From Nitrospira sp. (GTDB lineage Bacteria > Nitrospirota > Nitrospiria > Nitrospirales > Nitrospiraceae), in contig JARFXO010000004.1 of assembly GCA_029194665.1 (NCBI GenBank), positions 186,001-250,000 on the forward strand: 64,000 nucleotides of DNA, written 5' to 3'. Positions 1 to 64,000 of this stretch are shown here, piece by piece. Numbering within the stretch: the stretch's first letter is position 1; every line of letters starts with the position of its first letter. A program made the translations under genes and the position numbers. Under the pieces are notes generated by a model. The model had not been told where the DNA came from and searched no databases. It worked only from the letters and a program-made list of their open reading frames with translations.

Positions 1-422
1 ATTATCTGGAAGGCAAGATCGTGTCGATGCTCGCGCCCCAACACCGGCATCAGGAGTGGCTGAAGTTTCTCAAGCAGATCGATCGGGAGACGCCCGCCGG
101 GGTCGAGTTGCATCTGATTGCCGACAACTACGCTACGCACAAGCAGGCAGACGTCCACAAGTGGTTGACGAAGCACCCGCGGTTTCACATGCACCTCACC
201 CCCACATCGGCGTCGTGGATGAACCTGGTTGAACGCTTCTTTCGGGATCTCACCGTCGACGTCGTGCGGGAGGGCAGTTTCACACACGTCAAGGAACTCT
301 CCCGCCAGATTCTGGCCTACCTGGCCGAACGCAACGCCCATCCCATGCGCTACGTCTGGAAAGCCAAGGGGAAGGACATCCTCCGTAAGATTCACCGGGC
401 CAAGCAGGTGCTGACTGTATAG
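1..422 (+). pseudogene. IS630-family transposase, C-terminal part (cut by window edge)
   Basis: The frame is open from the first bases of the window, so the true start lies upstream. The visible ~140 residues are the second half of an IS630-type DDE catalytic domain: LIADNYATHK carries the second Asp, and SWMNLVERFFRDL carries the Glu helix that ends the catalytic core. The protein ends with a basic tail at a TAG at 420-422. I see no downstream gene that depends on it. The family call is secure. Whether the element is complete cannot be judged from this window. Confidence 0.85.
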
Positions 423-600
423 CTATTTGAGAGACGCTGCACTAGCTTGTACTGAGAAGGGGCTCGAAGGACACCATAGGTTGCTTAATTATGAAGATGA
501 CGCACTGTGACGGGCGCCAAGGCCTTAGCGCGAGCTGGTATTGGGGTTTTGATGATCGTCTGCTGGCGGCAGGCAGGTCAAACAAGAAGTGGAGGACATC

Positions 601-858
601 ATGACAACATTGACAATCGAATTACCGGAGGGCGCGTTCTCGGCGTTGCGTCGCTCCCCTCAGGAGTTCGCGAAAGAGATGCGCATCGCGGCGGCCGTCC
701 AATGGTATGCGCAGCAGCAGATTTCCCAAGAGAAGGCGGCGGAAATCGCTGGATTGAGCCGAGTCGAATTCCTCGACGAACTGTTTCGGCGGCGTGTGCC
801 GGCCTCTCAGGTGACGCTGCAGGAATTAGTCAAGGAAATCGAGCGTGCCGGTGAGTGA
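601..858 (+). CDS. UPF0175 family antitoxin-like protein
   Basis: An 85-residue protein starting TLTIELPEGAF with a helix-turn-helix-like stretch (QEKAAEIAGLSRVEFLDELF), which is the UPF0175 signature. I chose the ATG at 601 because GGAGG at 591-595 sits five bases before it; a GTG at 589 would place the ribosome site inside the gene. Its end overlaps the next gene by 14 bases, which implies translational coupling. UPF0175 proteins are typically paired with DUF3368 PIN-like proteins as toxin-antitoxin modules. This one probably neutralises and autoregulates its partner, by family inference only. Confidence 0.85.
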   Translation: MTTLTIELPEGAFSALRRSPQEFAKEMRIAAAVQWYAQQQISQEKAAEIAGLSRVEFLDELFRRRVPASQVTLQELVKEIERAGE

Positions 859-1333
859 CGTCTGGGTGCTCAACGCGTCGCCGGTAATTCTATTAGGGAA
901 AATCGGTCGGCTGGATCTGCTGGAGAGTCTGGCGGCCAAGGCCGCCGTACCGGACGCGGTGTTTCTTGAAATCCAGGCTGGGATCGGCGAGCACCAGGCG
1001 GTACAGAACACGGTGGATTGGGCTGCACCTCGCCGGGTGGCTGATGTGCCGATTCCCTTGTCGATTGAACGATGGGATTTGGGGCCGGGTGAGTCACAGG
1101 TGATTGCGCATTGCCTGAGGGAAACACAACGTGCAGTCCTTGACGATGCCCAAGGCCGCCAATGCGCAGGCGCACATGGCATCGCAGTCATCGGCACAAT
1201 GGGGATCGTGCTGAGCGCGAAGCGTCAGGGGATGCTCTCGGCTGCCCGCCCTGTTTTGGAAACGCTCCGCCGCTCGGGCATGTACCTGTCTGACCAGATC
1301 CTCACCGAGGCTCTCAGACTGACAGGAGAATAG
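845..1333 (+). CDS. DUF3368 PIN-like toxin
   Basis: A 162-residue protein with the DUF3368 (PIN-superfamily) pattern. NASPVILLGKIGRLDLLESL near the N-terminus carries the first acidic/polar site. LDDAQGRQCA carries further acidic residues, and GTMGIVLSAKRQGML is the conserved glycine-rich strand-helix. The GTG start at 845 has AAGGA at 832-836, eight bases upstream; a second GTG at 851 is possible. It overlaps the end of the UPF0175 gene. The expected role is a ribonuclease-type toxin held by the upstream protein; activity is inferred from the family. Confidence 0.8.
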   Translation: MPVSDVWVLNASPVILLGKIGRLDLLESLAAKAAVPDAVFLEIQAGIGEHQAVQNTVDWAAPRRVADVPIPLSIERWDLGPGESQVIAHCLRETQRAVLDDAQGRQCAGAHGIAVIGTMGIVLSAKRQGMLSAARPVLETLRRSGMYLSDQILTEALRLTGE

Positions 1334-1473
1334 GGGACATGGCCATGCTGAAACCGTGAGTGGGATGGACGGTATTATCGCATGCGGCAAGTTGCCCCTG
1401 TGGTGGCTGAAGAGCCGGATCGCATTGTGGTAGTAACCGTGTACACCGTCTATTTCCAAGAAGGAGGCAAACC

Positions 1474-1698
1474 GTGAAGATCGAATACGACAAGGCAGCA
1501 GACGCGATGTATATTCGCCTCCATGAAGGTGAGTTTCAGTGCCGCAACGTCCGCCTCACGGACGATATTGCCTTGGACTTTGCTGTCGGGGAACAGCTCA
1601 TTGGCATTGAACTGCTGGGTGCGAGTCGCCTATTCGAAAAACCTGAATCGCCTCTGATCGAACTGAAAGACCTCATTCCGAAAGTGATCGCCGCTTGA
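1474..1698 (+). CDS. DUF2283 domain protein
   Basis: A 74-residue protein beginning MKIEYDKAADAMYIRL, the hallmark of DUF2283, followed by the usual LDFAVGEQLIGIELLGAS strand pair. The GTG start has AAGGAGG about eight bases upstream. Members are small, of unknown function, and often sit beside toxin-antitoxin genes or DUF4258 proteins. Here it lies about 140 bases after the DUF3368 toxin, but no DUF4258 partner is visible. The domain call is firm; function is unknown. Confidence 0.85.
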   Translation: MKIEYDKAADAMYIRLHEGEFQCRNVRLTDDIALDFAVGEQLIGIELLGASRLFEKPESPLIELKDLIPKVIAA

Positions 1699-1950
1699 TG
1701 ACGGGAATGGACAGCCGAACCATGGCGATATCGTAGGTCTTAGGATCTTATGGAACCTTGATCCAAAATCGCGATGCCGCGTCCAGACGTCCGGGAAGGG
1801 CGGTCGTTCAATGCTGATGAATGTGCCATTGCGCTCGAGCAACCGGAGAAAAGGGACTGACAGGTTTCCACGAGGGACGAATTTTCAAGCGAAACGACGT
1901 TCAAGGCTTCGTAGAACAGGAAGTACCGGGGCCGAACGTAGCGGAGCTGC

Positions 1951-2547
1951 TTAACGTCCGGTAGAAGATTTCATGAGGCTATCTGCCTGAGGCGGAAGGA
2001 AGCCCTGGTAACCTCGGTGGCGTTCAGCCAACTCCAAGACGGAGAACGGTTGTCCATCGACGGTTTCCGGCGTGGAAAAAATTTGCCTGAGAGGCCCGCC
2101 CGCTGCTCCGACGATGCTGCCGGCGAACACCACACCCTTTTGCTGCAACCGAGCGACGGCCTGTTCGATATCTTCCACTCGGACGGCCACATGGTGAAAG
2201 ACCTTGTCACCGAATTTGTTGACCCAGCCGGGAATGATGCTGGTCTTCCCTCGTGCATCCGGATAGGCTTGGTCGACGAAGAGAGCGGGATAACCGATCT
2301 TGCGGTAGACCTTCGCGTACCAATCGTCGTACTGCAAGGTCTCGTCATAGGCATAGCCCAGCTTGACGAATGGTTCAGCTCCACGATCGATATCGAGCGT
2401 TCGAATCGTGACATGATCAATGACGGGCGAAAAGCCTACGCCGGTCTCGTCAAGCATTGCCTTCAGGACCCCTGCCGCCCGGTTACGAGCGACATAGGTT
2501 GCAACCATTTGTTCCATAAGGTCATCGAGTTCATGAGCCTGATCCAT
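1951..2547 (-). CDS. VOC-family protein, possible 2-oxoadipate dioxygenase/decarboxylase relative
   Basis: About 198 residues. After an N-terminal helix region come two VOC-like metal-site segments, one with IDHVTIRTLDIDRG and one with KVFHHVAVRVEDIEQAV, and a late SVLELAERH strand carrying a Glu. The arrangement recalls the VOC-type HglS/DUF1338 enzymes that turn 2-oxoadipate into 2-hydroxyglutarate, but this protein is less than half their usual length. I prefer the ATG at 2547 (GAGGT upstream) to a TTG at 2565. It is last in an operon after saccharopine-dehydrogenase-like and ALDH7-like genes, which supports a lysine-catabolic role. The exact reaction is inference. Confidence 0.6.
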   Translation of the reverse strand: MDQAHELDDLMEQMVATYVARNRAAGVLKAMLDETGVGFSPVIDHVTIRTLDIDRGAEPFVKLGYAYDETLQYDDWYAKVYRKIGYPALFVDQAYPDARGKTSIIPGWVNKFGDKVFHHVAVRVEDIEQAVARLQQKGVVFAGSIVGAAGGPLRQIFSTPETVDGQPFSVLELAERHRGYQGFLPPQADSLMKSSTGR

Positions 2548-2561
2548 CGGTTGCACCTCGT

Positions 2562-4091
2562 TCAAGATCCGAACTTAATCCCTTGCGCCAGTGGTAATTC
2601 TGTTCCCCAGTTGACTGTGTTGGTCTGACGGCGCATATAGGCTTTCCAGGAGTCCGATCCCGCTTCGCGCCCTCCTCCTGTTTCCTTTTCTCCGCCGAAC
2701 GCTCCTCCGATCTCGGCTCCAGAGGTTCCAATATTGATGTTGGCGATCCCGCAGTCGCTTCCGGCCGCCGACAGAAACCTCTCGCTGTGGCGCACATCGC
2801 TCGAGAACATCGCCGACGAGAGACCCTGCGGAACGTCGTTGTGCATCTGAATGGCCTCGTCGATTGTCTGGAAGGTCATGACATACAGAATAGGCGCGAA
2901 GGTCTCACGCTGCACGATCGGCCATTGCTTTTGTGCTCTGATGATCGTCGGTTCAACAAAATATCCGGGTCGATTCAACACATGGCCGCCGAAGAGAATC
3001 TCGCCGCCTTCTTTCTTGATTTCATCGAGGGCCGCACGATAGCCCTCCACGGCCACATGGTCGATGAGCGGCCCCATGAGCACGGCTTTTTCCAGCGGAT
3101 TACCGATCTGTACTTGGGCATAGGCCTTCACGAGCCTGCCGACCAATTCCTCGTAACGTGATTCGTGAACGATCAAACGTCTCGTCGTTGTACATCGCTG
3201 CCCGGCGGTTCCGACGGCTCCGAAGAGGATGGCACGTACCGCCATGTTGATATCAGCGGTCGCATCGACGATCACGGCGTTGTTGCCGCTGAGTTCGAGG
3301 AGGGTTCGGCCCAATCGCTGCCCGACCAACGAAGCGACCCGTCGACCGACCGGCACCGACCCGGTAAACGAGATGAGCGGCAAACGTTCATCCTGCACCA
3401 TCTGTTCGGCAAGAGCCGGTTGGTCGGCGATGAACAGCGAAAAAATACCCGAATAGCCCTGTTGCTGCATGACACGGTTACAGATCTGTTGCACCGCGAC
3501 GGCGCAGAGCGGCGCCTTCGGCGAGGGTTTCCAGATGACCGTATCGCCGGCAATCGCCGCCACAAACGCATTCCAAGCCCACACGGCAACAGGAAAATTA
3601 AACGCGGTGATGACGCCGACCGGTCCTAGCGGATGCCATTGTTCACTCATCCGGTGGGCCGACCGCTCCGACTGCATCGTAACGCCGTAGAGCATCCGCG
3701 ACTGGCCGACGGCGAAATCCGCCATATCGATCATCTCTTGCACTTCCCCATCGCCCTCGGCCTTGATCTTGCCGACTTCCAGCGAAACCAACGTCCCCAA
3801 TTGGTCCTTCTTTTCGCGGAGGGCTTGACCGATCAGTCGGACGATCTCGCCACGCTTCGGCGCCGGCACCGTTCGCCAGGCGCGGAAGGCCTCAACCGAT
3901 TCTCTCACGATTCGCTGATAGTCTTCTAAAGAACACGGATACACTCCGGCTATCTGCTCTCCGGTTGAGGGATTGATCGACGACAGGAGGGACCCATCAT
4001 TACGACCGGACCACCAGCTGTTGCCGGTACTTCCGCCGGAATTCACGGCTTGGATGCCCAGGTCTCTAAGCGCACTGTGTGTCGTGCTCAT
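2562..4091 (-). CDS. ALDH7-like aldehyde dehydrogenase (probable 2-aminoadipate-6-semialdehyde dehydrogenase)
   Basis: About 509 residues, the normal ALDH length. The cofactor site FNFPVAVWAWNAF and IWKPSPKAPL, the general-base segment LLELSGNNAV and the catalytic Cys in GTAGQRCTTTRR are all present. The C-terminal IGGAFGGEKETGGGREAGSD is typical of the ALDH7/antiquitin group. The ATG at 4091 overlaps the stop of the upstream gene as ATGA. The preceding gene resembles saccharopine dehydrogenase, whose product 2-aminoadipate semialdehyde is the known ALDH7 substrate. NAD(P)-dependent oxidation of that semialdehyde is the likely cytoplasmic role. Confidence 0.85.
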   Translation of the reverse strand: MSTTHSALRDLGIQAVNSGGSTGNSWWSGRNDGSLLSSINPSTGEQIAGVYPCSLEDYQRIVRESVEAFRAWRTVPAPKRGEIVRLIGQALREKKDQLGTLVSLEVGKIKAEGDGEVQEMIDMADFAVGQSRMLYGVTMQSERSAHRMSEQWHPLGPVGVITAFNFPVAVWAWNAFVAAIAGDTVIWKPSPKAPLCAVAVQQICNRVMQQQGYSGIFSLFIADQPALAEQMVQDERLPLISFTGSVPVGRRVASLVGQRLGRTLLELSGNNAVIVDATADINMAVRAILFGAVGTAGQRCTTTRRLIVHESRYEELVGRLVKAYAQVQIGNPLEKAVLMGPLIDHVAVEGYRAALDEIKKEGGEILFGGHVLNRPGYFVEPTIIRAQKQWPIVQRETFAPILYVMTFQTIDEAIQMHNDVPQGLSSAMFSSDVRHSERFLSAAGSDCGIANINIGTSGAEIGGAFGGEKETGGGREAGSDSWKAYMRRQTNTVNWGTELPLAQGIKFGS

Positions 4092-5179
4092 CGGAAGCAA
4101 GCTCCAAAATCATTGTCCAAGAAATCTTTCAATAGTATTGATTCCTGAGTGATGAATCCATGGTACGCCGATGGATGGGTCAACACAAGATCCATGACAC
4201 AGCAGGCACTGGATGCAGTCGTCACTTGAATCGCCGACCAGAGTTTGCCCTTGATGCATTGCGGATACACTTTCTTCACATAATTTTCCTCAAAGAACCC
4301 ATCTTCGTTCTTTCCCGTGACCGAGGCATAGATCAAGACGACGTCTTGCAGGGTTTGTGGAACGGCATGTTCGAGCACACGCTTCAGGGTCTCTCGATCT
4401 TCGTTCAGTTTGAGGTCCTTCATCAACAGGTGGATCTTTTCGCAGTGGCCGGGATAACGGAGAGTTTTGTAGTTCATCGTTCGAACTTTTCCCGCATAAC
4501 TGTCGGCCAAGGTACCCAATCCACCGGAGGTGTTGAACGCTTCGTACAACAGCCCATCCAGCTCGATCGTTTCGTATCCTTCAAGCGGTTGCAGCTGGAC
4601 TTTCTCACCCTCTTCTATGCCGTAACAGACATTGCCGTATTCATTGATGAGTCCATCAGTGGACCAGGTGAGCGAATACTTGAGGGCATTACTCGGATGG
4701 ACGGGCAGCGCGCCGACACGCATTTTGACCGTATCCAACGTTTCAAAGTGAGTCATCAGCTCGTGGGCGACGATACTGATGAACCCAGGCGCCAGGCCAC
4801 ATTGCGGCATAAACGCATGGGTGGTGCCTTTGCTCAAAACCTTGATCTGGTTTGTCACTTCGACATCCTCCGTCAAGTCGAAGTAGTGCAGATTATGAGC
4901 TAGGGCCAGTGCGGCGACGGTCGGATTACAGAAATAGGGAAGGCTCGAGAGCACGGCGTCGAATGGATGCGCTGAGAGATAGGTGCCGACGGCATCCGGA
5001 TGTCGTACATCCAGCAGACATGGGGTGACCCGTTCCAAACCGAGATCTTCGACCAGATGCTTCGGCGCATCCAAGGTCATGTCGCCCAGATGAACCTCGT
5101 ACCGGCCATGTTGATTGAGCAGGCAGGCAATCAGAGATCCGATCTTGCCGGCACCGAGGACGAGCACACGATTCATCAT
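4088..5179 (-). CDS. Saccharopine dehydrogenase-like protein (LYS9 type)
   Basis: About 363 residues. The N-terminal Rossmann motif VLVLGAGKIGSLIACLL is followed by the family pattern FDAVLSSLPYFCNPTVAALAL and the FMPQCGLAPGFISIVA loop. The C-terminal domain has ALKYSLTWSTDGLINEY, a typical saccharopine-binding region. It is first in an operon with an ATGA overlap to the ALDH gene. Known relatives split saccharopine into glutamate and 2-aminoadipate semialdehyde; others act in polyamine or lysine synthesis. The neighbouring ALDH7-like gene favours the degradative reading. Confidence 0.85.
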   Translation of the reverse strand: MMNRVLVLGAGKIGSLIACLLNQHGRYEVHLGDMTLDAPKHLVEDLGLERVTPCLLDVRHPDAVGTYLSAHPFDAVLSSLPYFCNPTVAALALAHNLHYFDLTEDVEVTNQIKVLSKGTTHAFMPQCGLAPGFISIVAHELMTHFETLDTVKMRVGALPVHPSNALKYSLTWSTDGLINEYGNVCYGIEEGEKVQLQPLEGYETIELDGLLYEAFNTSGGLGTLADSYAGKVRTMNYKTLRYPGHCEKIHLLMKDLKLNEDRETLKRVLEHAVPQTLQDVVLIYASVTGKNEDGFFEENYVKKVYPQCIKGKLWSAIQVTTASSACCVMDLVLTHPSAYHGFITQESILLKDFLDNDFGACFR

Positions 5180-5249
5180 GGCGCATTATACTCTACCCCG
5201 GAATTCTGACCACTCGCTTTGAGAAATGGCGCGGCGACAGATCGAGTCG

Positions 5250-5570
5250 TCACTGTTGATCGAGAGCATCGACGACATACTGGGGATGGTTGGTCGGTGC
5301 CGTTGTCGTCTGGCTGTACCGGCAGGGAGGAATATCGGCCTGCAGTCTTCGTAAGAGCGTCGTCACCTTCATTGTGCTGGGCACGTCGCAGATCCAGACA
5401 TGCATGCCGGATTCCAGCTCATCAAAATGACGCAGGACGCGAAACCCCGGCTGCTCCATGAAGTAGGCGGAGAGAAAACCGTTCACGGCCGTCACGATCC
5501 AGGGATGTTCCTTGATATAGCGGTAACTCAGCCGCAGTTCCGTCGTCGTGGCTGGTTCTTCAGACTCCAT
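5250..5570 (-). CDS. Hypothetical protein
   Basis: A 106-residue soluble protein with no domain I recognise. It reads as an alpha/beta mix: LRLSYRYIKEHPWIVTAVNGFLSAYF, then HVWICDVPSTMKVTTLLRRLQAD. There is no signal peptide or membrane segment. It lies upstream of the lysine-type operon on the same strand, separated by about 70 bases, and could be co-transcribed. Codon use resembles the surrounding genes, so I think it is real. Confidence 0.5.
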   Translation of the reverse strand: MESEEPATTTELRLSYRYIKEHPWIVTAVNGFLSAYFMEQPGFRVLRHFDELESGMHVWICDVPSTMKVTTLLRRLQADIPPCRYSQTTTAPTNHPQYVVDALDQQ

Positions 5571-5628
5571 CGCCGCACTCTATCAATTCCGACTATGAGA
5601 CCGCCACTCCCTCGATGGAAGGTCCGTG

Positions 5629-6192
5629 TTATCGATCTCGACCGGAAGGTGCGGCGGGTGGTGATGTGAGAGAGCCGCTGAACTGAGCGGATCGAAAGGA
5701 TTCGTGCCACGACAACAATTGCCAGCTACCGTTACGACGTTCGAGAACCCCGGTTTCTCGCATCGGGAGCACGGTCCGTTTCAATGCGGCTCCATCGGCA
5801 ACATAGCGGATATAATCGAGTTCCATCGCATACCAGGCCAAGTCTCCCTTGGTCCACACCGTAAGTTCATGAATCGGAATCTCGATCTTCTGAGAATTGG
5901 CGAATTCCTCTCGCATTCCCTTCTCAAGCTCCGTCCAGCCGCTGTACTTCCGTCCGGCGACCGCGTAACTGATGATATCGGCATCGTGTGCCATCAACCG
6001 TGAAAGCGTCGGCAGGTCCTTTTCGGCGTTGGCGCGCACCATCCGACGGATCGCCGACTCCGGATCATCTAAGGGCTCGGACGCGATTGCGGCGGTCGGG
6101 ACAGTGATGAGCAACGTCAGGACACAGCACGCAAACAGTTTGGGGCAGATCACGGAGAACGACCTTTCATCAACAAACTCAAGTTTCCGCAC
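5629..6192 (-). CDS. Secreted SnoaL/NTF2-like protein (DUF4440 type)
   Basis: A 187-residue protein with an N-terminal hydrophobic segment (FACCVLTLLITVPTAAIASEP) that looks like a signal peptide, so it is probably periplasmic. The mature part starts DDPESAIRRMVRANAEKDLPTLSRLMAHDADIISY, the opening helices of the SnoaL/DUF4440 fold, and ends with LERRNGSWQLLSWHES, the typical last strands. Such proteins bind small molecules in a cone-shaped pocket, but the ligand cannot be told from sequence. It stands alone on the minus strand. Confidence 0.75.
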   Translation of the reverse strand: MRKLEFVDERSFSVICPKLFACCVLTLLITVPTAAIASEPLDDPESAIRRMVRANAEKDLPTLSRLMAHDADIISYAVAGRKYSGWTELEKGMREEFANSQKIEIPIHELTVWTKGDLAWYAMELDYIRYVADGAALKRTVLPMRETGVLERRNGSWQLLSWHESFRSAQFSGSLTSPPAAPSGRDR

Positions 6193-6230
6193 TGTCGGTC
6201 ATCAATCCCGGGAATGAACGAAGAATCGAA

Positions 6231-6680
6231 TCAACGTTCCCATCGATACCCGACGAGAAACGGCATAACCGTCAACACGCCGAGCGCGCCGACAGGAATC
6301 GTTCCAACGGCTGCGTCTTGACTGGTGACGTACCCCTGGAACGACAAGCTCTGAAGGGTTTGTATGACCGTCCACTCCGAAATCAGCATGAGGCAGAGGG
6401 CCACAAGCCCGACACCGAGGCGAATGCCGGGCAGCGGAGGCAAGGTGAATCGGTCCACCACCCACCGCGCTCCGATCATGGTGGCGAGCAGCACGTTCGG
6501 AATCTCCAGCATCTCGGCAAGCTTCTCGCCGATGTGCAGGGCCACCACTTGTAGGCGAATGACCTCCAGGACAAACTCCGCTCCGACCGCGACCAAGTAA
6601 TAAATGGTGCCGGCCTTCAACACCTGCACCAGGCCATGCAGTTTCTCACTCCCGGGCGTCTTATCTGGTACGGAACTCAC
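6231..6680 (-). CDS. Small inner-membrane protein of unknown function
   Basis: A 149-residue protein with about three or four hydrophobic stretches: TIYYLVAVGAEFVLEVI, LLATMIGARWVV, LGVGLVALCLMLISEWTVI and VGALGVLTVMPFLVGY. I recognise no family. It is separated from the upstream secreted SnoaL-like gene by about 40 bases on the same strand and may share its transcript. Membrane location is inferred from hydrophobicity only. Confidence 0.55.
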   Translation of the reverse strand: MSSVPDKTPGSEKLHGLVQVLKAGTIYYLVAVGAEFVLEVIRLQVVALHIGEKLAEMLEIPNVLLATMIGARWVVDRFTLPPLPGIRLGVGLVALCLMLISEWTVIQTLQSLSFQGYVTSQDAAVGTIPVGALGVLTVMPFLVGYRWER

Positions 6681-7021
6681 AGGATATGTCGCATCGCTGA
6701 GAGGAGAGTCAACTTGGCGCCTCCTTATGCAGATGAGGGGATAGCCGATTATTTTTGGTAGGTCAGTCTAGCGGAAAATCACAGTCAGATCCATGGTCTG
6801 AAGAATATGGAACGGCGAGGCAGCTCCATGGCCTGACAACCCTGAGCCCCACCTTCTGGCGGCGCAGAAGGAATGATGAGTGATAATATTCCCTGCTCCC
6901 TACGAGGTGTTGGGAGGCAAGTTGATCAAAGAGGGTTCCATGAACCAGGAGGACCTTGATGCATACGTGAAGCATCAAGACCTCGTCCTGCCGGTCGTCG
7001 ATCAACAAGGGCAGCAAGCGT
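6681..7021. other. Intergenic stretch without a supported gene
   Basis: About 340 bases between the membrane-protein gene and the GNAT gene. A plus-strand frame from 6880 (IIFPAPYEVLGGKLIKEG...) and a minus-strand frame both run through it. Neither has a good ribosome site or a recognisable family, so I do not call a gene. The AT-rich part near 6740-6760 could hold promoter elements. Confidence 0.4.
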
Positions 7022-7879
7022 TCAGTACAAGATGGAAGGGAGAAAGGAACCGGCAGGCTTCTGATAGAGCCCGAGGCTCATTAGCGTCATGGGTTGGACG
7101 ACCCGCAGGCCCTGAGCCAGGCACCATTGGAACAATTCCATGTTCCTGGTCGGCAGCAAGAATCCTAGTCCTGTAAAGGCCGGCGCCGCACCGATCAGAG
7201 CCTTGAGGTCTTCGTTTGTCCGACCGACTGCATGACCAAAGAAACCAATCCCCGTGGCATAGCCGGTAATCCGACTACAGTGCTCGACGACCGTTGCTGT
7301 TCCATCGGCAATGGCATGCGCAATCTCGCCGTGACGATCATGTCCATGCACGTTACGGCACAATGCATCGCACAACGCGAGATCGTCCACGATCGCTTTC
7401 CGTACACGATAGCCATGCAGATCTAACCTCAGGGGCGGTCCCTGTAGGATTGAGAGAGGCTCTCGTGCCTGGAACCCGAGTTTGGAGTATAGAGAAAGCG
7501 AGCGGTTATGGTACGCGGCCTGGACCAGCCGGACTCCTACCTGACGGCGAGCGTTGGCACGGTCCAGCACGGATTCCATCAACTTGCGTCCAATACCGGA
7601 GTTTTGGGCAGTCGAACCGACGGTAATCGGTCCCACCCCTGCGATAGGATCGCCTTCCCAGAGAAAGTTGCTGCCGACGACTTGACCGTCGAGCTCAGCG
7701 ACAACTGAGTACACATCGGGAAGCGTCAATATCTTTGAGAGCAGTTCCACTGCTCGATCGACGGATGGAAAATCTGGTGTGAAGCCATGCTGCTCGGCGA
7801 TCGCCTTGAACGCCTCATAACCGATTTGCCCGCACGCCGCGGCATCCCGCACCGTACCTGGTCTGAACGTCGGTTCCAT
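7022..7879 (-). CDS. GNAT-family N-acetyltransferase, two-domain
   Basis: About 285 residues from the ATG at 7879, which has AAGGA seven bases upstream; the longer frame to 8068 has no such site. The first half is a GNAT domain: GPITVGSTAQNSGIGRKLMESVLDRA carries the acetyl-CoA loop Q-x-x-G-x-G, and SLSLYSKLGFQARE is the typical final helix-strand. The second half (YRVRKAIVDDLALCDALCRNVHG...) resembles a second, degenerate GNAT domain. Substrate unknown. It lies alone between the membrane-protein gene and the P450 gene. Confidence 0.85.
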   Translation of the reverse strand: MEPTFRPGTVRDAAACGQIGYEAFKAIAEQHGFTPDFPSVDRAVELLSKILTLPDVYSVVAELDGQVVGSNFLWEGDPIAGVGPITVGSTAQNSGIGRKLMESVLDRANARRQVGVRLVQAAYHNRSLSLYSKLGFQAREPLSILQGPPLRLDLHGYRVRKAIVDDLALCDALCRNVHGHDRHGEIAHAIADGTATVVEHCSRITGYATGIGFFGHAVGRTNEDLKALIGAAPAFTGLGFLLPTRNMELFQWCLAQGLRVVQPMTLMSLGLYQKPAGSFLPSILY

Positions 7880-8190
7880 TGGTTTGTCCTTTAAGAATGA
7901 AGGTACCTTTCCGTGGGGAAACGAGTCAATCGGCATATCATGGGGTAAGGCTTTCCAAGAAACCGGAGGACCATTCGGCAAGATGGTAGCCGCTGTGCGG
8001 CGCTGCCTGGGCCCGCACCAGGTTGAACACGACAGACCGGCAGAGCTCCAGAGGTACAAGGGGAGCAACCGTAGATGAAACCGAGATACGACGTGCGTCG
8101 CACATCGAGAAACCGCTGTCGGTCCTTGTCATCTAAGGAGATGTCCTGGCGGGCGTTGTCGCGATGAACAGAGAGTTTTCCCGCAGCCCG

Positions 8191-9573
8191 CTAGGCGACC
8201 GATACAACCGGCGCCTGCCGCGGTTGGAGCACCATGCGGATGCCACCTTTCGGTCGCAAGGTCACGAAGAATTCAGGCTCGACAGTCTTTTGATCCAGTT
8301 GCAGATTATAGCGGCGACCGATCAAGGCCAGCAGGAGCGGCCCTTCAACCGATGCGAAATGAAGTCCCACGCAGGCGCGCGGTCCTGCGCCAAAGGGGAG
8401 ATAGGCATAACGAGCAGCCGGTCGCTCGCCGTCCAGCCATCGCTCCGGCAGAAATTGTTCGGGGTCCGGCCAAAAGGCTGGGTGTCTATGCAGATTGTAT
8501 GTACTCATCATGATGAGTGCGCCGGCATGTAGCGGTAATCCATGGACAGTGGTGCTGGTTGCCGCCTTGCGCTGGAGGACTGGTGCGGACGGATACAGCC
8601 GGAGTGATTCGTTGAATATGGCTCGAGTATAGGGGAGGTGCTGAAGATCATCGACGTTTGGCGCTTTTCCGTGGAGAACCCTATCCACCTCTTCGTGAAA
8701 TCGTGCCTTCGCCTCCGGATGGGTTGCGAGGAGGTACCACGTCCAGGCGAGCGCGTTCGCAGTCGTCCCGTGTCCAGCTGCAAAGATCGTCAAGGCCTCG
8801 TCGCGCAACTCCTGATCGGTCAGTCCGACACCGGTCTCTTCATCGCGGGCTTGGAGCAGCAGATCGAGGAGATCGCCATGCTGCACCCCGCTTTGACGCC
8901 GCTCGGCCAGTAATCCATAGATCAGTCCATCCATGAACTGCATGACGGAGCGAAATTCACGGTTACGTGGAGTCGGCACCCAGCCGGGTAGTCGCAATGG
9001 ATTCTGAAACGAGTCGAATGCATACTTCAGGCTCACACGCAGTGCATGATTGATCTGATCGATGTGTTGCGCCGTGCTGGTGGTGAACATAGTTTGCGAG
9101 ATCACTTCGAGCGCCAACTGCCTCATTTCGGCTGCGATATCGAGCGACTCTCCTTCGTGGTCTCCCCAGTCGGCAATCCGCTGCTCGCCCACCTGGACCA
9201 TCCGATCGGCCATCGCCGCCATACGAGAGCGATGGAAGATCGGTTGGATGATGCGACGATGGCGTTTCCAGATCTCCCCTGAACTAGTCACCAATCCATT
9301 GCCCAGGACCAGTGCGAGTCCGGCCGGCCGCCGAGGGTCGTACACTTTCGCGAAACGGTCGGCTTGCTGGACCAGAATTTCTTCGGCGAGATCAGGATGA
9401 CTGAAGAGGTGGAGAGTTTTCGGACCGAGCCGAAAGCGCAGCGCATCGCCGTGCCGGTGCCACCACGTCGACATCGTCTCCAAGGGACGCTTCTTGAACG
9501 TACCCAGGTGGCCCAGGAGGGGCATGCCACCGGGCACGTCGACAAACGTAAAGGTAGGAACCGAGTTCGGCAT
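8191..9573 (-). CDS. Cytochrome P450
   Basis: A 460-residue soluble P450 with all core marks. The I-helix oxygen-activation motif is AAGHGTTANAL, the K-helix ExxR lies in FNESLRLYP, and PERW follows. The heme loop FGAGPRACVG has its Cys ligand near residue 401. There is no membrane anchor, as expected for bacterial class I enzymes, which need separate ferredoxin and reductase partners; none is adjacent. The style (FxGxGPRxCxG, strong AGHGTTA) suggests a fatty-acid or terpenoid hydroxylase, but the substrate cannot be assigned. Confidence 0.95.
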   Translation of the reverse strand: MPNSVPTFTFVDVPGGMPLLGHLGTFKKRPLETMSTWWHRHGDALRFRLGPKTLHLFSHPDLAEEILVQQADRFAKVYDPRRPAGLALVLGNGLVTSSGEIWKRHRRIIQPIFHRSRMAAMADRMVQVGEQRIADWGDHEGESLDIAAEMRQLALEVISQTMFTTSTAQHIDQINHALRVSLKYAFDSFQNPLRLPGWVPTPRNREFRSVMQFMDGLIYGLLAERRQSGVQHGDLLDLLLQARDEETGVGLTDQELRDEALTIFAAGHGTTANALAWTWYLLATHPEAKARFHEEVDRVLHGKAPNVDDLQHLPYTRAIFNESLRLYPSAPVLQRKAATSTTVHGLPLHAGALIMMSTYNLHRHPAFWPDPEQFLPERWLDGERPAARYAYLPFGAGPRACVGLHFASVEGPLLLALIGRRYNLQLDQKTVEPEFFVTLRPKGGIRMVLQPRQAPVVSVA

Positions 9574-9976
9574 GAGAAATGGACTGTATCAAACTAGGGC
9601 CTGAGCAGCAAATGGACTGAGAATAGCCCTTGCTGCGGATGAATGCGGTCGATGGAACTGTGAAAGCCAGAAATCGCAAAGGGAACCACCGGACTTTTGG
9701 ACAGTGTGGTAAGTGGAGGTCTGGTTTCTTGGTCGAAACACTAGACCCAAGTCCGAGTAGACGCGCCTTCTTCCTTCGTATGCGGCCGACAGATCCCGAA
9801 CTACGCAGCTCCACAGCCTGTCCGGCATAAGGAAAAAGAGTAGCGCGGCAGTGACGGTTTGCTGGAGGACGAGGCGCGGGTTGTCCATATCGGGTTTTCG
9901 GCGCAAGGCTCCTGGATGTCCTTAGGCACATTTCACGATAGGTTAATTGCGGAGGGGTGTGGTATGATCCGTCGTT
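9574..9976. other. Intergenic stretch between P450 and a broken kinase gene
   Basis: About 400 bases between two divergently oriented starts. Minus-strand frames through it lack a recognisable family and a ribosome site, and the region most likely holds the promoter of the P450 gene. Nothing further is supported. Confidence 0.4.
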
Positions 9977-10146
9977 GTGACAACAGAGACAGACGGTACT
10001 CTCCCAATTCCGTCGACGCCGGATGCGATCAGCTCCAGCTGGCTCACACGAGCGTTACGTCACGCAGGGGTGCTCAACCGCGCCGAAGTGGTCGCCATCG
10101 ATGTCACTCCGATCGCGGCCGGCAGTGGATTGGTTGGGCAAGCAGC
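9977..10146 (+). pseudogene. N-terminal fragment of an aminoglycoside/ecdysteroid-type phosphotransferase
   Basis: From a GTG at 9977 the frame reads ISSSWLTRALRHAGVLNRAEVVAIDVTPIAAGSGLVGQ. This matches the start of the phosphotransferase (APH-like kinase) family, including the glycine-rich loop G-x-G-L-V-G-Q. After about 55 codons the match stops abruptly where IS630-derived sequence begins, and the frame ends soon after. The catalytic part is missing and not found elsewhere in the window. The likely history is truncation by an IS630 insertion followed by deletion. Confidence 0.65.
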
Positions 10147-10264
10147 CCGACCTCAACCCCATCGAGCATGACTTCGCGGCCATCAAGAAACATCGAGAGT
10201 ATCAGGAACATGCAACCATCGACGATATCGTGAAAGCCTATCACTGATTAAGGGCTTGGCTATA
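10147..10264 (+). mobile_element. IS630 remnant (transposase 3' end plus terminal repeat)
   Basis: The frame PDLNPIEHDFAAIKK...DDIVKAYH, ending at a TGA near 10247, closely parallels the tail of the IS630 transposase at 44.5 kb (PDFNPIEQDFAALKK...DQIVKAYS). It is followed by GGGCTTGGCTATA at 10252-10264, the same 13-bp end found at 45365-45377. Only the last ~120 bases of the element remain, fused to the broken phosphotransferase gene. The paralogous copy makes the identification solid. Confidence 0.85.
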
Positions 10265-10525
10265 AAGATTCACGATGTAACCGCCATGGATGGTACAAGA
10301 CCTGTCCCGCTTGTACTCTCGGGTGCGGCGGTCGGCTGGTTTCGCCTGTGCGGTGATGCACAGTACAAGACCCGACCCCCAGGAGTTGTCTGCCTCTATC
10401 GAAATCCGTCGCGAAGTCCTCTTTGGGAGGGCAGTCTGACCAGTCAAGTTGGTTTTTCTAAACAGCCTGCTATTGCAGGTCTTCCAAGCTGTACATCAGC
10501 TCATGAACGAGCCGATCTGTCCTTA

Positions 10526-11301
10526 TCATGAGGTCGTAGTGGACATCCTGTGTTGTAAGGAGTGTTTCGAGGCTCTTTCCTTGACTTCGTTCCAAAGCGA
10601 GTCTAACTGGCCCTCTTGAAATAAACCTGGGATCAACACCGACATAACGGCAGTCCCATAGGCGTTACGAGCAGGCCTAGGGTGAGTGTCATCACCGAGC
10701 ACATCGGATAATTCCCTCCACAGGTCGAGGTAGTAGTCTTTCCTCTGATCAAAGCTCTTGAGGATGGGGATGAAGGTTTCCGTGATGACCAGCCGAGCAT
10801 CCTGGGAGAGGGGCTGAAGCCAGCCTTCGCGGAGACCCACTTCGCGATAGATCCGAGGGATCAGGACATCTTTCGGCCCAACGCCGTCGATTCCAAGGAC
10901 CTGGCAGATCTCCGAGAGGATATCTTCGTCATACCTGTTCAGATAATAAATGGTCTGTCTGGGAAAACTCTCGGCTGGAAGCACCAGCGAGTCGGCATGC
11001 TGTGTAACCGAGCGAGCTTTTCCCGCATCGTACCGGTTGGAGGAAGTCCGAGATCTTGCAGCCACTCGGAGAGCTCCTTGGACATAGAAAAATTGAGATA
11101 GCAGTCAATGAGTCTTGCCCTCAGCTCCTTGTCGTCCGGAGATAAAACAGCCACCTGTCCGCTAGGCTCGCTCGCTTGATCGAGCTTTCCTGAAACGGCT
11201 TTCTCGAATCTCATCTCGTCAGACGCCTTCACCTTGGTGCCACAGAAAGGACAGAACCGAGCTTTCAGCGGGAGCGCGGCATCACAATGTGTGCAATTCA
11301 T
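10526..11301 (-). pseudogene. Zinc-ribbon protein gene split by a frameshift
   Basis: The N-terminal frame (10939-11301) starts MNCTHCDAALPLKARFCPFCGTKV, a four-Cys zinc ribbon, and runs to EWLQDLGLPPTGTMREKLARL. The sequence then makes sense only in another frame (QHADSLVLPAESFPRQTIYYLNRYDEDILSEICQVLG...), which continues to 10526. The switch lies near 11000, around TTACACAGC, and needs a one-base loss or a two-base gain. Joined, the protein would be about 255 residues with a mostly helical C-terminal part of unknown function. It may be a real pseudogene or a sequencing error. Confidence 0.65.
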
Positions 11302-11351
11302 GGCGACCTCCCACGCGGGGCCGGACGGCTTTTTCCGCTACTCTGTTCGAT

Positions 11352-11921
11352 TTATCCCAACACCCAGATTGCCGTTCCGGACAAATCCCGCAATAACCGA
11401 TCGGTGATGCTGCTACTAAAGAGTCGCTTGGTGCCCGTCGTTTCATGACGTGCGACGACGATGGTGCCATAGGCCCCGGATTTTGCCTCGTCGATAATCG
11501 TGTCGGCAATATCACGCTCATGTCCGAACTTGAGCGTGACGCGATCGATTGGGAACCCGGTCTGCCCCAGTCGTTCCAGCGCTTTGAGCAGGATGGGATA
11601 TTCGACAGCTCCCTCCATCCGTACCCACTCCTCCTGCTCTTTGCGTAACTGCGTACCCAGACTGTCCTCGACCTTCGGATTCTCGGAGCCGCCGTGCTCC
11701 ATCAACTCACGAGGCATCGGTTTCAGCACGTGAAGCAGCGTCACGTGCACATCGTGGGTGTCGCGGAGCAACGAGCCCACGTAATGCATCGCATGAAGCG
11801 ATTGATCCGAATCATCCACGGCCACGAGGATTTTCTTGGGGAACGTTCCGGTCGTGTGGGCCTGCTGTTCTGCCGAGGGCAATGCATCTGGTTTGGGTAT
11901 CGTAGCCATGCTGTTCACCAT
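11352..11921 (-). CDS. Universal stress protein family protein
   Basis: A 189-residue single-domain Usp. KKILVAVDDSDQSLHAMHYVGSLL is the first strand with the nucleotide-contacting Asp, VTLLHVLKP is strand 2, and GTIVVARHETTGTKRLFSSSITDRLLRDLSGTAIWVLG is the last motif. The usual ATP loop G-x(2)-G-x(9)-G-S is altered (ETTGTKRLFSSS), so nucleotide binding is uncertain. A 25-residue N-terminal tail precedes the domain; a second ATG lies at 11909. It is adjacent to the zinc-ribbon gene on the same strand. Confidence 0.88.
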   Translation of the reverse strand: MVNSMATIPKPDALPSAEQQAHTTGTFPKKILVAVDDSDQSLHAMHYVGSLLRDTHDVHVTLLHVLKPMPRELMEHGGSENPKVEDSLGTQLRKEQEEWVRMEGAVEYPILLKALERLGQTGFPIDRVTLKFGHERDIADTIIDEAKSGAYGTIVVARHETTGTKRLFSSSITDRLLRDLSGTAIWVLG

Positions 11922-12481
11922 TTCTCAGGGTGACGAAGGTCTCTGTTTCTCGCCGCACTTTCTCCCTTCTTTCTTGAAAGGATTCTGCGTCAGGTGCTTC
12001 GGAGGCACGACGACCGGTTGTGGTAGAAGAGGCTCGTCTCGTGGGTTGTGATCAGACTCCTGATCGGAAGACTATCGTGATGATTCTTGAAGATCGCGTG
12101 ACAACCGACCGACCAGAAGCCCGCTGTCACATCGGCGGGCCACTGTGAATTGGCGGACTCAGCGGTTCCATTGTACCCCTCCTCGTGGAACGATCAGCCG
12201 ACCACATCCGGCACATGGAACAGCCATCAGCCTATTCCCATCGAGGAAGGAAGTCAACGCTCGGACCTGACATGTCAACCCAATTTAGAAATGTCCTGTT
12301 TCTCCCACAGTAGAAATGTTCGGGTTTAGGTGAGAGCCGCGTTGTGCAATCCTCGGAGATGGCCTTAGCCGGTTGATCCACTTGGATCAGGTCGGTATAG
12401 AGGCGGAGCTTGAGGATGCATGGGTGTCAGCTATTCTCACGTTGAGACCATCAGCATGCCCTGTGTATGGTATAGGAATTC
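11922..12481. other. Intergenic stretch with an IS-end-like remnant
   Basis: About 560 bases without a supportable gene. At 12273-12319 the sequence TGTCAACCCAATTTAGAAAT is followed by a second TAGAAATGT at 12311. This tandem TAGAAATGT pattern after a TGTCA end resembles terminal repeats of some IS21-family elements, which suggests an old IS scar. The remainder should include the divergent promoters for the universal stress protein and the aldo/keto reductase. Confidence 0.4.
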
Positions 12482-12496
12482 ATGGGAGATGCTCTG

Positions 12497-13336
12497 ATGC
12501 CACTGACCACATACAATCGCCTTTCCATTCCCTCTTTTATGTACGGCACGGCCTGGAAGAAAGAGGCTACGACCGGGCTGGTGCTGCAAGCTGTGGAAGC
12601 CGGATTCACTGCGATCGATACGGCCAATCAACTCGTCCATTACGATGAAGCGGGGGTCGGGGAGGCACTGCTACAGCTGTCGAAGCAAGGCCTCACCCGC
12701 AACAAGCTGTTTCTTCAAACGAAGTTCACACCCATCAACGGTCAAGATCATCGCCTTCCATACGACGCACGAGCGAGCATTACCACGCAGGTGCAGCAAT
12801 CGTTCACCAGTTCTCTCGAACATCTTCATACGGACTATCTCGACTCCTATGTGTTGCATGGACCCTATTCACGGCGCGGCTTAGGAGCGGAGGATTGGGA
12901 GGTCTGGTCTGCGATCGAGTCTCTCTACGAGGCCGGCAAGACGAAGGTGATCGGGGTCAGCAACGTCACGGCCGATCAGCTGACCTTGCTCTGCATGAAG
13001 GCAAGACATAAGCCGATGGTGGTGCAGAATCGCTGCTATGCGGCCTTCGGATGGGACAAGGAGGTTCGGGAGATTTGCCGGACGCATCATATCATTTATC
13101 AAGGATTCTCGCTTCTGACTGCGAATCGCGACCTGTTCGTCGATCCTGCGATACGAGCCATGGCAGCGCGATATGAGATTACCCTGGCCCAGCTCATTTT
13201 CCGCTTTGCCATGCAAATCGGCATGCTGCCTCTGACCGGCACCACGAATCCTCAGCATATGAAAGAAGACCTGCAATCGGATCAATTCACCCTGCTGTCG
13301 GAGGAAGTTCGACAGATCGAAACCATCGGCCTCTAG
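12497..13336 (+). CDS. Aldo/keto reductase family protein
   Basis: About 279 residues forming the (beta/alpha)8 AKR fold. The catalytic tetrad is visible: Asp in FTAIDTANQ, Tyr in HYDEAGVGEAL, Lys in LFLQTKF and His in DSYVLHGP. The NADPH-side segments KTKVIGVSNVT and LPLTGTTNPQHM are also present. The chosen ATG has GGGAGA seven bases before it; an ATG at 12482 is also possible. It is probably an NADPH-dependent carbonyl reductase of unknown substrate, monocistronic between divergent and convergent neighbours. Confidence 0.9.
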   Translation: MPLTTYNRLSIPSFMYGTAWKKEATTGLVLQAVEAGFTAIDTANQLVHYDEAGVGEALLQLSKQGLTRNKLFLQTKFTPINGQDHRLPYDARASITTQVQQSFTSSLEHLHTDYLDSYVLHGPYSRRGLGAEDWEVWSAIESLYEAGKTKVIGVSNVTADQLTLLCMKARHKPMVVQNRCYAAFGWDKEVREICRTHHIIYQGFSLLTANRDLFVDPAIRAMAARYEITLAQLIFRFAMQIGMLPLTGTTNPQHMKEDLQSDQFTLLSEEVRQIETIGL

Positions 13337-13505
13337 CCCTCATTACTCATGACGACTTGTTGCAGCGGCGTATCGGCGATTGCAGTAGAAGCGTTCATGA
13401 ATAATGTGGGCTAGAGCTCCAGGCTATGGATCTGGGGATTACAGGTTCAGCGAGCTCTCCTTTTTTCAGGCGCGATCGTTCGCAGGAAGCCTGAGGATTG
13501 AACAA

Positions 13506-13967
13506 TCATAACCATCGGCGGACTGAACGTTTGTACGTTGTAAATGCCTCTGGGAATTTGGAGGCTAAGGCCCGTTCCTCGGGTAGGATTTGAAAACGGT
13601 TCATGTACCACACGAAAAGCGGGAGGATTACGAAGGCCAGTAGGTGAGAGAGATCAATCGCCCAGCCGGCAAGAATCGAGAGGAAGCCCAGGTACATCGG
13701 GTTACGGGTGAAGCGGTAGATGCCCGAGGTGACCATCGTCGTGGTTGCTTCCGGAGTGAGTGGATTGACGGTGGTTTTCATCCGGCGAAACGTCAAGACG
13801 CCAGCCAGTACGATCGCTGATCCTCCGGTGTAAAAAACAAGGGCGAACGCCGGACGCCATGGCAGTACGATGGTGAACATAGAATAGGCAGAGACGAGCC
13901 ACATCAGCGCCCCGAACAAGAATACGAGCGCAAGCGGGGGCACTTTCAGTTCTAGGGTATTGAACAT
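13506..13967 (-). CDS. ICMT/PEMT-like membrane methyltransferase
   Basis: A 153-residue integral membrane protein with four hydrophobic segments. The C-terminal signature SGIYRFTRNPMYLGFLSILAGWAI and ILPEERALASKFPEAFTTYKRSVRRW is the isoprenylcysteine carboxyl methyltransferase/PEMT pattern that binds S-adenosylmethionine. Bacterial relatives methylate small hydrophobic acceptors; the acceptor here is unknown. It lies 27 bases after a small lipoprotein gene on the same strand and may be co-transcribed. Confidence 0.88.
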   Translation of the reverse strand: MFNTLELKVPPLALVFLFGALMWLVSAYSMFTIVLPWRPAFALVFYTGGSAIVLAGVLTFRRMKTTVNPLTPEATTTMVTSGIYRFTRNPMYLGFLSILAGWAIDLSHLLAFVILPLFVWYMNRFQILPEERALASKFPEAFTTYKRSVRRWL

Positions 13968-13994
13968 GTGAGTTGGGAACGAGTAGGGGCGGGC

Positions 13995-14495
13995 TCAACT
14001 TGGGCGTTTAATCATCCCACAGGCCACTTCCCATAGCGCCTGGTTGATACTGCCTGGTTCCACGGGTTTCCCATCGCCTTGTTCGACCAATACCGCATTT
14101 TGAGTTCCGGTGCCCATATGTTGAGAGAATTCCGAAGAGGCCAATAGCCGAACCTTGTTGCGTACGCAATCAAACTTCTTGTGCGTTTTCGTCGAGAAAA
14201 ATCGGTGAGGGCTCATCATGAACGTCCCAGACGACGCATTCCCTTGCATCCACTTATAGTCTGTCAATTGCCATAGTGTCACGAGATCTCCACCTCGGCG
14301 AATCGTCTTGGGATCATAGTACACCATTTCCCGCGAAGGGGATTGGTACGCACCATCGATGGCTACCCAACTTTCCCCAGGCGGCATCTCGCCATATCCC
14401 CGTGGTTGACTGATCTGGTAACTAGGGGTTCCACAGGACGCAAGGCTGAGCAGGAGGACACAGAAAGAAAGACCGATACCGGTAATCTGGAGCAT
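13995..14495 (-). CDS. Lipoprotein with surface-adhesin-E-like domain
   Basis: A 166-residue protein with a hydrophobic N-terminus ending in the lipobox LASC (Cys near residue 21). The mature part WVAIDGAYQSPSREMVYYDPKTIRRGGDLVTLWQLTDYK and KKFDCVRNKVRLLASSEFS resembles the short surface-adhesin-E/CNP1-like domain, common in envelope proteins of unknown job. It is probably anchored in a cell membrane facing the periplasm. The ICMT-like gene follows 27 bases later. Confidence 0.75.
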   Translation of the reverse strand: MLQITGIGLSFCVLLLSLASCGTPSYQISQPRGYGEMPPGESWVAIDGAYQSPSREMVYYDPKTIRRGGDLVTLWQLTDYKWMQGNASSGTFMMSPHRFFSTKTHKKFDCVRNKVRLLASSEFSQHMGTGTQNAVLVEQGDGKPVEPGSINQALWEVACGMIKRPS

Positions 14496-14572
14496 AGATC
14501 CCTCGCCGGATAACGCATTCTAGCAAAGAGTGAAAAGGAAGGTGCAAGGGCTGTTCGCTGGGCGTACTGATC

Positions 14573-14914
14573 TCCTAGTCGCACCCTTTAAACTGTGACT
14601 GCTGACAGCGCCGCGCCATCTCCTGGCCTTCTCGATCTGCGCAGTGGTCATTTGTGAGGTCAGAGGTCTCGACGCCTCAGAGCTGTCTTCTCCTCATAGC
14701 CAGTCAACATAGCGGCGACGGTGTACCACATACGCGCGCGAACGACGTCTTTCCGGATGCCTCGTCCTTTTTCATACATGAGGTCCAACGTTGCGCGAGT
14801 GAAACGGGTGGGGAGTAATTGTTTAAGATGTGTTCTGGGACGAGGGATCGTTGCCACGAAAAGTCTCCCGACCCGGTTGTTGTCTTCCGTCGCTGTCTGA
14901 TTCCATTCACACAC
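14573..14914 (-). pseudogene. Sel1-repeat protein remnant, multiply frameshifted
   Basis: Translation gives a recognisable Sel1 unit (LDLMYEKGRGIRKDVVRARMWYTVAA) and then KTALRRRDL. The expected continuation, TSQMTTAQIEKA and then QEMARRCQQSQFKGCD plus stop, is present but in two other frames. Single bases are missing near 14668 and near 14628. Upstream of the repeat the sequence is already degenerate. I read it as the tail of a secreted Sel1 (TPR-like) protein that has decayed; some shifts could be sequencing errors. Confidence 0.6.
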
Positions 14915-14931
14915 CTATTGACACGACCTCT

Positions 14932-15534
14932 CTAGTGATTCGGTGTGGCCTGGCCGGCTGTGCATGCCAGGTGTGAGGGAATCTCCAGCTGCCCTGATGG
15001 ACGGAAGCCCCAGGCTGTGGCGAGGGCTTGGCAGGTCAGGTTCTGAACGGTTTTGTCGTTGTCTCCAACGCACTGTGGGTAATAGGCGTTGCCCCGCAGG
15101 ACAGCTTCTTGGCGTTCCACTGAAAGGCCTCGCACATGGACATTGATGTTGAAGAGTGCGCCGCAGTTCGCCCGGATCAATGCCCCTTCCTTCAGTGCTT
15201 CCTGCTCCAGCATGAGCACAAACGCGGCATTCGCCTCTGCCGCGACCGCAAACGCTCCCTGACGATCCGATGAAGTGTGAGACCGCGGAGGGGGTATCAG
15301 GGTGTGTGAATAGTGATGAGACCGGAGCCATTCGTCAGCCACGCTGGTCAGGAGAGGATCCCCCCAGATGAGGATGCGCTGCTCCTCACTTGGCAAGAGC
15401 GTATGGGAGCCGTTGGTGATCGGAAAGTGGACGCCGGAGGGAGGTGGTGTAGACAAGCATCCTTCCAGAAGGAGTAGAACGGAGAGAAGACACGTGAGCG
15501 TGATGGCCGAGCTGAAGCAATCTCGTCGTTCCAC
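14932..15534 (-). CDS. Hypothetical lipoprotein
   Basis: A 200-residue protein. The N-terminal stretch ITLTCLLSVLLLLEGCLS is a lipoprotein signal with lipobox LEGC. The mature part has no family I know; it contains ILIWGDPLLTSVADEWLRSHHYSHTLIPP and AFAVAAEANAAFVLMLEQE, which read like an alternating beta/alpha fold. Four Cys in the C-terminal half could form disulfides. It lies just upstream of the decayed Sel1 gene on the same strand. Confidence 0.6.
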   Translation of the reverse strand: MERRDCFSSAITLTCLLSVLLLLEGCLSTPPPSGVHFPITNGSHTLLPSEEQRILIWGDPLLTSVADEWLRSHHYSHTLIPPPRSHTSSDRQGAFAVAAEANAAFVLMLEQEALKEGALIRANCGALFNINVHVRGLSVERQEAVLRGNAYYPQCVGDNDKTVQNLTCQALATAWGFRPSGQLEIPSHLACTAGQATPNH

Positions 15535-15707
15535 AGAGCAGGATTATAACAAATGGGAGCGGTGTGAAAGGTAATCGAGACGGCGAGGGGAGGAACGGTG
15601 CGGAACTGTGTCAAGAAGAGATCCCCAGCCCCTTTGTGCTTCTGGTAGAAATGAGGCCGGCGGGTGTGGCGTCTGCTGCGCGTGTCGGCCAAAGTGTCTC
15701 CAGGCCC

Positions 15708-16175
15708 TTATCGATTTGACCAGGATTGGATCGGCACGGTGGAGATGGCATTTTGTGGCGACCCCTCGATCACTCGATCGCTATAGGCGAGATAAATGTA
15801 GGTCTGGCGTTTTTTGTCGAAAAATCGTACAACTTGTAACTTCTTAAAAATCAGGGATCGACTCTCACTGAATACCTTTTCCCCTTCCTTCGGCTCACCC
15901 ACAACGCGAATAGGACCGACTTGGCGACAGGCAAGTGAGGCATCTGAGGTTTCCTCTGCCAATCCGACCATGCCTTTGAAGCCGCCTTTTTTTGATCGAC
16001 TTAGGTAACAGGTGATGCCTTCAATCTTTGGGTCGTCAAACGCTTCAACCACAATTTTGTGATCCGGACCCAACCATTGGAATTCCGTGTCGACATGCCC
16101 AATTTCCTCTGCATGACTTGCCGAAACGATCGTCGCGCAACAGAGCAACATGGTCACATACATCGTTGTCTTCAT
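15708..16175 (-). CDS. CreA family protein
   Basis: A 155-residue protein with a signal peptide ([20 protein letters not shown]) and the full CreA pattern: [52 protein letters not shown], then [43 protein letters not shown]. The two conserved Cys are present. CreA proteins are periplasmic and of unknown biochemical function. It stands alone on the minus strand. Confidence 0.92.
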
Positions 16176-16268
16176 CTGCCTATTCTCCCCTCATAGTGTC
16201 GCTGCGTTGACCTGGCTCCCCTGTGGAGGTTCAGTCTATTCGACCCCTTTACGGTCTATTGCTGCTAT

Positions 16269-17222
16269 TCAGAAGGGTTTCGCCCTGTAGCCATGATCGT
16301 GGCCTGACTCTTCCTCATGTCGGCTCTTCTCTCGCATCTCCCTTTCGGCCTCCACACGGCGTTGCTCTGACACGATCATTCGGTCGAGCTCTGCCATGTG
16401 CTGCTCGGCGAACGCTTTGATCGGTTGTCGTTCGTCTGTCAGCCATCGCGTCAACGACTCCTTCTTGACCCGCCATGCTTCCGCAAGCCCGAATTCACCG
16501 GAGACCACGCCGGTGCTATTGATGTTGATCCGGACTTCGTCCATTTTGCGATCGTCATGCGGAAATCGCGACACAATCTCTTTCAAGATACCGTCGGTGG
16601 AGGTCGAACCAAGGTAATTCTGGAGAATCGCCAGAGAGAAATCTGCCTCCCTGTCGCCGCCGGCTTTGACCAACGCGGCGAGCGCGGCAGCGAACTCGGG
16701 TGTACATGTGGGAAACGCTCTGCCGAGCAGGCTCCCTCCTCGAAAGCGAAATTCTGCGCGGTCTTGCGCGAACCACGCCAGCCCCTTGCTGATGGCGAGT
16801 TCAGGGTCTTTTGAAAGCACCGATTCCAGTCCTTGGAACTCAAACGGCACGACCTCGACCTGTTCTTCGTCGCGGTCCTCAGGCTTCCTCGCAAGCAGAG
16901 TTGCCATCACGTCGTCGAGTCGCTGCTGTTCAGTCTCTCTGATCCGAACAAAAGTCAGCCCTGCGGTTTCCTCATTCACCCACTGCACATCAGCCCCATC
17001 AATCATCAACGCCCAGTCCAAGCCTGGCACAGCGATGCGCAGTTCTAGCGAGAGGCCAGGCGACATGAGGAGCGGGCTTTCCAGCCGGCACCCGCCCCCT
17101 GAGAGATCGAGGATGAGGCCCGTTCCTTCGGGCTGTGCGGAGCCTGACAACATGGCGCGAAACTGCACACCAACTCGGGGCGCTGACCGCTGATCCTCTA
17201 CCTTTAGATCCATGACGGACAT
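16269..17222 (-). CDS. PilZ-domain protein with C-terminal helical region
   Basis: A 317-residue protein. Residues ~10-110 form a PilZ domain with the c-di-GMP-contacting RSAPR (RxxxR) and DLSGGGCRL (D-x-S-x-x-G) motifs. The middle holds EFRFRGGSLLGRAFPTCTPEFAAALAALVKAGGD and the region DEVRININSTGVVSGEFGLAEAWRV. The C-terminus (EQHMAELDRMIVSEQRRVEAEREMREKSRHEEE) is a charged probable coiled coil. It is likely a cytoplasmic c-di-GMP receptor of unknown output. A second ATG lies three codons downstream. Confidence 0.82.
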   Translation of the reverse strand: MSVMDLKVEDQRSAPRVGVQFRAMLSGSAQPEGTGLILDLSGGGCRLESPLLMSPGLSLELRIAVPGLDWALMIDGADVQWVNEETAGLTFVRIRETEQQRLDDVMATLLARKPEDRDEEQVEVVPFEFQGLESVLSKDPELAISKGLAWFAQDRAEFRFRGGSLLGRAFPTCTPEFAAALAALVKAGGDREADFSLAILQNYLGSTSTDGILKEIVSRFPHDDRKMDEVRININSTGVVSGEFGLAEAWRVKKESLTRWLTDERQPIKAFAEQHMAELDRMIVSEQRRVEAEREMREKSRHEEESGHDHGYRAKPF

Positions 17223-17512
17223 TCTACTTTTTCAAAACGGGCGCGTCTATGACAGGTGAGAAATAAAGGGCGGAGGGTCTGCCATCTGTCGAGGTAAGGC
17301 TGGACCCTTATTCCTGAGTCACGCACGATTCAAGATCCAACCCTAACTGTCCATGGGCTGAAGATCGTATCACAGAACGTGTGAGCGTCCTGTCGGTGAT
17401 TGGATGGGGTTCGAATCCCTGTTCCGGGGGGCTCCTGCTGGTGTCGGCGGTGGCCTTCGGCTACACTGCACTGGGGCATCGCGGTCTTTTACCCTAACCA
17501 GGAGCGTACACC
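17223..17512. other. Divergent intergenic region between PilZ and DUF4412 genes
   Basis: About 290 bases between two divergently transcribed genes, so it should carry both promoters. No clear -35/-10 pair or operator stands out. It contains a tRNA T-arm-like string near 17407 that does not fold into a full tRNA. Confidence 0.35.
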
Positions 17513-18415
17513 ATGCAGAACCGTTGGCCGGTCGCCGTCTGTAGCTTCGCACTGAGCCTCTCCCCCCTCTCGGTTCAGGCCGGAGACTTTGAAGGCATTC
17601 TCCATATGACCATCAAACATGCGGGAACCGGCGCTCAGAGTTCGACGGATCGATATCTCAGCCCTCCGAGTACGATGGATTGGTATCTCAAGGGCGACAA
17701 GGCGCGAGTGGAGTCATCCCGCGGTGACGGACAAACGCATGTGATGATCTTCGATGCCCGGACCAGGACGATGCAGGTGGCGATGCCGGGGCAGAAGCGC
17801 TATATGGAAATCAGCATGGACGGTGAACGAGGCGAATATGTCACAGATGCCTTTGAAAAACAGACGGTCGAGCGCACGGGAAAGACCGACAAGATCGCCG
17901 GCTATTCCTGTGAAATCTGGCGGATCACGGACAAGGAGGAGAATCGGCTGAAGAGCGACGTCTGCGTGGCGAAAGGATTCGGCAAGGCGGCCACGTTCTG
18001 GATCGATCCGAAGGAGATGCGCCGGTCTTCACAGCCGAGTTGGGTCAAGCGGCTTGTGGAGGAGGGAGGATTCGGACTCCGGAGCATTCACTATGACGAC
18101 GTGGGCAAGGAATCTTCCCGCACGGAAGTGACGAGCATCGACAAGAAGAGCCTGGACAACGCCCTGTTTGCTTTTCCTGCCGATTGGGTGAGGCAAGATA
18201 TGTCGGCCATGCAGGAGCGGATGAAGGCGATGCGGGGGCAGAAGGGGCAGGGAGGCGAAGACTTCTCCAAGATGATGGAGGAAATGAAGAAGCGAAAGGC
18301 CGGTCAGGGCGGTGCGAGGGAGCCTTCCGGCGAAGGCGGAGAGGAACCGGATATGAAAGAGGTCATGAAGCAGTTCGGCGAAATGATGAAGAAAAAGCAG
18401 CAGGGCGGACAATAG
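17513..18415 (+). CDS. Secreted DUF4412-domain protein
   Basis: A 300-residue protein with a signal peptide (VAVCSFALSLSPLSVQAGD) and an AGGAG eight bases before the ATG. The body matches DUF4412: FEGILHMTIKHAG, then WYLKGDKARVESS, HVMIFDARTRTMQVAMPGQKRYMEI and KIAGYSCEIWRI, a periplasmic beta-rich lipoprotein-carrier-like fold. Residues ~225-300 are a Lys/Glu/Gly/Met-rich low-complexity tail. Function unknown. It ends 20 bases before the left end of the IS3 element. Confidence 0.82.
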   Translation: MQNRWPVAVCSFALSLSPLSVQAGDFEGILHMTIKHAGTGAQSSTDRYLSPPSTMDWYLKGDKARVESSRGDGQTHVMIFDARTRTMQVAMPGQKRYMEISMDGERGEYVTDAFEKQTVERTGKTDKIAGYSCEIWRITDKEENRLKSDVCVAKGFGKAATFWIDPKEMRRSSQPSWVKRLVEEGGFGLRSIHYDDVGKESSRTEVTSIDKKSLDNALFAFPADWVRQDMSAMQERMKAMRGQKGQGGEDFSKMMEEMKKRKAGQGGAREPSGEGGEEPDMKEVMKQFGEMMKKKQQGGQ

Positions 18416-18455
18416 AGACCCCGGTTGTCAATAGTGGACGCCATGAGTTGCAGCC

Positions 18456-19274
18456 TCACGCCGTTGGCTGTTGACGGGCCCACTGCTGGGCAAACGCAGC
18501 GGGCGAGCGATTCCCGAGTCGAGACTGCCGCCGCTGCCGGTGATAGAAGATCTCGATGTACTCCGAGATCTCGCGCCGAGTCTGCTCACGGGTCTCGTCG
18601 CGACGCTGATGCACCGGCTCATTTTTGAGCGTCCCCCAGAAACTCTCCATCGGGGCGTTGTCCTAGCAGTTGCCCCTCCGACTCATGGACGCGGTCATGC
18701 CACACTGGCGGACCTGATCTTGAGAGTCCTGGGCACAATACTGCGAACCACGATCGGAGTGGTGGATCAGTCCCGGGCGCGGGCGCTTCGCCCATACCGC
18801 CGCTCTCAGTGCCTGGATCACTCACTCCGTCGTCATCCGGGCCCCCATCGCATGGCCGACGACCTCGCAGGGGAACAGGTCCTTGATGCCAGCGAGATAC
18901 AGCCAGCCTTCCACGGTCGGCACAGAGGTAATATCGGTGCCCCAAGCCTCATCGGTCGCCTGGCGGCGAAGGTCTGAGCCAACACGTTTGCCGCTACCGG
19001 CAGCGCATGCGTCGAATCCGTGGTGGTCGTGAACCGGCGCACCTGTGGACAGCGCAGGCCTAGTTTCTTCCGCAGCCGCTTAATGCGGCCGATCCCAGCT
19101 GGCAAGCCGTCCTCACGCAGTTCGCCGTGCAGCCGTTCCGGGCCATACGTCTGGCGGGTACGCACCTGCGCGGCCTGGATCGCCACGTCCAGCCGCGCGT
19201 TCCCCTGAGCGCGCGTCGAGGGGCGGCGGGTACGCCAGGCAGAGTACCCGCTTCGGGACCCGTCACGGACCCGG
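18456..19274 (-). pseudogene. IS3 transposase OrfB, distal part, frameshifted
   Basis: On the minus strand, after the IS21 junction, the frame reads RSGYSAW, then VAIQAAQVRTRQTYGPERLHGELREDGLPAGIGRIKRLRKKLGLRC, the OrfB N-terminal domain. It changes frame through the first catalytic region (around 18830-18990) and ends with MESFWGTLKNEPVHQRRDETREQ, the Glu-containing end of the DDE core. At least two shifts and internal stops prevent a full product. Confidence 0.8.
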
Positions 19275-19417
19275 TGTCAGCGGTCATGCAATAATCCCCA
19301 GATGTGGTCAATGAATTCTCCCCACCCTCTCACCGAAGGAGGGATGTGATGGAACTTGACGATAGCAAGGAGACAACGATCATACCGTCCCAGGTAGACC
19401 ACACTCGGGAGGTATGT

Positions 19418-20686
19418 ATGGTGGATCAAGAGCGGTGGGCGGAGATTCGACGGTTGCGTCATGAAGAGCGGGGATCCATTTCAGGGATTGCGCGGCGGTT
19501 GGACCTGGATCGGAAGACCGTGCGGCGCAGTCTGCAGCAGACGACGTGGCAACCCTATCGCCGAGCGGCGATGACGGAGACGCTGCTGACCGCCCATGCC
19601 GACTTTGTGCGGACCCGTGCGTCGCAGGTTAATTATTCGGCGCGGATTCTCTATCAGGAACTGCGAGCGAGCCACGAGTACATCGGCAGTTATGAGACGG
19701 TGAAGCGAGGGGTGGCGCCGCTGCGTGAGGGTCAGCTGCAGGCGGAGCGGGCCCTCCTCCGCTTTGAGACACCGCCGGGCCAGCAGAGTCAGATTGATTG
19801 GGGCCAAGCCACCGTGCCCTTCCGCGCCGGCCCGACGGTGGTGCACGTGTTCGTGTTGACGTTGGGGTTCAGCCGACGTGGGTTCTATTACGCCTGTGCC
19901 GATGAGCGGCTGGCGCAGTTTCTCGAGGCCCATGAACGGGCTTTTGCGCATTTCGGTGGCCACACGCGAGAGCATCTGTATGACCGACCGCGAACCGTCT
20001 GTTATGCGGATGAGACGGGGCGGCGGCTCTGGAATCCCACCTTCAAAGCCTTCGCCGACTATTGGGGCTTTGAGCCGCGCGTGTGTCGGCCCTATCGGGC
20101 CCAGACCAAGGGTAAGGTCGAATCCGGCGTGAAATATCTGAAACGGAACTTTCTGCCGGGACGAACGTTTGTCGATCTGGTGGACTTTCAAACCCAACTT
20201 GACGAATGGACCGCGACAATTGCCGACCGCCGCATCCATGGCACGACGCATGAGGAGCCACTCGTCCGGTTTGCGCGAGAACGCAACCACCTGGTCCCGC
20301 TGGCGGACCAGCGCGCCTTCCAGCAGGAGGCGCGCGTCTCACGGATCGTGGCCGAGGACTATTTGGTCAGCCTGGCGACGAACCGCTACTCCGTGCCCTT
20401 CCGGCTCATTGGTCAGCGGGTTGAAGTGCAACGACGGGGGGACACGGTCCACATCTTTCACCGTGACCAAGAGATCGCGACGCACCCGGTGCTCCCGGGC
20501 CAGCACCAATTCCGAATCCAGCCCGAGCACGGCCCTGGAGCCAGTGCGCGTCTCGCCCGCCACCGTCGGTCCACGGTGAGCGATCGGTCCCCTCGCCCCG
20601 ATGCCTTGCCGGAGGTCGAAGTGCGGGATCTGGCCTGGTACGAGGCGGTGTGTGAGCGCACGGCGTCGCAGGAGGGGCGGCCATGA
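19418..20686 (+). CDS. istA: IS21-family transposase IstA
   Basis: About 422 residues from the ATG at 19418, with GGGAGG five bases upstream. The N-terminal helix-turn-helix is GSISGIARRLDLDRKTVRRSL. The DDE core follows with QSQIDWGQATVPF (first Asp), HVFVLTLGFSRRGFYYACADE and PYRAQTKGKVESGVKYLKRNFLPG (Glu). The C-terminal VSLATNRYSVPFRLIGQRVEV is the typical Mu-type C-terminal strand. It overlaps istB by ATGA, as usual for the family. Confidence 0.95.
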   Translation: MVDQERWAEIRRLRHEERGSISGIARRLDLDRKTVRRSLQQTTWQPYRRAAMTETLLTAHADFVRTRASQVNYSARILYQELRASHEYIGSYETVKRGVAPLREGQLQAERALLRFETPPGQQSQIDWGQATVPFRAGPTVVHVFVLTLGFSRRGFYYACADERLAQFLEAHERAFAHFGGHTREHLYDRPRTVCYADETGRRLWNPTFKAFADYWGFEPRVCRPYRAQTKGKVESGVKYLKRNFLPGRTFVDLVDFQTQLDEWTATIADRRIHGTTHEEPLVRFARERNHLVPLADQRAFQQEARVSRIVAEDYLVSLATNRYSVPFRLIGQRVEVQRRGDTVHIFHRDQEIATHPVLPGQHQFRIQPEHGPGASARLARHRRSTVSDRSPRPDALPEVEVRDLAWYEAVCERTASQEGRP

Positions 20687-21465
20687 ACGCGGCGCAACTG
20701 GAACGGCTCCGTGACCAACTCACGCGCCTACGGCTCTTGAAGAGTCGGGAGCGGCTGGAGGCCCTCTTACAAGAAGCGGCCGTCAAGGAGCTGCCCTATG
20801 CCGACTTCCTCGACCAGGTGCTCGGCGAAGAAGTCGCGTCCAAGACCGCGAAGAACATTGCGATGCGGACGAGTTTGGCGCGATTTCCATTCGTCAAGAG
20901 TCTGGAGGTCTTCGACTTCAGCTACCAGCCTTCGTTGGATAAGAAGCAGATTCAGCAGGTGGCGACCTGCCACTTCATCGAGCACGGCGAGAATGTCGTG
21001 ATCTTGGGGCCGCCCGGTGTGGGCAAAAGCCACCTGGCCATCGGGCTAGGGCTGCAAGCCATTGCCCAGGGCTATCGGGTGTTGTTCACGACAGCCGCCG
21101 CCATGATCGCTACGCTGACTCGGGCGCTCACGGAGAATCGGCTGGAGGACAAGCTGAAGCTCTATACCATTCCCCGGTTGCTGATCATTGATGAGATCGG
21201 CTATCTGCCCATTGACCGCACCGGGGCCAACTTGTTCTTTCAGCTCATCTCACGCCGCTATGAGAAGGGGCCGATGATTTTGACCAGTAACCAGAGTTTC
21301 GGGGCTTGGGGCGAGGTGTTTGGCGACCGGGTGCTGGCGACTGCGATCCTGGATCGGGTGCTCCACCACGCGATCACCATCAACATCCGGGGCCATTCCT
21401 ACCGGCTGAAGGAGAAACTCAAAGCCGGACTTGTGCGGGTCGAAGAAGCGTCAACGACAACCTAA
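20683..21465 (+). CDS. istB: IS21-family helper ATPase IstB
   Basis: A 260-residue AAA+ ATPase. Walker A is GPPGVGKSHLAIGLG, Walker B is LLIIDEIGYLP, and sensor 1 is MILTSNQSFGAWGE. The N-terminal helices (LERLRDQLTRLRLLKSRERLEALL) are the usual IstB regulator-like domain. It is coupled to istA by a 4-base overlap. IstB forms oligomers on DNA and directs IstA-mediated transposition. Intact. Confidence 0.96.
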   Translation: MNAAQLERLRDQLTRLRLLKSRERLEALLQEAAVKELPYADFLDQVLGEEVASKTAKNIAMRTSLARFPFVKSLEVFDFSYQPSLDKKQIQQVATCHFIEHGENVVILGPPGVGKSHLAIGLGLQAIAQGYRVLFTTAAAMIATLTRALTENRLEDKLKLYTIPRLLIIDEIGYLPIDRTGANLFFQLISRRYEKGPMILTSNQSFGAWGEVFGDRVLATAILDRVLHHAITINIRGHSYRLKEKLKAGLVRVEEASTTT

Positions 21466-21520
21466 CGGGGTGGGGAATTTTCGATGACCATAACTGGGGC
21501 AATTTGGATGACCCTTGACA

Positions 21521-21886
21521 ACCCGGCACAACAGACGCAACGGATACTGGGGACACAGCGTGCTCATGAGCGCGTACCGGGCCGCGGCGCCTTGGCAACG
21601 TACGCGGTGGCTCTTTTGGATGTCACGCTCCATCCGCGCTGCAGCGAGATCGCGTTTGAGTCGGGACCGCTCCGCTTCCAGATCCGTCACGGGCCGTCGG
21701 CACTCCCCCAGCGTTGCGAGCTGGCCCTGTCGGGCTTGACACACCCAGCGCTCAAGAGTCTTACCCGACAGGGTGAGGCGTCTGGCTGCCTCCGGAATCG
21801 TCAACTTCTGTTCCAGGACCCGCTGCACCGCTTGCTCCCGGAACTCCTTCGTCTACTGCTGTTGTGGTACTTGTTCCATCCCCCAC
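21521..21886 (-). pseudogene. IS3 OrfA and start of OrfB, broken
   Basis: Minus-strand reading from near 21880 gives MEQVPQQQ, a premature TAG, then TKEFREQAVQRVLEQKLTIPEAARRLTLSGKTLERWV, the OrfA helix-turn-helix, and a leucine-zipper-like ERSRLKRDLAAARMERDI. One base is missing after ERDI; in the restored frame OrfA ends ...APRPGTRS with a TGA overlapping the OrfB start (MSTLCPQYPLRLLCRV). The IS21 junction follows at once. Inactive. Confidence 0.75.
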
Positions 21887-21922
21887 CTCCAGACCTCAGA
21901 TCATAGGGTGAAGGCGTCCACT

Positions 21923-22254
21923 TTTTCGAGCCTAGCACATCCCGAGTTCCGCCAGCGCCTGCGGACACTTTCCGTGGGGTTGCCGATTGCGACGCAGTTG
22001 GACTGGAATCTCAGCGAGACCGACGACGCGGATCACGCCTCGGCTCGTACCCTGTATGCCGTTGTACTCGCCGTCCAACCGTCACCCTGGAGGCTCAGGG
22101 CTTCCCCCTAATCGTATTTCAACTGCGGACTTCAGGATAATATTCAGAACGTCCCTGTTTTCTATTCCATCGCCGAGGCTAACGTGCACTTCAGCCGCAG
22201 CGGCATGGATTGTCTGCGGGCGCCATCGTGTGTAAGTGCGCGTTATGTGGTCTA
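21923..22254. other. Intergenic stretch of degraded coding sequence
   Basis: About 330 bases between the IS3 end and the esterase gene. Short frames such as NVPVFYSIAEANVHFSRSGMDCLRAPSC (plus strand, near 22140-22250) look protein-like but are not part of a long frame and match nothing I know. I read this as a gene remnant cut by the transposon; no call made. Confidence 0.35.
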
Positions 22255-23103
22255 TCACTTGTAAACACGCCTAATTCCCCCAGAGAGTGCACCTGGCAAG
22301 ACTGAGATGTGACTCTCCTCAGGGTATGTCCGCGTGATCCAACGGAGGCCGTCGTAGCGGCGCGACTCTATGAGCCGGTTGAACTCCGCCCATGGTTCGA
22401 GGATCGTGGGGTCCTCCTGATTCCCCACCGCGGTGAATACGGTTGCAGTGAGTGCGCTGGACTTGGCACGATAGTCGGCCTCGTACTGCCAAATACGTCT
22501 GTTGTCCCAGACAAGAGGCGGCCCGATCAGGATGTACCGGTGGAACAAGGCTGGACGGGTAAAGAGGCTGACTGTACCGAAAAGCCCACCGAACGAGAGG
22601 CCAGCCACCGCGCGATCATCAGCCAAGGCCCGGTAGCGGCTCTCGATGAGCGGAAAGAGCTCTCTGTACAGGAACTCCTCGAATTTGACCGCTCCACCTG
22701 CCTGTGGCCATTCTCCCCAGAGCCTTGTCACGTCTTGCGTCGGCGTGAAGTCGCGGCTCCTCTTCTCCCACCAGTCGCGACCTGGGCCATACCCGATGCC
22801 GACGACGATGAGATCGGGAGCCTCCTTCGCCCAAGCAAGCCATTCCGCCGTATCTGCCGCCAGGCCGAAGCACTTGTCGCCATCGAGCACGTACAGCACT
22901 TGGTACTTTTTCTCGGTGGTGGCATACGATATCGGCAGTCGAACCTGGATGACGAAGGTGTCGTCAACGTACGCCGACTCAATCGTGTGTTGCACCGAGC
23001 GCTCAACGGTGACCGGCACAACGCTCTGCCCCAGCGCGTCAGTGCACGCACCCCCCGCGATTCCAACCGAGAAGAGCAGGACAGCTAGAAGTCCAATCCG
23101 CAT
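22255..23103 (-). CDS. Secreted alpha/beta-hydrolase esterase (esterase D/Fes-IroE type)
   Basis: About 282 residues from the ATG at 23103 (GAGGT five bases upstream). A signal peptide (IGLLAVLLFSVGIAGGACTDALGQ) is followed by the PF00756-type fold: YQVLYVLDGDKCFGLAAD, LIVVGIGYGPGRDWWEKRSRDFTPT and the nucleophile elbow AVAGLSFGGLFGTVSLF with catalytic Ser. A late acidic region (GNQEDP) and EESHISVLPGAL with the catalytic His complete the triad. This resembles siderophore-ester and related hydrolases. Periplasmic; substrate unknown. Confidence 0.85.
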   Translation of the reverse strand: MRIGLLAVLLFSVGIAGGACTDALGQSVVPVTVERSVQHTIESAYVDDTFVIQVRLPISYATTEKKYQVLYVLDGDKCFGLAADTAEWLAWAKEAPDLIVVGIGYGPGRDWWEKRSRDFTPTQDVTRLWGEWPQAGGAVKFEEFLYRELFPLIESRYRALADDRAVAGLSFGGLFGTVSLFTRPALFHRYILIGPPLVWDNRRIWQYEADYRAKSSALTATVFTAVGNQEDPTILEPWAEFNRLIESRRYDGLRWITRTYPEESHISVLPGALSGGIRRVYK

Positions 23104-23140
23104 CGTGCACCTCACAATAACGATCTGTTGCTCCGTATAA

Positions 23141-23246
23141 CTAGGGAAGGTCTGATTTGTTCAAGGTTCCAACAAATAATTAACTCAATTCCCCGTGTTT
23201 TGAGTACCAACTGATTACAATCAGGAATTAATCAGACCTTCCCTAG
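23141..23246. mobile_element. 106-bp MITE with IS5-type ends
   Basis: A 98-base core begins GGAAGGTCTGATT and ends with its exact complement AATCAGACCTTCC. It is flanked on both sides by CTAG (23141-23144 and 23243-23246), the 4-base duplication typical of IS5-family insertion. The interior is AT-rich and codes for nothing. The same ends border the full IS5 element at 24148-26771, which could mobilise it in trans. Confidence 0.88.
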
Positions 23247-23395
23247 GTTTAGGCCGTTCCGCACAACACTTCTCCCGTGAATCGGTCCACATGCTGTTCA
23301 ACGGACTGCGAGCACCTACTGCTCCATGATAAAGAACAATGACACACCACAAATTTAGGGTCTGGTCTTGCCATTTGCATTCCCCATCTAGCCTC

Positions 23396-23725
23396 TCACT
23401 GTCCAACTCGAGCCGCCATGGCGAAGTGAAAGAAATAACGGTCGAGAGCAGCTGAATCGCTGCCGTCGGCGTTCCCTCCGAACATCGCATCGCAGAGCAG
23501 CTCTCGTGCGCGTGTCAGTTCTTTCCGCTGGCCTTTCCACCGCTCACCCGCGATCGTCAAATCCAATAATTCTAGAGTACGATCGAAGGCCTTCTCGCAG
23601 CGTTGCTGGTCCTTTCCCCACCAATGGGCGGCGCGTGTAACATCGCTGCCGACATTGGCCAGTTGCTCGACGAGCGAGAGAGTGTGCCATCGTCCTGCGG
23701 TTAATTGCTCGTGAATGAGTGCCAT
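23396..23725 (-). CDS. Conserved helical hypothetical protein
   Basis: 109 residues from an ATG at 23725 preceded by CAGGAGG at a 5-base distance; the longer frame to 23896 lacks such a site. The sequence IHEQLTAGRWHTLSLVEQLANVGSDVTRAAHWWGKDQQRCEKAFDRTLELLDLTI...DRYFFHFAMAAR is all-helical and of a type I have seen as a small conserved family, but I cannot name a function. It lies between the MITE and the HicB-like pseudogene. Confidence 0.65.
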   Translation of the reverse strand: MALIHEQLTAGRWHTLSLVEQLANVGSDVTRAAHWWGKDQQRCEKAFDRTLELLDLTIAGERWKGQRKELTRARELLCDAMFGGNADGSDSAALDRYFFHFAMAARVGQ

Positions 23726-23958
23726 GCTAGCCTCCTGCACCAATCGATTGACGATCGCTATGACGGCGTCGCGTAACTCCTCGCGTCCGACGTATCGAGA
23801 ACGGTTCTCCTCGGAGTTAGACCGATACCATGCATCTTTGCCCGTTACATTGCCCAAAGCGGAGGTATTGTAGGCTGTTCTCATTTTTAGGTCCACATCC
23901 CATTCATGATCACCTTCTCCGCTTTTCAGGTATTTAGAACCTGGCTATAATACTCACC

Positions 23959-24175
23959 ATGGAATAGACCAAATATATCTTTTTGGTAAGATGAGGGGAA
24001 GTGGCTCGGCTATCTGCAAGAGTACCCTGATTACTGGACGCAAGGAGAGTCTTTAGAAGATCTGCAAGCCCACCTTCGCGATCTGTATCACGATCTTACC
24101 AGTGGTGAAATCCCCGGAGTGCCCAAGCTGGCAGAACTAACACTTCAGGAAGGTCTGATTTATTCTTCTCCCTGA
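23959..24175 (+). pseudogene. HicB-like antitoxin pseudogene
   Basis: Plus-strand codons read WLGYLQEYPDYWTQGESLEDLQAHLRDLYHDLTSGEIPGVPKLAEL, a clear HicB-type partial-RNase-H antitoxin. Upstream, the expected start (MxxTKYIFWQDEGK) is present but contains TAG, an extra T and a TAA where CAA is expected. The IS5 element begins near 24148 and supplies the last codons. No HicA partner is visible. The gene was probably dead before the IS5 insertion. Confidence 0.7.
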
Positions 24176-24216
24176 ATGTGCTACGGGTAGCACAGCACTG
24201 AACGGGCGGCGCACCC

Positions 24217-25173
24217 ATGCACCAACAGACCTTTGCGGAAGTCACCTTCGAGCAGTATCGCAAATCCACCCGCCGCGAGCGGTTCCTCGACGAAATGAAC
24301 CGCGTGGTGCCGTGGGGGGAACTGATGGCTGTGATCGAGCCGGTCTACCCCAAGGCCGAAGGCCCCGGACGTCCGCCGGTCGGGATCGAACGCATGCTGC
24401 GTCCCCATTGTTTGCAACAGTGGTTCAACCTGTCGGATCCGGCCGTGGAAGAGGCGCTGTACGACTCGCGCGCCATGCGGCAGTTTGTGGGGATTGATCT
24501 CGGCCGCGAACCCGTGCCCGATGAGACGACGATTTGCAAGTTTCGGCATCTCTTGGAAACCCACCAGTTGGGCCAGCAGCTCTTTGCACGGATCGGGGAG
24601 TATCTGACGAAGCAGGGGCTGCAGGTGAGCCGAGGAACCATCGTGGATGCGACCATCATTAGTGTGCCCAGTTCGACGAAGAATCGGACCAAGGCGCGGG
24701 ATCCCGAGATGCATCAGACCAAGAAGGGCAATCAGTGGTCTGTCGGCATGAAGGCCCATATCGGTGTGGACAGCCAGACGAAACTGATTCATTCGGTCGC
24801 GGCGACCGCCGCCAATGTGCCTGACAGCCAGGTGTTCCCGGAGTGGCTGCATGGCCAGGAGACCCGGGTGTGGAGCGATGCCGCCTATAGCGGGCAACGC
24901 GACGTGATCCGGCAGCATGCGCCCAAGGCCAAGAGTTTCCTGCAGGCGAAAGCGCCTCGCCATCGGCCGCTGAGTGAGGAGGAGCGGGCTCGCAACCGCA
25001 CAAAGTCGAAAGTGCGGGCGAAAGTCGAACATGCGTGCTTGGTGATCAAGCGGATCGTTGGGTGGGCCAAAGTCCGGTACCGGGGGCTAGCGAAGAACAC
25101 CCACTGGCTCCAGATCAGCTGCGGCTTGGCGAATCTGTATGTGGTGCGGCGGCGCCTCCTGGCGAGAGCCTAG
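24217..25173 (+). CDS. IS5-family transposase
   Basis: A 318-residue DDE transposase of the IS5 subgroup. The N-terminal domain contains GRPPVGIERMLRPHCLQQWFNLSDPAVEEALYDS and PDETTICKFRHLLE. Catalytic Asp residues are in GTIVDATIISVPS and VWSDAAYSG, and the Glu region is KVRAKVEHACLVIKRIVGWAKVRYRGLAKN (the Y-x2-R-x3-E-x6-K pattern variant). Full length with no frameshift, so probably active. Confidence 0.95.
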   Translation: MHQQTFAEVTFEQYRKSTRRERFLDEMNRVVPWGELMAVIEPVYPKAEGPGRPPVGIERMLRPHCLQQWFNLSDPAVEEALYDSRAMRQFVGIDLGREPVPDETTICKFRHLLETHQLGQQLFARIGEYLTKQGLQVSRGTIVDATIISVPSSTKNRTKARDPEMHQTKKGNQWSVGMKAHIGVDSQTKLIHSVAATAANVPDSQVFPEWLHGQETRVWSDAAYSGQRDVIRQHAPKAKSFLQAKAPRHRPLSEEERARNRTKSKVRAKVEHACLVIKRIVGWAKVRYRGLAKNTHWLQISCGLANLYVVRRRLLARA

Positions 25174-25312
25174 CGAGGGGGGCGAACGGGGTTACGAGCG
25201 GCCCGACGGCGGGCGACCCCCAAGAAAAGCACTCCCGAACGAGCAGATTCCCACCTGAGTGCTCGTATGCAATCACTCAGAAACAGAGTTCTTCATACAA
25301 ACATGAATTAAT

Positions 25313-26756
25313 CCTGAATCATGCGGGAACAACACCTGAGATTGCCGTCTGGTCCGCGTGCCGACGGGTTTGTCTGGCCGTCTGGTGGTTGCACTGAAGC
25401 CTACTTTTTAAGTAGGGTTCAGTGCGATGGCAAAGGGTCCGCGAAATGTGCAGATTACGTTCGGTTCGCCAACCCTGACGCATTACGGCGGTGTCTATCT
25501 CCTGCACCGCTTCTTCACGCGGATTGGACCGAAACACGCCTTCGCCGAGAAGCTCCGGGTCTGCCATCGCAACACGCGCTACACCGTTGGGGAGATGGTC
25601 TTGGCGGTGTTGTATCCGATGATCCTTGGCCTTGGACGGATCGAGACGACGCAACTCCTCCAACACAATGGTGTCTTCCAATATCTGACCGGCCTGCAGC
25701 GCTATCCCAATCCCACGACCGTGCGGCGCTTCTTGCTGCGGGCGGCACCGACTGCGCTGCCAAGACTGCGCCGGCTGCACGATCGGTTTCTGGCCCTGAT
25801 GACGGGACGGCCACACCAGCCATCGCGGCTGATCTTCGATGTCGACTCGACCGTCCTCGTCCTCTACGGCAAGCAAGAGAAGGCGACGATCGGCTACAAC
25901 CCGATCAAGCGTGGCCGGCCCTCGTATCACCCGTTGCTCTGCTTCGAGGGCCGGAGCAAGGATTTCTGGCACGGCGAATTGCGGCCCGGCGCCACCCACA
26001 CGGCCAGCGGGACGCCCGATCTCCTCGCGGCCTGCTTCGCGAAGATTCCTGCCGGGGTTCGGCTGGTCATCGTCCGCGCGGACAAAGGGTTTTACGACCA
26101 CACCCTGATCGAGTGGCTCGAAGAGCGACGCGCCCGCTTCGTCATCGTCGCTCGCTTGACGACGCCCATCAAACGCAAGCTGGCGCACCTGCGGTATGTA
26201 AGTCCCCGTCAGACCATCGACGTCGCCGAGTTTCGCTATCAGCCCCTCCGGTGGCCTCGGCCCTATCGCTTTGTCGTGGTGCGACGGCCTCAGCCCGACG
26301 AACCGACCGACCAATTGACGCTCTTCAAGCTCGGCCGATATCACTACCAGGTCCTGGTCACAAATCTGCCGTTGCAGCCGCTCAACCTCTGGCGCTTCTA
26401 CAACGACCGCGCCGGAGTCGAATTGTTGATCAAGCAGCTCAAGGGAGATTACGCCCTGGGCAGCATTCCCACCCGCCACTTTCTGGCCAACGAGACCTAC
26501 TTTCATCTATTGCTCTTCGCGTACAACCTCATCAACTGGTTCAAGCGCCTCTGCTTGCCGGCGGAACTACACACAGCCACCTTGCAAACGCTGCGGCAGC
26601 ATATCCTGCTGATGCCGGGGCAACTCTCGCGCACCGACAATCGCCCGCGTCTGATTCTGCCCGCAAGCGGCTCCCGCGAAGCAGCCTGGAAGTATGCCCT
26701 GGATCACATCGAGAACCTCAAGTTGTGAAACCATCACTTTTCACGCCGGATTCAGG
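25313..26756 (+). mobile_element. IS1380-family element inside the IS5 element
   Basis: The ends CCTGAATC (25313-25320) and GATTCAGG (26749-26756) are inverted repeats that extend imperfectly inward. TTAAT flanks both sides (25308-25312 and 26757-26761), a 5-base duplication. Deleting the element rejoins GAATTAATCAGAC, matching the right end of the MITE. It carries one intact transposase and so is the younger insertion. Confidence 0.9.
25427..26728 (+). CDS. IS1380-family transposase
   Basis: A 433-residue DDE transposase. LIFDVDSTVLVLYGKQEKATIGYNPIKRGRPSYHPL carries the first Asp and the family-typical G-Y-N-P-x-K-x-G-R-P-S. VIVRADKGFYDHTLIEWLE carries the second Asp, and FYNDRAGVELLIKQLKGDYALGSIPTRHF the Glu. 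The C-terminus is LLLFAYNLINWFKRLCLP. Full length. It differs from the second IS1380-like transposase at 35.7 kb. Confidence 0.94.
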   Translation: MAKGPRNVQITFGSPTLTHYGGVYLLHRFFTRIGPKHAFAEKLRVCHRNTRYTVGEMVLAVLYPMILGLGRIETTQLLQHNGVFQYLTGLQRYPNPTTVRRFLLRAAPTALPRLRRLHDRFLALMTGRPHQPSRLIFDVDSTVLVLYGKQEKATIGYNPIKRGRPSYHPLLCFEGRSKDFWHGELRPGATHTASGTPDLLAACFAKIPAGVRLVIVRADKGFYDHTLIEWLEERRARFVIVARLTTPIKRKLAHLRYVSPRQTIDVAEFRYQPLRWPRPYRFVVVRRPQPDEPTDQLTLFKLGRYHYQVLVTNLPLQPLNLWRFYNDRAGVELLIKQLKGDYALGSIPTRHFLANETYFHLLLFAYNLINWFKRLCLPAELHTATLQTLRQHILLMPGQLSRTDNRPRLILPASGSREAAWKYALDHIENLKL

Positions 26757-26851
26757 TTAATCAGACGTTCCCTAGCTACAGGTTTGATGGTTGGAAGATG
26801 GACGGGTTTCCTAAGAAGTGGTACTATGTCTTTATCAGGAGGGGGGGCGGT

Positions 26852-27052
26852 GTGAGCAGAGTTGAAGCGATTGAACAGCAGATTAAAACGCTATTGCCCG
26901 ACGACCTTGCCGCGTTTCGCCGGTGGTATGCCACAGTTGATGCTGAGGGCTGGGATCGCCAGTTTGAGGCTGATGTGAAAGCAGGGAAACTCAATGCGTA
27001 CGCTGACAAAGCGCTCCATGCCCATACTACCGATCGGACCAAGACTCTTTGA
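26852..27052 (+). CDS. Antitoxin-like small protein
   Basis: 66 residues from a GTG at 26852 with a strong purine-rich site (AGGAGGGGG) about six bases upstream. The sequence VEAIEQQIKTLLPDDLAAFRRWYATVDAEGWDRQFEADVKAGKLNAYADKAL is the pattern of small antitoxins placed before RelE/ParE-type toxins: a helix, W-D-x-Q-x-E-x-D and a final A-D-x-A-L. It overlaps the following toxin-like frame. Function by resemblance and context. Confidence 0.75.
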   Translation: MSRVEAIEQQIKTLLPDDLAAFRRWYATVDAEGWDRQFEADVKAGKLNAYADKALHAHTTDRTKTL

Positions 27053-27302
27053 TTCACCACGCCTCACCCGACTTTGGACTTGCTACAATGCGCTGCCTCC
27101 TTCAATCCGTGAGCAAGCTGATCGTGCCTACGAACTCCTCAAAGTGAATCTCAAACATCCGTCGTTGCATCTGAGACAAGTGGGCCGGTTCTGGTCTGCG
27201 CGAGTCGGACTCCAATATCGAGCTGTCGGGGTTGACGCAGCAGACGGAATTGTGTGGTTTTGGATTGGAGCCCCTGCTGAGTATGACAAGTTGATGCGGT
27301 AG
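27018..27302 (+). CDS. RelE/ParE-like toxin, start possibly frameshifted
   Basis: The main frame reads CYNALPPSIREQADRAYELLKVNLKHPSLHLRQVGRFWSARVGLQYRAVGVDAADGIVWFWIGAPAEYDKLM, a RelE/ParE-superfamily small toxin. The N-terminus is odd. In another frame, directly after the antitoxin stop, one reads IHHASPDF, which is how relatives begin. Losing one T at about 27075 would separate the two frames. The annotated ATG at 27018 is therefore a compromise. Confidence 0.65.
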   Translation: MPILPIGPRLFDSPRLTRLWTCYNALPPSIREQADRAYELLKVNLKHPSLHLRQVGRFWSARVGLQYRAVGVDAADGIVWFWIGAPAEYDKLMR

Positions 27303-27424
27303 CATCTCCGCTCCCGCCCCCTTGCATATCCTTCTTTCTCCTCCGTACAATATTCTTTTTATTCAGCTAACTCATCGTCTTTCTTGTTCGTTTTGATCAG
27401 TTTGAGGGAAGAGGTCAGGCCTGC

Positions 27425-29323
27425 GTGAAGATCGAGTATTCTAAGGGCGAACGGGCTTCCAAGGAGCTGATTCTCCTCAATCGCCAACAATTCGAATCCA
27501 CCAGCGGCCGGAAGATGAAGGTGATGCTGATCTTCCCACCGGACTGGTACCCCTCCGAACCCTATTTGAGCCTTCCCTCTCTCACAGCCGTTCTCCGCCA
27601 GGCCGGCCATACGGTCATCCAAAAAGACATCAACTGCGAAATGTGGGACTGGTACTTCAGCGAGGACTTCCTGAGGAAGGTGTTGCGTCGGGTGCCGCAG
27701 CAGTTGGATCGGCTTCGCAAGCTGGCGAGGAAGCGGGACTTGGCCGAGTGGGAGATGGATGTGCAGCTGGCGCTCTGTGATGTCACGCGTCCCCGGATGG
27801 AAAAATTGATTCGGGATGCAGAAGAGGCGAAGGATATCGTCAGAACCGAAAAATTTTATGATATCGATAAATTAGAATGGGCGATTCAAGTCTTTCGCGA
27901 GGTCACCTCGATCATTTCACTGGTCTATGCCCCGGCGCGGATCTGCATGCCGCCGATGGAAACGAATCTGTCGTACAAGCCGTATGTCTCGGCCGAAGTG
28001 ATGGATGCCGTAGAGAATGAACAGGTCAACGTATACCGGGATGTGTTCGACCATCTGGTCAGGCCAGTGATCCAAGCTGAGCAGCCGGACGTGGTTGGGA
28101 TCTCGATTGTCTTACAGCAGCAGATGTTCTCGACGATGACCTTTTGTGCCCTCATCAAGCGGCATTTTCCGGACATTCACGTGACGATCGGCGGCAATAC
28201 GGTGACTCGCCTGCGTGACGTGCTGCCCGAATCGCCGCTCTTTCAGTATTTTGACAGTGCCGTAGTCTATGAAGGAGAGACGGCCTTCGTGCAACTGGTC
28301 GAGGTGATCGGCGCCAAGCAGAGTTTGGCCGGCGTGCCGAATACGATCTATAAGGACGAGACGGGAATTCATGTTTCTCCACTGAGTTATGCGGAGGATA
28401 TGGCTTCGCTGCCGCCACCGGACTTCGACGGCTTGCCGCTCGAGAAGTATTTTGTGCCAACAAGGATTCTCCCCTATCTGGCGACGCGGGGCTGTTACTG
28501 GGGACGCTGCGAGTTCTGTGACCATGGTGAGGGCTATACAGCGGGTTATCGGTCGAAGAAGATCCAGGACATTCTCGCCGACATCACCTATCTGCGCGAC
28601 AAGTATGGCGCCAAACATTTTCACTTTACCGACGAGTCCTATCCACCGGCTTTGTTCCGCAAGCTTTCGCGAGGATTGATTGAAAGTAAGATGGATATCT
28701 TCTGGACGACGCATATGCGGTTCGAGAAGAGTCTGTTGGAAGATGCCGTTTGGCAGGATGCCAAGGGGTCAGGCTGCCGCTATCTCCACTTCGGCTACGA
28801 ATCCGGAGTTGAGCGAGTGCTGCAGCTGATGGATAAGGCAACGACGACTGAAGTGATGACGAGGCACCTCAAGCTCACGGCGGAGGCGGGCATCTGGAAC
28901 CACTGCATGGGCTTCTTTGGTTTTCCCGGTGAGACGAAAGAAGAAGCCTGGCAGTCGGTTCAGTTCCTAGAGCAAAACAAGGATCATGTCCATTCGCTGG
29001 GGTTCGGGACGTTCGACTTAGGCCGACACAATCCGGTGGCCAAACATCCGGAGAAGTGGGGCGTAACGGCGTACAAGAACCCGGAGTGGGATCTCGCGCT
29101 CGATTACTATTACACCGTGAAAAACGGTATGAGCATCGAAGAGGCCGAGCGAGTATTTGAACAGTTCGAACGGAGCCACAATCCCGGCTGGGATCTGAGG
29201 CTGTATATCCGAGAATATATCTTTCTCTATATCTCAAGATTTGGTTTAAGGAAGCTGCAAGATCTTCAGTATCAATCTGTCAAAACCGCCGGAGTGATGC
29301 CGACGTTAGCAGGAAAAATGTAG
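27425..29323 (+). CDS. B12-binding radical SAM protein (first of two paralogs)
   Basis: 632 residues. An N-terminal segment VMLIFPPDWYPSEPYLSLPSLTAVLRQAGHTV starts a cobalamin-binding fold, which resumes after a ~140-residue helical insert with PDVVGISIVLQQQ and VTIGGNTVTRL. No D-x-H-x-x-G motif is visible. The radical SAM core starts YLATRGCYWGRCEFCDHG, where the cluster Cys are spaced C-x4-C-x2-C rather than C-x3-C-x2-C. FTDESYPPALFRK and GFFGFPGETKEEA follow as later core strands. GTG start. Followed 97 bases later by a paralog; substrate unknown. Confidence 0.88.
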   Translation: MKIEYSKGERASKELILLNRQQFESTSGRKMKVMLIFPPDWYPSEPYLSLPSLTAVLRQAGHTVIQKDINCEMWDWYFSEDFLRKVLRRVPQQLDRLRKLARKRDLAEWEMDVQLALCDVTRPRMEKLIRDAEEAKDIVRTEKFYDIDKLEWAIQVFREVTSIISLVYAPARICMPPMETNLSYKPYVSAEVMDAVENEQVNVYRDVFDHLVRPVIQAEQPDVVGISIVLQQQMFSTMTFCALIKRHFPDIHVTIGGNTVTRLRDVLPESPLFQYFDSAVVYEGETAFVQLVEVIGAKQSLAGVPNTIYKDETGIHVSPLSYAEDMASLPPPDFDGLPLEKYFVPTRILPYLATRGCYWGRCEFCDHGEGYTAGYRSKKIQDILADITYLRDKYGAKHFHFTDESYPPALFRKLSRGLIESKMDIFWTTHMRFEKSLLEDAVWQDAKGSGCRYLHFGYESGVERVLQLMDKATTTEVMTRHLKLTAEAGIWNHCMGFFGFPGETKEEAWQSVQFLEQNKDHVHSLGFGTFDLGRHNPVAKHPEKWGVTAYKNPEWDLALDYYYTVKNGMSIEEAERVFEQFERSHNPGWDLRLYIREYIFLYISRFGLRKLQDLQYQSVKTAGVMPTLAGKM

Positions 29324-29420
29324 GGGACTGGCTCCGGCCTCGCCGGTGCCTGTCCCATTTCTTAAGGCTCGGACGGGAATAGTTGCCAATCGGAAGGGCG
29401 ACAATCCCCAAGCAGGGACG

Positions 29421-31373
29421 ATGAGCGCAAGTGGCTTGGTGCAAATAGATGGGCTTACGCCGATCAAGCGGGAAGATCGGAAGCAGTCGAAAGTCACGCT
29501 CATCTTTCCGCCTGAGTGGGTGCCGACAGCGCCGTACCTAGCATTACCCTCACTCACAGCCGTCTTGCGAGAGGCGGGCCATAGGGTCATCCAGCGCGAT
29601 ATCAACATCGGCATGTGGGATCACTTCTTCAGTCTCGAATTTCTGATCTGGGTGAAGGGTCGGCTGGCGATGCAGCTCAAGGCCTTGCACGAGAAGGAAA
29701 AAGCAGGGTTTCTCACGGAACGGGATGTGGACCAAATGGCCGTCGTGGAGCAGGCCGATGCCGTCGATGTGTTCAATCTGGCGGATCGGGCTGAAGAGGC
29801 TAAACTGATCGTGCGTGGCGAACGTTTCTATGAGGCTGAGACGCTGGAGGGGGCGCTCAATACTTTCCGTGAGACGATGTTCTATATCTCTGCCGCCTAC
29901 TATCCCGCCTCACTCGTCTTTTATCCGATGGAGAGCAATTTGGGCTATCGTCCGGGAGTCTCGAAAGAAGTATTTGCCTGTTTAGAAGATGAGCAAGTGA
30001 ACGTCTATCGGGATCTCTGTAATCAGTTGGTTATGCCGGACATGGCGAGAGAGCAGCCGGATGTCGTCGGGATTTCCATCGGGACGCAGATGCAGCTATT
30101 GGCAGGCCTGACTTTCGCGAAGATGATCAAGGAGGCGTTTCCAAAAATCCATGTAGTGGTGGGCGGGAACGTCATCACACGGCTTCAAGAAGACCTCATC
30201 AATCATGAGAGGTTTTTTGCAGAAGTGTTTGATTCAGCGATCCTCTATGAAGGGGAACATGCCTTGCTGTGGCTCATCGAAGCGTTGAATGAGCACCGGC
30301 CGCTTGCCTCTATTCCCAACCTCATGTATCGCGATGAGTCAGGTCTCCATCGGAATTCTGAAGTGTATACCGAGAAGACCAATGAGCTACCCTTGCCGGA
30401 CTTTGAGGGCATGCCGCTGGATCGCTACTTCGTTCCGGAACTGATCATTCCCTACTTGGCGACGCGCGGCTGCTATTGGGGGCGCTGCACGTTTTGCGAC
30501 CATGGTCAGGGCTACTTCGATCAGTACCGAGGGATGGCGGCTCAGCGGGTGGTTGAGCAGATCAAGGCTCTACGGGATAAGTACCAGTGCCGGCACTTTC
30601 TCTTCTCCGATGAATCCTATCCACCGGCGCTCTTCAAGAAGGTTTCGCAGCTGCTGGTGGACCAAGAGGTGAAGATCAAGTGGACGACGCTCATTCGATT
30701 TGAAGAGACTCTGCAAGATCAAGCCATCTGGAATCTCGCGGCTGAGGCCGGCTGTTGCACGCTCTATTATGGGATGGAATCGGCGAACGAGCGGGTCTTG
30801 AATCTTATGGACAAGCATGCTCGGAAAGACGTCATTGAACGCAATCTCCAAATGGCGGCGAAGGCGGGGATTTGGAACCACGTGATGGCCTTTTATGGCT
30901 TTCCCGGCGAGACGTTTGAGGAGGCCATGGAAACTCGTCAGTTTGTCCTCGATCATCAGCCGGTGATTCATTCCCTCGAACTGTTCTACTTCGTGGCGTA
31001 CCGCCACACCCCAATGGTGCGGCATCCGGAAAAATTCGGCATCACGATCCATAAGCAGGAGGAGTACGATCTGCCGTTGGACTATTACTACACCTTGAAC
31101 GACCCGAAGACACTGGCTTGTCTCGACGCAATGCAGCTCTGCGAGGAATTCTATAAGAACGATTTTCATCCCTGGGCCGTGCGGGTCAACTCTCGCGAAC
31201 ATGTCTTTCTCTATATCTCGAAGTTTGGGACGAACCGGTTACCCCAAATTTATGCTCAGCAGACGCAGCCGGTGGGGTCACCAGACGGAGTGTCAGGCTT
31301 GATTACCTGGCCGGTTGTACATTCGCAAGGCGACGAAGGAATGTCACGTGTCACCAGTCACGACACCGGCTGA
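29421..31373 (+). CDS. B12-binding radical SAM protein (second paralog)
   Basis: About 650 residues, with the same architecture as its upstream neighbour. VTLIFPPEWVPTAPYLALPSLTAVLREAGHRV opens the B12-type domain; a helical insert follows, then PDVVGISIGTQMQ, VVVGGNVITRL and the cluster site YLATRGCYWGRCTFCDHGQGY (C-x4-C-x2-C). Next come FSDESYPPALFKK and AFYGFPGETFEEA. The ATG at 29421 gives an N-terminus similar in length to the first paralog; a GTG at 29346 is possible. Likely arose by tandem duplication. Confidence 0.87.
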   Translation: MSASGLVQIDGLTPIKREDRKQSKVTLIFPPEWVPTAPYLALPSLTAVLREAGHRVIQRDINIGMWDHFFSLEFLIWVKGRLAMQLKALHEKEKAGFLTERDVDQMAVVEQADAVDVFNLADRAEEAKLIVRGERFYEAETLEGALNTFRETMFYISAAYYPASLVFYPMESNLGYRPGVSKEVFACLEDEQVNVYRDLCNQLVMPDMAREQPDVVGISIGTQMQLLAGLTFAKMIKEAFPKIHVVVGGNVITRLQEDLINHERFFAEVFDSAILYEGEHALLWLIEALNEHRPLASIPNLMYRDESGLHRNSEVYTEKTNELPLPDFEGMPLDRYFVPELIIPYLATRGCYWGRCTFCDHGQGYFDQYRGMAAQRVVEQIKALRDKYQCRHFLFSDESYPPALFKKVSQLLVDQEVKIKWTTLIRFEETLQDQAIWNLAAEAGCCTLYYGMESANERVLNLMDKHARKDVIERNLQMAAKAGIWNHVMAFYGFPGETFEEAMETRQFVLDHQPVIHSLELFYFVAYRHTPMVRHPEKFGITIHKQEEYDLPLDYYYTLNDPKTLACLDAMQLCEEFYKNDFHPWAVRVNSREHVFLYISKFGTNRLPQIYAQQTQPVGSPDGVSGLITWPVVHSQGDEGMSRVTSHDTG

Positions 31374-31421
31374 GGTGGGACGCGTCACCTGTCGGGAGTG
31401 AGAGCAGATTGTTGTTAGGGA

Positions 31422-31679
31422 TTATCGTTCGGCTTCGTCGGGAATAAACACGGCAGAGATCAATGCATAGGCGGCTTCGATCGTGCGAGTCATGTCCTCA
31501 GCTTTTTGAAACTGTTGCATGTATTGCTTCGGATTGTTGGTGAGACCGGCATAGCGCGTAGGATTCCAGTTGTAGAGCTGGACGCGCTTCGCCCGTTCCA
31601 GGTCTTCGGTGGTGATGGGCAGCGTGAGGTTAAGAATGTCCAACGCATGGGCGACATCCTGCTCGGTGATGTGGTCCAT
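31422..31679 (-). CDS. Small J-domain-like helical protein
   Basis: About 85 residues from the ATG at 31679 (a longer frame reaches 31742). ALDILNLTLPITTEDLERAKRVQLYNWNPTRYAGLTNNPKQYMQQFQKAEDMTRTIEAAYALI has the helix-helix-helix layout of a DnaJ-type domain, with an N-P-x-R-Y in place of the usual HPD. The missing HPD means it should not stimulate DnaK. It converges on the radical SAM genes. Function unknown. Confidence 0.55.
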   Translation of the reverse strand: MDHITEQDVAHALDILNLTLPITTEDLERAKRVQLYNWNPTRYAGLTNNPKQYMQQFQKAEDMTRTIEAAYALISAVFIPDEAER

Positions 31680-31784
31680 GGGCGGAGTCTGCCAAATATA
31701 ACGAGGCCTGTCAAATGTCGGGCGGTTGTTTTCTGACGGCACGGATTCTCAGGTGGTGTGGTCCAGACGAGTTCGGGAGTGACC

Positions 31785-32714
31785 ATGGTTGAGCAACGGT
31801 CTCTCAAATTCTATCAGGCTGATGTCTTCACCTCTCAACCGTTCGGGGGTAACCCGGTGGCGGTTTTCCCCGAGGCGGATGGACTGACAGACGACGAGCT
31901 GCAGCAGATTGCGCGGGAGATGAATCTCTCGGAGACGGTGTTCGTTTTACCACCGACCGATCCTGCCGCAGTCGCTCGCTTGCGGATCTTTACCCCGACC
32001 CAGGAAATCCCCTTTGCTGGCCATCCAGTATTGGGTACATTTTACGTGTTGGCCCAACTGGGAAAGGTTTCTACCAGGGAACAGGTTACGCATGTCATGC
32101 AGGAATGTAACATCGGTCTATTCCCGGTCGAATTGCATGTGGAACAGAGTGGTGTGGTGCGGGTCGTCATGTCTCAACCCAAACCGGAATTTCTCGATCC
32201 TATCGAGGCGATCGACGAGGTGCATTTGGTCGGTGGAGCTCTCGGCTTGCCGAAGCACGTGATTGCCGACATGAAATGGCCCCTCCAAGTTGTGTCGACA
32301 GGCTTGCCGGTTTTGATCGTGCCGGTGCGAACGTTGACGGCCGTCCGGTCGATCAACCCTGATGCGTCGGCTATTATCAACATCTGCGAACGATTCGGGG
32401 CCAACGGGATTATGGTTTTCACGACGGTGACGGTTGAATCGTTCGCATCTGTCCACGCGAGGATGTTTGCTCCGAAAATTGGAATCTTGGAGGATCCTGC
32501 GACGGGGAGCGCCGGCGGCGCGCTTGGAGCGTACCTGGTCCAGAACGGCGCCGTTGAAGTTGGACCGAGGACGGACATTATTGTTGAACAGGGTTATGAA
32601 ATCGATCGGCCATCTCGGATTCTGGTGCAAGTTGAGTCGGATGACGATGTCATCCAAGGGGTGAAAGTCGGTGGGCATTGTGTGATGGTGGTGGAAGGAA
32701 CGTTGACGTTTTAG
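31785..32714 (+). CDS. PhzF family isomerase-like protein
   Basis: About 309 residues from an ATG with GGGAG five bases upstream. It has the PhzF fold of two symmetric halves: [49 protein letters not shown] with the catalytic Glu, [21 protein letters not shown], and in the second half [28 protein letters not shown]. Family members isomerise or epimerise small acids; phenazine synthesis itself is not indicated, since no other phz genes are near. Confidence 0.92.
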
Positions 32715-32996
32715 GGGAAGCGCTGAATCCTGTACGGCCCTTTCAATCTTGTCCTCACACTCAGAACTCAGCACTCAGGACTTAAAGCACTCAGGAGTTA
32801 GTATGAAGGTGGTGTTGTTTCGAGAACCATGTGTCCTGCTTTCCCTACTCGCAATTTTGTGACGAACAATCCAGGTCATGCGACCGAACGGCCTCGCACG
32901 TTCCACTCATTCATGATACTCTACGCTGGACCGAAGAAGCCGGCGTTCGAACGTCGGCAATCCACCACCACAAGATGAGTATGAAAGGGGGAGGGA
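32715..32996. repeat. Intergenic region with repeated ACTCAG words
   Basis: About 280 bases between phzF and the CBS gene. At 32757-32797 the words CACTCAG, AACTCAG, CACTCAG and CACTCAG follow each other, a short imperfect tandem array with no coding potential. A similar CTCAGCCCTCAGTCCT string occurs at 33481-33497. The upstream region of the CBS gene ends in a strong GGGGGAGGG ribosome site. Confidence 0.45.
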
Positions 32997-33431
32997 ATGC
33001 CTACAGTTAGTCAAATTGCGAACAAGAGTCCAAAGTCCATCGGACTGAAGATGTCGATTGCCAGTGCGGCCAGGACAATGCGCCAGGCTCGTGTGGGATC
33101 GCTGTTGGTAAAAAAAGGCAAGCAATTGGTTGGAATCGTGACGGATACCGACATCGTGCGTCGTGGGGTCGCGAGCGGCAAACCATTGGGTAAGTTGACG
33201 GTCGAGAAAATCATGACGGCGCCGATTTGCACGATTGAGGGGAGTGAGACGATCGACGACGCCCAAGACATGATGGCTGAATTGGGTGTGCGCCATCTCG
33301 GCGTCACCAAAAACGACGAAATCATCGGCGTCGTCTCAGTGCGCGATCTGCTGCGGCACTATAAGCGGTACGCTCAGTCGAAGATTTCGACAGAAGGGAT
33401 CTACGAGGAACCGAAGATTACTCAGGATTGA
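32997..33431 (+). CDS. CBS-domain pair protein
   Basis: A 144-residue stand-alone Bateman module. The first CBS domain contains SIASAARTMRQARVGSLLVKKGKQLVGIVTDTDIVRRGVASG; the second contains ETIDDAQDMMAELGVRHLGVTKNDEIIGVVSVRDLLRHYKRY. Both have the G-I/V-V-T/S-x-x-D nucleotide-contact motif. Such proteins sense adenine nucleotides and modulate partners. GGGGGAGGG lies directly upstream of the ATG. A larger four-CBS relative is encoded at 62.6 kb. Confidence 0.92.
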   Translation: MPTVSQIANKSPKSIGLKMSIASAARTMRQARVGSLLVKKGKQLVGIVTDTDIVRRGVASGKPLGKLTVEKIMTAPICTIEGSETIDDAQDMMAELGVRHLGVTKNDEIIGVVSVRDLLRHYKRYAQSKISTEGIYEEPKITQD

Positions 33432-33446
33432 ATCAGTAGTGGGCGA

Positions 33447-33497
33447 TGAGGACTGAGATGAAAGCCGACGATTTCGCGGCCCTCAGCCCTCAGTCCT
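33447..33497. terminator. Inverted repeat between convergent CBS and moaB genes
   Basis: AGGACTGAG (33449-33457) pairs with CTCAGTCCT (33489-33497), and CCCTCAG words lie in the loop side. The repeat sits between two convergent stops, the right arm touching the moaB stop. A 9-base stem with a ~31-base loop and no T-run is weak as a Rho-independent terminator, so the role is tentative. Confidence 0.35.
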
Positions 33498-34008
33498 ACT
33501 TTGTGAGTTCTCTGACCAGGTGGCCCAGCTCTGGAAGGATCAACTTTTCCATCGCGAGGCGGACGGCGTTTTCGGAGCCGGGGACGGAGAAAAGCACACG
33601 ACCGTCGATCACGCCGGCAGTGGCCCGGCTCAGAATGGCTGATGGCCCAATCTCCTGATAGGTGAGCAACCGAAAGATTTCGCCGAATCCATAGAGCCGC
33701 TTTTTTAACATTCCGTCCAGAGCTTCGAAGGTCGAATCGCGCCGCGAGATTCCTGTGCCACCGTTGACGATGATGACCTGCACTTCCTCATTGGCGGTGC
33801 TTTGAGCGATCCGAAACTGAATCTGCTCCGGCTCGTCCCTGACGATGTAATAGGCGGCGACAGTGTGGCCTTGCCCTTCAAGCAATTTCTGAATCAGTCG
33901 GCCGCTGCTGTCGGTTTCAGACGTACGGGTATCGCTACAAGTAATGACGACGCACCCGATTGAGCTGGGAGCATGCTCTTTGTGCTCCTGATGGCTTGGT
34001 GTGGGCAT
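33496..34008 (-). CDS. MoaB/MogA family molybdopterin protein
   Basis: A 170-residue protein of the MoCF-binding fold. CVVITCSDTRTSETDSSGRLIQKLLEGQGH is the N-terminal motif, VIIVNGGTGISRRDSTFEAL is the central NGGTG-x-x-x-x-D site, and FSVPGSENAVRLAMEKLILPELGHLVRE is the C-terminal PGS motif. MoaB/MogA adenylylate molybdopterin before molybdenum insertion. No other mo genes are adjacent. The next genes on the strand (2Fe-2S protein, cyclotransferase) show no obvious link. Confidence 0.92.
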   Translation of the reverse strand: MPTPSHQEHKEHAPSSIGCVVITCSDTRTSETDSSGRLIQKLLEGQGHTVAAYYIVRDEPEQIQFRIAQSTANEEVQVIIVNGGTGISRRDSTFEALDGMLKKRLYGFGEIFRLLTYQEIGPSAILSRATAGVIDGRVLFSVPGSENAVRLAMEKLILPELGHLVRELTK

Positions 34009-34097
34009 GTGCTAAGAGATACGCTATCAGTAATCAGGTTGAGCAATCAAGCTGCAGTTTCAGCTGACGGTTCGAAACAAACCGCCGGTGACAAAGG

Positions 34098-34424
34098 TTA
34101 TTTCCACACGGAGTCTGGGTTCAGCTTCGCTGCCGGTGTTCCTTTCGCGACATGTTCATCCAGGATGGTGACGACGTCCGCCTCAGTGACCTTGGAATAC
34201 CAGGTGTTGTCCGGATAGACGACGACCGTCGGGCCCTGCTCGCAGGGACCGAGACATCCCGTTGCACTCACCAATACTTCTCCGGGCGGGACGGCGCGTT
34301 GCATCAGTCCCATGTTGAAGGCCATCAGCAACTGCGCAGCACCGGCCGACCCGCAAGACGGTTTTGGGTGGCCGGGGGGACGGGAATTGGTACAGACGAG
34401 AATATGATATTTTGGTTTCGGCAT
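34098..34424 (-). CDS. Thioredoxin-like [2Fe-2S] ferredoxin
   Basis: 108 residues. HILVCTNSRPPGHPKPSCGSAGA carries the first two cluster Cys, and VSATGCLGPCEQGPTVVVYPDNTWYSKVTEADV carries the other two (G-C-L-G-x-C), the thioredoxin-like 2Fe-2S pattern shared with the NuoE/Shethna type. The ATG at 34424 has AGGAG a few bases upstream. It is probably a soluble electron carrier or cluster-sensing protein; partner unknown. Confidence 0.9.
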   Translation of the reverse strand: MPKPKYHILVCTNSRPPGHPKPSCGSAGAAQLLMAFNMGLMQRAVPPGEVLVSATGCLGPCEQGPTVVVYPDNTWYSKVTEADVVTILDEHVAKGTPAAKLNPDSVWK

Positions 34425-34470
34425 AGTCTCCTCAATCAAAAAGCGACAGGGAACATGTAGCGACGGTACG

Positions 34471-34914
34471 TTATCGAGGTCGATACGACTCCCACTCCTG
34501 GATCACTTCCTCCGGAAACTTCCACTGTTTGAGCCCTTTCAGCACCCAGTCCAGGTAATGGTCTTTGGGCTTAAACTTCCCGATCGGGTTTGCTGCGTAG
34601 GTGGTGACGAGTTCTTTGTCTCCGCCCGCTGCCGAGACGGTGACTTGGAGGTGGCGGTAAGCTCCTTGCGGTATGTCCTGCTCAAACTGATCCATGATGT
34701 TCACGTCCTCGTCCGTGACTTCAAACACTCCGCCCCAGGTCCGTTCACCTGGTGAAGGCACGATACTGACGAGTCCGCATCGCCATTGTGACGACCATCG
34801 GCAAAATTTGACGGCATGGTCCGACAGGGTCGCGAGATAGAGAAACCTGTGTTCAGGAGCTCGCCGTTTGAGTTGTGAGGGATTGAGGAGATCACCGTAC
34901 AAAAAGAACTTCAT
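34471..34914 (-). CDS. Gamma-glutamylcyclotransferase-like (AIG2/GGCT fold) protein
   Basis: A 147-residue protein. FFLYGDLLNPSQLKRRAP is the Y-G-x-L substrate loop, WGGVFEVTDEDVNIMDQFEQDIPQGAYRHLQVTV carries the catalytic Glu (in DQFEQD), and HYLDWVLKGLKQWKFPEEVIQEWESY is the C-terminal helix. The family cyclises gamma-glutamyl amines or removes related groups; the exact substrate cannot be assigned. It lies 46 bases upstream of the ferredoxin gene. Confidence 0.88.
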   Translation of the reverse strand: MKFFLYGDLLNPSQLKRRAPEHRFLYLATLSDHAVKFCRWSSQWRCGLVSIVPSPGERTWGGVFEVTDEDVNIMDQFEQDIPQGAYRHLQVTVSAAGGDKELVTTYAANPIGKFKPKDHYLDWVLKGLKQWKFPEEVIQEWESYRPR

Positions 34915-35110
34915 GCACCGTACTCATGTTGTGCTGACCGTCTTGAAGCTTGCTCGTACTTGTAACACACCGGCTTTTCGCCAGACAAGCGGCCCTCATC
35001 ACAACCAATTCTCGACGATGCATTGACATGGCGTCCGGGCCTTCCTAAGATGCCGTGCAGTCAACAAGGGTTCTCGACTCTTGGTCTCCATAGGGCGACA
35101 ACACTCCGGC

Positions 35111-35557
35111 ATGACTGACAGCGGTACCTTCTCTCGATCGTTCGTCATCCATCTCATCCGCTACGCAATCGCTGCGGTCCTGCTGTTGGGTGGACTCTAC
35201 TATGCATGGACCACGCTTCCGTCGACAACTCCGTCGAGAGACAAGCGAGAAGCTGAGGCATTGACCTTGGTGCAGGGTCATCCGGCGATTGGACAGCCGA
35301 CAATCCTAATGGCCATGAATGAGCATGTCCGTATCATGAAGGATCGCGGACAGGGGGTTCGGCTCGGCGAATGGCGAGTCAAGCATGTCGAGGGAGATAT
35401 CTACGAGATTCGTGTGCAGCTTCGCGATCAGGGGGCGCGCGGTCAATGGTTCGAACGGGAATTCATCTGGCATGCGCATCTCGAACTCAAAAAGGTCAAT
35501 GCAGCCTCGTTACCGGCGGATGGAGTGACACCGAAAGGGACCGATAATGATCCGTGA
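35111..35557 (+). CDS. Hypothetical single-pass membrane protein
   Basis: About 148 residues starting MTDSGTFSRSF. One transmembrane helix (LIRYAIAAVLLLGGLYYAWTTL) is followed by a soluble domain: VQGHPAIGQPTILMAMNEHVRIMKDRGQGVRLGEWRVKHVEGDIYEIRVQLRDQG...WFEREFIWHAHLELKKVNA. This resembles small envelope domains of unknown function. An ATG ten codons earlier is possible. The complete IS1380 element was inserted 25 bases after its stop. Confidence 0.6.
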   Translation: MTDSGTFSRSFVIHLIRYAIAAVLLLGGLYYAWTTLPSTTPSRDKREAEALTLVQGHPAIGQPTILMAMNEHVRIMKDRGQGVRLGEWRVKHVEGDIYEIRVQLRDQGARGQWFEREFIWHAHLELKKVNAASLPADGVTPKGTDNDP

Positions 35558-35582
35558 GCCGCTCCTTCGCCGCATCCTTCAT

Positions 35583-37219
35583 CCTATAAACGGCAGTTGA
35601 AGCAGTGGCCTACTCCGGTATAGCTTTGCTGGAAGCGGAGTAGCGGCACATTTCTTCATACGAAGGGAGTCACCCAATGGGTGAGGCACCACGCAAGGGG
35701 GTGGCAGGACAGAAGGGGGCGATTGCGCTCGATACGTTTGGAGGGCGCATCCATGTCGAGTGGGATCCAGCTGCAGCCGTGACCCCACTGGGCCAGTTGC
35801 CGTTCTTCATCGAGTTTCTCAAGGTCAGTGGCCTGTTCGAGGCGTGGGTAGCGGACTGCCCGCTCACCTACCACAGCAACCACGCGTCGAATAAACGCGC
35901 GGTGCTGGCCACCTTGCTGTTGTCGATCCTGGCCGGCCACCACCGCTACGCGCATATTACGGCGATTCGCCATGACGGGATTCACCCTGAGCTTCTGGGC
36001 GTCACGCAGCTCGTGTCGGAGGATGCCGCACGGCGGGGGCTCGCCCGGATCGACGAGTCATCGGGCGTGGCCTGGCTCGATCGGCAGCTGGCGAAGACGA
36101 CACACCCGTTACTGACGACGCTGTGGATTCTGGATCTGGATACCACGGTGAAGTGCCTGTACGGCAAGCAGGAAGGGGCGGTGGTGGGCTACAACCCGAA
36201 GAAACCGGGGCGACCGTCGCACAGCGATCACAGCGCGGTGATGGCCAACACCCGGCTGGCCCTGGCAGTGGACGTGCTGCCGGGCAATGAGACGGCCCCG
36301 CTGCATAGCATGCCGGGGATCTGGGCCTGGCTGGATGCCTTGCCGAAGGAGGCGCGCCCCGCTGTGCTCCGAGGGGACGTGGCCTTTGGCAACGAATCGG
36401 TGCTCCGCGAGGCCGAGGCTCGCGACCAGCCCTATCTCACCAAGCTGCGATTGACGAAGAACGTGAAGGCCCTCATCAAGACGTGGTTCCGCTCCACCGC
36501 ATGGGAAGAGGCGGGACAGGGTTGGGAAGGGGTCGAGGACAGGCTGAGGCTGTCAGGCTGGAGCCGTGCACGACGCGTGGTGGTGTTGCGCCGGGCACTC
36601 ACCGGCGAGATGCTGATGACTGGAACGGACGACGATCAGGAGTGGTTCGACTTCATAGAGAGCGAGGGGCCGACCAAGCGGTACGAGTACGCCGTGCTGG
36701 TCACCTCAACCCCGTACGAGATCATTGCCCTCGCCCAGCTCTATCGCGATCGGGCCGATGCCGAACACACCTTCGACGAGCTGAAGAATCAGTGGGGCTG
36801 GGGCGGCTTCACCACGCAGGATCTGGCGCGCTGCCGGCTCATGGCACGGATGGTGGCGTTGATCTACAACTGGTGGACGTTGTTCGTGCGGCTCGCCCAG
36901 CCACACAAGCACTTCGAGGCGATCTCCAGCCGGCCGCTGTTGCTGCATGGCGTCGCCACGCAAACTCACCACGCTGGACACACGCGCCTGACCATCACCA
37001 GCCTGCACGCGAAGCGCTCGGCCATCCAAGCTGTGCTGTCGAACTTGGCGGGCTTTCTGCGGACCCTCAAAGCGACTGCGGAGCAGTGGACCGATGCCGA
37101 CCGCCTGCGTGCGATGCTCACCCGTGCATTCGCCACATTCATGCGCACGACAGCGGGTCCTCCGACCCTGTTGATCTCAAAAACTGCCCCGACATGACAC
37201 GTTGACTGCCGTTTTTAGG
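35583..37219 (+). mobile_element. Complete IS1380-type element with 5-bp target duplication
   Basis: The ends CCTATAAACGGCAGT (35583-35597) and ACTGCCGTTTTTAGG (37205-37219) are inverted repeats with one mismatch. TTCAT is duplicated exactly at 35578-35582 and 37220-37224. The element is 1637 bp and holds one intact transposase. It sits in the convergent spacer between the hypothetical membrane protein and the Rieske gene and breaks no gene. Confidence 0.92.
35677..37197 (+). CDS. IS1380-family transposase
   Basis: 506 residues, full length. LWILDLDTTVKCLYGKQEGAVVGYNPKKPGRPSHSDHS contains the first catalytic Asp and the family G-Y-N-P-K-K-x-G-R-P-S. AVLRGDVAFGNESVLREAE holds the second Asp, and YRDRADAEHTFDELKNQWGWGGFTTQD the Glu. 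It is distant from the other IS1380 transposase in the window, so these are two different element types rather than copies. Confidence 0.93.
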   Translation: MGEAPRKGVAGQKGAIALDTFGGRIHVEWDPAAAVTPLGQLPFFIEFLKVSGLFEAWVADCPLTYHSNHASNKRAVLATLLLSILAGHHRYAHITAIRHDGIHPELLGVTQLVSEDAARRGLARIDESSGVAWLDRQLAKTTHPLLTTLWILDLDTTVKCLYGKQEGAVVGYNPKKPGRPSHSDHSAVMANTRLALAVDVLPGNETAPLHSMPGIWAWLDALPKEARPAVLRGDVAFGNESVLREAEARDQPYLTKLRLTKNVKALIKTWFRSTAWEEAGQGWEGVEDRLRLSGWSRARRVVVLRRALTGEMLMTGTDDDQEWFDFIESEGPTKRYEYAVLVTSTPYEIIALAQLYRDRADAEHTFDELKNQWGWGGFTTQDLARCRLMARMVALIYNWWTLFVRLAQPHKHFEAISSRPLLLHGVATQTHHAGHTRLTITSLHAKRSAIQAVLSNLAGFLRTLKATAEQWTDADRLRAMLTRAFATFMRTTAGPPTLLISKTAPT

Positions 37220-37231
37220 TTCATCGCAAAG

Positions 37232-37564
37232 TTAAGCTGGTTCTCTGAAGGCCGGGGGGATGGCGATCTGAACTTCGTTACCTTGGATCCGAACCTCGCA
37301 GCAAGCAACGTGGAAGTTCGGGTTACCGACCCGTTCTCCAGAAATGACACTGAATTTCCAGCCATGCCAGGGGCATTCGACAACCGCGTCGCACAGTTTC
37401 CCTTCTCCGAGCGGGCCGCCCGCATGGGGACAGGAGTTATCGATCGCATAAAAACGTCCTTCCACGTTGAAGACCGCAACCCAGATCCCATCGACTTCAA
37501 CGGTTCGTCCTGTGCCTGGCGGAATCTCGTGCGTGAAGGCCGCTCTGACGAAATCGTTCACCAT
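37232..37564 (-). CDS. Rieske-type [2Fe-2S] protein
   Basis: About 110 residues from an ATG with GGAGAG six bases upstream. The two Rieske cluster motifs are CPHAGGPLGEG and CPWHGWKFSVISGE, preceded by the strand RTVEVDGIWVAVFNVEGRFYAIDNS. It is a soluble ferredoxin of the NirD/dioxygenase-ferredoxin kind and probably passes electrons to an oxygenase or reductase not encoded here. It might serve the P450 at 8-9.5 kb, but nothing in the sequence shows that. Confidence 0.93.
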   Translation of the reverse strand: MVNDFVRAAFTHEIPPGTGRTVEVDGIWVAVFNVEGRFYAIDNSCPHAGGPLGEGKLCDAVVECPWHGWKFSVISGERVGNPNFHVACCEVRIQGNEVQIAIPPAFREPA

Positions 37565-37719
37565 GGTCATCTCTCCATCGGTCCGCCGCGTGCGGCATCA
37601 GAAGGGCGCTTGCTTGATTTCAACGTCACCTTATGGCATAGAACTATCAGCCTGTAGCCCTGCCCCGCGGAAACAGCCCCTGGCCGCTGTAGAGGCCCGA
37701 TTGGGGATGAGGTTCCTTC

Positions 37720-38265
37720 ATGGAAATGACTCTCCTGCTCAACGCGACCTATGAACCCCTGCGGGTCGTCCATTGGCAAAAAGCGATCGCGCTTCTCTGG
37801 CAAGGAAAAGTCGAAGTCTTGGAGGTATACGACAGGGAGATCCACGGGATTTCCCTATCGATCAAGCTCCCAGCCGTGATGCGGCTGCTGAAACTGGTTA
37901 AACTGAAAGACAGTCATCGAGCCGTCAAGTTTTCCCGTATCAATATTTTTACGCGAGACGGGTACTGTTGCCAATACTGTAATCACAGGTTTCGGACGGA
38001 GGAGCTGACGTTCGATCATGTCGTGCCCATCGCCAAGGGTGGGAAAAAGACATGGGAAAATATCGTGACTGCCTGCTGGCGATGCAACAATCGGAAGAGT
38101 GGGCGTACGCCGGAAGAGGCCGGCATGAGGTTAAAAAAGCGGCCCGTGAAACCTCGATGGAGCCCCGTCATTACTATTACTATCGGCATTCGCAACACAC
38201 CGGAAAGCTGGCGTGATTATCTCTATTGGAATCTGGAACTCGATGCAGATCCAGCCGAGACATAA
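37720..38265 (+). CDS. HNH endonuclease family protein
   Basis: A 181-residue protein. The N-terminal part LLLNATYEPLRVVHWQKAIALLWQGKVEVLE is the typical leader of this widespread bacterial HNH family. The HNH core is FTRDGYCCQYC...LTFDHVVPIAKGGKKTWENIVTACWRCNNRKSGRTPEEAGM, with the C-x-x-C zinc pairs and the D-H catalytic pair. Family members are common single-copy chromosomal genes of unclear role. Monocistronic. Confidence 0.94.
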   Translation: MEMTLLLNATYEPLRVVHWQKAIALLWQGKVEVLEVYDREIHGISLSIKLPAVMRLLKLVKLKDSHRAVKFSRINIFTRDGYCCQYCNHRFRTEELTFDHVVPIAKGGKKTWENIVTACWRCNNRKSGRTPEEAGMRLKKRPVKPRWSPVITITIGIRNTPESWRDYLYWNLELDADPAET

Positions 38266-38490
38266 CGGGCAGTCTTGAAATAATCGTCAACAGCCGATTG
38301 GTCTGAAAGTGCTCTTTCCGGTCAGTCTTCCAAGACCGCACACGAAGTTCTTCCAGCCTTTCGAGCTTGCTGCATTATAGCGACGGACCGATCAAAAGGG
38401 AAAATGGAGTGTGGAGTCCTGAAATCTCTCTTGCATGACGGAGGTCCATTTTCGGATACTGAGCCATTCGATCGAAACGGGAGTTGCGTC

Positions 38491-39150
38491 ATGACTGCCA
38501 ATCCTGGTTTTCCCTTGGTCTTGGACGTGAGAGGCTGGCCGGTTCTGGTCATCGGTGGCGATGAGGAGGCATCGGAGAAATCTCAACGCCTGCTTGAGTC
38601 CGGCGCGAGGGTCACAGTGCTCAGCCCTACCCTGAACGAACCGCTACGCCTGCTGGCGGCTTCGGGGAAGATCATCCATCGCGGGCGACTGTTTCGAGAA
38701 ACGGATCTCGAACACGCTATTCTCATTCTCAATACTATTCGAGGCGATCGTGACTTCGCTCAGATGTTGTCGGCTAAAGCCCGAGAAAGGCGGGTGCTGC
38801 TTTGGTCGGTAGACTACCCGGAGGCAAGCAGCGTCACGATGCCGGCAGTCGTGGCAGTGGGACATGTGCGAGTCGCGATCAGCACAAGCGGAGTGGCACC
38901 GGCCCTTTCCGGGTTCATGAAAGAGGATCTGGAACAAATCCTCGATGCGGAATTCATCGAGTTCGTCGAGTGGCTTGGGCATCTTCGTGAACAGGCCAAG
39001 ATGAATGAGCCGGATGCCGAAAAGCGACGGGCACTGCTCCGCGATGCGTTAGACGGGTTTCGTTTCCTCGGCAAGGTACGATATCCCAAAGTCTGGTTGG
39101 AACGACGAGCCGAGACCGTGACGAACAAACAATCCGATATGGAGAAATAG
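38491..39150 (+). CDS. Precorrin-2 dehydrogenase / sirohydrochlorin ferrochelatase-like (CysG N-domain)
   Basis: About 219 residues from MTANPGFPLVLD. WPVLVIGGDEEASEKSQRLLESGARVTVLSP is the NAD-binding Rossmann motif. SSVTMPAVVAVGHVRVAISTSGVAPALSGFMKEDLEQIL is the conserved T-x-G-x-A-P-x-L-S region of the siroheme dimerisation domain. It matches stand-alone Met8/SirC-type enzymes that oxidise precorrin-2 to sirohydrochlorin for siroheme or heme d1. A longer in-frame ATG at 38404 lacks support. The thiamine-binding-like gene follows after 12 bases. Confidence 0.88.
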   Translation: MTANPGFPLVLDVRGWPVLVIGGDEEASEKSQRLLESGARVTVLSPTLNEPLRLLAASGKIIHRGRLFRETDLEHAILILNTIRGDRDFAQMLSAKARERRVLLWSVDYPEASSVTMPAVVAVGHVRVAISTSGVAPALSGFMKEDLEQILDAEFIEFVEWLGHLREQAKMNEPDAEKRRALLRDALDGFRFLGKVRYPKVWLERRAETVTNKQSDMEK

Positions 39151-39162
39151 ATAGGAGCACCG

Positions 39163-39471
39163 ATGGTTCTACTGGAATTCAGCATGTCGCCCTTGGGAAA
39201 GGGCGAGAGTGTCGGGAAATATGTGGCCCGTTCCCTCGATATTATTGATAGGAGCGGAGTCGCGTATCGCTTGAACCCGATGGGAACGGTCTTAGAAGGG
39301 GAATGGGAAGAAGTCTTCGCAGTGGTGCAGCAATGCTATGAGCGAATGAAAAAAGATTGCAACCGCGTTTCCTGTACGATCAAAGTCGACTACCGAAAGG
39401 GCTATTCCGGGCGTCTCCAAAGCAAGGTTGCGAGTGTCGAAAAGAAGCTCAAGCGATCAGTGAAACAATAG
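39163..39471 (+). CDS. MTH1187 family thiamine-binding-like protein
   Basis: A 102-residue protein matching the MTH1187/YkoF-like fold: LLEFSMSPLGKGESVGKYVARSLDIIDRSGVAYRLNPMGTVLEGEWEEVFAVVQQCYERMKKDCNRVSCTIKVDYRKG. The family forms tetramers that bind thiamine or related ligands. It starts 12 bases after the siroheme-type gene, so the two are probably co-transcribed; the link in function is unclear. Confidence 0.92.
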   Translation: MVLLEFSMSPLGKGESVGKYVARSLDIIDRSGVAYRLNPMGTVLEGEWEEVFAVVQQCYERMKKDCNRVSCTIKVDYRKGYSGRLQSKVASVEKKLKRSVKQ

Positions 39472-39776
39472 GGGGTGCAGTTAGCGGCGCTCTGGCGTAG
39501 ACCTCCCGCGCGTCGAGCATCAACTCCTCGGACATTTCTCCCCATCTTTGGACCGGCTTCCCCCCACTGATGCGAGGGGACAACCCTTCGTATTGCAAAG
39601 GTCACCCAGTCGCCATATACTCCGCCAGCCATAGGCGCTGTTTCTGCAGGCGAACGCTGCAGGGGCTCAAGACCTGTGGCCCTGTTCCGTCCTACGACCT
39701 TCGTGATGACTGACAGCGATGAAGGTGCCATCGTCTACTTCCGCCACATAGACCTGTTGTCTTAGGGGATGACGCC
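39472..39776. other. Leader region upstream of the hybrid histidine kinase
   Basis: About 300 bases without a gene. It contains a small hairpin, CTGCAGGCGAACGCTGCAG near 39645-39663, and an AGGGG ribosome site before the kinase ATG. No known riboswitch pattern is evident. Confidence 0.35.
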
Positions 39777-42635
39777 ATGACAAGCAGCACGATCGACATC
39801 GTCGAGGCCAAGATCGCCCCGAACATCGAACTCTTACCAAAAGATCGAACTATTCTTGAGCAGGGCGCAATGGTATTTCGCCCGTTCGGTTTGGATGAAC
39901 AGGGTCAAACAATCCGCGACCTCAGCGGCGTCAGTATCAGAGCGGTGACCGTCTTTTTAGAGAAGTTGGCCACGTCGGAAGGAGGCGCGTCGGCTGGAAC
40001 AGAAGCAAGCGAGGAGTTGTGCCGCCTCTTGAACGACCGCATCAAGGATCCCGTCTATCACGTGACGCCAGAATTCTTGAGGAACCCCTGGAACAGTTAC
40101 TCGTACGAATTTGCCTCGTATTTGTATGAATTCTGTGAACGGATTTCGGGCGACCCTCGCTTTGCCTTCAAAGCGGGGGCAGAAAAGGTGTCTCCCATCA
40201 TGCTGGCCCTGACTCGTCCCTTTTCCCTGTCACAGATCTACACGATGTTTCCCTACTTTGGGAATAAGTTTACGTCTGGAGCCGTCGAGTTCCGCGTGGC
40301 GGAAGTCACGAGCAGTACGGCTGCGGTGGGGATGCGGTTTACCGACCGAACGCTTCGACAGTTCGGGCCCTATCGCAGGCGCTGTGCTTGCCTCGTCTGT
40401 CAATCTGCCCAGGGCATCATGGTTGCCATGGCTGCTCGCATCCACGGTCTCGCTCAGGCGGAAGCGATCGAAACCTCTTGCATCGGCGATGATGATGAAT
40501 GGTGCCAGTGGACGATCCGATGGCAGGAAGAGAGCCGGTATCGGAAGCGATTCTGGCGAGTGCCATCACCCCTTGAGCAGACACGACCGACTCGACTGAG
40601 CAGTGAGTCGGTCGTCGCCGGAGAGCGTGCCCAAGACGCTCGGCCATCGGCAGAGACCCGCGTCGAGCCTTCGCCCCATGTGCAGCAGAGTGTTACATGG
40701 CTTTTGTGGGGAGGGCTGTTGGGCGCTGCTCTTATGGTGGGAGTCGCGGTGCTGAATCCGGCGGTGAGTCTCGGCGAGCTGTTGTTGGTCGGATTGTGCC
40801 CGATCCTCGCTGTGGGCATCATGGTCAATCGACGGCTCCTTCGTGAGAGCGAGCGACGCGAGGCCTTGATCCAAGAACAGATTACATTCGTCGAATCCCG
40901 GCATGAGGAATTGCGCGAAGCCTATCTGGAACAAGAGCAGATGCGGGTGGAGCTGCGCCGGAAAGTGGCTCAACTCACGGCGCTTCATCGAGCGGGGCTC
41001 TCATTCGGCTCGACCTTCGAGCGAGATGCTCTCTTGCATCAGGTGTTGGAAGCCTTGACGCACGAGCTCAACTACAACAGTGCCATGGTGTCCATGTTTG
41101 ATCCCTGTGAACATTCCGTCCAACATATCCGTCTGATCGGCGCGGCTCGGGAGGTTGAATCGTTTGCCCAGTCCTGCCGGATTCCAATCACCGATCCCGA
41201 GAGTCCCGAGGGGACGGTGGCCCTTCAAGGGCGCCCCCTGTTGGTCAAGGATATCGAGTCGATACGACACAGCCTTCATCCGCTCAATCAACGCTTAGCC
41301 GAATTGAGCGGGACCAAAGCCTTGGTCGTGGTTCCCATCAAGACCAAAGACCGTATCTGGGGGATGTTGACGGTCGATCGCTCGCACAATCAAAGCGTGA
41401 CGGAAGACGATTTGGAACTGATGACGACGGTTGCAAGTCAAGTCTCCATGGCCTTGGATAACGCGTCAGCCTACCAGCAGATCGAAGCATGGAATGAAGG
41501 GTTGGAGGCCAAAGTAAAAGAGCGCACCGAAGCCCTTGAGCGGGCCGACCGGTTGCGTGCACAGTTCCTCTCCCATGTGTCCCATGAATTGAGAACACCG
41601 CTTACGTCCATCAAGGGATTCATACAAAATCTGCTGGATGGACTGACCGGACCGTTGAACGAAAAGCAGCAGCGTTATCTCGTGCGTATGTCGGAAAACT
41701 CGGATCGGCTGGTTCGTATGATCGAGGATCTCCTCGATCGCACCCGTATCGAGACCGGACGCTTGGAAGTGCATCCGGCCGATGTCGAGCTTGAACCCTG
41801 TCTTGCCGAGGTGATCGAGCAACTGAAGCCTCTGGCTCATGCAAAGCAACAGGCACTGGAATTCCGTGGTGCCGACACCGAAGTCATCGTTTGGGCGGAT
41901 CGTGATCGTTTGATTCAGACGGTCGTCAATCTGGTGCAAAATGCCATCAAGTTCACTCCGCCGGGTGGAACCGTGTCGATCGCCTGCGAGTTGCTGAATC
42001 ACCGCAGGGCAACCGTTTTGGTTCGAGACACGGGCCCCGGTATTGCTCAGGAATACCTTGACAAGATTTTTGAGCCGTTCTTCCGCATCCAACAGGGCCA
42101 ACGCACGGCTCCCAAAGGGTTGGGACTTGGACTTTCAATCGTGAAAACGCTAGTGGAGTTGCAAGGAGGAGAGGTGGCGGCTCGTAATCGACCGGAGGGC
42201 GGCGCAGAACTGTCCTTCACAATTCCGATCCATGCCGTGAAGGCGCCACTGTTACTTGAGTCTCATCTCAGAGGCCAACACATCTTGGTTGTGGATGATG
42301 ATGCCGACATTCAGCAACTGCTTCATGACCGGCTGAAGGCAGGAGGGTACCGGACATCCTCGGCGTTCGACGGCTGCCAAGCACTGACGATTCTCCAATC
42401 ACAGGAGTTTGATGGGATGATTCTCGATATTGGAATCGGTCAGGTCGACGGCCTGGAGGTGCTACGACTGGTACGGCTGACGAATCAATACCTTCCCATC
42501 ATCATGATTACGGCGTCGGGATCCCAGGAACTCGCCGTGAGGGCCATCGGGTTGGGGGCCCAAGCCTACCTGCTCAAGCCATTCGACGCGGGCCAGCTTC
42601 AGGAAACCATGGAGCGGTGGTTCCGACGTGCATGA
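39777..42635 (+). CDS. Membrane hybrid sensor histidine kinase with GAF and receiver domains
   Basis: 952 residues. Residues ~1-265 form a ligand-type domain with paired Cys (CACLVC) and CIGDDDEWCQWTIRW, resembling 4-vinyl-reductase/heme-NO-like sensor folds. Two hydrophobic helices at ~305-350 and a coiled coil at ~355-400 follow. A GAF domain covers ~405-580. HisKA has phospho-His in SHVSHELRTPLTS near 602. HATPase motifs are QNAIKFTPPGG, RDTGPGI and GLGLGLSIVKTLVE. A C-terminal receiver starts ILVVDDDADI with Asp in GMILDIGIG near 881. The fadL-like start lies 73 bases later. Confidence 0.93.
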   Translation: MTSSTIDIVEAKIAPNIELLPKDRTILEQGAMVFRPFGLDEQGQTIRDLSGVSIRAVTVFLEKLATSEGGASAGTEASEELCRLLNDRIKDPVYHVTPEFLRNPWNSYSYEFASYLYEFCERISGDPRFAFKAGAEKVSPIMLALTRPFSLSQIYTMFPYFGNKFTSGAVEFRVAEVTSSTAAVGMRFTDRTLRQFGPYRRRCACLVCQSAQGIMVAMAARIHGLAQAEAIETSCIGDDDEWCQWTIRWQEESRYRKRFWRVPSPLEQTRPTRLSSESVVAGERAQDARPSAETRVEPSPHVQQSVTWLLWGGLLGAALMVGVAVLNPAVSLGELLLVGLCPILAVGIMVNRRLLRESERREALIQEQITFVESRHEELREAYLEQEQMRVELRRKVAQLTALHRAGLSFGSTFERDALLHQVLEALTHELNYNSAMVSMFDPCEHSVQHIRLIGAAREVESFAQSCRIPITDPESPEGTVALQGRPLLVKDIESIRHSLHPLNQRLAELSGTKALVVVPIKTKDRIWGMLTVDRSHNQSVTEDDLELMTTVASQVSMALDNASAYQQIEAWNEGLEAKVKERTEALERADRLRAQFLSHVSHELRTPLTSIKGFIQNLLDGLTGPLNEKQQRYLVRMSENSDRLVRMIEDLLDRTRIETGRLEVHPADVELEPCLAEVIEQLKPLAHAKQQALEFRGADTEVIVWADRDRLIQTVVNLVQNAIKFTPPGGTVSIACELLNHRRATVLVRDTGPGIAQEYLDKIFEPFFRIQQGQRTAPKGLGLGLSIVKTLVELQGGEVAARNRPEGGAELSFTIPIHAVKAPLLLESHLRGQHILVVDDDADIQQLLHDRLKAGGYRTSSAFDGCQALTILQSQEFDGMILDIGIGQVDGLEVLRLVRLTNQYLPIIMITASGSQELAVRAIGLGAQAYLLKPFDAGQLQETMERWFRRA

Positions 42636-42708
42636 ACCGGATACGAGGCAGGCTCTGAACCATTCGAGATTGCGCTGCGGGGGGCGACGGCACTCCTCTC
42701 GAAATGGC

Positions 42709-44085
42709 ATGCAGGTTCCTGTGCGCTGGGGGCTCGCGTTTCTGACTCTGGTCCTTGTCTCTTACAGTTCGTCCTCTGTATCGGCTCAAGTCCCCCGCGT
42801 CTACGGACAGGGATCGGCCGCGTCCGGGATGGGCAATGCCTTCGCCGCACAAGCAGACGATCCTTCAGCTCTTCATTACAACCCAGCTGGGATGGCGCAG
42901 CTTCGGGGAGTGCAAACGATGGCCGGCTTAACCTTCGTTGGAGGGACCACCGGCTTTACAAGTCAAACCGGGATCTCGGTCACGGGGGACCATAATGGCG
43001 CCTTCGCATGGCCTGGTCCAGGCCATGCCTATATTACAGCGAATCTCCAAGGCCTTGGCGTTTCCCTGCTCGATAAACTGACGGTAGGGGTCGGGGTGAC
43101 CACCCCATTTGGCTCAGTGTTGAGGTGGCCCGATGACGGTCCCTTTCGGACCGTGACCACATTTACCGCATTGCCCTTGTTCGACATCAAGCCCACCTTT
43201 GCATATCAGCTGCTCCCAAACCTCTCAATCGGTGTGGGAGCGGATATCTATACCTTCGCGAGTTTCTTCGGGGAAGGGCAGGCAGAACGGCAGTTGATCT
43301 CGCCAGGCGGGTTGGCGCCCGCTGAAAGCCAACTCGAGGTTAGCGGAAAAGGCACAGCTCCTGGATTCAACGTAGGAGCATTGTATACGGCACTCCGAAA
43401 TGGCGAGGGGCAACCGGTAGCGAATGTCGCCGTGGTCTACAGAAGCCAAGCGACACTCCACCTGGACGGGGCCTTGTTGGTCAACGGTGTGAAGGCCCAA
43501 GATGCGACGACGACGTTGGTATTGCCTCAGGTGATTACAGGTGGAATCGCGCTATGGCCGGTTCGGAACATAGAACGGGAGTGGAAAGCCGAATTGAACG
43601 TGGACTATGTGGGTTGGAACTCGGTCCAAAATCTGGATATCCATCTGGCAAGCGGAACCGTCATTCCGCAGCCGCAAAATTGGACGGACACCTACGCTAT
43701 TTTGATCGGGACGGAGTATCGATGGCTGAAGATCGAGCGGCTGCCTGGCTGGGAAATCGCGCTACGCGGCGGCTATACCTACCAGCAAGCGCAGGTATCG
43801 GACCTCAATTTCAGTCCCGGAGTTCCATCGGCCGATCTACATGTTATGTCAACCGGCGTTGGCTTGCACTGCCGGAGAAATGGATCATTCTTGGGCCTGA
43901 TCCCCTGTGGCAGTTTGGGCGTCGGTTCGGCAAAAGCAAGATTGGTCGGCCTGGACTTGTCGTACCAGACGTTCTTCTATGAGCCGCGAACGATTTCCGG
44001 AAATACCGGGTCTCGTGCCGTGGTGAATGGACTCTACGATACCACCCTGTACGCGGGCGCATTGTCGGTCCGAGTCAGTTTCTGA
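42709..44085 (+). CDS. OmpP1/FadL/TodX family outer-membrane transport protein
   Basis: About 458 residues. The signal peptide is WGLAFLTLVLVSYSSSSVSAQ. The FadL N-terminal hatch motif GSAASGMGNAFAAQADDPSALHYNPAGMAQL is present, then alternating amphipathic strands, and a final VNGLYDTTLYAGALSVRVSF strand ending in Phe, as outer-membrane barrels require. It should admit hydrophobic compounds. The last ~360 bp recur at 52.8-53.15 kb. The frame opens 8 bases inside the kinase gene, but the signal-peptide ATG at 42709 is the likely start. Confidence 0.92.
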   Translation: MQVPVRWGLAFLTLVLVSYSSSSVSAQVPRVYGQGSAASGMGNAFAAQADDPSALHYNPAGMAQLRGVQTMAGLTFVGGTTGFTSQTGISVTGDHNGAFAWPGPGHAYITANLQGLGVSLLDKLTVGVGVTTPFGSVLRWPDDGPFRTVTTFTALPLFDIKPTFAYQLLPNLSIGVGADIYTFASFFGEGQAERQLISPGGLAPAESQLEVSGKGTAPGFNVGALYTALRNGEGQPVANVAVVYRSQATLHLDGALLVNGVKAQDATTTLVLPQVITGGIALWPVRNIEREWKAELNVDYVGWNSVQNLDIHLASGTVIPQPQNWTDTYAILIGTEYRWLKIERLPGWEIALRGGYTYQQAQVSDLNFSPGVPSADLHVMSTGVGLHCRRNGSFLGLIPCGSLGVGSAKARLVGLDLSYQTFFYEPRTISGNTGSRAVVNGLYDTTLYAGALSVRVSF

Positions 44086-44473
44086 TTGGGGTCTTCGACA
44101 GTGATTTTCGCACACATGCCCTAACACTAGGGCGTCTCCTCAATTGAGCCAGATGACGGCAGCGGCGAGATGGATGGCGCCAAGAAAGTTTCTGGCGGTT
44201 TTATCGTAGCGGGTCGCAATGGCGCGGAACTGCTTGAGTCTGGCGAAGAAGTTCTCAATCAGATGCCGTGCTTTGTAGATCTCTTGATCGTAGGCGCGTG
44301 GGACCGTTCTGTTGGCTTTCGGCGGGATCGCGATGATCTTGCCGGCTGTGCGCAGCGGCTCGATCACTCGCTCATCGGCATCAAACGCCTTGTCGGCAAT
44401 AATGGTGTCTGCGGCCAGACCAGGGAGCAGCGCATCGGCTCCGTCCAGATCATGCGCCTGTCCCGGCGTGAGA

Positions 44474-45377
44474 TATAGCTAAGCCCATAGTTATGAATAG
44501 GCCTTCACGATCTGATCGAGGGTAGCGGTTTCATGGTATTCCCTGCGTTTCTTGAGGGCAGCGAAGTCCTGTTCGATCGGGTTAAAGTCGGGAGAGTACG
44601 GCGGCAGGAACAGCAGCGTGGCGCCGGTGGCCTCGATGAGCGCCGCCGTCTCCGACGATGTGTGAAAGGCCGCGTTGTCCATGATCACGAGGTGCTGGGC
44701 ATTGAGACGCGGGCACAGCCTCGTCTTGAGCCAGGTGTTGAAGACCACCGTATCGCACGTCCCCTCAAACAGCAGTGGTTCTTCGAATCGCCCATCCATA
44801 CGGGCCGCAATCAGCGAGGTCCGTGGCCGGCGCTGCCCGGAGACCAGGCCGTCCACGCGGTGACCCTTCGGTGCGTACCCATACCGCCGCGCCGTCGACG
44901 ACGCAAACCCGCATTCATCGATATGGACGGGTCGTTTGCCACGGCGAAAGAACCGCTCGCGCAGGCGCAGGAATTGTTTCCGTTGCTGCGGATCGCGCTC
45001 CTGGTACCCGATCCTTTTTTTTATGGGTCAACGCCAGTTTGTGGAGTGCGTTCCAGATGCAATGCCGGGACACCTGGAAATGCCGTGCTCGCTCCGCTTG
45101 TGTCCGATCGGGATGGACTTCCACATGACGACGCAAGGCGTCCCAATCCAGTTTGTGGGGTCGTTGTGGGCCGGGACGCTTGTATGCTAGGCCGCCGGGC
45201 TTGAGCCAGCGGTAGACGCTGGCCTCGCCCACCTTGAATCGCCGAGCCGCCTCGGCCTTGCTGCCACCACTCCGGACAAAATCCACGACCCGTTGGCGCA
45301 AATCTGATGAGCATCTCATGCCCCATGATCGCAAAGTCCACCGTCAATGTCCATCAGTAATTGAGGGCTTGGCTATA
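44474..45377 (-). mobile_element. IS630-family element inserted in the IS5 remnant
   Basis: The ends are TATAGCTAAGCCC (44474-44486) and GGGCTTGGCTATA (45365-45377), 13-base inverted repeats with one mismatch and TA at both borders, as expected for TA-targeting IS630. The 904-bp element has a transposase in two frames. The same right-end sequence closes the IS630 remnant at 10264. Confidence 0.9.
44491..45334 (-). CDS. IS630-family transposase in two frames
   Basis: The upstream frame (44915-45334) has a helix-turn-helix: SSDLRQRVVDFVRSGGSKAEAARRFKVGEASVYRWLKPGG, then RHFQVSRHCIWNALHKLALTHKKK. At a run of eight A (45012-45019 on the complement) the sense shifts to RIGYQERDPQQRKQFLRLRE and HIDECGF, continuing into the downstream frame with LVIMDNAAFHTS and FLPPYSPDFNPIEQDFAALKK, which complete the DDE core. 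The A-run may be a slippage site for a fused product, or one A may be a sequencing error. Confidence 0.85.
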
Positions 45378-45599
45378 AACGCTCGTCGGGTTGCCCAACG
45401 CATCGCAGGTGGCGTGGATTTTGGTGGTCAGTCCGCCCTTGCTACGCCCGATGGCTTCCCGGTCGCGGACGTCTTGGGTTGCTTGCCCACCTTTTCCCGC
45501 GCCCCTGCCGCATGCTGATGCGCGCGCACGATGGTGGAGTCGATCATGGCGTATTCGTTGTCGGCATCGGCAGCCAGCTGTGTCAACACCGCTGTGGTC

Positions 45600-45959
45600 A
45601 AGCAGTATGTCATCCAGGTTTACATTGAAGTCAGCGACGTGAGCACTGACAAGCTGCGTACCCGCAGGTTTTGGAGCGTTTGGCGCCTTGAAGAAGATTT
45701 GCCGAGTATCCTGCTGACCACCATGGCCATTCACATTTAGTTTAAAGAGTGGGCCACCATCAACGGTTATGAGGCTGTTAAATGGCCCGGCGGCGCTCGT
45801 GCTGACCAGTGCATCATTGTTCCCTGTGATGTGTAAGAATATGCCTGTCATGTTGATGTGGCCGTTGTTACGAATCCGGACTCGAAACGAGTGGACCTCA
45901 TTTACGTTGACCGCTCCTGCCGTGGCAGGTGGCACGGCAGCGACGTCTACAATGGACAA
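45600..45959 (-). pseudogene. CARDB-like domain gene truncated by the IS5 element
   Basis: From a TTG near 45959 the frame reads VDVAAVPPATAGAVNVNEVHSFRVRIRNNGHINMTGIFLHITGNNDALVS...VSAHVADFNVNLDD. The V-x-N-x-G / G-x-F layout recalls CARDB-type Ig-like adhesion modules. It stops where IS5 sequence begins near 45600, and the rest is absent. It starts 35 bases after the esterase stop, or overlaps it if the open frame further upstream is used. Probably an exported protein in life. Confidence 0.5.
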
Positions 45960-45993
45960 ATCTACAGCTGTCCTACCGAATACGATTTCCGCC

Positions 45994-47169
45994 CTAACGG
46001 GGATGCTGCACGAAGAACGGCCAGACCCGATCGGGAAGATTGAAATTCAAAGGCGGATTGTTCGTGCCATTGGGATACTCGTGGACGACATCGTCAAGAA
46101 AAGTGAAGACCACCTCGTTCCCATCGATGTTGCCGGCTTGTGGAGTCTGCGCGCGTAGCTCTGTCCAGTGGACGTTGGTCACGGTGGTGACGGGCGTGGC
46201 TTCGAGATTGAAGGAATCAAGAGTGACCAAAATTCGGCTCTTTATTTGCGGAATCCTGTCGAGAGCCGAGGGATTCAATGGTAGCTCGGTTATCGGAGTC
46301 CTTCCCAAAGCGACCAAATAAGCGTTGATTCCCGCCAGTGCGTTATCGTCCCGCGTACCAAGAGAAAAATACGCGGAAAGATTACGATGCCCGACCAGCG
46401 TTTCATGCACCTCACCCAAACCTGACGTATGGCAGGCGACCGCCGCGATAAGATGCGACAGCTCAACACCGAGACGCGCACACATCGCACCACCGCTCGA
46501 GAAGCCTGCTACATACATGCGCCTGGGATCGGTCGCGAGCTGTTGGAGGACGTCATCCCCGATTTGACGAATAAACTTCACATCATCCGCCGGCCAAGAC
46601 GACGTCGCGGGATAGCCCGCCGGCCGCCTATTTGGATCATAATCAACCGGAAGCCCATAATTGTTCCAGCGGGTGGAGAAGCGCTGGTGTTCCAGGACAA
46701 AATGTTCCACCGCCGTTGGAAAAATTGCGGCAAAGCCTTCCTGGGTCGCCTTTTCACGCCAACCTGACATATTCAGGAACTGTTCGCCCGTGCCGCTCCC
46801 GCCGTGGAGCATGAAGACCGCTGGGCGGTTCGCGGGCACGCCGGCGAGCGGCACCCACACCACGTATCGGCGGGTATAGCCGTCTACCTCCATCAACCTA
46901 CAGTTCACGCCCGGCACATAGGCAATACCGGCGACACCGACGCTATCGCAGTGAATGCCAAACGGCGCAACGGAGTGATTCGCATGAGCCCACGACATGT
47001 GCCCGAACAGCGCAGCTATCATCAGCACAATGCCCACGAAATACCGGAAGAGATGAGTGCTCACTTCCATCGACGATCGTTCGAGAACCAGTGGTCGAGT
47101 CTCGTTAGCACGAAATATCAAGCCACCGACAGTATGGTTGTGTTTGAACGACAATCGTTGCCTTTTCAT
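45994..47169 (-). CDS. Secreted PHB-depolymerase/feruloyl-esterase family hydrolase (LpqC-like)
   Basis: 391 residues from an ATG with AAAGGAG six bases upstream. A 33-residue leader precedes a signal-like helix (FRYFVGIVLMIAALFGHMSWAHA). The fold has the oxyanion loop AVFMLHGGSGTGEQFLNMSGW near 118-138, the nucleophile elbow RMYVAGFSSGGAMCARLG (Ser near 225), and a late VVHEYPNGTNNPP with a His. Such enzymes cut polyester or feruloyl esters. It lies in the accessory island, and no polymer-synthesis genes are near. Confidence 0.85.
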   Translation of the reverse strand: MKRQRLSFKHNHTVGGLIFRANETRPLVLERSSMEVSTHLFRYFVGIVLMIAALFGHMSWAHANHSVAPFGIHCDSVGVAGIAYVPGVNCRLMEVDGYTRRYVVWVPLAGVPANRPAVFMLHGGSGTGEQFLNMSGWREKATQEGFAAIFPTAVEHFVLEHQRFSTRWNNYGLPVDYDPNRRPAGYPATSSWPADDVKFIRQIGDDVLQQLATDPRRMYVAGFSSGGAMCARLGVELSHLIAAVACHTSGLGEVHETLVGHRNLSAYFSLGTRDDNALAGINAYLVALGRTPITELPLNPSALDRIPQIKSRILVTLDSFNLEATPVTTVTNVHWTELRAQTPQAGNIDGNEVVFTFLDDVVHEYPNGTNNPPLNFNLPDRVWPFFVQHPR

Positions 47170-48185
47170 AACATGCTCCTTTGATTATTCGGGACAACGG
47201 TTATTCTAAGGGTCAGTATTTTGTGTGTGCTCGCCATTTCCGCGTTACTCCACTCTTATAGGATTGCACAGGCTAGCCGCGTACCCCGGTACATTTAAAC
47301 CATCGATCTTTGGAAGAATTTACCGCTGTTCATCTACCTGCATCGGACAGGATTGCTGTTTCTCGACCTGAGCGACATACATGCGACTGTGTCAGCAAGT
47401 CACGTGCCGGAACGACTACGTAGAAGTCTTTCCTACTCTTATTCAAAAGATACGAATGGGTGTATCTGTCCGGAAGAGAAATCAGGGATGGGGAAACGTA
47501 TCTAAATAGATAGGACCAGTATCGAAAGAGATACGAGGTCAGGCGCGGGCCACTTCTTACGAGGAGAGGGATGGAACAGCCGCCACCGTCGGATCGGGTC
47601 AGAAACCTGATTCTCTTAGAGGGACAGGCACTCTCGAACGGGTACGACCTCTTTTGCAGAAGCGAGTCAGCGCGGAGTAGAGCCGAGTACAAGTGACTTA
47701 TGCTTATCTCAAACCCTGCACTGGAAGTGGCGTTTCGTGCTGGATGGCTGAGGCCGACTCAAGCTATTCCAGGCATGGATTTGAACCTGGCAATTTCGGA
47801 TGCCAACGTCCATGTCCTATAGCTAGGAGTAGGCTCTATCTGCAAGAAGCCAGGGAGGATTGATTAGGTTTCGTCTCATGGGTGTATCTGTTGTGATACC
47901 GTCAGTTATCCTTTCCGATACACTCTTCTCGCCTGAATTCTTTCTAGAATAACTACGCACATTCGTATCGTCTGAATAAAGCTAGGATCACGGCTAAGTA
48001 ATTGTTCTGGCATATGCCTTGCCGTCTCGCTGACGTGTATGGCGTTCGGATCACGAAGCAGCAATTGCGTTCGGTATGACAGAACAGAAATTCGGATTGC
48101 GAGCACCTTAATAAGGAGAGAACCGGTTCGTCCAGTCACCCTCATTTGGACAGGGATATTCTCTGTCACAAACGAAAGGAGATTC
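47170..48185. other. 1-kb non-coding stretch with repeated GTATC/GATAC palindromes
   Basis: No supportable gene on either strand. GTATC-N6-GATAC occurs at 47519-47534 and again at 47884-47899. Related arms occur at 47448-47467 (AGATAC...GTATCT, 8-base gap), and TATCTAAATAGATA lies at 47499-47512. Clustering of the same half-site suggests operator-like sites for the divergent esterase and DsbA genes, or a decayed repeat. Unproven. Confidence 0.35.
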
Positions 48186-49118
48186 ATGATGCACACAGAC
48201 AAATCGAGATCGCGGTCGGCGGTCTATTCAGGTGGCGCTCTGAATGCGAGTAATGGTGATGGGTGTCAGGATTTGAGAAAAAATAGCAATGGCTCAATAT
48301 CTCCTCAATTATCACGTCGCATCTCCAACGTAAGCACAAGGATCGTGACAGCGTCGCAGGCTCTGGTGAAGCTGACCCTGGCGGCCTTGGTCTCGTGTGC
48401 TGCCTTGGTCTCCTCACCGACCTTCGGGCAGTCCACGGCCCCGGCGGCCGACCCCGCATGGCGGCAATCGGTCGAACAAGTGATCGAGTCGTACATTCGA
48501 TCACATCCCGAAATGATTCAGCAGACGCTTCAGGCGTTGGACGCAAAACGTCAAGAAAAAGAAGAAGCGAGTGTGAAACAGGTGATCGTCGCGCATCAGA
48601 GCGAATTGCTGCACGATCCGGCATCGCCGGTAAGCGGCGATCCGGCCGGTGACGTCACAGTGATCGAGTTCTTCGATTATCGCTGCGGATTCTGCAAACG
48701 AGCCGCCGGGTCCGTCACGCAATTGCAGAAAGACGACGCGCGAGTGCGCATTGTCTATAAGGATTTCCCTATCTTAGGAGATGCCTCCGTACAAGTGGCG
48801 AAAGCGGCGTTAGCGTCACGGGCGCAAGGCCGTCATCAAGCGTTTCATGAAGCCCTCCTCGCGGCGAAAGGCGATCTGTCGAAAGAGCATGTGCTTCAGA
48901 TCGCGAGGGACGTGGGCTTGGATGCTAAGAAATTGGAGGTGGACATGGAGCAACCTCAATGGCTCACGATCATTGAACGTAACCGTGAACTGGCCAATGA
49001 TTTGCGCGTCACGGGCACCCCGGCGTTCGTCGTGGGTAACGAGTTGGTTCCCGGCGCCATAGACCTGGCGGCCCTCAAGGCTCTCGTCGCACGAGCCCGC
49101 ACGCGAGCATCGCACTGA
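48186..49118 (+). CDS. DsbA-family thiol-disulfide oxidoreductase
   Basis: About 310 residues (ATG at 48186 or 48189, with GGAG upstream). An unusually long ~55-residue N-terminal region precedes the export segment (LVKLTLAALVSCAALVSSPTFGQ). A helix with SVEQVIESYIRSHPEMIQQTLQALDAKRQE resembles the ScsC/BdbD-type oligomerisation arm. The thioredoxin fold has DVTVIEFFDYRCGFCKRAAGSV with the CGFC active site and RVTGTPAFVVGNELVPGAI with the cis-Pro. Periplasmic oxidase or isomerase. It may serve the Cys-rich secreted protein encoded next. Confidence 0.9.
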   Translation: MMHTDKSRSRSAVYSGGALNASNGDGCQDLRKNSNGSISPQLSRRISNVSTRIVTASQALVKLTLAALVSCAALVSSPTFGQSTAPAADPAWRQSVEQVIESYIRSHPEMIQQTLQALDAKRQEKEEASVKQVIVAHQSELLHDPASPVSGDPAGDVTVIEFFDYRCGFCKRAAGSVTQLQKDDARVRIVYKDFPILGDASVQVAKAALASRAQGRHQAFHEALLAAKGDLSKEHVLQIARDVGLDAKKLEVDMEQPQWLTIIERNRELANDLRVTGTPAFVVGNELVPGAIDLAALKALVARARTRASH

Positions 49119-49224
49119 GCGTGAACGGCTAGTGACCGTGGTGTAATGAGCGCCGGCTGCCATGGCAATCTAGCAAACGAGCAACTCAATTGAATAACTC
49201 TAAGCTTGAGCAAAGGAGGACGAT

Positions 49225-50397
49225 ATGTTTATCCGCAGACTCTTCATCATTGTTCTTGGTGCTTTCTCCCTTGGTTTTTTTGCAGCGCCGGCCTTAGCCT
49301 ATTCCATCAAGAAATGCGATGCGAGTGCCGAGCACGATGTCATAGGGGCTGCCGACTATATCGACCGGCGGCTTCAACGAATCGCAGACGAATTCACGCA
49401 TCTTAGCAACGACAACCGCGACGAGTTTGTCCGGAAATGGCCGCGCATCAATATCGTCTGCCAGGATGAAGGGCCGAAAGGGAAGTCGCGCGAATGCTTG
49501 AACGCGCAAACCCTCAACGGTCTGGCCCATGATGGGGTGGGGAATCGGGTTAACATTTGCTACTACAATCACGTCGATCGTGGGGAGAAACTCTGCGACC
49601 TGATCGGTAGTATCGTCCATGAGGCTGGCCATGCGAACGGGTTCCCAATACTTGAGAACCACAACAATCCGACGCCCTTTGTCTTTGGCAACGATCCCGT
49701 CTACGTGATGCAAAAGCAGGCACAGGCGTTCTGCGAGGCAGATAAGACCTTCACGAATACGCTGCTCGTCGGACGCAGCGATCTCGCACTTGGTGCCGCG
49801 TGTCAAGTCGACGACCAATGCCGCACCGGACGCTGCCTCGGCGGCACCTGCCAATGCGACCAAGACGGCGACTGCCCAACAGGTCAAAGCTGCTTCAAAC
49901 CGGCGGTTGGAAAGAATTTCTGCTCAAGGACCGACTTGGCGATCGGCGCTGCGTGCACGCGGGAGTCTGAGTGCCGCTCGGATCATTGCGAGAGCGGCCG
50001 GTGCGTCTGCCGCCGTGACGGCGATTGTCCAACGGGCCAAGTCTGCCGCACGCCGATCACGGGGCCAAATCGCTGCGAGGCTGGCACTGACGGTACCCTG
50101 GCACTTGGCGCTGCCTGCCAGAAAGACAATCAGTGCAAGTCCGGCCAATGCGAAGGAGACCGGTGCGTCTGCCGCAGCGACAGCGACTGCTCCACCGGGC
50201 AGAGTTGCTTTACTCCGATAACTGGACAAAACTTTTGCCAGAGCACGACCTTGGGGCTCGGGGCTGCCTGCAACCGCGACAGCCAGTGTCGCACCGATAA
50301 GTGTCAGGGCGGCGCATGCCGCTGCAATAAGGACAGCGATTGTTCGGGTGACCAAAAATGTAAGAAGCCACTGATCGGAAACAATCACTGTGAGTAA
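49225..50397 (+). CDS. Secreted HExxH protein with four 8-Cys repeats
   Basis: 390 residues. Signal peptide RLFIIVLGAFSLGFFAAPALAYS. Residues ~30-180 form a domain with several Cys and IGSIVHEAGHANGFP (HEAGH at 132-136), the zinc-metalloprotease-like motif with an extra His further on (ENHNN). Residues ~187-390 are four tandem repeats of ~48-51 residues, each L-x-L/I-G-A-A-C...C...C...C-x-C...D-C-x-x-x-Q-x-C...G-x-N-x-C with eight Cys, like dickkopf/EGF-type disulfide knots. AAAGGAGG precedes the ATG. A DsbA-like gene lies 106 bases upstream. Function unknown. Confidence 0.8.
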   Translation: MFIRRLFIIVLGAFSLGFFAAPALAYSIKKCDASAEHDVIGAADYIDRRLQRIADEFTHLSNDNRDEFVRKWPRINIVCQDEGPKGKSRECLNAQTLNGLAHDGVGNRVNICYYNHVDRGEKLCDLIGSIVHEAGHANGFPILENHNNPTPFVFGNDPVYVMQKQAQAFCEADKTFTNTLLVGRSDLALGAACQVDDQCRTGRCLGGTCQCDQDGDCPTGQSCFKPAVGKNFCSRTDLAIGAACTRESECRSDHCESGRCVCRRDGDCPTGQVCRTPITGPNRCEAGTDGTLALGAACQKDNQCKSGQCEGDRCVCRSDSDCSTGQSCFTPITGQNFCQSTTLGLGAACNRDSQCRTDKCQGGACRCNKDSDCSGDQKCKKPLIGNNHCE

Positions 50398-50553
50398 CGG
50401 AAAAGATCGGCGCCGTAAGCGAAAGGGGCCAACTCATTAACGGTGTCGATGCCTAACCAGGCGGTTGAGAGGGATGCCGCAGAAAACGCGGCACCCCTCA
50501 GCTTGGTTTGCTAGGCATACCGTCTGTCACAGAATCGTAAGGAGGGAGAAAGC

Positions 50554-52563
50554 ATGAGCGCACAAATGATTGTCCACTTGCGGTCGATACGGCATCACGC
50601 AGGCATTACAGTACTTATGGCTTTTGCAATATTTGCAGTGAGTCCGTGTACCACCTCGGCCGAGGCTGTGCCCGTGACTGTGATTGTGAATCCGAATGGG
50701 ACCTTCACACCGAATCCGGTCAACATTGTAGCAGGCCAATCGATTCAGTGGGTGGGTCTGTCCAGAACCGATTCAATTGTCTAAATCGGCGACGTAAGGC
50801 GATTCCCCATGGCTGATCCGTGTGGAATCAAGGGCAATGATTTGGACCACGCATTCGCGGCGACTGATCCCAACGAGTTCACCGGACCGAGTCGTCAAGG
50901 GGTGTCGGGGATCTTCGCGCTGGGTCCAAATGAACCGGGCTTTGTCCAAAATCGGTCAACGGAGACATGCCTCTGCGAGAAGCAGAAATTGGACGAGCTG
51001 TGCGTTCCCTTGCTGGTCGACTCACTGGACGGAAACTCGTACAAACTCTGCCCACGGGAAGGAGGAATCATACAGACACTCGATACGACCTGGACCAATC
51101 CGGACATCACTAGCGTCACCATCCGCATCAACTGGAGCGACATTCAGATCGAAAACCACGGCAGGATCGTGTTCCATTGGGATGATCTCGACAGAGAAAT
51201 GAATAAGGCGGTCGCAAACGGGAAGCTCTTCACTCTCGACGTGCGGGCCGGAAAGGTCGGCACTCCACTCTGGATCTTCAACGACTATGATCCACCAGGT
51301 CCGGTCACTCCGCTCAGCTTTAAGGACTTCGGCAGCGACGGATCACCGCCGCCCCATTGCGGATTCGACCTTATCATCGGCTCGCCCACGCACGTCAACT
51401 ACCGGGATCTCTACGTCGCAATGATCACTGCACTGGCAGACCACGTTGCGAGCGACTCACGTTGGTTTCAAGCATTGGCCCACGTGAAGATCTCAGGGGC
51501 CAATTTTCTTTCCTCTGAAGCGCGCCTGCCGAAGAGATGCCTTGACGAGGGCGGCGATGGCGTTCTCGACACCATCGAAGGGGATGATTGTTGGTGTAAT
51601 TCGAAGATATGGGCTACCGAGGGCAACTATACGCCCAACGGACTGTACGAATACTACCGGGTCATCGGCAATACGATGTACAACGCCTTCTTTCAGAGGA
51701 AGTCGATGGGTTACCAATTAATTCAAGACGGGTTTCCACGGGTCGAGAGCCCCACCAACTTCCAAGGAGATTCTCTGCGGGATCAGCGGGGCAATAATCT
51801 GCTCAAATCGCCCGGAGTGACCTTGGATGATCTCGGCCCCTTCATACAGACCAAGACGATTCTCCAGGAGGGACGAGAAGGGCGTTTCATTGACCCCTTC
51901 CTGAAGCTAAACGATCTCGCGGCTGGAAAGCTTTTCGTGCCCCAACACAGCGGTCTCCATCGTTTGCCCGAGGATGACGATCCGGTGAACGGCAACTGCA
52001 CGCAGTCTGTGGCTGTCCATCCTGTAACCCAACAGGCGCTCTTCCCTATTCCAGTCGGCACCAACGGCGATGGAGCACCCGGCTGTCCCAATAGATGGGC
52101 CGTAAACGAAGGAACGCTCTTCTCACAGATCATGGGATTCCAAACTGACAACCCTGAGGGGATCACCTCATCGGCGGACGTCGAGTCGGCCCTCTGGAAT
52201 CTGACCATCAACTCCAATGGAGTCTTCATCGAGCTGTATGAGCAGCGCCTGTGGGAGATCTATCATTCACGCGGTACCGGCGCAGCGGCTGCTGTGCTTG
52301 ACCCCACGCCAATGGTCCTGCCGGAGGACCACCCGGCGCATTTTTCCAAAAACCTCTTCACCTGGTCAGAGGAACTCCACGGCAGGAGGAAGACGTTGGT
52401 AGATTCGACCAATCTGCACCTTGGCGACCCTTTTCCGGCATTCTATACTTACACGTTTGCAAAGGCGATCACCGCACCAGAGACCTACTATTACATCAAC
52501 CCTTCCGAATGCTCGATGACCATAGAGCCGAACCGCGTGGGCCAGATCACAGTTGCTCCGTAA
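50554..52563 (+). pseudogene. Large secreted protein (cupredoxin-like start, glycosidase-like body) split by one in-frame TAA
   Basis: The first part (50554-50784, AAGGAGG upstream) has a signal peptide and VTVIVNPNGTFTPNPVNIVAGQSIQWVG, a cupredoxin-like strand pattern. TAA at 50782-50784 ends it. The same frame then continues through MADPCGIKGNDLDHAF to 52563, giving ~669 residues if read through. The long body includes ITSVTIRINWSDIQ, VFHWDDLDREMNKAVANGKLFTLDVRAG and LYVAMITALADHV, reminiscent of TIM-barrel glycosidases, though no family is certain. The downstream ATG at 50809 has no ribosome site. CAA-to-TAA would explain it. Confidence 0.65.
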
Positions 52564-52620
52564 ATTGTTCAAGACAATAGAGAAGGAAGTCATGAGCCTG
52601 TTCTGAAAATGCCACCACTC

Positions 52621-52777
52621 TTAGGCCGGAGGCTCAAGGATCACACGATGGCCCAAGGGCTCCAACTGCTTGACGCGCCGGCGTGTGGCGTGCTCCCGAT
52701 CCCGCTGCTCAAGATACGTGGCTCCCAACTCCTGATACGGGACGTGGTCCTTTAGCAGATGATAGGTGATGACCAAT
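52621..52777 (-). mobile_element. IS110-family transposase C-terminal remnant
   Basis: Minus-strand codons read TYHLLKDHVPYQELGATYLEQRDREHATRRRVKQLEPLGHRVILEPPA then TAA. This is the typical last 50 residues of IS110-type transposases (Y-x-x-L-G-x-x-Y...R-x-x-x-L-x-x-L-G). The rest of the element is missing; FadL-like sequence starts at once at about 52778, so the junction is a deletion or recombination point. Confidence 0.75.
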
Positions 52778-53152
52778 GCCATTCTGATCGGGATGAAGAT
52801 CGAGCGGCTGCCTGGCTGGGAAATCGCGCTACGCGGCGGCTATACCTACCAGCAAGCGCAGGTATCGGACCTCAATTTCAGTCCCGGAGTTCCATCGGCC
52901 GATCTACATGTTATGTCAACCGGCGTTGGCTTGCACTGCCGGAGAAATGGATCATTCTTGGGCCTGATTCCCTGTGGCAGTTTGGGCGTCGGTTCGGCAA
53001 AAGCAAGATTGGTCGGCCTGGACTTGTCGTACCAGACGTTCTTCTATGAGCCGCGAACGATTTCCGGAAATACCGGGTCTCGTGCCGTGGTGAATGGACT
53101 CTACGATACCACCCTGTACGCAGGCGCGTTGTCGGTCCGAGTCAGTTTCTAG
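52778..53152 (+). pseudogene. Truncated duplicate of the FadL gene 3' end
   Basis: From 52794 to the stop the sequence matches 43727-44085 at a constant offset of 9067 bases, with only a few differences (for example GATCCC versus GATTCC, and the stop TAG versus TGA). Just before this, GCATTCTGATCGGGA-like sequence matches 43696-43711 with the intervening 15 bases absent. The fragment has no signal peptide or own start and cannot make a barrel. It marks the right border of the accessory island. Confidence 0.9.
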
Positions 53153-53197
53153 TCCCTCGGTTTGCTCCAGTCCCTGCGGAGGTTGTGCGGGAGTGGA

Positions 53198-54331
53198 TTA
53201 GGATGAGAGGTAGAGTCTGGGAATCTGCGGACTGATAGCACAGAGAACTTCGTAGGAGATCGTCCCGGTCCACTCGGCCATGTCGTGGGCTGTGATTTGC
53301 TCCTGCTCTTGTTGTCCGATCAACATGACTTCGTCACCGACGGCAACGCCCGGTATCGGGGTGACATCCACCATCATCATGTCCATGCACACCAATCCTG
53401 CGATGGGAGCTCGCCGTCCCCGGATGAGAACATAGCCTCGATTCGAGAGGTGCCGGCTCAACCCGCCTGCATAACCGATCGGGAGAACGGCAATCCGCGT
53501 GAGGCACTTTGCGGTGAAGGTGCGATTGTAACTGACGGTTTCACCAGGTTGGATGGTTCGGAGCTGAGCGATAGAGGTCTTCAGTGAGAGGACCGGTCTC
53601 AGGTCCGGAGTCTCAACCGTGTCGGGAAGGGTGTGGTAGCCGTACAACATGATGCCGGGCCGCACGAGGGAAAAGTGGGTTGACCGGAAGCGAACCGCTC
53701 CACCGCTATTGGACACATGAACGAGAGGAACCAGAAACCCGCCTTCCAGAACGACTTTCAGGGCTTTATTGAAGCGACTGAGTTGTTCTTCGGTTGCGCT
53801 AGGGTCTTTTCCATCCGCATCGGCCAGATGGGTCATGAGCCCTTCCAGTCGAAGCGAGGGAGGAAACTTTGATGAACGGATGAGTGCCATCAGCTCATTC
53901 CGTGTCAGGCCAAGTCGACCCATGCCGGTCTCGATTTTGAGGTGGATCGAGTGGGAGATCTCGCGCGAGGCCGCAGCCTGTCCCAGCGTAGTGAGCACGG
54001 CAGGGTCACTCACCACCGGAGTGAGGTGATGTGCAAAAAGATCACCGAATTGTTCTTGGAAGACCGGTCCGAGAACGACGATCGGCACAGTGATGCCGGC
54101 TTGGCGAAGTGCGACCCCTTCTTCCGTCGAGAAGACGGCAAGGCGAGTCACACCATGCCGTATCAGTGTCCGTGACGTTTCGATCGCGCCATGACCGTAG
54201 GCGTTGGCTTTGACGACCGCCATAACGTCGCACCCAGGGGACAGAATCCGACGAAATTGGGAGAGATTATGTGCCAGCGCTGTCAGATCTATGGTGGCAA
54301 CGGTCGGGAAGAATGTCGGCGTACTCGGCAC
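53198..54331 (-). CDS. alr: Alanine racemase
   Basis: 377 residues with a GTG start. The PLP lysine lies in DVMAVVKANAYGHGA. Further marks are the conserved KIETGMGRLGL and THLADAD, SNSGGAV, and VRPGIMLYGYHTLP. The catalytic Tyr is in IAVLPIGYAGGLSR (the usual D in GYADG is G here), followed by RAPIAGLVCMDMMMVDVT. It converts L- to D-alanine for peptidoglycan. Last gene of the rpsB-tsf-pyrH-frr run, 29 bases after frr. Confidence 0.94.
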   Translation of the reverse strand: MPSTPTFFPTVATIDLTALAHNLSQFRRILSPGCDVMAVVKANAYGHGAIETSRTLIRHGVTRLAVFSTEEGVALRQAGITVPIVVLGPVFQEQFGDLFAHHLTPVVSDPAVLTTLGQAAASREISHSIHLKIETGMGRLGLTRNELMALIRSSKFPPSLRLEGLMTHLADADGKDPSATEEQLSRFNKALKVVLEGGFLVPLVHVSNSGGAVRFRSTHFSLVRPGIMLYGYHTLPDTVETPDLRPVLSLKTSIAQLRTIQPGETVSYNRTFTAKCLTRIAVLPIGYAGGLSRHLSNRGYVLIRGRRAPIAGLVCMDMMMVDVTPIPGVAVGDEVMLIGQQEQEQITAHDMAEWTGTISYEVLCAISPQIPRLYLSS

Positions 54332-54360
54332 GCGCAGAAGGAAAAATCAGGAAGTCGGAC

Positions 54361-54924
54361 TCAGACCTCCATGATTTCCTGTTCCTTTTTCTTGATCACG
54401 TCATCGATCTTCTGCCCATATTGCTCGATCAGCTTCTGGGTCTCTTGCTCGGCCTTGCGCAGTTCGTCTTCGGTGAGCTTGGCATCTTTTTGGAGTTTCT
54501 TTAACTCTTCATTCGCGTCTCGCCGAAAACCTCGAATCTGGACCTTCGTCTCCTCTCCATGCTTTTTGCAGATCTTGGTCAACTCCTTCCGGCGCTCTTC
54601 CGTCAGCGGCGGAAGCGGGACTCGGATCACTTTACCATCGTTTGAAGGCGTCACCCCCAACCCTGAAGTGGAGATGGCTTTCTCGATTTCTTTGATCAGT
54701 TTCGGTTCCCAAGGTTGAATGATGATGAGTCGTGCTTCGGGGGTGGAGACATTTGCGATCTGTTTGAGCGGAGTCATGGTTCCATAATAGTCGACACGGA
54801 TGCCGTCGAGCAGCGCGGCGGATGCCCTCCCGGTTCGGAGACCGGACAGATCCTTTCGCAAGTGGTCGAGAGACTGATCCATGTGGGTGATGAACGCCTG
54901 CCGAACCGGGGCTGCGTTGGACAT
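54361..54924 (-). CDS. frr: Ribosome recycling factor
   Basis: 187 residues, the normal length. HMDQSLDHLRKDLSGLRTGRASAALLDGIRVDYYGTMTPLKQIANVSTPEARLIIIQPWEP is the diagnostic N-terminal half. PPLTEERRKELTKICKKHGEETKVQIRGFRRDANEELKKL is the long three-helix bundle. With EF-G it splits the post-termination ribosome. It starts 19 bases after pyrH, in the order tsf-pyrH-frr typical of bacteria. Confidence 0.97.
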   Translation of the reverse strand: MSNAAPVRQAFITHMDQSLDHLRKDLSGLRTGRASAALLDGIRVDYYGTMTPLKQIANVSTPEARLIIIQPWEPKLIKEIEKAISTSGLGVTPSNDGKVIRVPLPPLTEERRKELTKICKKHGEETKVQIRGFRRDANEELKKLQKDAKLTEDELRKAEQETQKLIEQYGQKIDDVIKKKEQEIMEV

Positions 54925-54943
54925 GAGACACCTCGTGATGGGA

Positions 54944-55669
54944 TCAGTGATCGCCGAGCGTAACCAGGGTGCCGATCGGCTCGCCTAATGCCACGCGTTT
55001 AAAGTTGCCCTTGACTTTCAGGTTGAATACGATGAGCGGTAATTTATTGTCCATACAAAGGCTGATCGCCGTGGAATCCATCACCGTGAGCTTTTGGTTG
55101 AGGATGGACAGAAATGAGATCCGCTCGTACTTCTTCGCCGACGGATTGGTGACCGGATCGGCATCGTAGATGCCGTCGACTTTCGTTCCTTTCATGATCA
55201 CTTGAGCACTGATCTCCATCGCCCGCAGGACGGCGGCCGTATCGGTTGAGAAATAAGGATTACCCGTGCCGGCGGCAAATAGGACCACGCGGCTCTTTTC
55301 AAGGTGGCGGATTGCCCTCCGACGGATGTATCCCTCTGCGAGCTGACGCATTTCGATGGCAGATTGAATGCGGGTCATAATTCCGATCCGCTCGAGTGCG
55401 TTCTGGAGCGCCAGCGCATTGAGCACCGTCGCCAGCATCCCCATGTAATCAGCCGAGGCCCGTTCCATACCGGATGCACTTGCTGCAATTCCACGAAAAA
55501 TATTGCCTCCCCCGATGACGATCGCCACTTCAACGTCAAGGGCGACGACGGAAGCAATTTCCTCCGCGAGGTTTTCCAAAACGGATGGCTGGATGCCGTA
55601 ACCCTGCTCACCGGCCAACATCTCCCCACTGACTTTCAGAAGGAGGCGTCGGTATTTGGCAGAGCTCAT
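54944..55669 (-). CDS. pyrH: UMP kinase
   Basis: A 241-residue amino-acid-kinase fold protein. [20 protein letters not shown] opens the phosphate loop, [13 protein letters not shown] carries the glycine loop, [21 protein letters not shown] is the UMP-binding helix, and [23 protein letters not shown] with [22 protein letters not shown] is diagnostic of PyrH. It phosphorylates UMP to UDP. Its start overlaps the tsf stop as ATGA. Confidence 0.97.
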
Positions 55670-56265
55670 GCTTCGCCTAACTGATAGCGAGTGAATCGGC
55701 GGATGTTCATGTTTTCGCCGATCTTAGCGATCTTCTGAGCGAGTAGATCTTTGATGGTGACGGCCGGGTCTTTGATGAATGACTGTTCCAACAGGCAGCT
55801 TTCCTGGTAGAACTTTTCAAGCTTGCCTTCGACGATCTTCGGCCATGCAGTGGGAGGCTTGCCCATTTCCTTGGCCTGCCCTTCGTAGATCGTTTTCTCT
55901 TTCTCGGCAACATCAGCCGGAACATCTTCGCGCTTCACGAATGACGGCTTTGCGGCCGCCACCTGAAGGGCCAGATCGTTGACGAAGGCTCTGAATTCCT
56001 CATTTCGCGCGACGAAGTCGGTTTCGCAGTTGACTTCGATCAAGACCCCGATCTTGCCGCCCATATGAATGTAGGAATGAATCAGCCCTTGGTTGGTTTC
56101 GCGCCCGGCCTTCTTGGCCGCCGCCGCCGCGAGGCCTTTTTGCCGCAGATAGTCGACGGCTTTGTCGACGTCGTTCCCGTTTTCGTTGAGCGCCTTCTGA
56201 CAATCCAGAATGCCGGCGCCTGTTTTTTCCCGAAGCTCTTTTACGAGCTGACTGGATCCTGCCAT
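55666..56265 (-). CDS. tsf: Elongation factor Ts
   Basis: 199 residues, the short EF-Ts form. The N-terminal UBA-like domain is [38 protein letters not shown]. The EF-Tu-contact motif follows in [19 protein letters not shown], and the C-terminal module ends in [15 protein letters not shown]. It exchanges GDP on EF-Tu. It lies 66 bases after rpsB and is coupled to pyrH by overlap. No frameshift here, unlike its upstream neighbour. Confidence 0.97.
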
Positions 56266-56331
56266 GATTCGTTCTGTTCCTTCGCTTGGTCGATGATGAG
56301 AATGAGCCGTTGATGGATCAATCGTGTTAAT

Positions 56332-57102
56332 TTACGAAACCGGAACGCTTTCCACGCGCATGGGCTGGTTCTTTTCGCCGCCGGCTGGAGTTGCTTGAAA
56401 CTCCGCTTCTTCCCGCTGGGCTTTCACATGCGCGCCCTCGATACAGGCATCGGCGATTTTGGAGGTAATCAGTTTGATCGAACGAATGGCGTCGTCATTT
56501 CCCGGAATCGGGTAGGCGATGTCGTCCGGGTCGCAGTTGCTGTCTGGATGGCGATCACCGGGATATCAAGTCGCTTCGCTTCCTGGACGGCAATCTTCTC
56601 GACTCTTGTATCCAACACAAAGACCGCACCAGGAAGGCTGCGCATGTTCTTAATACCGGACAGGTATTTTTGGAGCTTGGCGATATCCTTCTGCATGAGA
56701 AGGACTTCTTTCTTTTGAGACCATGCTCGCTGGGATTCAGGAGCGTCGTTTCCATCTTTTTCATCTTATCGATGCTGCGGCGAATGGTTTGAAAGTTGGT
56801 CAACATCCCCCCAGCCAACGCTGGTTGACGAAAAACATGTTGGCGCGCTTGGCTTCTTCTTCGAGGATTTCCGCCGCCTGCCGCTTCGTGCCGACGAACA
56901 AGACGGAGTCTCCGGCTGCAACAAGGTCTCGGACGAAGGCATAGGTCTGCTCCATCCTCGCGACGGTTTGCTGAAGATCGATGATATAGATGCCGCTGCG
57001 TTCACCGAATAAAAACTTCTTCATCTTGGGATTCCAGCGGTTGGTCTGGTGCCCGAAATGAACGCCGGCTTCCAACAATTCCTTGATCACCACCACTCCC
57101 AT
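56332..57102 (-). pseudogene. rpsB: 30S ribosomal protein S2, interrupted by three single-base losses
   Basis: From [27 protein letters not shown] the frame runs to NQRWLGG, where six G stand in place of the seven needed for Gly-Gly-Met. It resumes as [15 protein letters not shown] and is broken again at LKKKE by one missing A. It resumes as VLLMQKDIAKLQKYL and is broken a third time near 56554 before [23 protein letters not shown], then ends [15 protein letters not shown]...ESVPVS. All S2 sequence is present (~257 residues once repaired). An essential gene is unlikely to be dead, so sequence errors are the likely cause. Confidence 0.93.
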
Positions 57103-57316
57103 GCCTTCACCTCCCTTCAAGCTTGCAGAGCACCCACACACCGGGTGAGGGAATTGCTTCCCTTATTCTCAAGCCGCGCAGCGTATCAACGCTGATAGAG
57201 ATTTTATTCAATGGGGCCGTTCTCTCTTTGTGTCGGAAACGAACCCCTGCCGAACCCAGACCGGGGACGCTACCATAGTCCCGTCGAGGTTTCAAGCTGC
57301 CCGCAGTCTTTTTGAA
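57103..57316. promoter_or_regulatory. rpsB leader/promoter region
   Basis: About 215 bases between argJ (upstream on the same strand) and rpsB. A GGAGGT ribosome site precedes the rpsB ATG. The AT-richer part around 57180-57215 (TAGAGATTTTATTCAATG on the plus strand) is the best promoter candidate for the rpsB-tsf-pyrH-frr-alr run. I do not recognise a defined S2 leader structure. Confidence 0.4.
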
Positions 57317-58522
57317 CTAGGATCGATAGCTCGCGTTAATGCGAACATAGTCATACGAGAGGTCTGTCGTCCACATGTGGGCATGGGCGTGACCCTGCCC
57401 AAGCTGAACCGTGATCGTAAACTCCTTTTGTTTGAAGACGGACGCGATTTTCTGTTCCGCTTCCGGTCCCATTCCTACCCCTCGCCGCACCATGACAATG
57501 TCATCGAATCGCACCGTGATCTGAGCTGGGTCGATCGCAACACCCGATCGCCCGATGGCAGCCATGACTCTGCCCCAATTGGCATCCTCTCCAAACAACG
57601 CCGTCTTGACCAGATTTGATGTTGCAATGGTGTCGGCCACTCGTTTGGCCGCTGCCGTCGTGGCGGCTTCTTGCACCCGAATCGCGACGACCTTGGTGAC
57701 CCCTTCTCCATCGCGGCAAATCATGAGAGCCAATTCCTGTGCTGCATCAGTCAAGAGCCGCTCGAACTCGCGAACTGCCTTGGTGCCTTGTTGAATAGGT
57801 CGGTTCTTGGCCAGGCCATTAGCGAGACAGAGAACCGTGTCGTTCGTGCTGGTATCACCGTCCACCGTAATGCAATTGAAGGATTGATCGACTGCCGATT
57901 TCAACGCCGACTGGAGGGCAGCTGGAGCAATCGCTGCATCCGTCGTCAGATAGGCAAGCATGGTGGCCATATTCGGGTGGATCATGCCCGAACCCTTGGC
58001 CATACCGCCGATGGTGATGACCCGACCGCCGATCTTCGCTCGTCTCGCGACGGTTTTAGGCCGCAAGTCCGTGGTTAAAATCGCTTGAGCTGCTTGATCG
58101 CCTCCTGGGATGCTGAGACGCGCGATCAGGGTCGGGACGGCTGCGGTGATGCGATCAATCGGCAGGACACGACCAATCACACCGGTCGAACCCACGAATA
58201 CTTGGTGCACGGGAAGGGAAAGCTGTTCCGCCACGGCCCTAGCCATTGCTTTCGCCGCCACCAGCCCTTGTTCACCCGTGCAGGCATTGGCATTCCCACT
58301 GTTGACAATGATAGCTCGCCCTCGGCGAGACCGAAGATGGTGTCGATCCAGGAGTACCGGTGCGGCGACAACGCGATTCTTCGTGAAAACCCCGGCGATC
58401 GGTCCGCTTGCGTCGGACAGGCAGAGGGCCAAATCGAGCAGATCCGGTTTTTTGATCCCGCAATGGATTCCGGCGGCTTGAAACCCCAGCGGTGCAGTGA
58501 TGCCGACGTGTCTTGGTTTCAT
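57317..58522 (-). CDS. argJ: Bifunctional ornithine acetyltransferase / N-acetylglutamate synthase
   Basis: About 401 residues from MKPRHVGITAPLGFQAAGIHCGI. ArgJ marks are VNSGNANACTGEQG, the glycine motif GGMAKGSGMIHPNMATMLAYLTTDA with the self-cleavage Thr in MATMLAYLTTD, and ITVDGDTSTNDTVLC. The C-terminus has FGEDANWGRVMAAIGRSG and INASYRS. It transfers acetyl from acetylornithine to glutamate in the arginine pathway. It starts 53 bases after argC on the same strand. Confidence 0.96.
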   Translation of the reverse strand: MKPRHVGITAPLGFQAAGIHCGIKKPDLLDLALCLSDASGPIAGVFTKNRVVAAPVLLDRHHLRSRRGRAIIVNSGNANACTGEQGLVAAKAMARAVAEQLSLPVHQVFVGSTGVIGRVLPIDRITAAVPTLIARLSIPGGDQAAQAILTTDLRPKTVARRAKIGGRVITIGGMAKGSGMIHPNMATMLAYLTTDAAIAPAALQSALKSAVDQSFNCITVDGDTSTNDTVLCLANGLAKNRPIQQGTKAVREFERLLTDAAQELALMICRDGEGVTKVVAIRVQEAATTAAAKRVADTIATSNLVKTALFGEDANWGRVMAAIGRSGVAIDPAQITVRFDDIVMVRRGVGMGPEAEQKIASVFKQKEFTITVQLGQGHAHAHMWTTDLSYDYVRINASYRS

Positions 58523-58575
58523 AACGAGTTCTCGAGTGGTGTGACGGTTGAGTACGCGATCCTCGAGGGGATTGG

Positions 58576-59628
58576 TTAGGGATAACTGCCCGGTGCGGTA
58601 AGGCCGGTGTCCTCGGGAATGCCGAGCATCAAATTCATGGCTTGAATGGCCTGACCAGCGGCTCCCTTGACGAGATTGTCGACCGCCGCCACGGTGACGA
58701 CCCATCCGGTGCGCGAATCCACATACACGCCGATGTCGCAATAGTTTGTGCCTTTGATGTAACGCGGATTGGGAACGATGTCCTCGTAGAGCCGGACGAA
58801 GCGTTCACCTGCGTAGAACTCTCGGTACAAGTCTCGAAGGTCAGAAAGCTGCATGGGTTGCGTCAGTTTACAATACGCCGTACTCAGGATACCGCGATTC
58901 ATCGGTACAAGATGAGGTGTGAATGTCACGGTCACGGAGGCGACGTTGTCCATGAGTTCGGCAAGTTCCTGTTCGATTTCAGGAGTATGGCGATGTTGAC
59001 CGATCTTGTAGGGCTCCAGGGATTCATGCGCTTCTGGAAAATGGTAGGCCAGGGCAGGACTCCGTCCCGCTCCTGACACGCCGGACTTCGCGTCAATCAC
59101 AATCGTCTCCGGCCGCGCGAATCTTTTAGCGAAGAGGGGCGCCAACTGTAGGATCGCGGCAGTGGGATAACAGCCAGGCGAAGCAACCAGTCTCGACTTG
59201 GCAATCGCGGTCCGATGGAGTTCCGGCAAACCGTACACCGCGTCTTGGAGCAAATGGGGGTGGCCATGCGGAGCGTGATACCACTTCTCATAGATGCCGA
59301 CGTCTTTCAGTCGATAATCTGCGCTCAGGTCGACGACGGGTTTGCCTGCCTTGAGACAGGCTGCAACGGGGTCCTGTGATTTTGTATGAGGCAGTGCGAG
59401 AAAAATGGCATCCGCCCGCTCCGTCAGGGCTTCCGGCGTCAAGGCTTCAAATTGATGGTCGACAATTCCCTTGAAACTCGGAAACACGGATGAGACCGAC
59501 TGACCCGCTGATTTTTCAGACGTTACGGCGGTGATGGCAAAATAGGGATGGGCCGCAGCGAGCCGAACAAGTTCCGCGCCGGCATATCCGCTGGCTCCGG
59601 CAATGGCGATTCGAAATTTCTTACTCAC
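58576..59628 (-). CDS. argC: N-acetyl-gamma-glutamyl-phosphate reductase
   Basis: 350 residues, GTG start. IAIAGASGYAGAELVRL is the NADP site. ADAIFLALPHTKSQDPV and VVDLSADYRLKD follow, and the catalytic Cys lies in LVASPGCYPTAAILQLAPL. KSGVSGAGRSP and HRHTPEIEQEL are family motifs. It makes N-acetylglutamate semialdehyde, upstream of ArgJ in arginine synthesis. It begins just downstream of the rpsI terminator and so should have its own promoter. Confidence 0.97.
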   Translation of the reverse strand: MSKKFRIAIAGASGYAGAELVRLAAAHPYFAITAVTSEKSAGQSVSSVFPSFKGIVDHQFEALTPEALTERADAIFLALPHTKSQDPVAACLKAGKPVVDLSADYRLKDVGIYEKWYHAPHGHPHLLQDAVYGLPELHRTAIAKSRLVASPGCYPTAAILQLAPLFAKRFARPETIVIDAKSGVSGAGRSPALAYHFPEAHESLEPYKIGQHRHTPEIEQELAELMDNVASVTVTFTPHLVPMNRGILSTAYCKLTQPMQLSDLRDLYREFYAGERFVRLYEDIVPNPRYIKGTNYCDIGVYVDSRTGWVVTVAAVDNLVKGAAGQAIQAMNLMLGIPEDTGLTAPGSYP

Positions 59629-59679
59629 GGGTGAATAGTTCTCTCCTCGCCGACAGTCGGTTCACCTGAAAAAGACACA

Positions 59680-59710
59680 AAAAAGGGAAGGCATGGAGCC
59701 TTCCCTTTTT
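59680..59710 (-). terminator. Rho-independent terminator after rpsI
   Basis: AAAAAGGGAAGGC (59680-59692) pairs perfectly with GCCTTCCCTTTTT (59698-59710) around a 5-base loop. On the minus strand the hairpin is followed by a T-run. It lies 22 bases past the rpsI stop, closing the rplM-rpsI transcript; the matching T-run on the other side makes it potentially bidirectional. Confidence 0.9.
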
Positions 59711-59731
59711 CTGGATCGTCGGCCCCTGCGC

Positions 59732-60124
59732 CTAGCGCTTGGAGTATTGGAACCGCTTGCGCGCGCCCTTCTGTCCGTACTTTTTTCGCTCCTTCACGCG
59801 CGAGTCACGAGTGAGTAACCCCTCTTTTTTCAGGGGACTGCGGGTGGCAGGGGTTATCGCGACAAGCGCCCGCGCAATGGCATGGCGGAGAGCGCCAGCT
59901 TGTCCGGTCGGGCCGCCCCCATAGACGGTCGCGCTGATCGAGTATTTGCCCATCAGGCCGGCCATCTCGAGGGGTAGCTGGATAATTTGCCGCAGGGTGA
60001 GACGAGGGAACGCCTTCTCCAACGGCTTCTCGTTCACGATAATATCGCCCTCGGTGCCTGTGACCCAGGCCCGTGCCACTGCGCACTTTCTCCGCCCCGT
60101 TGCGTATTGTGTCACCACTGCCAT
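59732..60124 (-). CDS. rpsI: 30S ribosomal protein S9
   Basis: 130 residues. YATGRRKCAVARAWVTG at the N-terminus, then VYGGGPTGQAGALRHAIARALV, and the basic C-terminus ERKKYGQKGARKRFQYSKR whose final Lys-Arg reaches the ribosomal P site. It lies 33 bases after rplM, the usual pair, and is followed by a strong terminator. Confidence 0.98.
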   Translation of the reverse strand: MAVVTQYATGRRKCAVARAWVTGTEGDIIVNEKPLEKAFPRLTLRQIIQLPLEMAGLMGKYSISATVYGGGPTGQAGALRHAIARALVAITPATRSPLKKEGLLTRDSRVKERKKYGQKGARKRFQYSKR

Positions 60125-60157
60125 GCGGCTTGTCTCCTTCTGTTTGAGGACATGTCT

Positions 60158-60586
60158 CTAGAGAGAAATAGGTTCAGGACGTTGAGCCTGATGCGGATGG
60201 TTGGGTCCGACATAAACGCGGAGCTTACGCGCCATCCCATTGCCGAGCGGGGTTTTCGGAAGCATGCCCTTGATCGCTCTTGTCAAGAGCTGCGTAGGGT
60301 CTTTTCGAAATACGTGTGCGGCGGAGGCGGTTTTCAACCCTCCTGGATACCCAGAATGGCGCCGGTACAGTTTGGTTTCCATCTTGTCGCCGGTCAATTG
60401 AATCTTTTCCGCATTCACGATGACCACATGGTCACCCAGATCGACATTCGGTGTGAATGTCGGGCGATGTTTTCCCCGTAAGACGCCGGCCACTCGTGCC
60501 GCCAATCGGCCCAGGGTTTTCCCCTCGGCGTTCACCAGATGCCAGGTTTCTTTCACATGAGTCGGATTCGCGAAGTACGTCGTCAT
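60158..60586 (-). CDS. rplM: 50S ribosomal protein L13
   Basis: About 142 residues from an ATG preceded by GGAGAG; a longer frame to 60625 has no support. WHLVNAEGKTLGRLAARVAGVLRGKHRPTFTPNVDLGDHVVIVNAEKIQLTGDK is diagnostic, followed by KLYRRHSGYPGGLKTASA and GMLPKTPLGNGMARKLRVYVGPNHPHQAQRP. First gene of the rplM-rpsI pair, starting 43 bases after the second bifunctional-nuclease gene. Confidence 0.97.
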   Translation of the reverse strand: MTTYFANPTHVKETWHLVNAEGKTLGRLAARVAGVLRGKHRPTFTPNVDLGDHVVIVNAEKIQLTGDKMETKLYRRHSGYPGGLKTASAAHVFRKDPTQLLTRAIKGMLPKTPLGNGMARKLRVYVGPNHPHQAQRPEPISL

Positions 60587-60628
60587 CTTTCTCTCCACAG
60601 TTGCAATGCTGTCGGCATTTGACACGCG

Positions 60629-61117
60629 TTAGACTTCTTGGGCACCGATATTCTTTGTTTCCAGCTTGGACAACCACGCGTCCAGATTCTGACCGCTACG
60701 TCGTCGCCAAACATCCTGAGTGACATAGATCGGCGCGTGACATCGAAGGGCCAGCGCGATGGCGTCACTCGGTCGAGCGTCAATGGTGCGTATGACTCCT
60801 TTGTTTTCAAGGAAGACGGTCGCATAGTAGGTGCTGCTCTTGACGTCGGTGAGGACCACTCGTTCCATCTTGATACCGAGATGTTCGCCGAAACTCTTGA
60901 TCAGATCGTGGCTCATCGGCCGTGGTGTGGTCGATGTGTCTAGGGCACGCCTGATTGCTTCACCCTCCGACGCTCCCACCCATACCATGAAATGGTCTGA
61001 CGCGCCATCGGTTCGTGCCAGCACGACGATCCTGGTATCCGTCGTCGAGTCTTCTACGACTCGATTGACCGTAAGACGTATCAACGGTTCGCTCGTTTGG
61101 GGCGTCTGCGCGTCCAT
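60629..61117 (-). CDS. Bifunctional nuclease (BFN, DUF151) family protein, paralog 2
   Basis: 162 residues. FMVWVGASEGEAIRRALDTSTTPRPMSHDLIKSFGEHLGIKMERVVLTDVKSSTYYATVFLENKGVIRTIDARPSDAIALALRCHAPIYVTQDV is the full BFN pattern, including the conserved D-A-R-P-S-D-A-I-A-L. Family members have reported DNase/RNase activity or act in regulation. It is a diverged tandem copy of the gene 19 bases upstream and precedes rplM. Confidence 0.9.
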   Translation of the reverse strand: MDAQTPQTSEPLIRLTVNRVVEDSTTDTRIVVLARTDGASDHFMVWVGASEGEAIRRALDTSTTPRPMSHDLIKSFGEHLGIKMERVVLTDVKSSTYYATVFLENKGVIRTIDARPSDAIALALRCHAPIYVTQDVWRRRSGQNLDAWLSKLETKNIGAQEV

Positions 61118-61136
61118 GCAACGATCAACAAATTCG

Positions 61137-61592
61137 TCAGGTGTCCAATTTCCCGAAGTCCTCTGGCTTCAGGTTTTCCAGCCACTGATCGAGTTCCTCT
61201 GAGCTCTGCTTTCGAATCACGGACTCACTCGCAAAAATCGGGGCCTCGCTCCGGAGCGCGAGAGCAATGGCGTCGCTGGGACGGGAATCGACGGTGTACT
61301 CTGAGTCTGCATAGGTCAAATGGACTTTGGCGAAATAGGTATGTTCATGCAGGTCTGTGATCACCACACTAATGACCTTGGCGTTGTACGCATCCAAGTA
61401 AGACTTCATGAAGTCGTGGGTCATGGGACGGGGGGGGGCGACATTCTCGATCGCCAGGCTGATCGAACTGGCTTCCGATTTCCCGACCCAGATCGGTAAC
61501 ATTTCTGATTGATCATCGTCTCGGAGTATGACGATATACGCATTGTTGTAGGGGTCAAACATGAGCCCCTTGACCTGCATCTGCGTGATCAT
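61137..61592 (-). CDS. Bifunctional nuclease (BFN, DUF151) family protein, paralog 1
   Basis: About 151 residues from MITQMQVKGLMFDPYNNAYIVIL. SEMLPIWVGKSEASSISLAIENVAPPRPMTHDFMKSYL and YTVDSRPSDAIALALRSEAPIFASESVI carry the BFN signature. An in-frame start ten codons earlier is possible. This sequence is closer to the canonical family than its downstream twin. It heads the run BFN1-BFN2-rplM-rpsI. Confidence 0.92.
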   Translation of the reverse strand: MITQMQVKGLMFDPYNNAYIVILRDDDQSEMLPIWVGKSEASSISLAIENVAPPRPMTHDFMKSYLDAYNAKVISVVITDLHEHTYFAKVHLTYADSEYTVDSRPSDAIALALRSEAPIFASESVIRKQSSEELDQWLENLKPEDFGKLDT

Positions 61593-61752
61593 CTTCGAAC
61601 CGAATCCTCTCTCTTTCCTCATTAAAAGTGATGAGAATGGCAGAGCATGACACTCTTACCACTTTCGGATTTCCGATGTCAACGAACTCTGCGACAATCC
61701 AAGGGAAAACGTGAAGCTCAGTGGCTACAACGCTTCCGGAAGAAACGCGCGA

Positions 61753-62034
61753 TCAGCTGGTCTGAGGACGATAGTTTTCGGCAACCTTCGACGAATCCAC
61801 CTGTTCCCCTAGCTTCAAAAATGCTTTCATCTGCTTGCGAACGAGTTCACGTCCGCTCTCATCGCCGAGATTGACCTGATATTCATTGATGACCATCACC
61901 CGCATGCCTTCCCACTTTTTCCAGCAGTCGAGGCAGACCTTGCTCTTTACCTCCGACTCAAGCCTGCCGAGAAACAAGGGAGCCGTGATCGCTTCTCCCG
62001 TTTGCCCGCATGTCACACAGGAAACCTCTGCCAT
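61753..62034 (-). CDS. YggX-like Fe-S protection protein with an added zinc-ribbon-like N-terminus
   Basis: About 93 residues from MAEVSCVTCGQTGEAI. The C-terminal part CWKKWEGMRVMVINEYQVNLGDESGRELVRKQMKAFLKLGEQVD follows the YggX/Fe(2+)-trafficking pattern (W-x-x-W...M-x-I-N-E...R-x-x-L...M-x-x-F-L). Unlike classical YggX, two C-x-x-C pairs (CVTC and CLDC) precede it and could bind zinc or iron. Likely role: protecting Fe-S clusters from oxidation. The long frame to 62223 has no ribosome site. Confidence 0.7.
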   Translation of the reverse strand: MAEVSCVTCGQTGEAITAPLFLGRLESEVKSKVCLDCWKKWEGMRVMVINEYQVNLGDESGRELVRKQMKAFLKLGEQVDSSKVAENYRPQTS

Positions 62035-62642
62035 ATCTGCGCACTCCTTTTTCGTGCCACATAAGGTTAAATCATCAAGGCTGAGATCCAACTTCTCTCG
62101 TATTGGCCGGCATTCTAACAGAGATGTTCCGATGAAGAAAAGGCCAGGATTTCCTCCAAACAGGTGGAGCCACCTCGTAATATCTGAAGCAGACGGCGGA
62201 CTGCAGGTCGACAGGAGCCGCATGACCCTGTCAACTTGTGATTCCCCGCAGCACGCTACGGGGAATCACAAGTGCAAGGGTTGCGACGCCTGTCGGAGTC
62301 TTTGCCTCCTCGAAAGGGAGCAGACCTTCGCCTCAGATGCCGTTCAAGATCCGCTTCTTGGAAAAGTGATTTTTGGACAAGGGTAGTTCGAAACTCTTTT
62401 CAGGACGGCACGACCAGGAATGAATGGAGCGAGTTTGTCGGCAGGGCGTGGGTTTCAATGAGGACTCCGACGTTGGTAGCCCAACCAACCAAGTTCCTGA
62501 ATTCATGCAGCCAGATCCTGTGTGTGGCGACGCCATCAGGTATAGTGTTTGTGAGAGCTTCGAGGCCAAGGGGCCCGGACTATCTGGACTATATTATATA
62601 GTGTACGGAAGGGCGATCTGTTCCCAGGAACACGGAGTTGCG
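62035..62642. promoter_or_regulatory. Divergent intergenic region with a perfect 15-bp palindromic hairpin
   Basis: About 600 bases between divergent genes. ACTTGTGATTCCCCG (62234-62248) and CGGGGAATCACAAGT (62259-62273) are exact complements around a 10-base loop. No T-run follows on either strand, and both neighbours start away from it, so it is not a normal terminator. It may be an operator, an RNA element or a repeat scar. The rest shows no convincing gene, though a frame is open from 62424 into the CBS gene. Confidence 0.6.
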
Positions 62643-63479
62643 ATGCGCGAATCTAGAGGTGGAGCGGTCAAGGACTTTATGCATCGCAACCTGGAGATGG
62701 TTCCACAAGAGACGACGGTCGTGCTGGCGGCCGAGCGGATGGGTGCTCGGCGTATCGGCTGCGTGTTGGTGGAGTCCGGCGATCCCGAACGAGGACTGAT
62801 AGGGATTGTGACGGAGACGGATTTGGTGCGGAAAGTGCTTGCGAAGGGAGTGGATCAGGCGGTCACGGCGGTGGATCGTGTGATGAGCCGCCCACCGTTG
62901 ACGATCGCGGCAGAAGGCTCCATGTTGGATGCCAGCCATGTGATGGAAGGCAACCAGGTCCGTCACCTCTGCGTGGTGGAGGGAGAGGAGATCGTCGGGG
63001 TTGTTTCAGTACGGGATTTGGTGCGATCGTTTGTGGATGCGGAGAGCAATCCCGTCATCGATCTCGACGGGGTATACCGGCCGCTTGGCGTCCTGATGGC
63101 GACCCCGGCCGCTACGATCGGCACAGAAGAGTCCATTTTTGCGGCTGCTGTGCGAATGAGCGAGAAGCGCATCGGGTCATTGCTGACGATTGAGGCCGGC
63201 GAGCTCGTCGGCGTCGTGACCGAGAGCGACCTGGTCCGAAAAGGGCTCGCCTCCAACCAGGATGCAGGCAAAACCCGTGTTAGTGCCGTGATGAGCTCCC
63301 CTCTGCTGAGCATTGATGTCAATCGTACGATTCGCGATGCCAGTCAAGTCATGACCGAACGGGGTGTGCGTCACTTGGCCGTCAGTGAGAACGACAAGAT
63401 TGTCGGAGTGCTTTCCATACGGGACTTAGTGAAAATGGTGTCGGTCCGGGACCGCCCTGGGTTTTTCGGCTATGCGTAG
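62643..63479 (+). CDS. Four-CBS-domain protein
   Basis: About 278 residues from MRESRGGAVKDFMHRNL; the longer open frame to 62424 begins in sequence that does not look coding. Four CBS motifs follow: MGARRIGCVLVESGDPERGLIGIVTETDLVRK, HVMEGNQVRHLCVVEGEEIVGVVSVRDLVRSF, MSEKRIGSLLTIEAGELVGVVTESDLVRKGL and VMTERGVRHLAVSENDKIVGVLSIRDLVKM. Two Bateman modules give up to four nucleotide sites, probably a nucleotide sensor. It resembles a doubled form of the CBS protein at 33 kb. Confidence 0.9.
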   Translation: MRESRGGAVKDFMHRNLEMVPQETTVVLAAERMGARRIGCVLVESGDPERGLIGIVTETDLVRKVLAKGVDQAVTAVDRVMSRPPLTIAAEGSMLDASHVMEGNQVRHLCVVEGEEIVGVVSVRDLVRSFVDAESNPVIDLDGVYRPLGVLMATPAATIGTEESIFAAAVRMSEKRIGSLLTIEAGELVGVVTESDLVRKGLASNQDAGKTRVSAVMSSPLLSIDVNRTIRDASQVMTERGVRHLAVSENDKIVGVLSIRDLVKMVSVRDRPGFFGYA

Positions 63480-63819
63480 GTCGAGAGCGAGGAAGGAAGA
63501 ACGTGACATCCTACGTTTGTGCAGAGGTTAGGTCTATGCTGAGGCAATGCGGTAGGGACGCACGGGGGTGAGTGTGGCTCGACACTGTTCGGCAATCGGG
63601 AAATGGTTTCTGACACCTGTTGTTATCTCCAAACAATCCTTGAACTTACCCAACAGCCGGACATGGAAGAAGCCTTCGGGTCCATCCGTCTCGTGGAGAC
63701 GGAAAGCTAAGGTGAAACAGATTAGGACAAGAGTTAAGGGTAATGATAATGTTGTGCCTGGATCAGGAGCTTCCATTTTCCCTGAACCTCAACCTTAGCC
63801 TCAGGTCCTCGGAGCACTC
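63480..63819. other. Intergenic stretch upstream of sthA, possible 35-residue ORF
   Basis: About 340 bases. One plus-strand frame, 63603-63710, reads MVSDTCCYLQTILELTQQPDMEEAFGSIRLVETES and looks protein-like but lacks a clear ribosome site and a known family. Overlapping longer frames look non-coding. The region must also hold the sthA promoter. Confidence 0.35.
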
Positions 63820-64000
63820 ATGGCACACTACGACTTACTCGTTATCGGCACGGGACCGGCCGGCCAAAAGGCCGCAGTGCAGGCAGCCAAAATCGGCAAG
63901 AAGGTGGGTTTGATCGAGAAGAAGGAAGTCGTCGGAGGCGTCTGCATCAACACCGGCACGATTCCGAGTAAAGCCCTGCGCGAAGCCGTGCTCTATTTTT
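63820..64000 (+). CDS. sthA: Soluble pyridine nucleotide transhydrogenase, N-terminal part (runs off window)
   Basis: From an ATG at 63820 with GGAG five bases upstream the frame is open to the window end: [56 protein letters not shown]. The FAD loop [10 protein letters not shown] and the [11 protein letters not shown] segment are those of SthA. In SthA the redox disulfide of related lipoamide dehydrogenases is reduced to one Cys (C-x-x-x-x-T), and that is seen here. It should balance NADH and NADPH. Only ~60 residues are visible. Confidence 0.88.

Follow-up and report, generated by a model that had tools for sequence, protein, structure and literature searches.

Results

Two tandem cobalamin-binding radical SAM genes

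The window, i.e., the whole stretch of 64,000 nucleotides of Nitrospira sp. DNA that was analysed, carries two neighboring genes, here called A and B, with the following features.

27425..29323, + strand: gene A, encoding a 632-aa cobalamin-binding radical SAM protein (ORF, Pfam, AF2)
27629..28030, + strand: helical insert of A, residues 69-202 (AF2 of the whole protein and of the insert alone)
28109..28111, + strand: Val229 of A, the residue expected under cobalt (alignment with OxsB and PMC13331322), fixed in A
28493..28519, + strand: C-x4-C-x2-C motif of A (C357, C362, C365), invariant in the alignment
29346..31373, + strand: gene B, a 675-aa ORF encoding a cobalamin-binding radical SAM paralog of A
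29601..30002, + strand: helical insert of B, ORF residues 86-219 (alignment to the A insert)
30081..30083, + strand: Gly246 of B, the residue expected under cobalt (aligned directly to OxsB Asn186), fixed in B
30471..30497, + strand: C-x4-C-x2-C motif of B (C376, C381, C384), invariant in the alignment
31422..31742, - strand: convergent small gene outside the A-B unit, at its 3′ boundary, conserved in 50 loci

In A as well as in B, the B12-binding domain (PF02310) and the radical SAM domain (PF04055) score above the Pfam gathering cut-off. Both proteins have the class B radical SAM architecture of an N-terminal B12-binding Rossmann domain and a radical SAM domain, as judged by Pfam and by the AF2 fold of A (mean pLDDT 77.5, pTM 0.82). 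A first interpretation of the locus from the letters alone (the sequence-only reading) had described two full-length, diverged tandem paralogs, and this was borne out, with unchanged coordinates and 48% identity between A and B in a protein alignment. The start of A is common to nearly all A orthologs. B orthologs align from about residue 26 of the window's B ORF, and B therefore probably starts at the ATG at 29421, which would give a protein of about 650 aa and a spacing of 97 nt between the two genes. A scan for promoters and terminators returned sites no more frequently than in shuffles.

Cluster motif and the residue expected under cobalt

Both proteins read TRGCYWGRC-x-F-C, and the three cysteines are invariant in the 32 A/B proteins that were aligned, such that the earlier assignment of C-x4-C-x2-C (from TRGCYWGRC-x-x-C) stands. 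The idea that this spacing is unusual had to be abandoned, because it has been published for GenK, GenD1 and Sis14 (PMC4340712) and is also present in our alignment in OxsB, whose structure is solved and which reads RGCDYSRCTFC. A novel cluster motif is thus ruled out by these enzymes, as well as by a paralog C in the same genome and by other relatives; in the relatives found, the distance between the first and the second cysteine is 3, 4 or 7 residues.

The motif D-x-H-x-x-G was looked for and found in none of the 32 aligned A/B proteins, as had been claimed. The lack of a lower histidine ligand is not an oddity, however, but usual for the structural class, since the solved enzymes of the OxsB/TsrM/TokK class bind base-off cobalamin without it (PMC13331322). 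In these enzymes, the loop after strand 3 places Asn186 (OxsB, via a water), Arg69 (TsrM) or Trp76 (TokK) under the cobalt (PMC13331322). The Val of A and the Gly of B expected at this place are unlike every solved precedent. A glutamate that aligns with Glu363 of OxsB is invariant in both paralogs; given that the cluster motif is invariant as well, neither A nor B looks like a dead partner.

The helical insert

The sequence-only reading had also noted a helical insert of about 140 residues after the first strand of the B12-type fold. The insert is real and all-helical, with about 134 residues and a pLDDT of about 90 over most of its length in the AF2 model of A, but its position is a different one. 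Strands beta-1 (residues 32-37) and beta-2 (63-68) precede helices that extend from residue 69 to about 167, followed by a low-confidence stretch before beta-3 (223-227). The insert therefore lies between strands 2 and 3, and one beta-alpha-beta unit of the Rossmann fold precedes it.

The inserts of A and B are 42% identical without large gaps. By this comparison, the insert measures 128-133 residues in A, B and C. In most of the other close relatives, which come from other Nitrospirota, Rhizobium, Aureibacter and Vitreoscilla, it has 118-161 residues; a member of rSAM_ocin_1 (69) and some further proteins fall in the range of 69-85, and three more distantly related B12 radical SAM proteins of the source genome have almost no insert. 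These inserts of 118-161 residues, found in relatives from other Nitrospirota, Alpha- and Betaproteobacteria and Bacteroidota and thus also in other phyla, rule out that the insert is unique to the A/B pair. Neither C-x4-C nor the insert distinguishes A/B; judging from the relatives compared, motif and long insert tend to co-occur in a broad, largely uncharacterised set. A Foldseek search with the A insert alone gave no match at E <=0.001, which says nothing on novelty.

Genomic neighbourhood

A and B form a two-gene unit without a conserved partner gene, and no conserved neighbour reveals the product, in agreement with the sequence-only reading. The genes upstream of A vary between loci. The small gene at 31422-31742 has no Pfam or PHROG match, though by eye its product resembles a J-domain in which HPD is replaced (WNPTR), and a PhzF gene starts divergently from it. 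An overlapping, toxin-antitoxin-like pair of small genes lies upstream of A in the window (26798-27302, + strand) and recurs in only a few loci. DDE transposases flank the region (24217-26728 and 35677-37197), and an integrase-core/Mu-type transposase is located at 19304-20686. An anti-phage system was considered and rejected, since PADLOC gave only a weak hit to the model of a candidate system.

A conserved small ORF that might encode a precursor was found neither in the 800 nt upstream nor in the 700 nt downstream of the pair, nor in the A-B gap (up to 172 nt), and the source genome (G000) has no NHLP or Nif11 leader (TIGR03793, TIGR03798) at E 0.01; most other A/B-bearing genomes also lack these leader families. 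A RiPP precursor beside A/B was rejected on these grounds.

In many other Nitrospirales, A-B is followed by a gene for a 412-aa protein, c9 (L120, 11756-12994), which is highly conserved (84% mean column identity) and carries CPVKCEFC (CX3CX2C) as well as a weak, sub-cut-off match to DUF512. This domain is known to bind cobalamin in radical SAM enzymes (PMC11659888), and c9 may therefore be a third cobalamin enzyme. It has no match among PDB sequences and is absent from the source genome. A second family of 412 aa, c22 (L121, 1745-2983), has no Pfam match and lies beside A-B in family f2 and in a small number of other cases, but is unlinked elsewhere. Neither c9 nor c22 qualifies as an obligate partner, since both occur unlinked (c9 in family f2), and c9 is found in one genome (G026) even without A/B.

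Conservation and divergence of the pair

Relatives of A and B are found in Nitrospira and other Nitrospirales. B is present in 30 of 39 sampled genomes, all 30 of which also carry A, almost always adjacent; two further genomes (G032, G035) have A without B, which was lost to a contig end. In eight genomes, of which six belong to the genus, one to the family and one to the order, paralog C is present while A and B are both missing; incomplete bins may account for some of these cases. Among the 80 loci fetched, 68 contain both genes and 12 only B, and in several of the latter the contig starts there. In a phylum-wide sample, close matches were confined to families of the Nitrospirales, with weaker relatives elsewhere. 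What is new is this conservation of A/B as a pair across nearly all nitrite-oxidising Nitrospira and Nitrospirales; a literature search for B12-binding radical SAM proteins in Nitrospira found nothing relevant.

The tree resolves A and B as sister clades, each supported at 100/100, which places the duplication before the radiation of the Nitrospirales; these two clades are firm, while the deeper placement of relatives depends on long branches. There are 55 positions, including Val229/Gly246, that are fixed within each paralog yet differ between A and B. Such fixed divergence alongside retained catalytic motifs is, at the level of the alignment, the pattern of two putative working enzymes with different tasks.

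Paralog C and a RiPP-linked relative

Paralog C (L116, 8167-9945, - strand; G000:C6 at about 72-74 kb) is 33% identical to B and has the motif RGCYYKDCAFC. It adjoins genes for a TorD-like chaperone and an EB_dh (NxrC-type) protein, and the locus also holds a second EB_dh protein as well as TatA, TPR, NHL and cytochrome genes; the distant Nitrospirales genomes that were inspected share this gene order. In N. moscoviensis, nxrC_2 lies beside a TorD-like gene (PMC6606698), and cobalamin radical SAM enzyme C may therefore be part of a nitrite oxidoreductase maturation locus.

A more distant member of the Nitrospirota (G162) has three tandem relatives (L172, 593-6129) with C-x4-C-x2-C and inserts of 118-122 residues. 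This triplet precedes an NHLP export system (TIGR03794, TIGR03796 and TIGR03797, all above cut-off), and the same contig encodes two NHLP leader peptides, likewise scoring above cut-off, 10-23 kb beyond it. By analogy, this lends support to C-methylation of a peptide or protein as a lead for A/B. Since the source genome and most A/B genomes have no NHLP or Nif11 leader, the analogy to RiPPs is not directly transferable, and A/B probably have a different substrate, one conserved in the lineage.

Closest families and folds

No NCBIfam model reaches its cut-off with A or B. The curated families that come closest are methyltransferases, namely PhpK (TIGR04479; 117 bits for A and 144.9 for B, cut-off 600) and the RiPP C-methyltransferases of rSAM_ocin_1 (TIGR03975; 121.5 and 116.4 bits, cut-off 281.85). 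BchE (TIGR02026) follows with 58.7 and 85.7 bits (cut-off 481), and TIGR04014 (MCR glutamine methylase) is far below its cut-off with both proteins. A true member of rSAM_ocin_1 (532 bits, Cx7Cx2C) is encoded elsewhere in the source genome (L118, 8169-10142, - strand).

Among solved sequences, a profile search with A/B found OxsB as the closest (E 1.6e-12), followed by MgmA (PDB 9CCB, E 2e-7). By VIA-align, where values within 1 Z were counted as tied, the AF2 model of A matches OxsB (Z 21.8), TsrM (21.8), AprD4 (21.0), CysS (20.4), MgmA (20.0) and TokK (18.4). A common fold does not show a common reaction.

Discussion

From the domains, motifs, co-retention and fixed divergence of A and B, together with the predicted fold, we propose with a probability of roughly 0.5 that the two proteins are Cbl-dependent radical SAM methylases that act on one lineage-conserved substrate. 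They would be class B radical SAM methylases of the structural class of OxsB/TsrM/TokK, each binding base-off cobalamin in the N-terminal Rossmann domain, with C-x4-C-x2-C coordinating a [4Fe-4S] cluster. In this scheme, cob(I)alamin would be methylated by one SAM molecule, and cleavage of another would yield a 5′-deoxyadenosyl radical. This radical would abstract a hydrogen atom from the substrate, at an unactivated carbon or, with lower probability, at phosphorus, and the methyl group would pass from cobalt to the resulting substrate radical. The helical insert may help to hold the substrate, which would be a protein, peptide or metabolite conserved in the lineage rather than a standard RiPP. 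As to the suggestion of the sequence-only reading that the paralogs act on one substrate, their co-retention across the Nitrospirales argues for joint action, and A and B might target separate sites or act one after the other, in the way that PoyB and PoyC split the sites of one peptide (PMC11285071). That GenK and GenD1 are active C-methyltransferases with C-x4-C-x2-C (PMC4340712) is in line with methylation; against it stands that no substrate, partner gene or precursor peptide was found.

OxsB and BchE are examples of class members that do not methylate, and methylating and non-methylating chemistry cannot be told apart by sequence alone. A cyclisation, ring contraction or oxidation by A/B would agree with OxsB being the closest solved sequence, tying for the best fold match and having the same C-x4-C spacing, as well as with the 86 bits of BchE for B. 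We nevertheless find such a reaction doubtful, since the methyltransferase models PhpK and rSAM_ocin_1 outscore BchE, and the lower-face Asn of OxsB is replaced by Val or Gly in A/B. A narrower form of the methylase proposal, in which the pair would serve RiPP or protein maturation by C-methylating residues of a specific Nitrospirales protein in the manner of PoyB/PoyC, MgmA or Mmp10, can be entertained tentatively. It would fit with rSAM_ocin_1 as best or second-best family, with the tandem triplet and leaders near an NHLP exporter in the distant relative, and with paralog C lying among EB_dh and TorD-type genes, but it has to contend with the missing small ORF and leaders and with a conservation across the order that contrasts with the patchy distribution of RiPPs.

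That A/B belong to a multi-enzyme pathway with c9, a PhzF-like isomerase and an alcohol dehydrogenase appears quite unlikely. The order A-B, c9, PhzF, ADH is found in many Nitrospirales, and the cysteine motif and DUF512 match of c9 would agree with a cobalamin-related role; however, the convergent gene separates B from those genes here and in many loci, and c9 is missing from the source genome, can occur apart from A/B and has no match among PDB sequences. Similarly improbable, in our estimate, is an extension of the methylase proposal in which A, B and C form a Nitrospirales enzyme set that C-methylates nitrite oxidoreductase or partner respiratory proteins, which would parallel the action of Mmp10 and MgmA on methyl-coenzyme M reductase.

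The chemistry that we propose for A and B as methylases is of a known kind, and the interest lies in their conservation across the order and in the fixed difference under cobalt. That nearly a whole order of aerobic nitrite oxidisers retains a demanding, oxygen-sensitive pair of B12 enzymes suggests a modification that matters to them, and we found no paper describing such a modification in these bacteria. Furthermore, the Val/Gly difference in co-retained paralogs provides a naturally occurring test case for the influence of the lower face on cobalamin chemistry.

Comparison with known systems

The aminoglycoside C-methyltransferases GenK, GenD1 and Sis14 are Cbl-dependent radical SAM enzymes with the same Cx4Cx2C as A/B (PMC4340712; compared by published motif), but they are single enzymes within antibiotic clusters. 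OxsB (PDB 5UL2-5UL4) is closest to A/B in sequence and fold and likewise has C-x4-C-x2-C and no lower histidine, whereas it has an extra N-terminal domain and Asn186 under the cobalt (PMC13331322). A long insert of the A/B kind is not seen in OxsB, as judged from the sequence alignment alone, and its reaction is a ring contraction rather than a methylation. The PhpK family, the best or second-best curated match, performs P-methylation in phosphonate pathways, and no phosphonate-pathway genes were seen near A/B. MgmA, the glutamine C-methylase of McrA, resembles A/B in fold and sequence and is a protein-modifying methylase, but its substrate is methanogen-specific. PoyB and PoyC are, like A and B, two related B12 radical SAM proteins with an unusual cysteine spacing, and both C-methylate one substrate (PMC11285071); together with rSAM_ocin_1, they differ from A/B by Cx7Cx2C and by a shorter insert, as in the rSAM_ocin_1 member with 69 residues.
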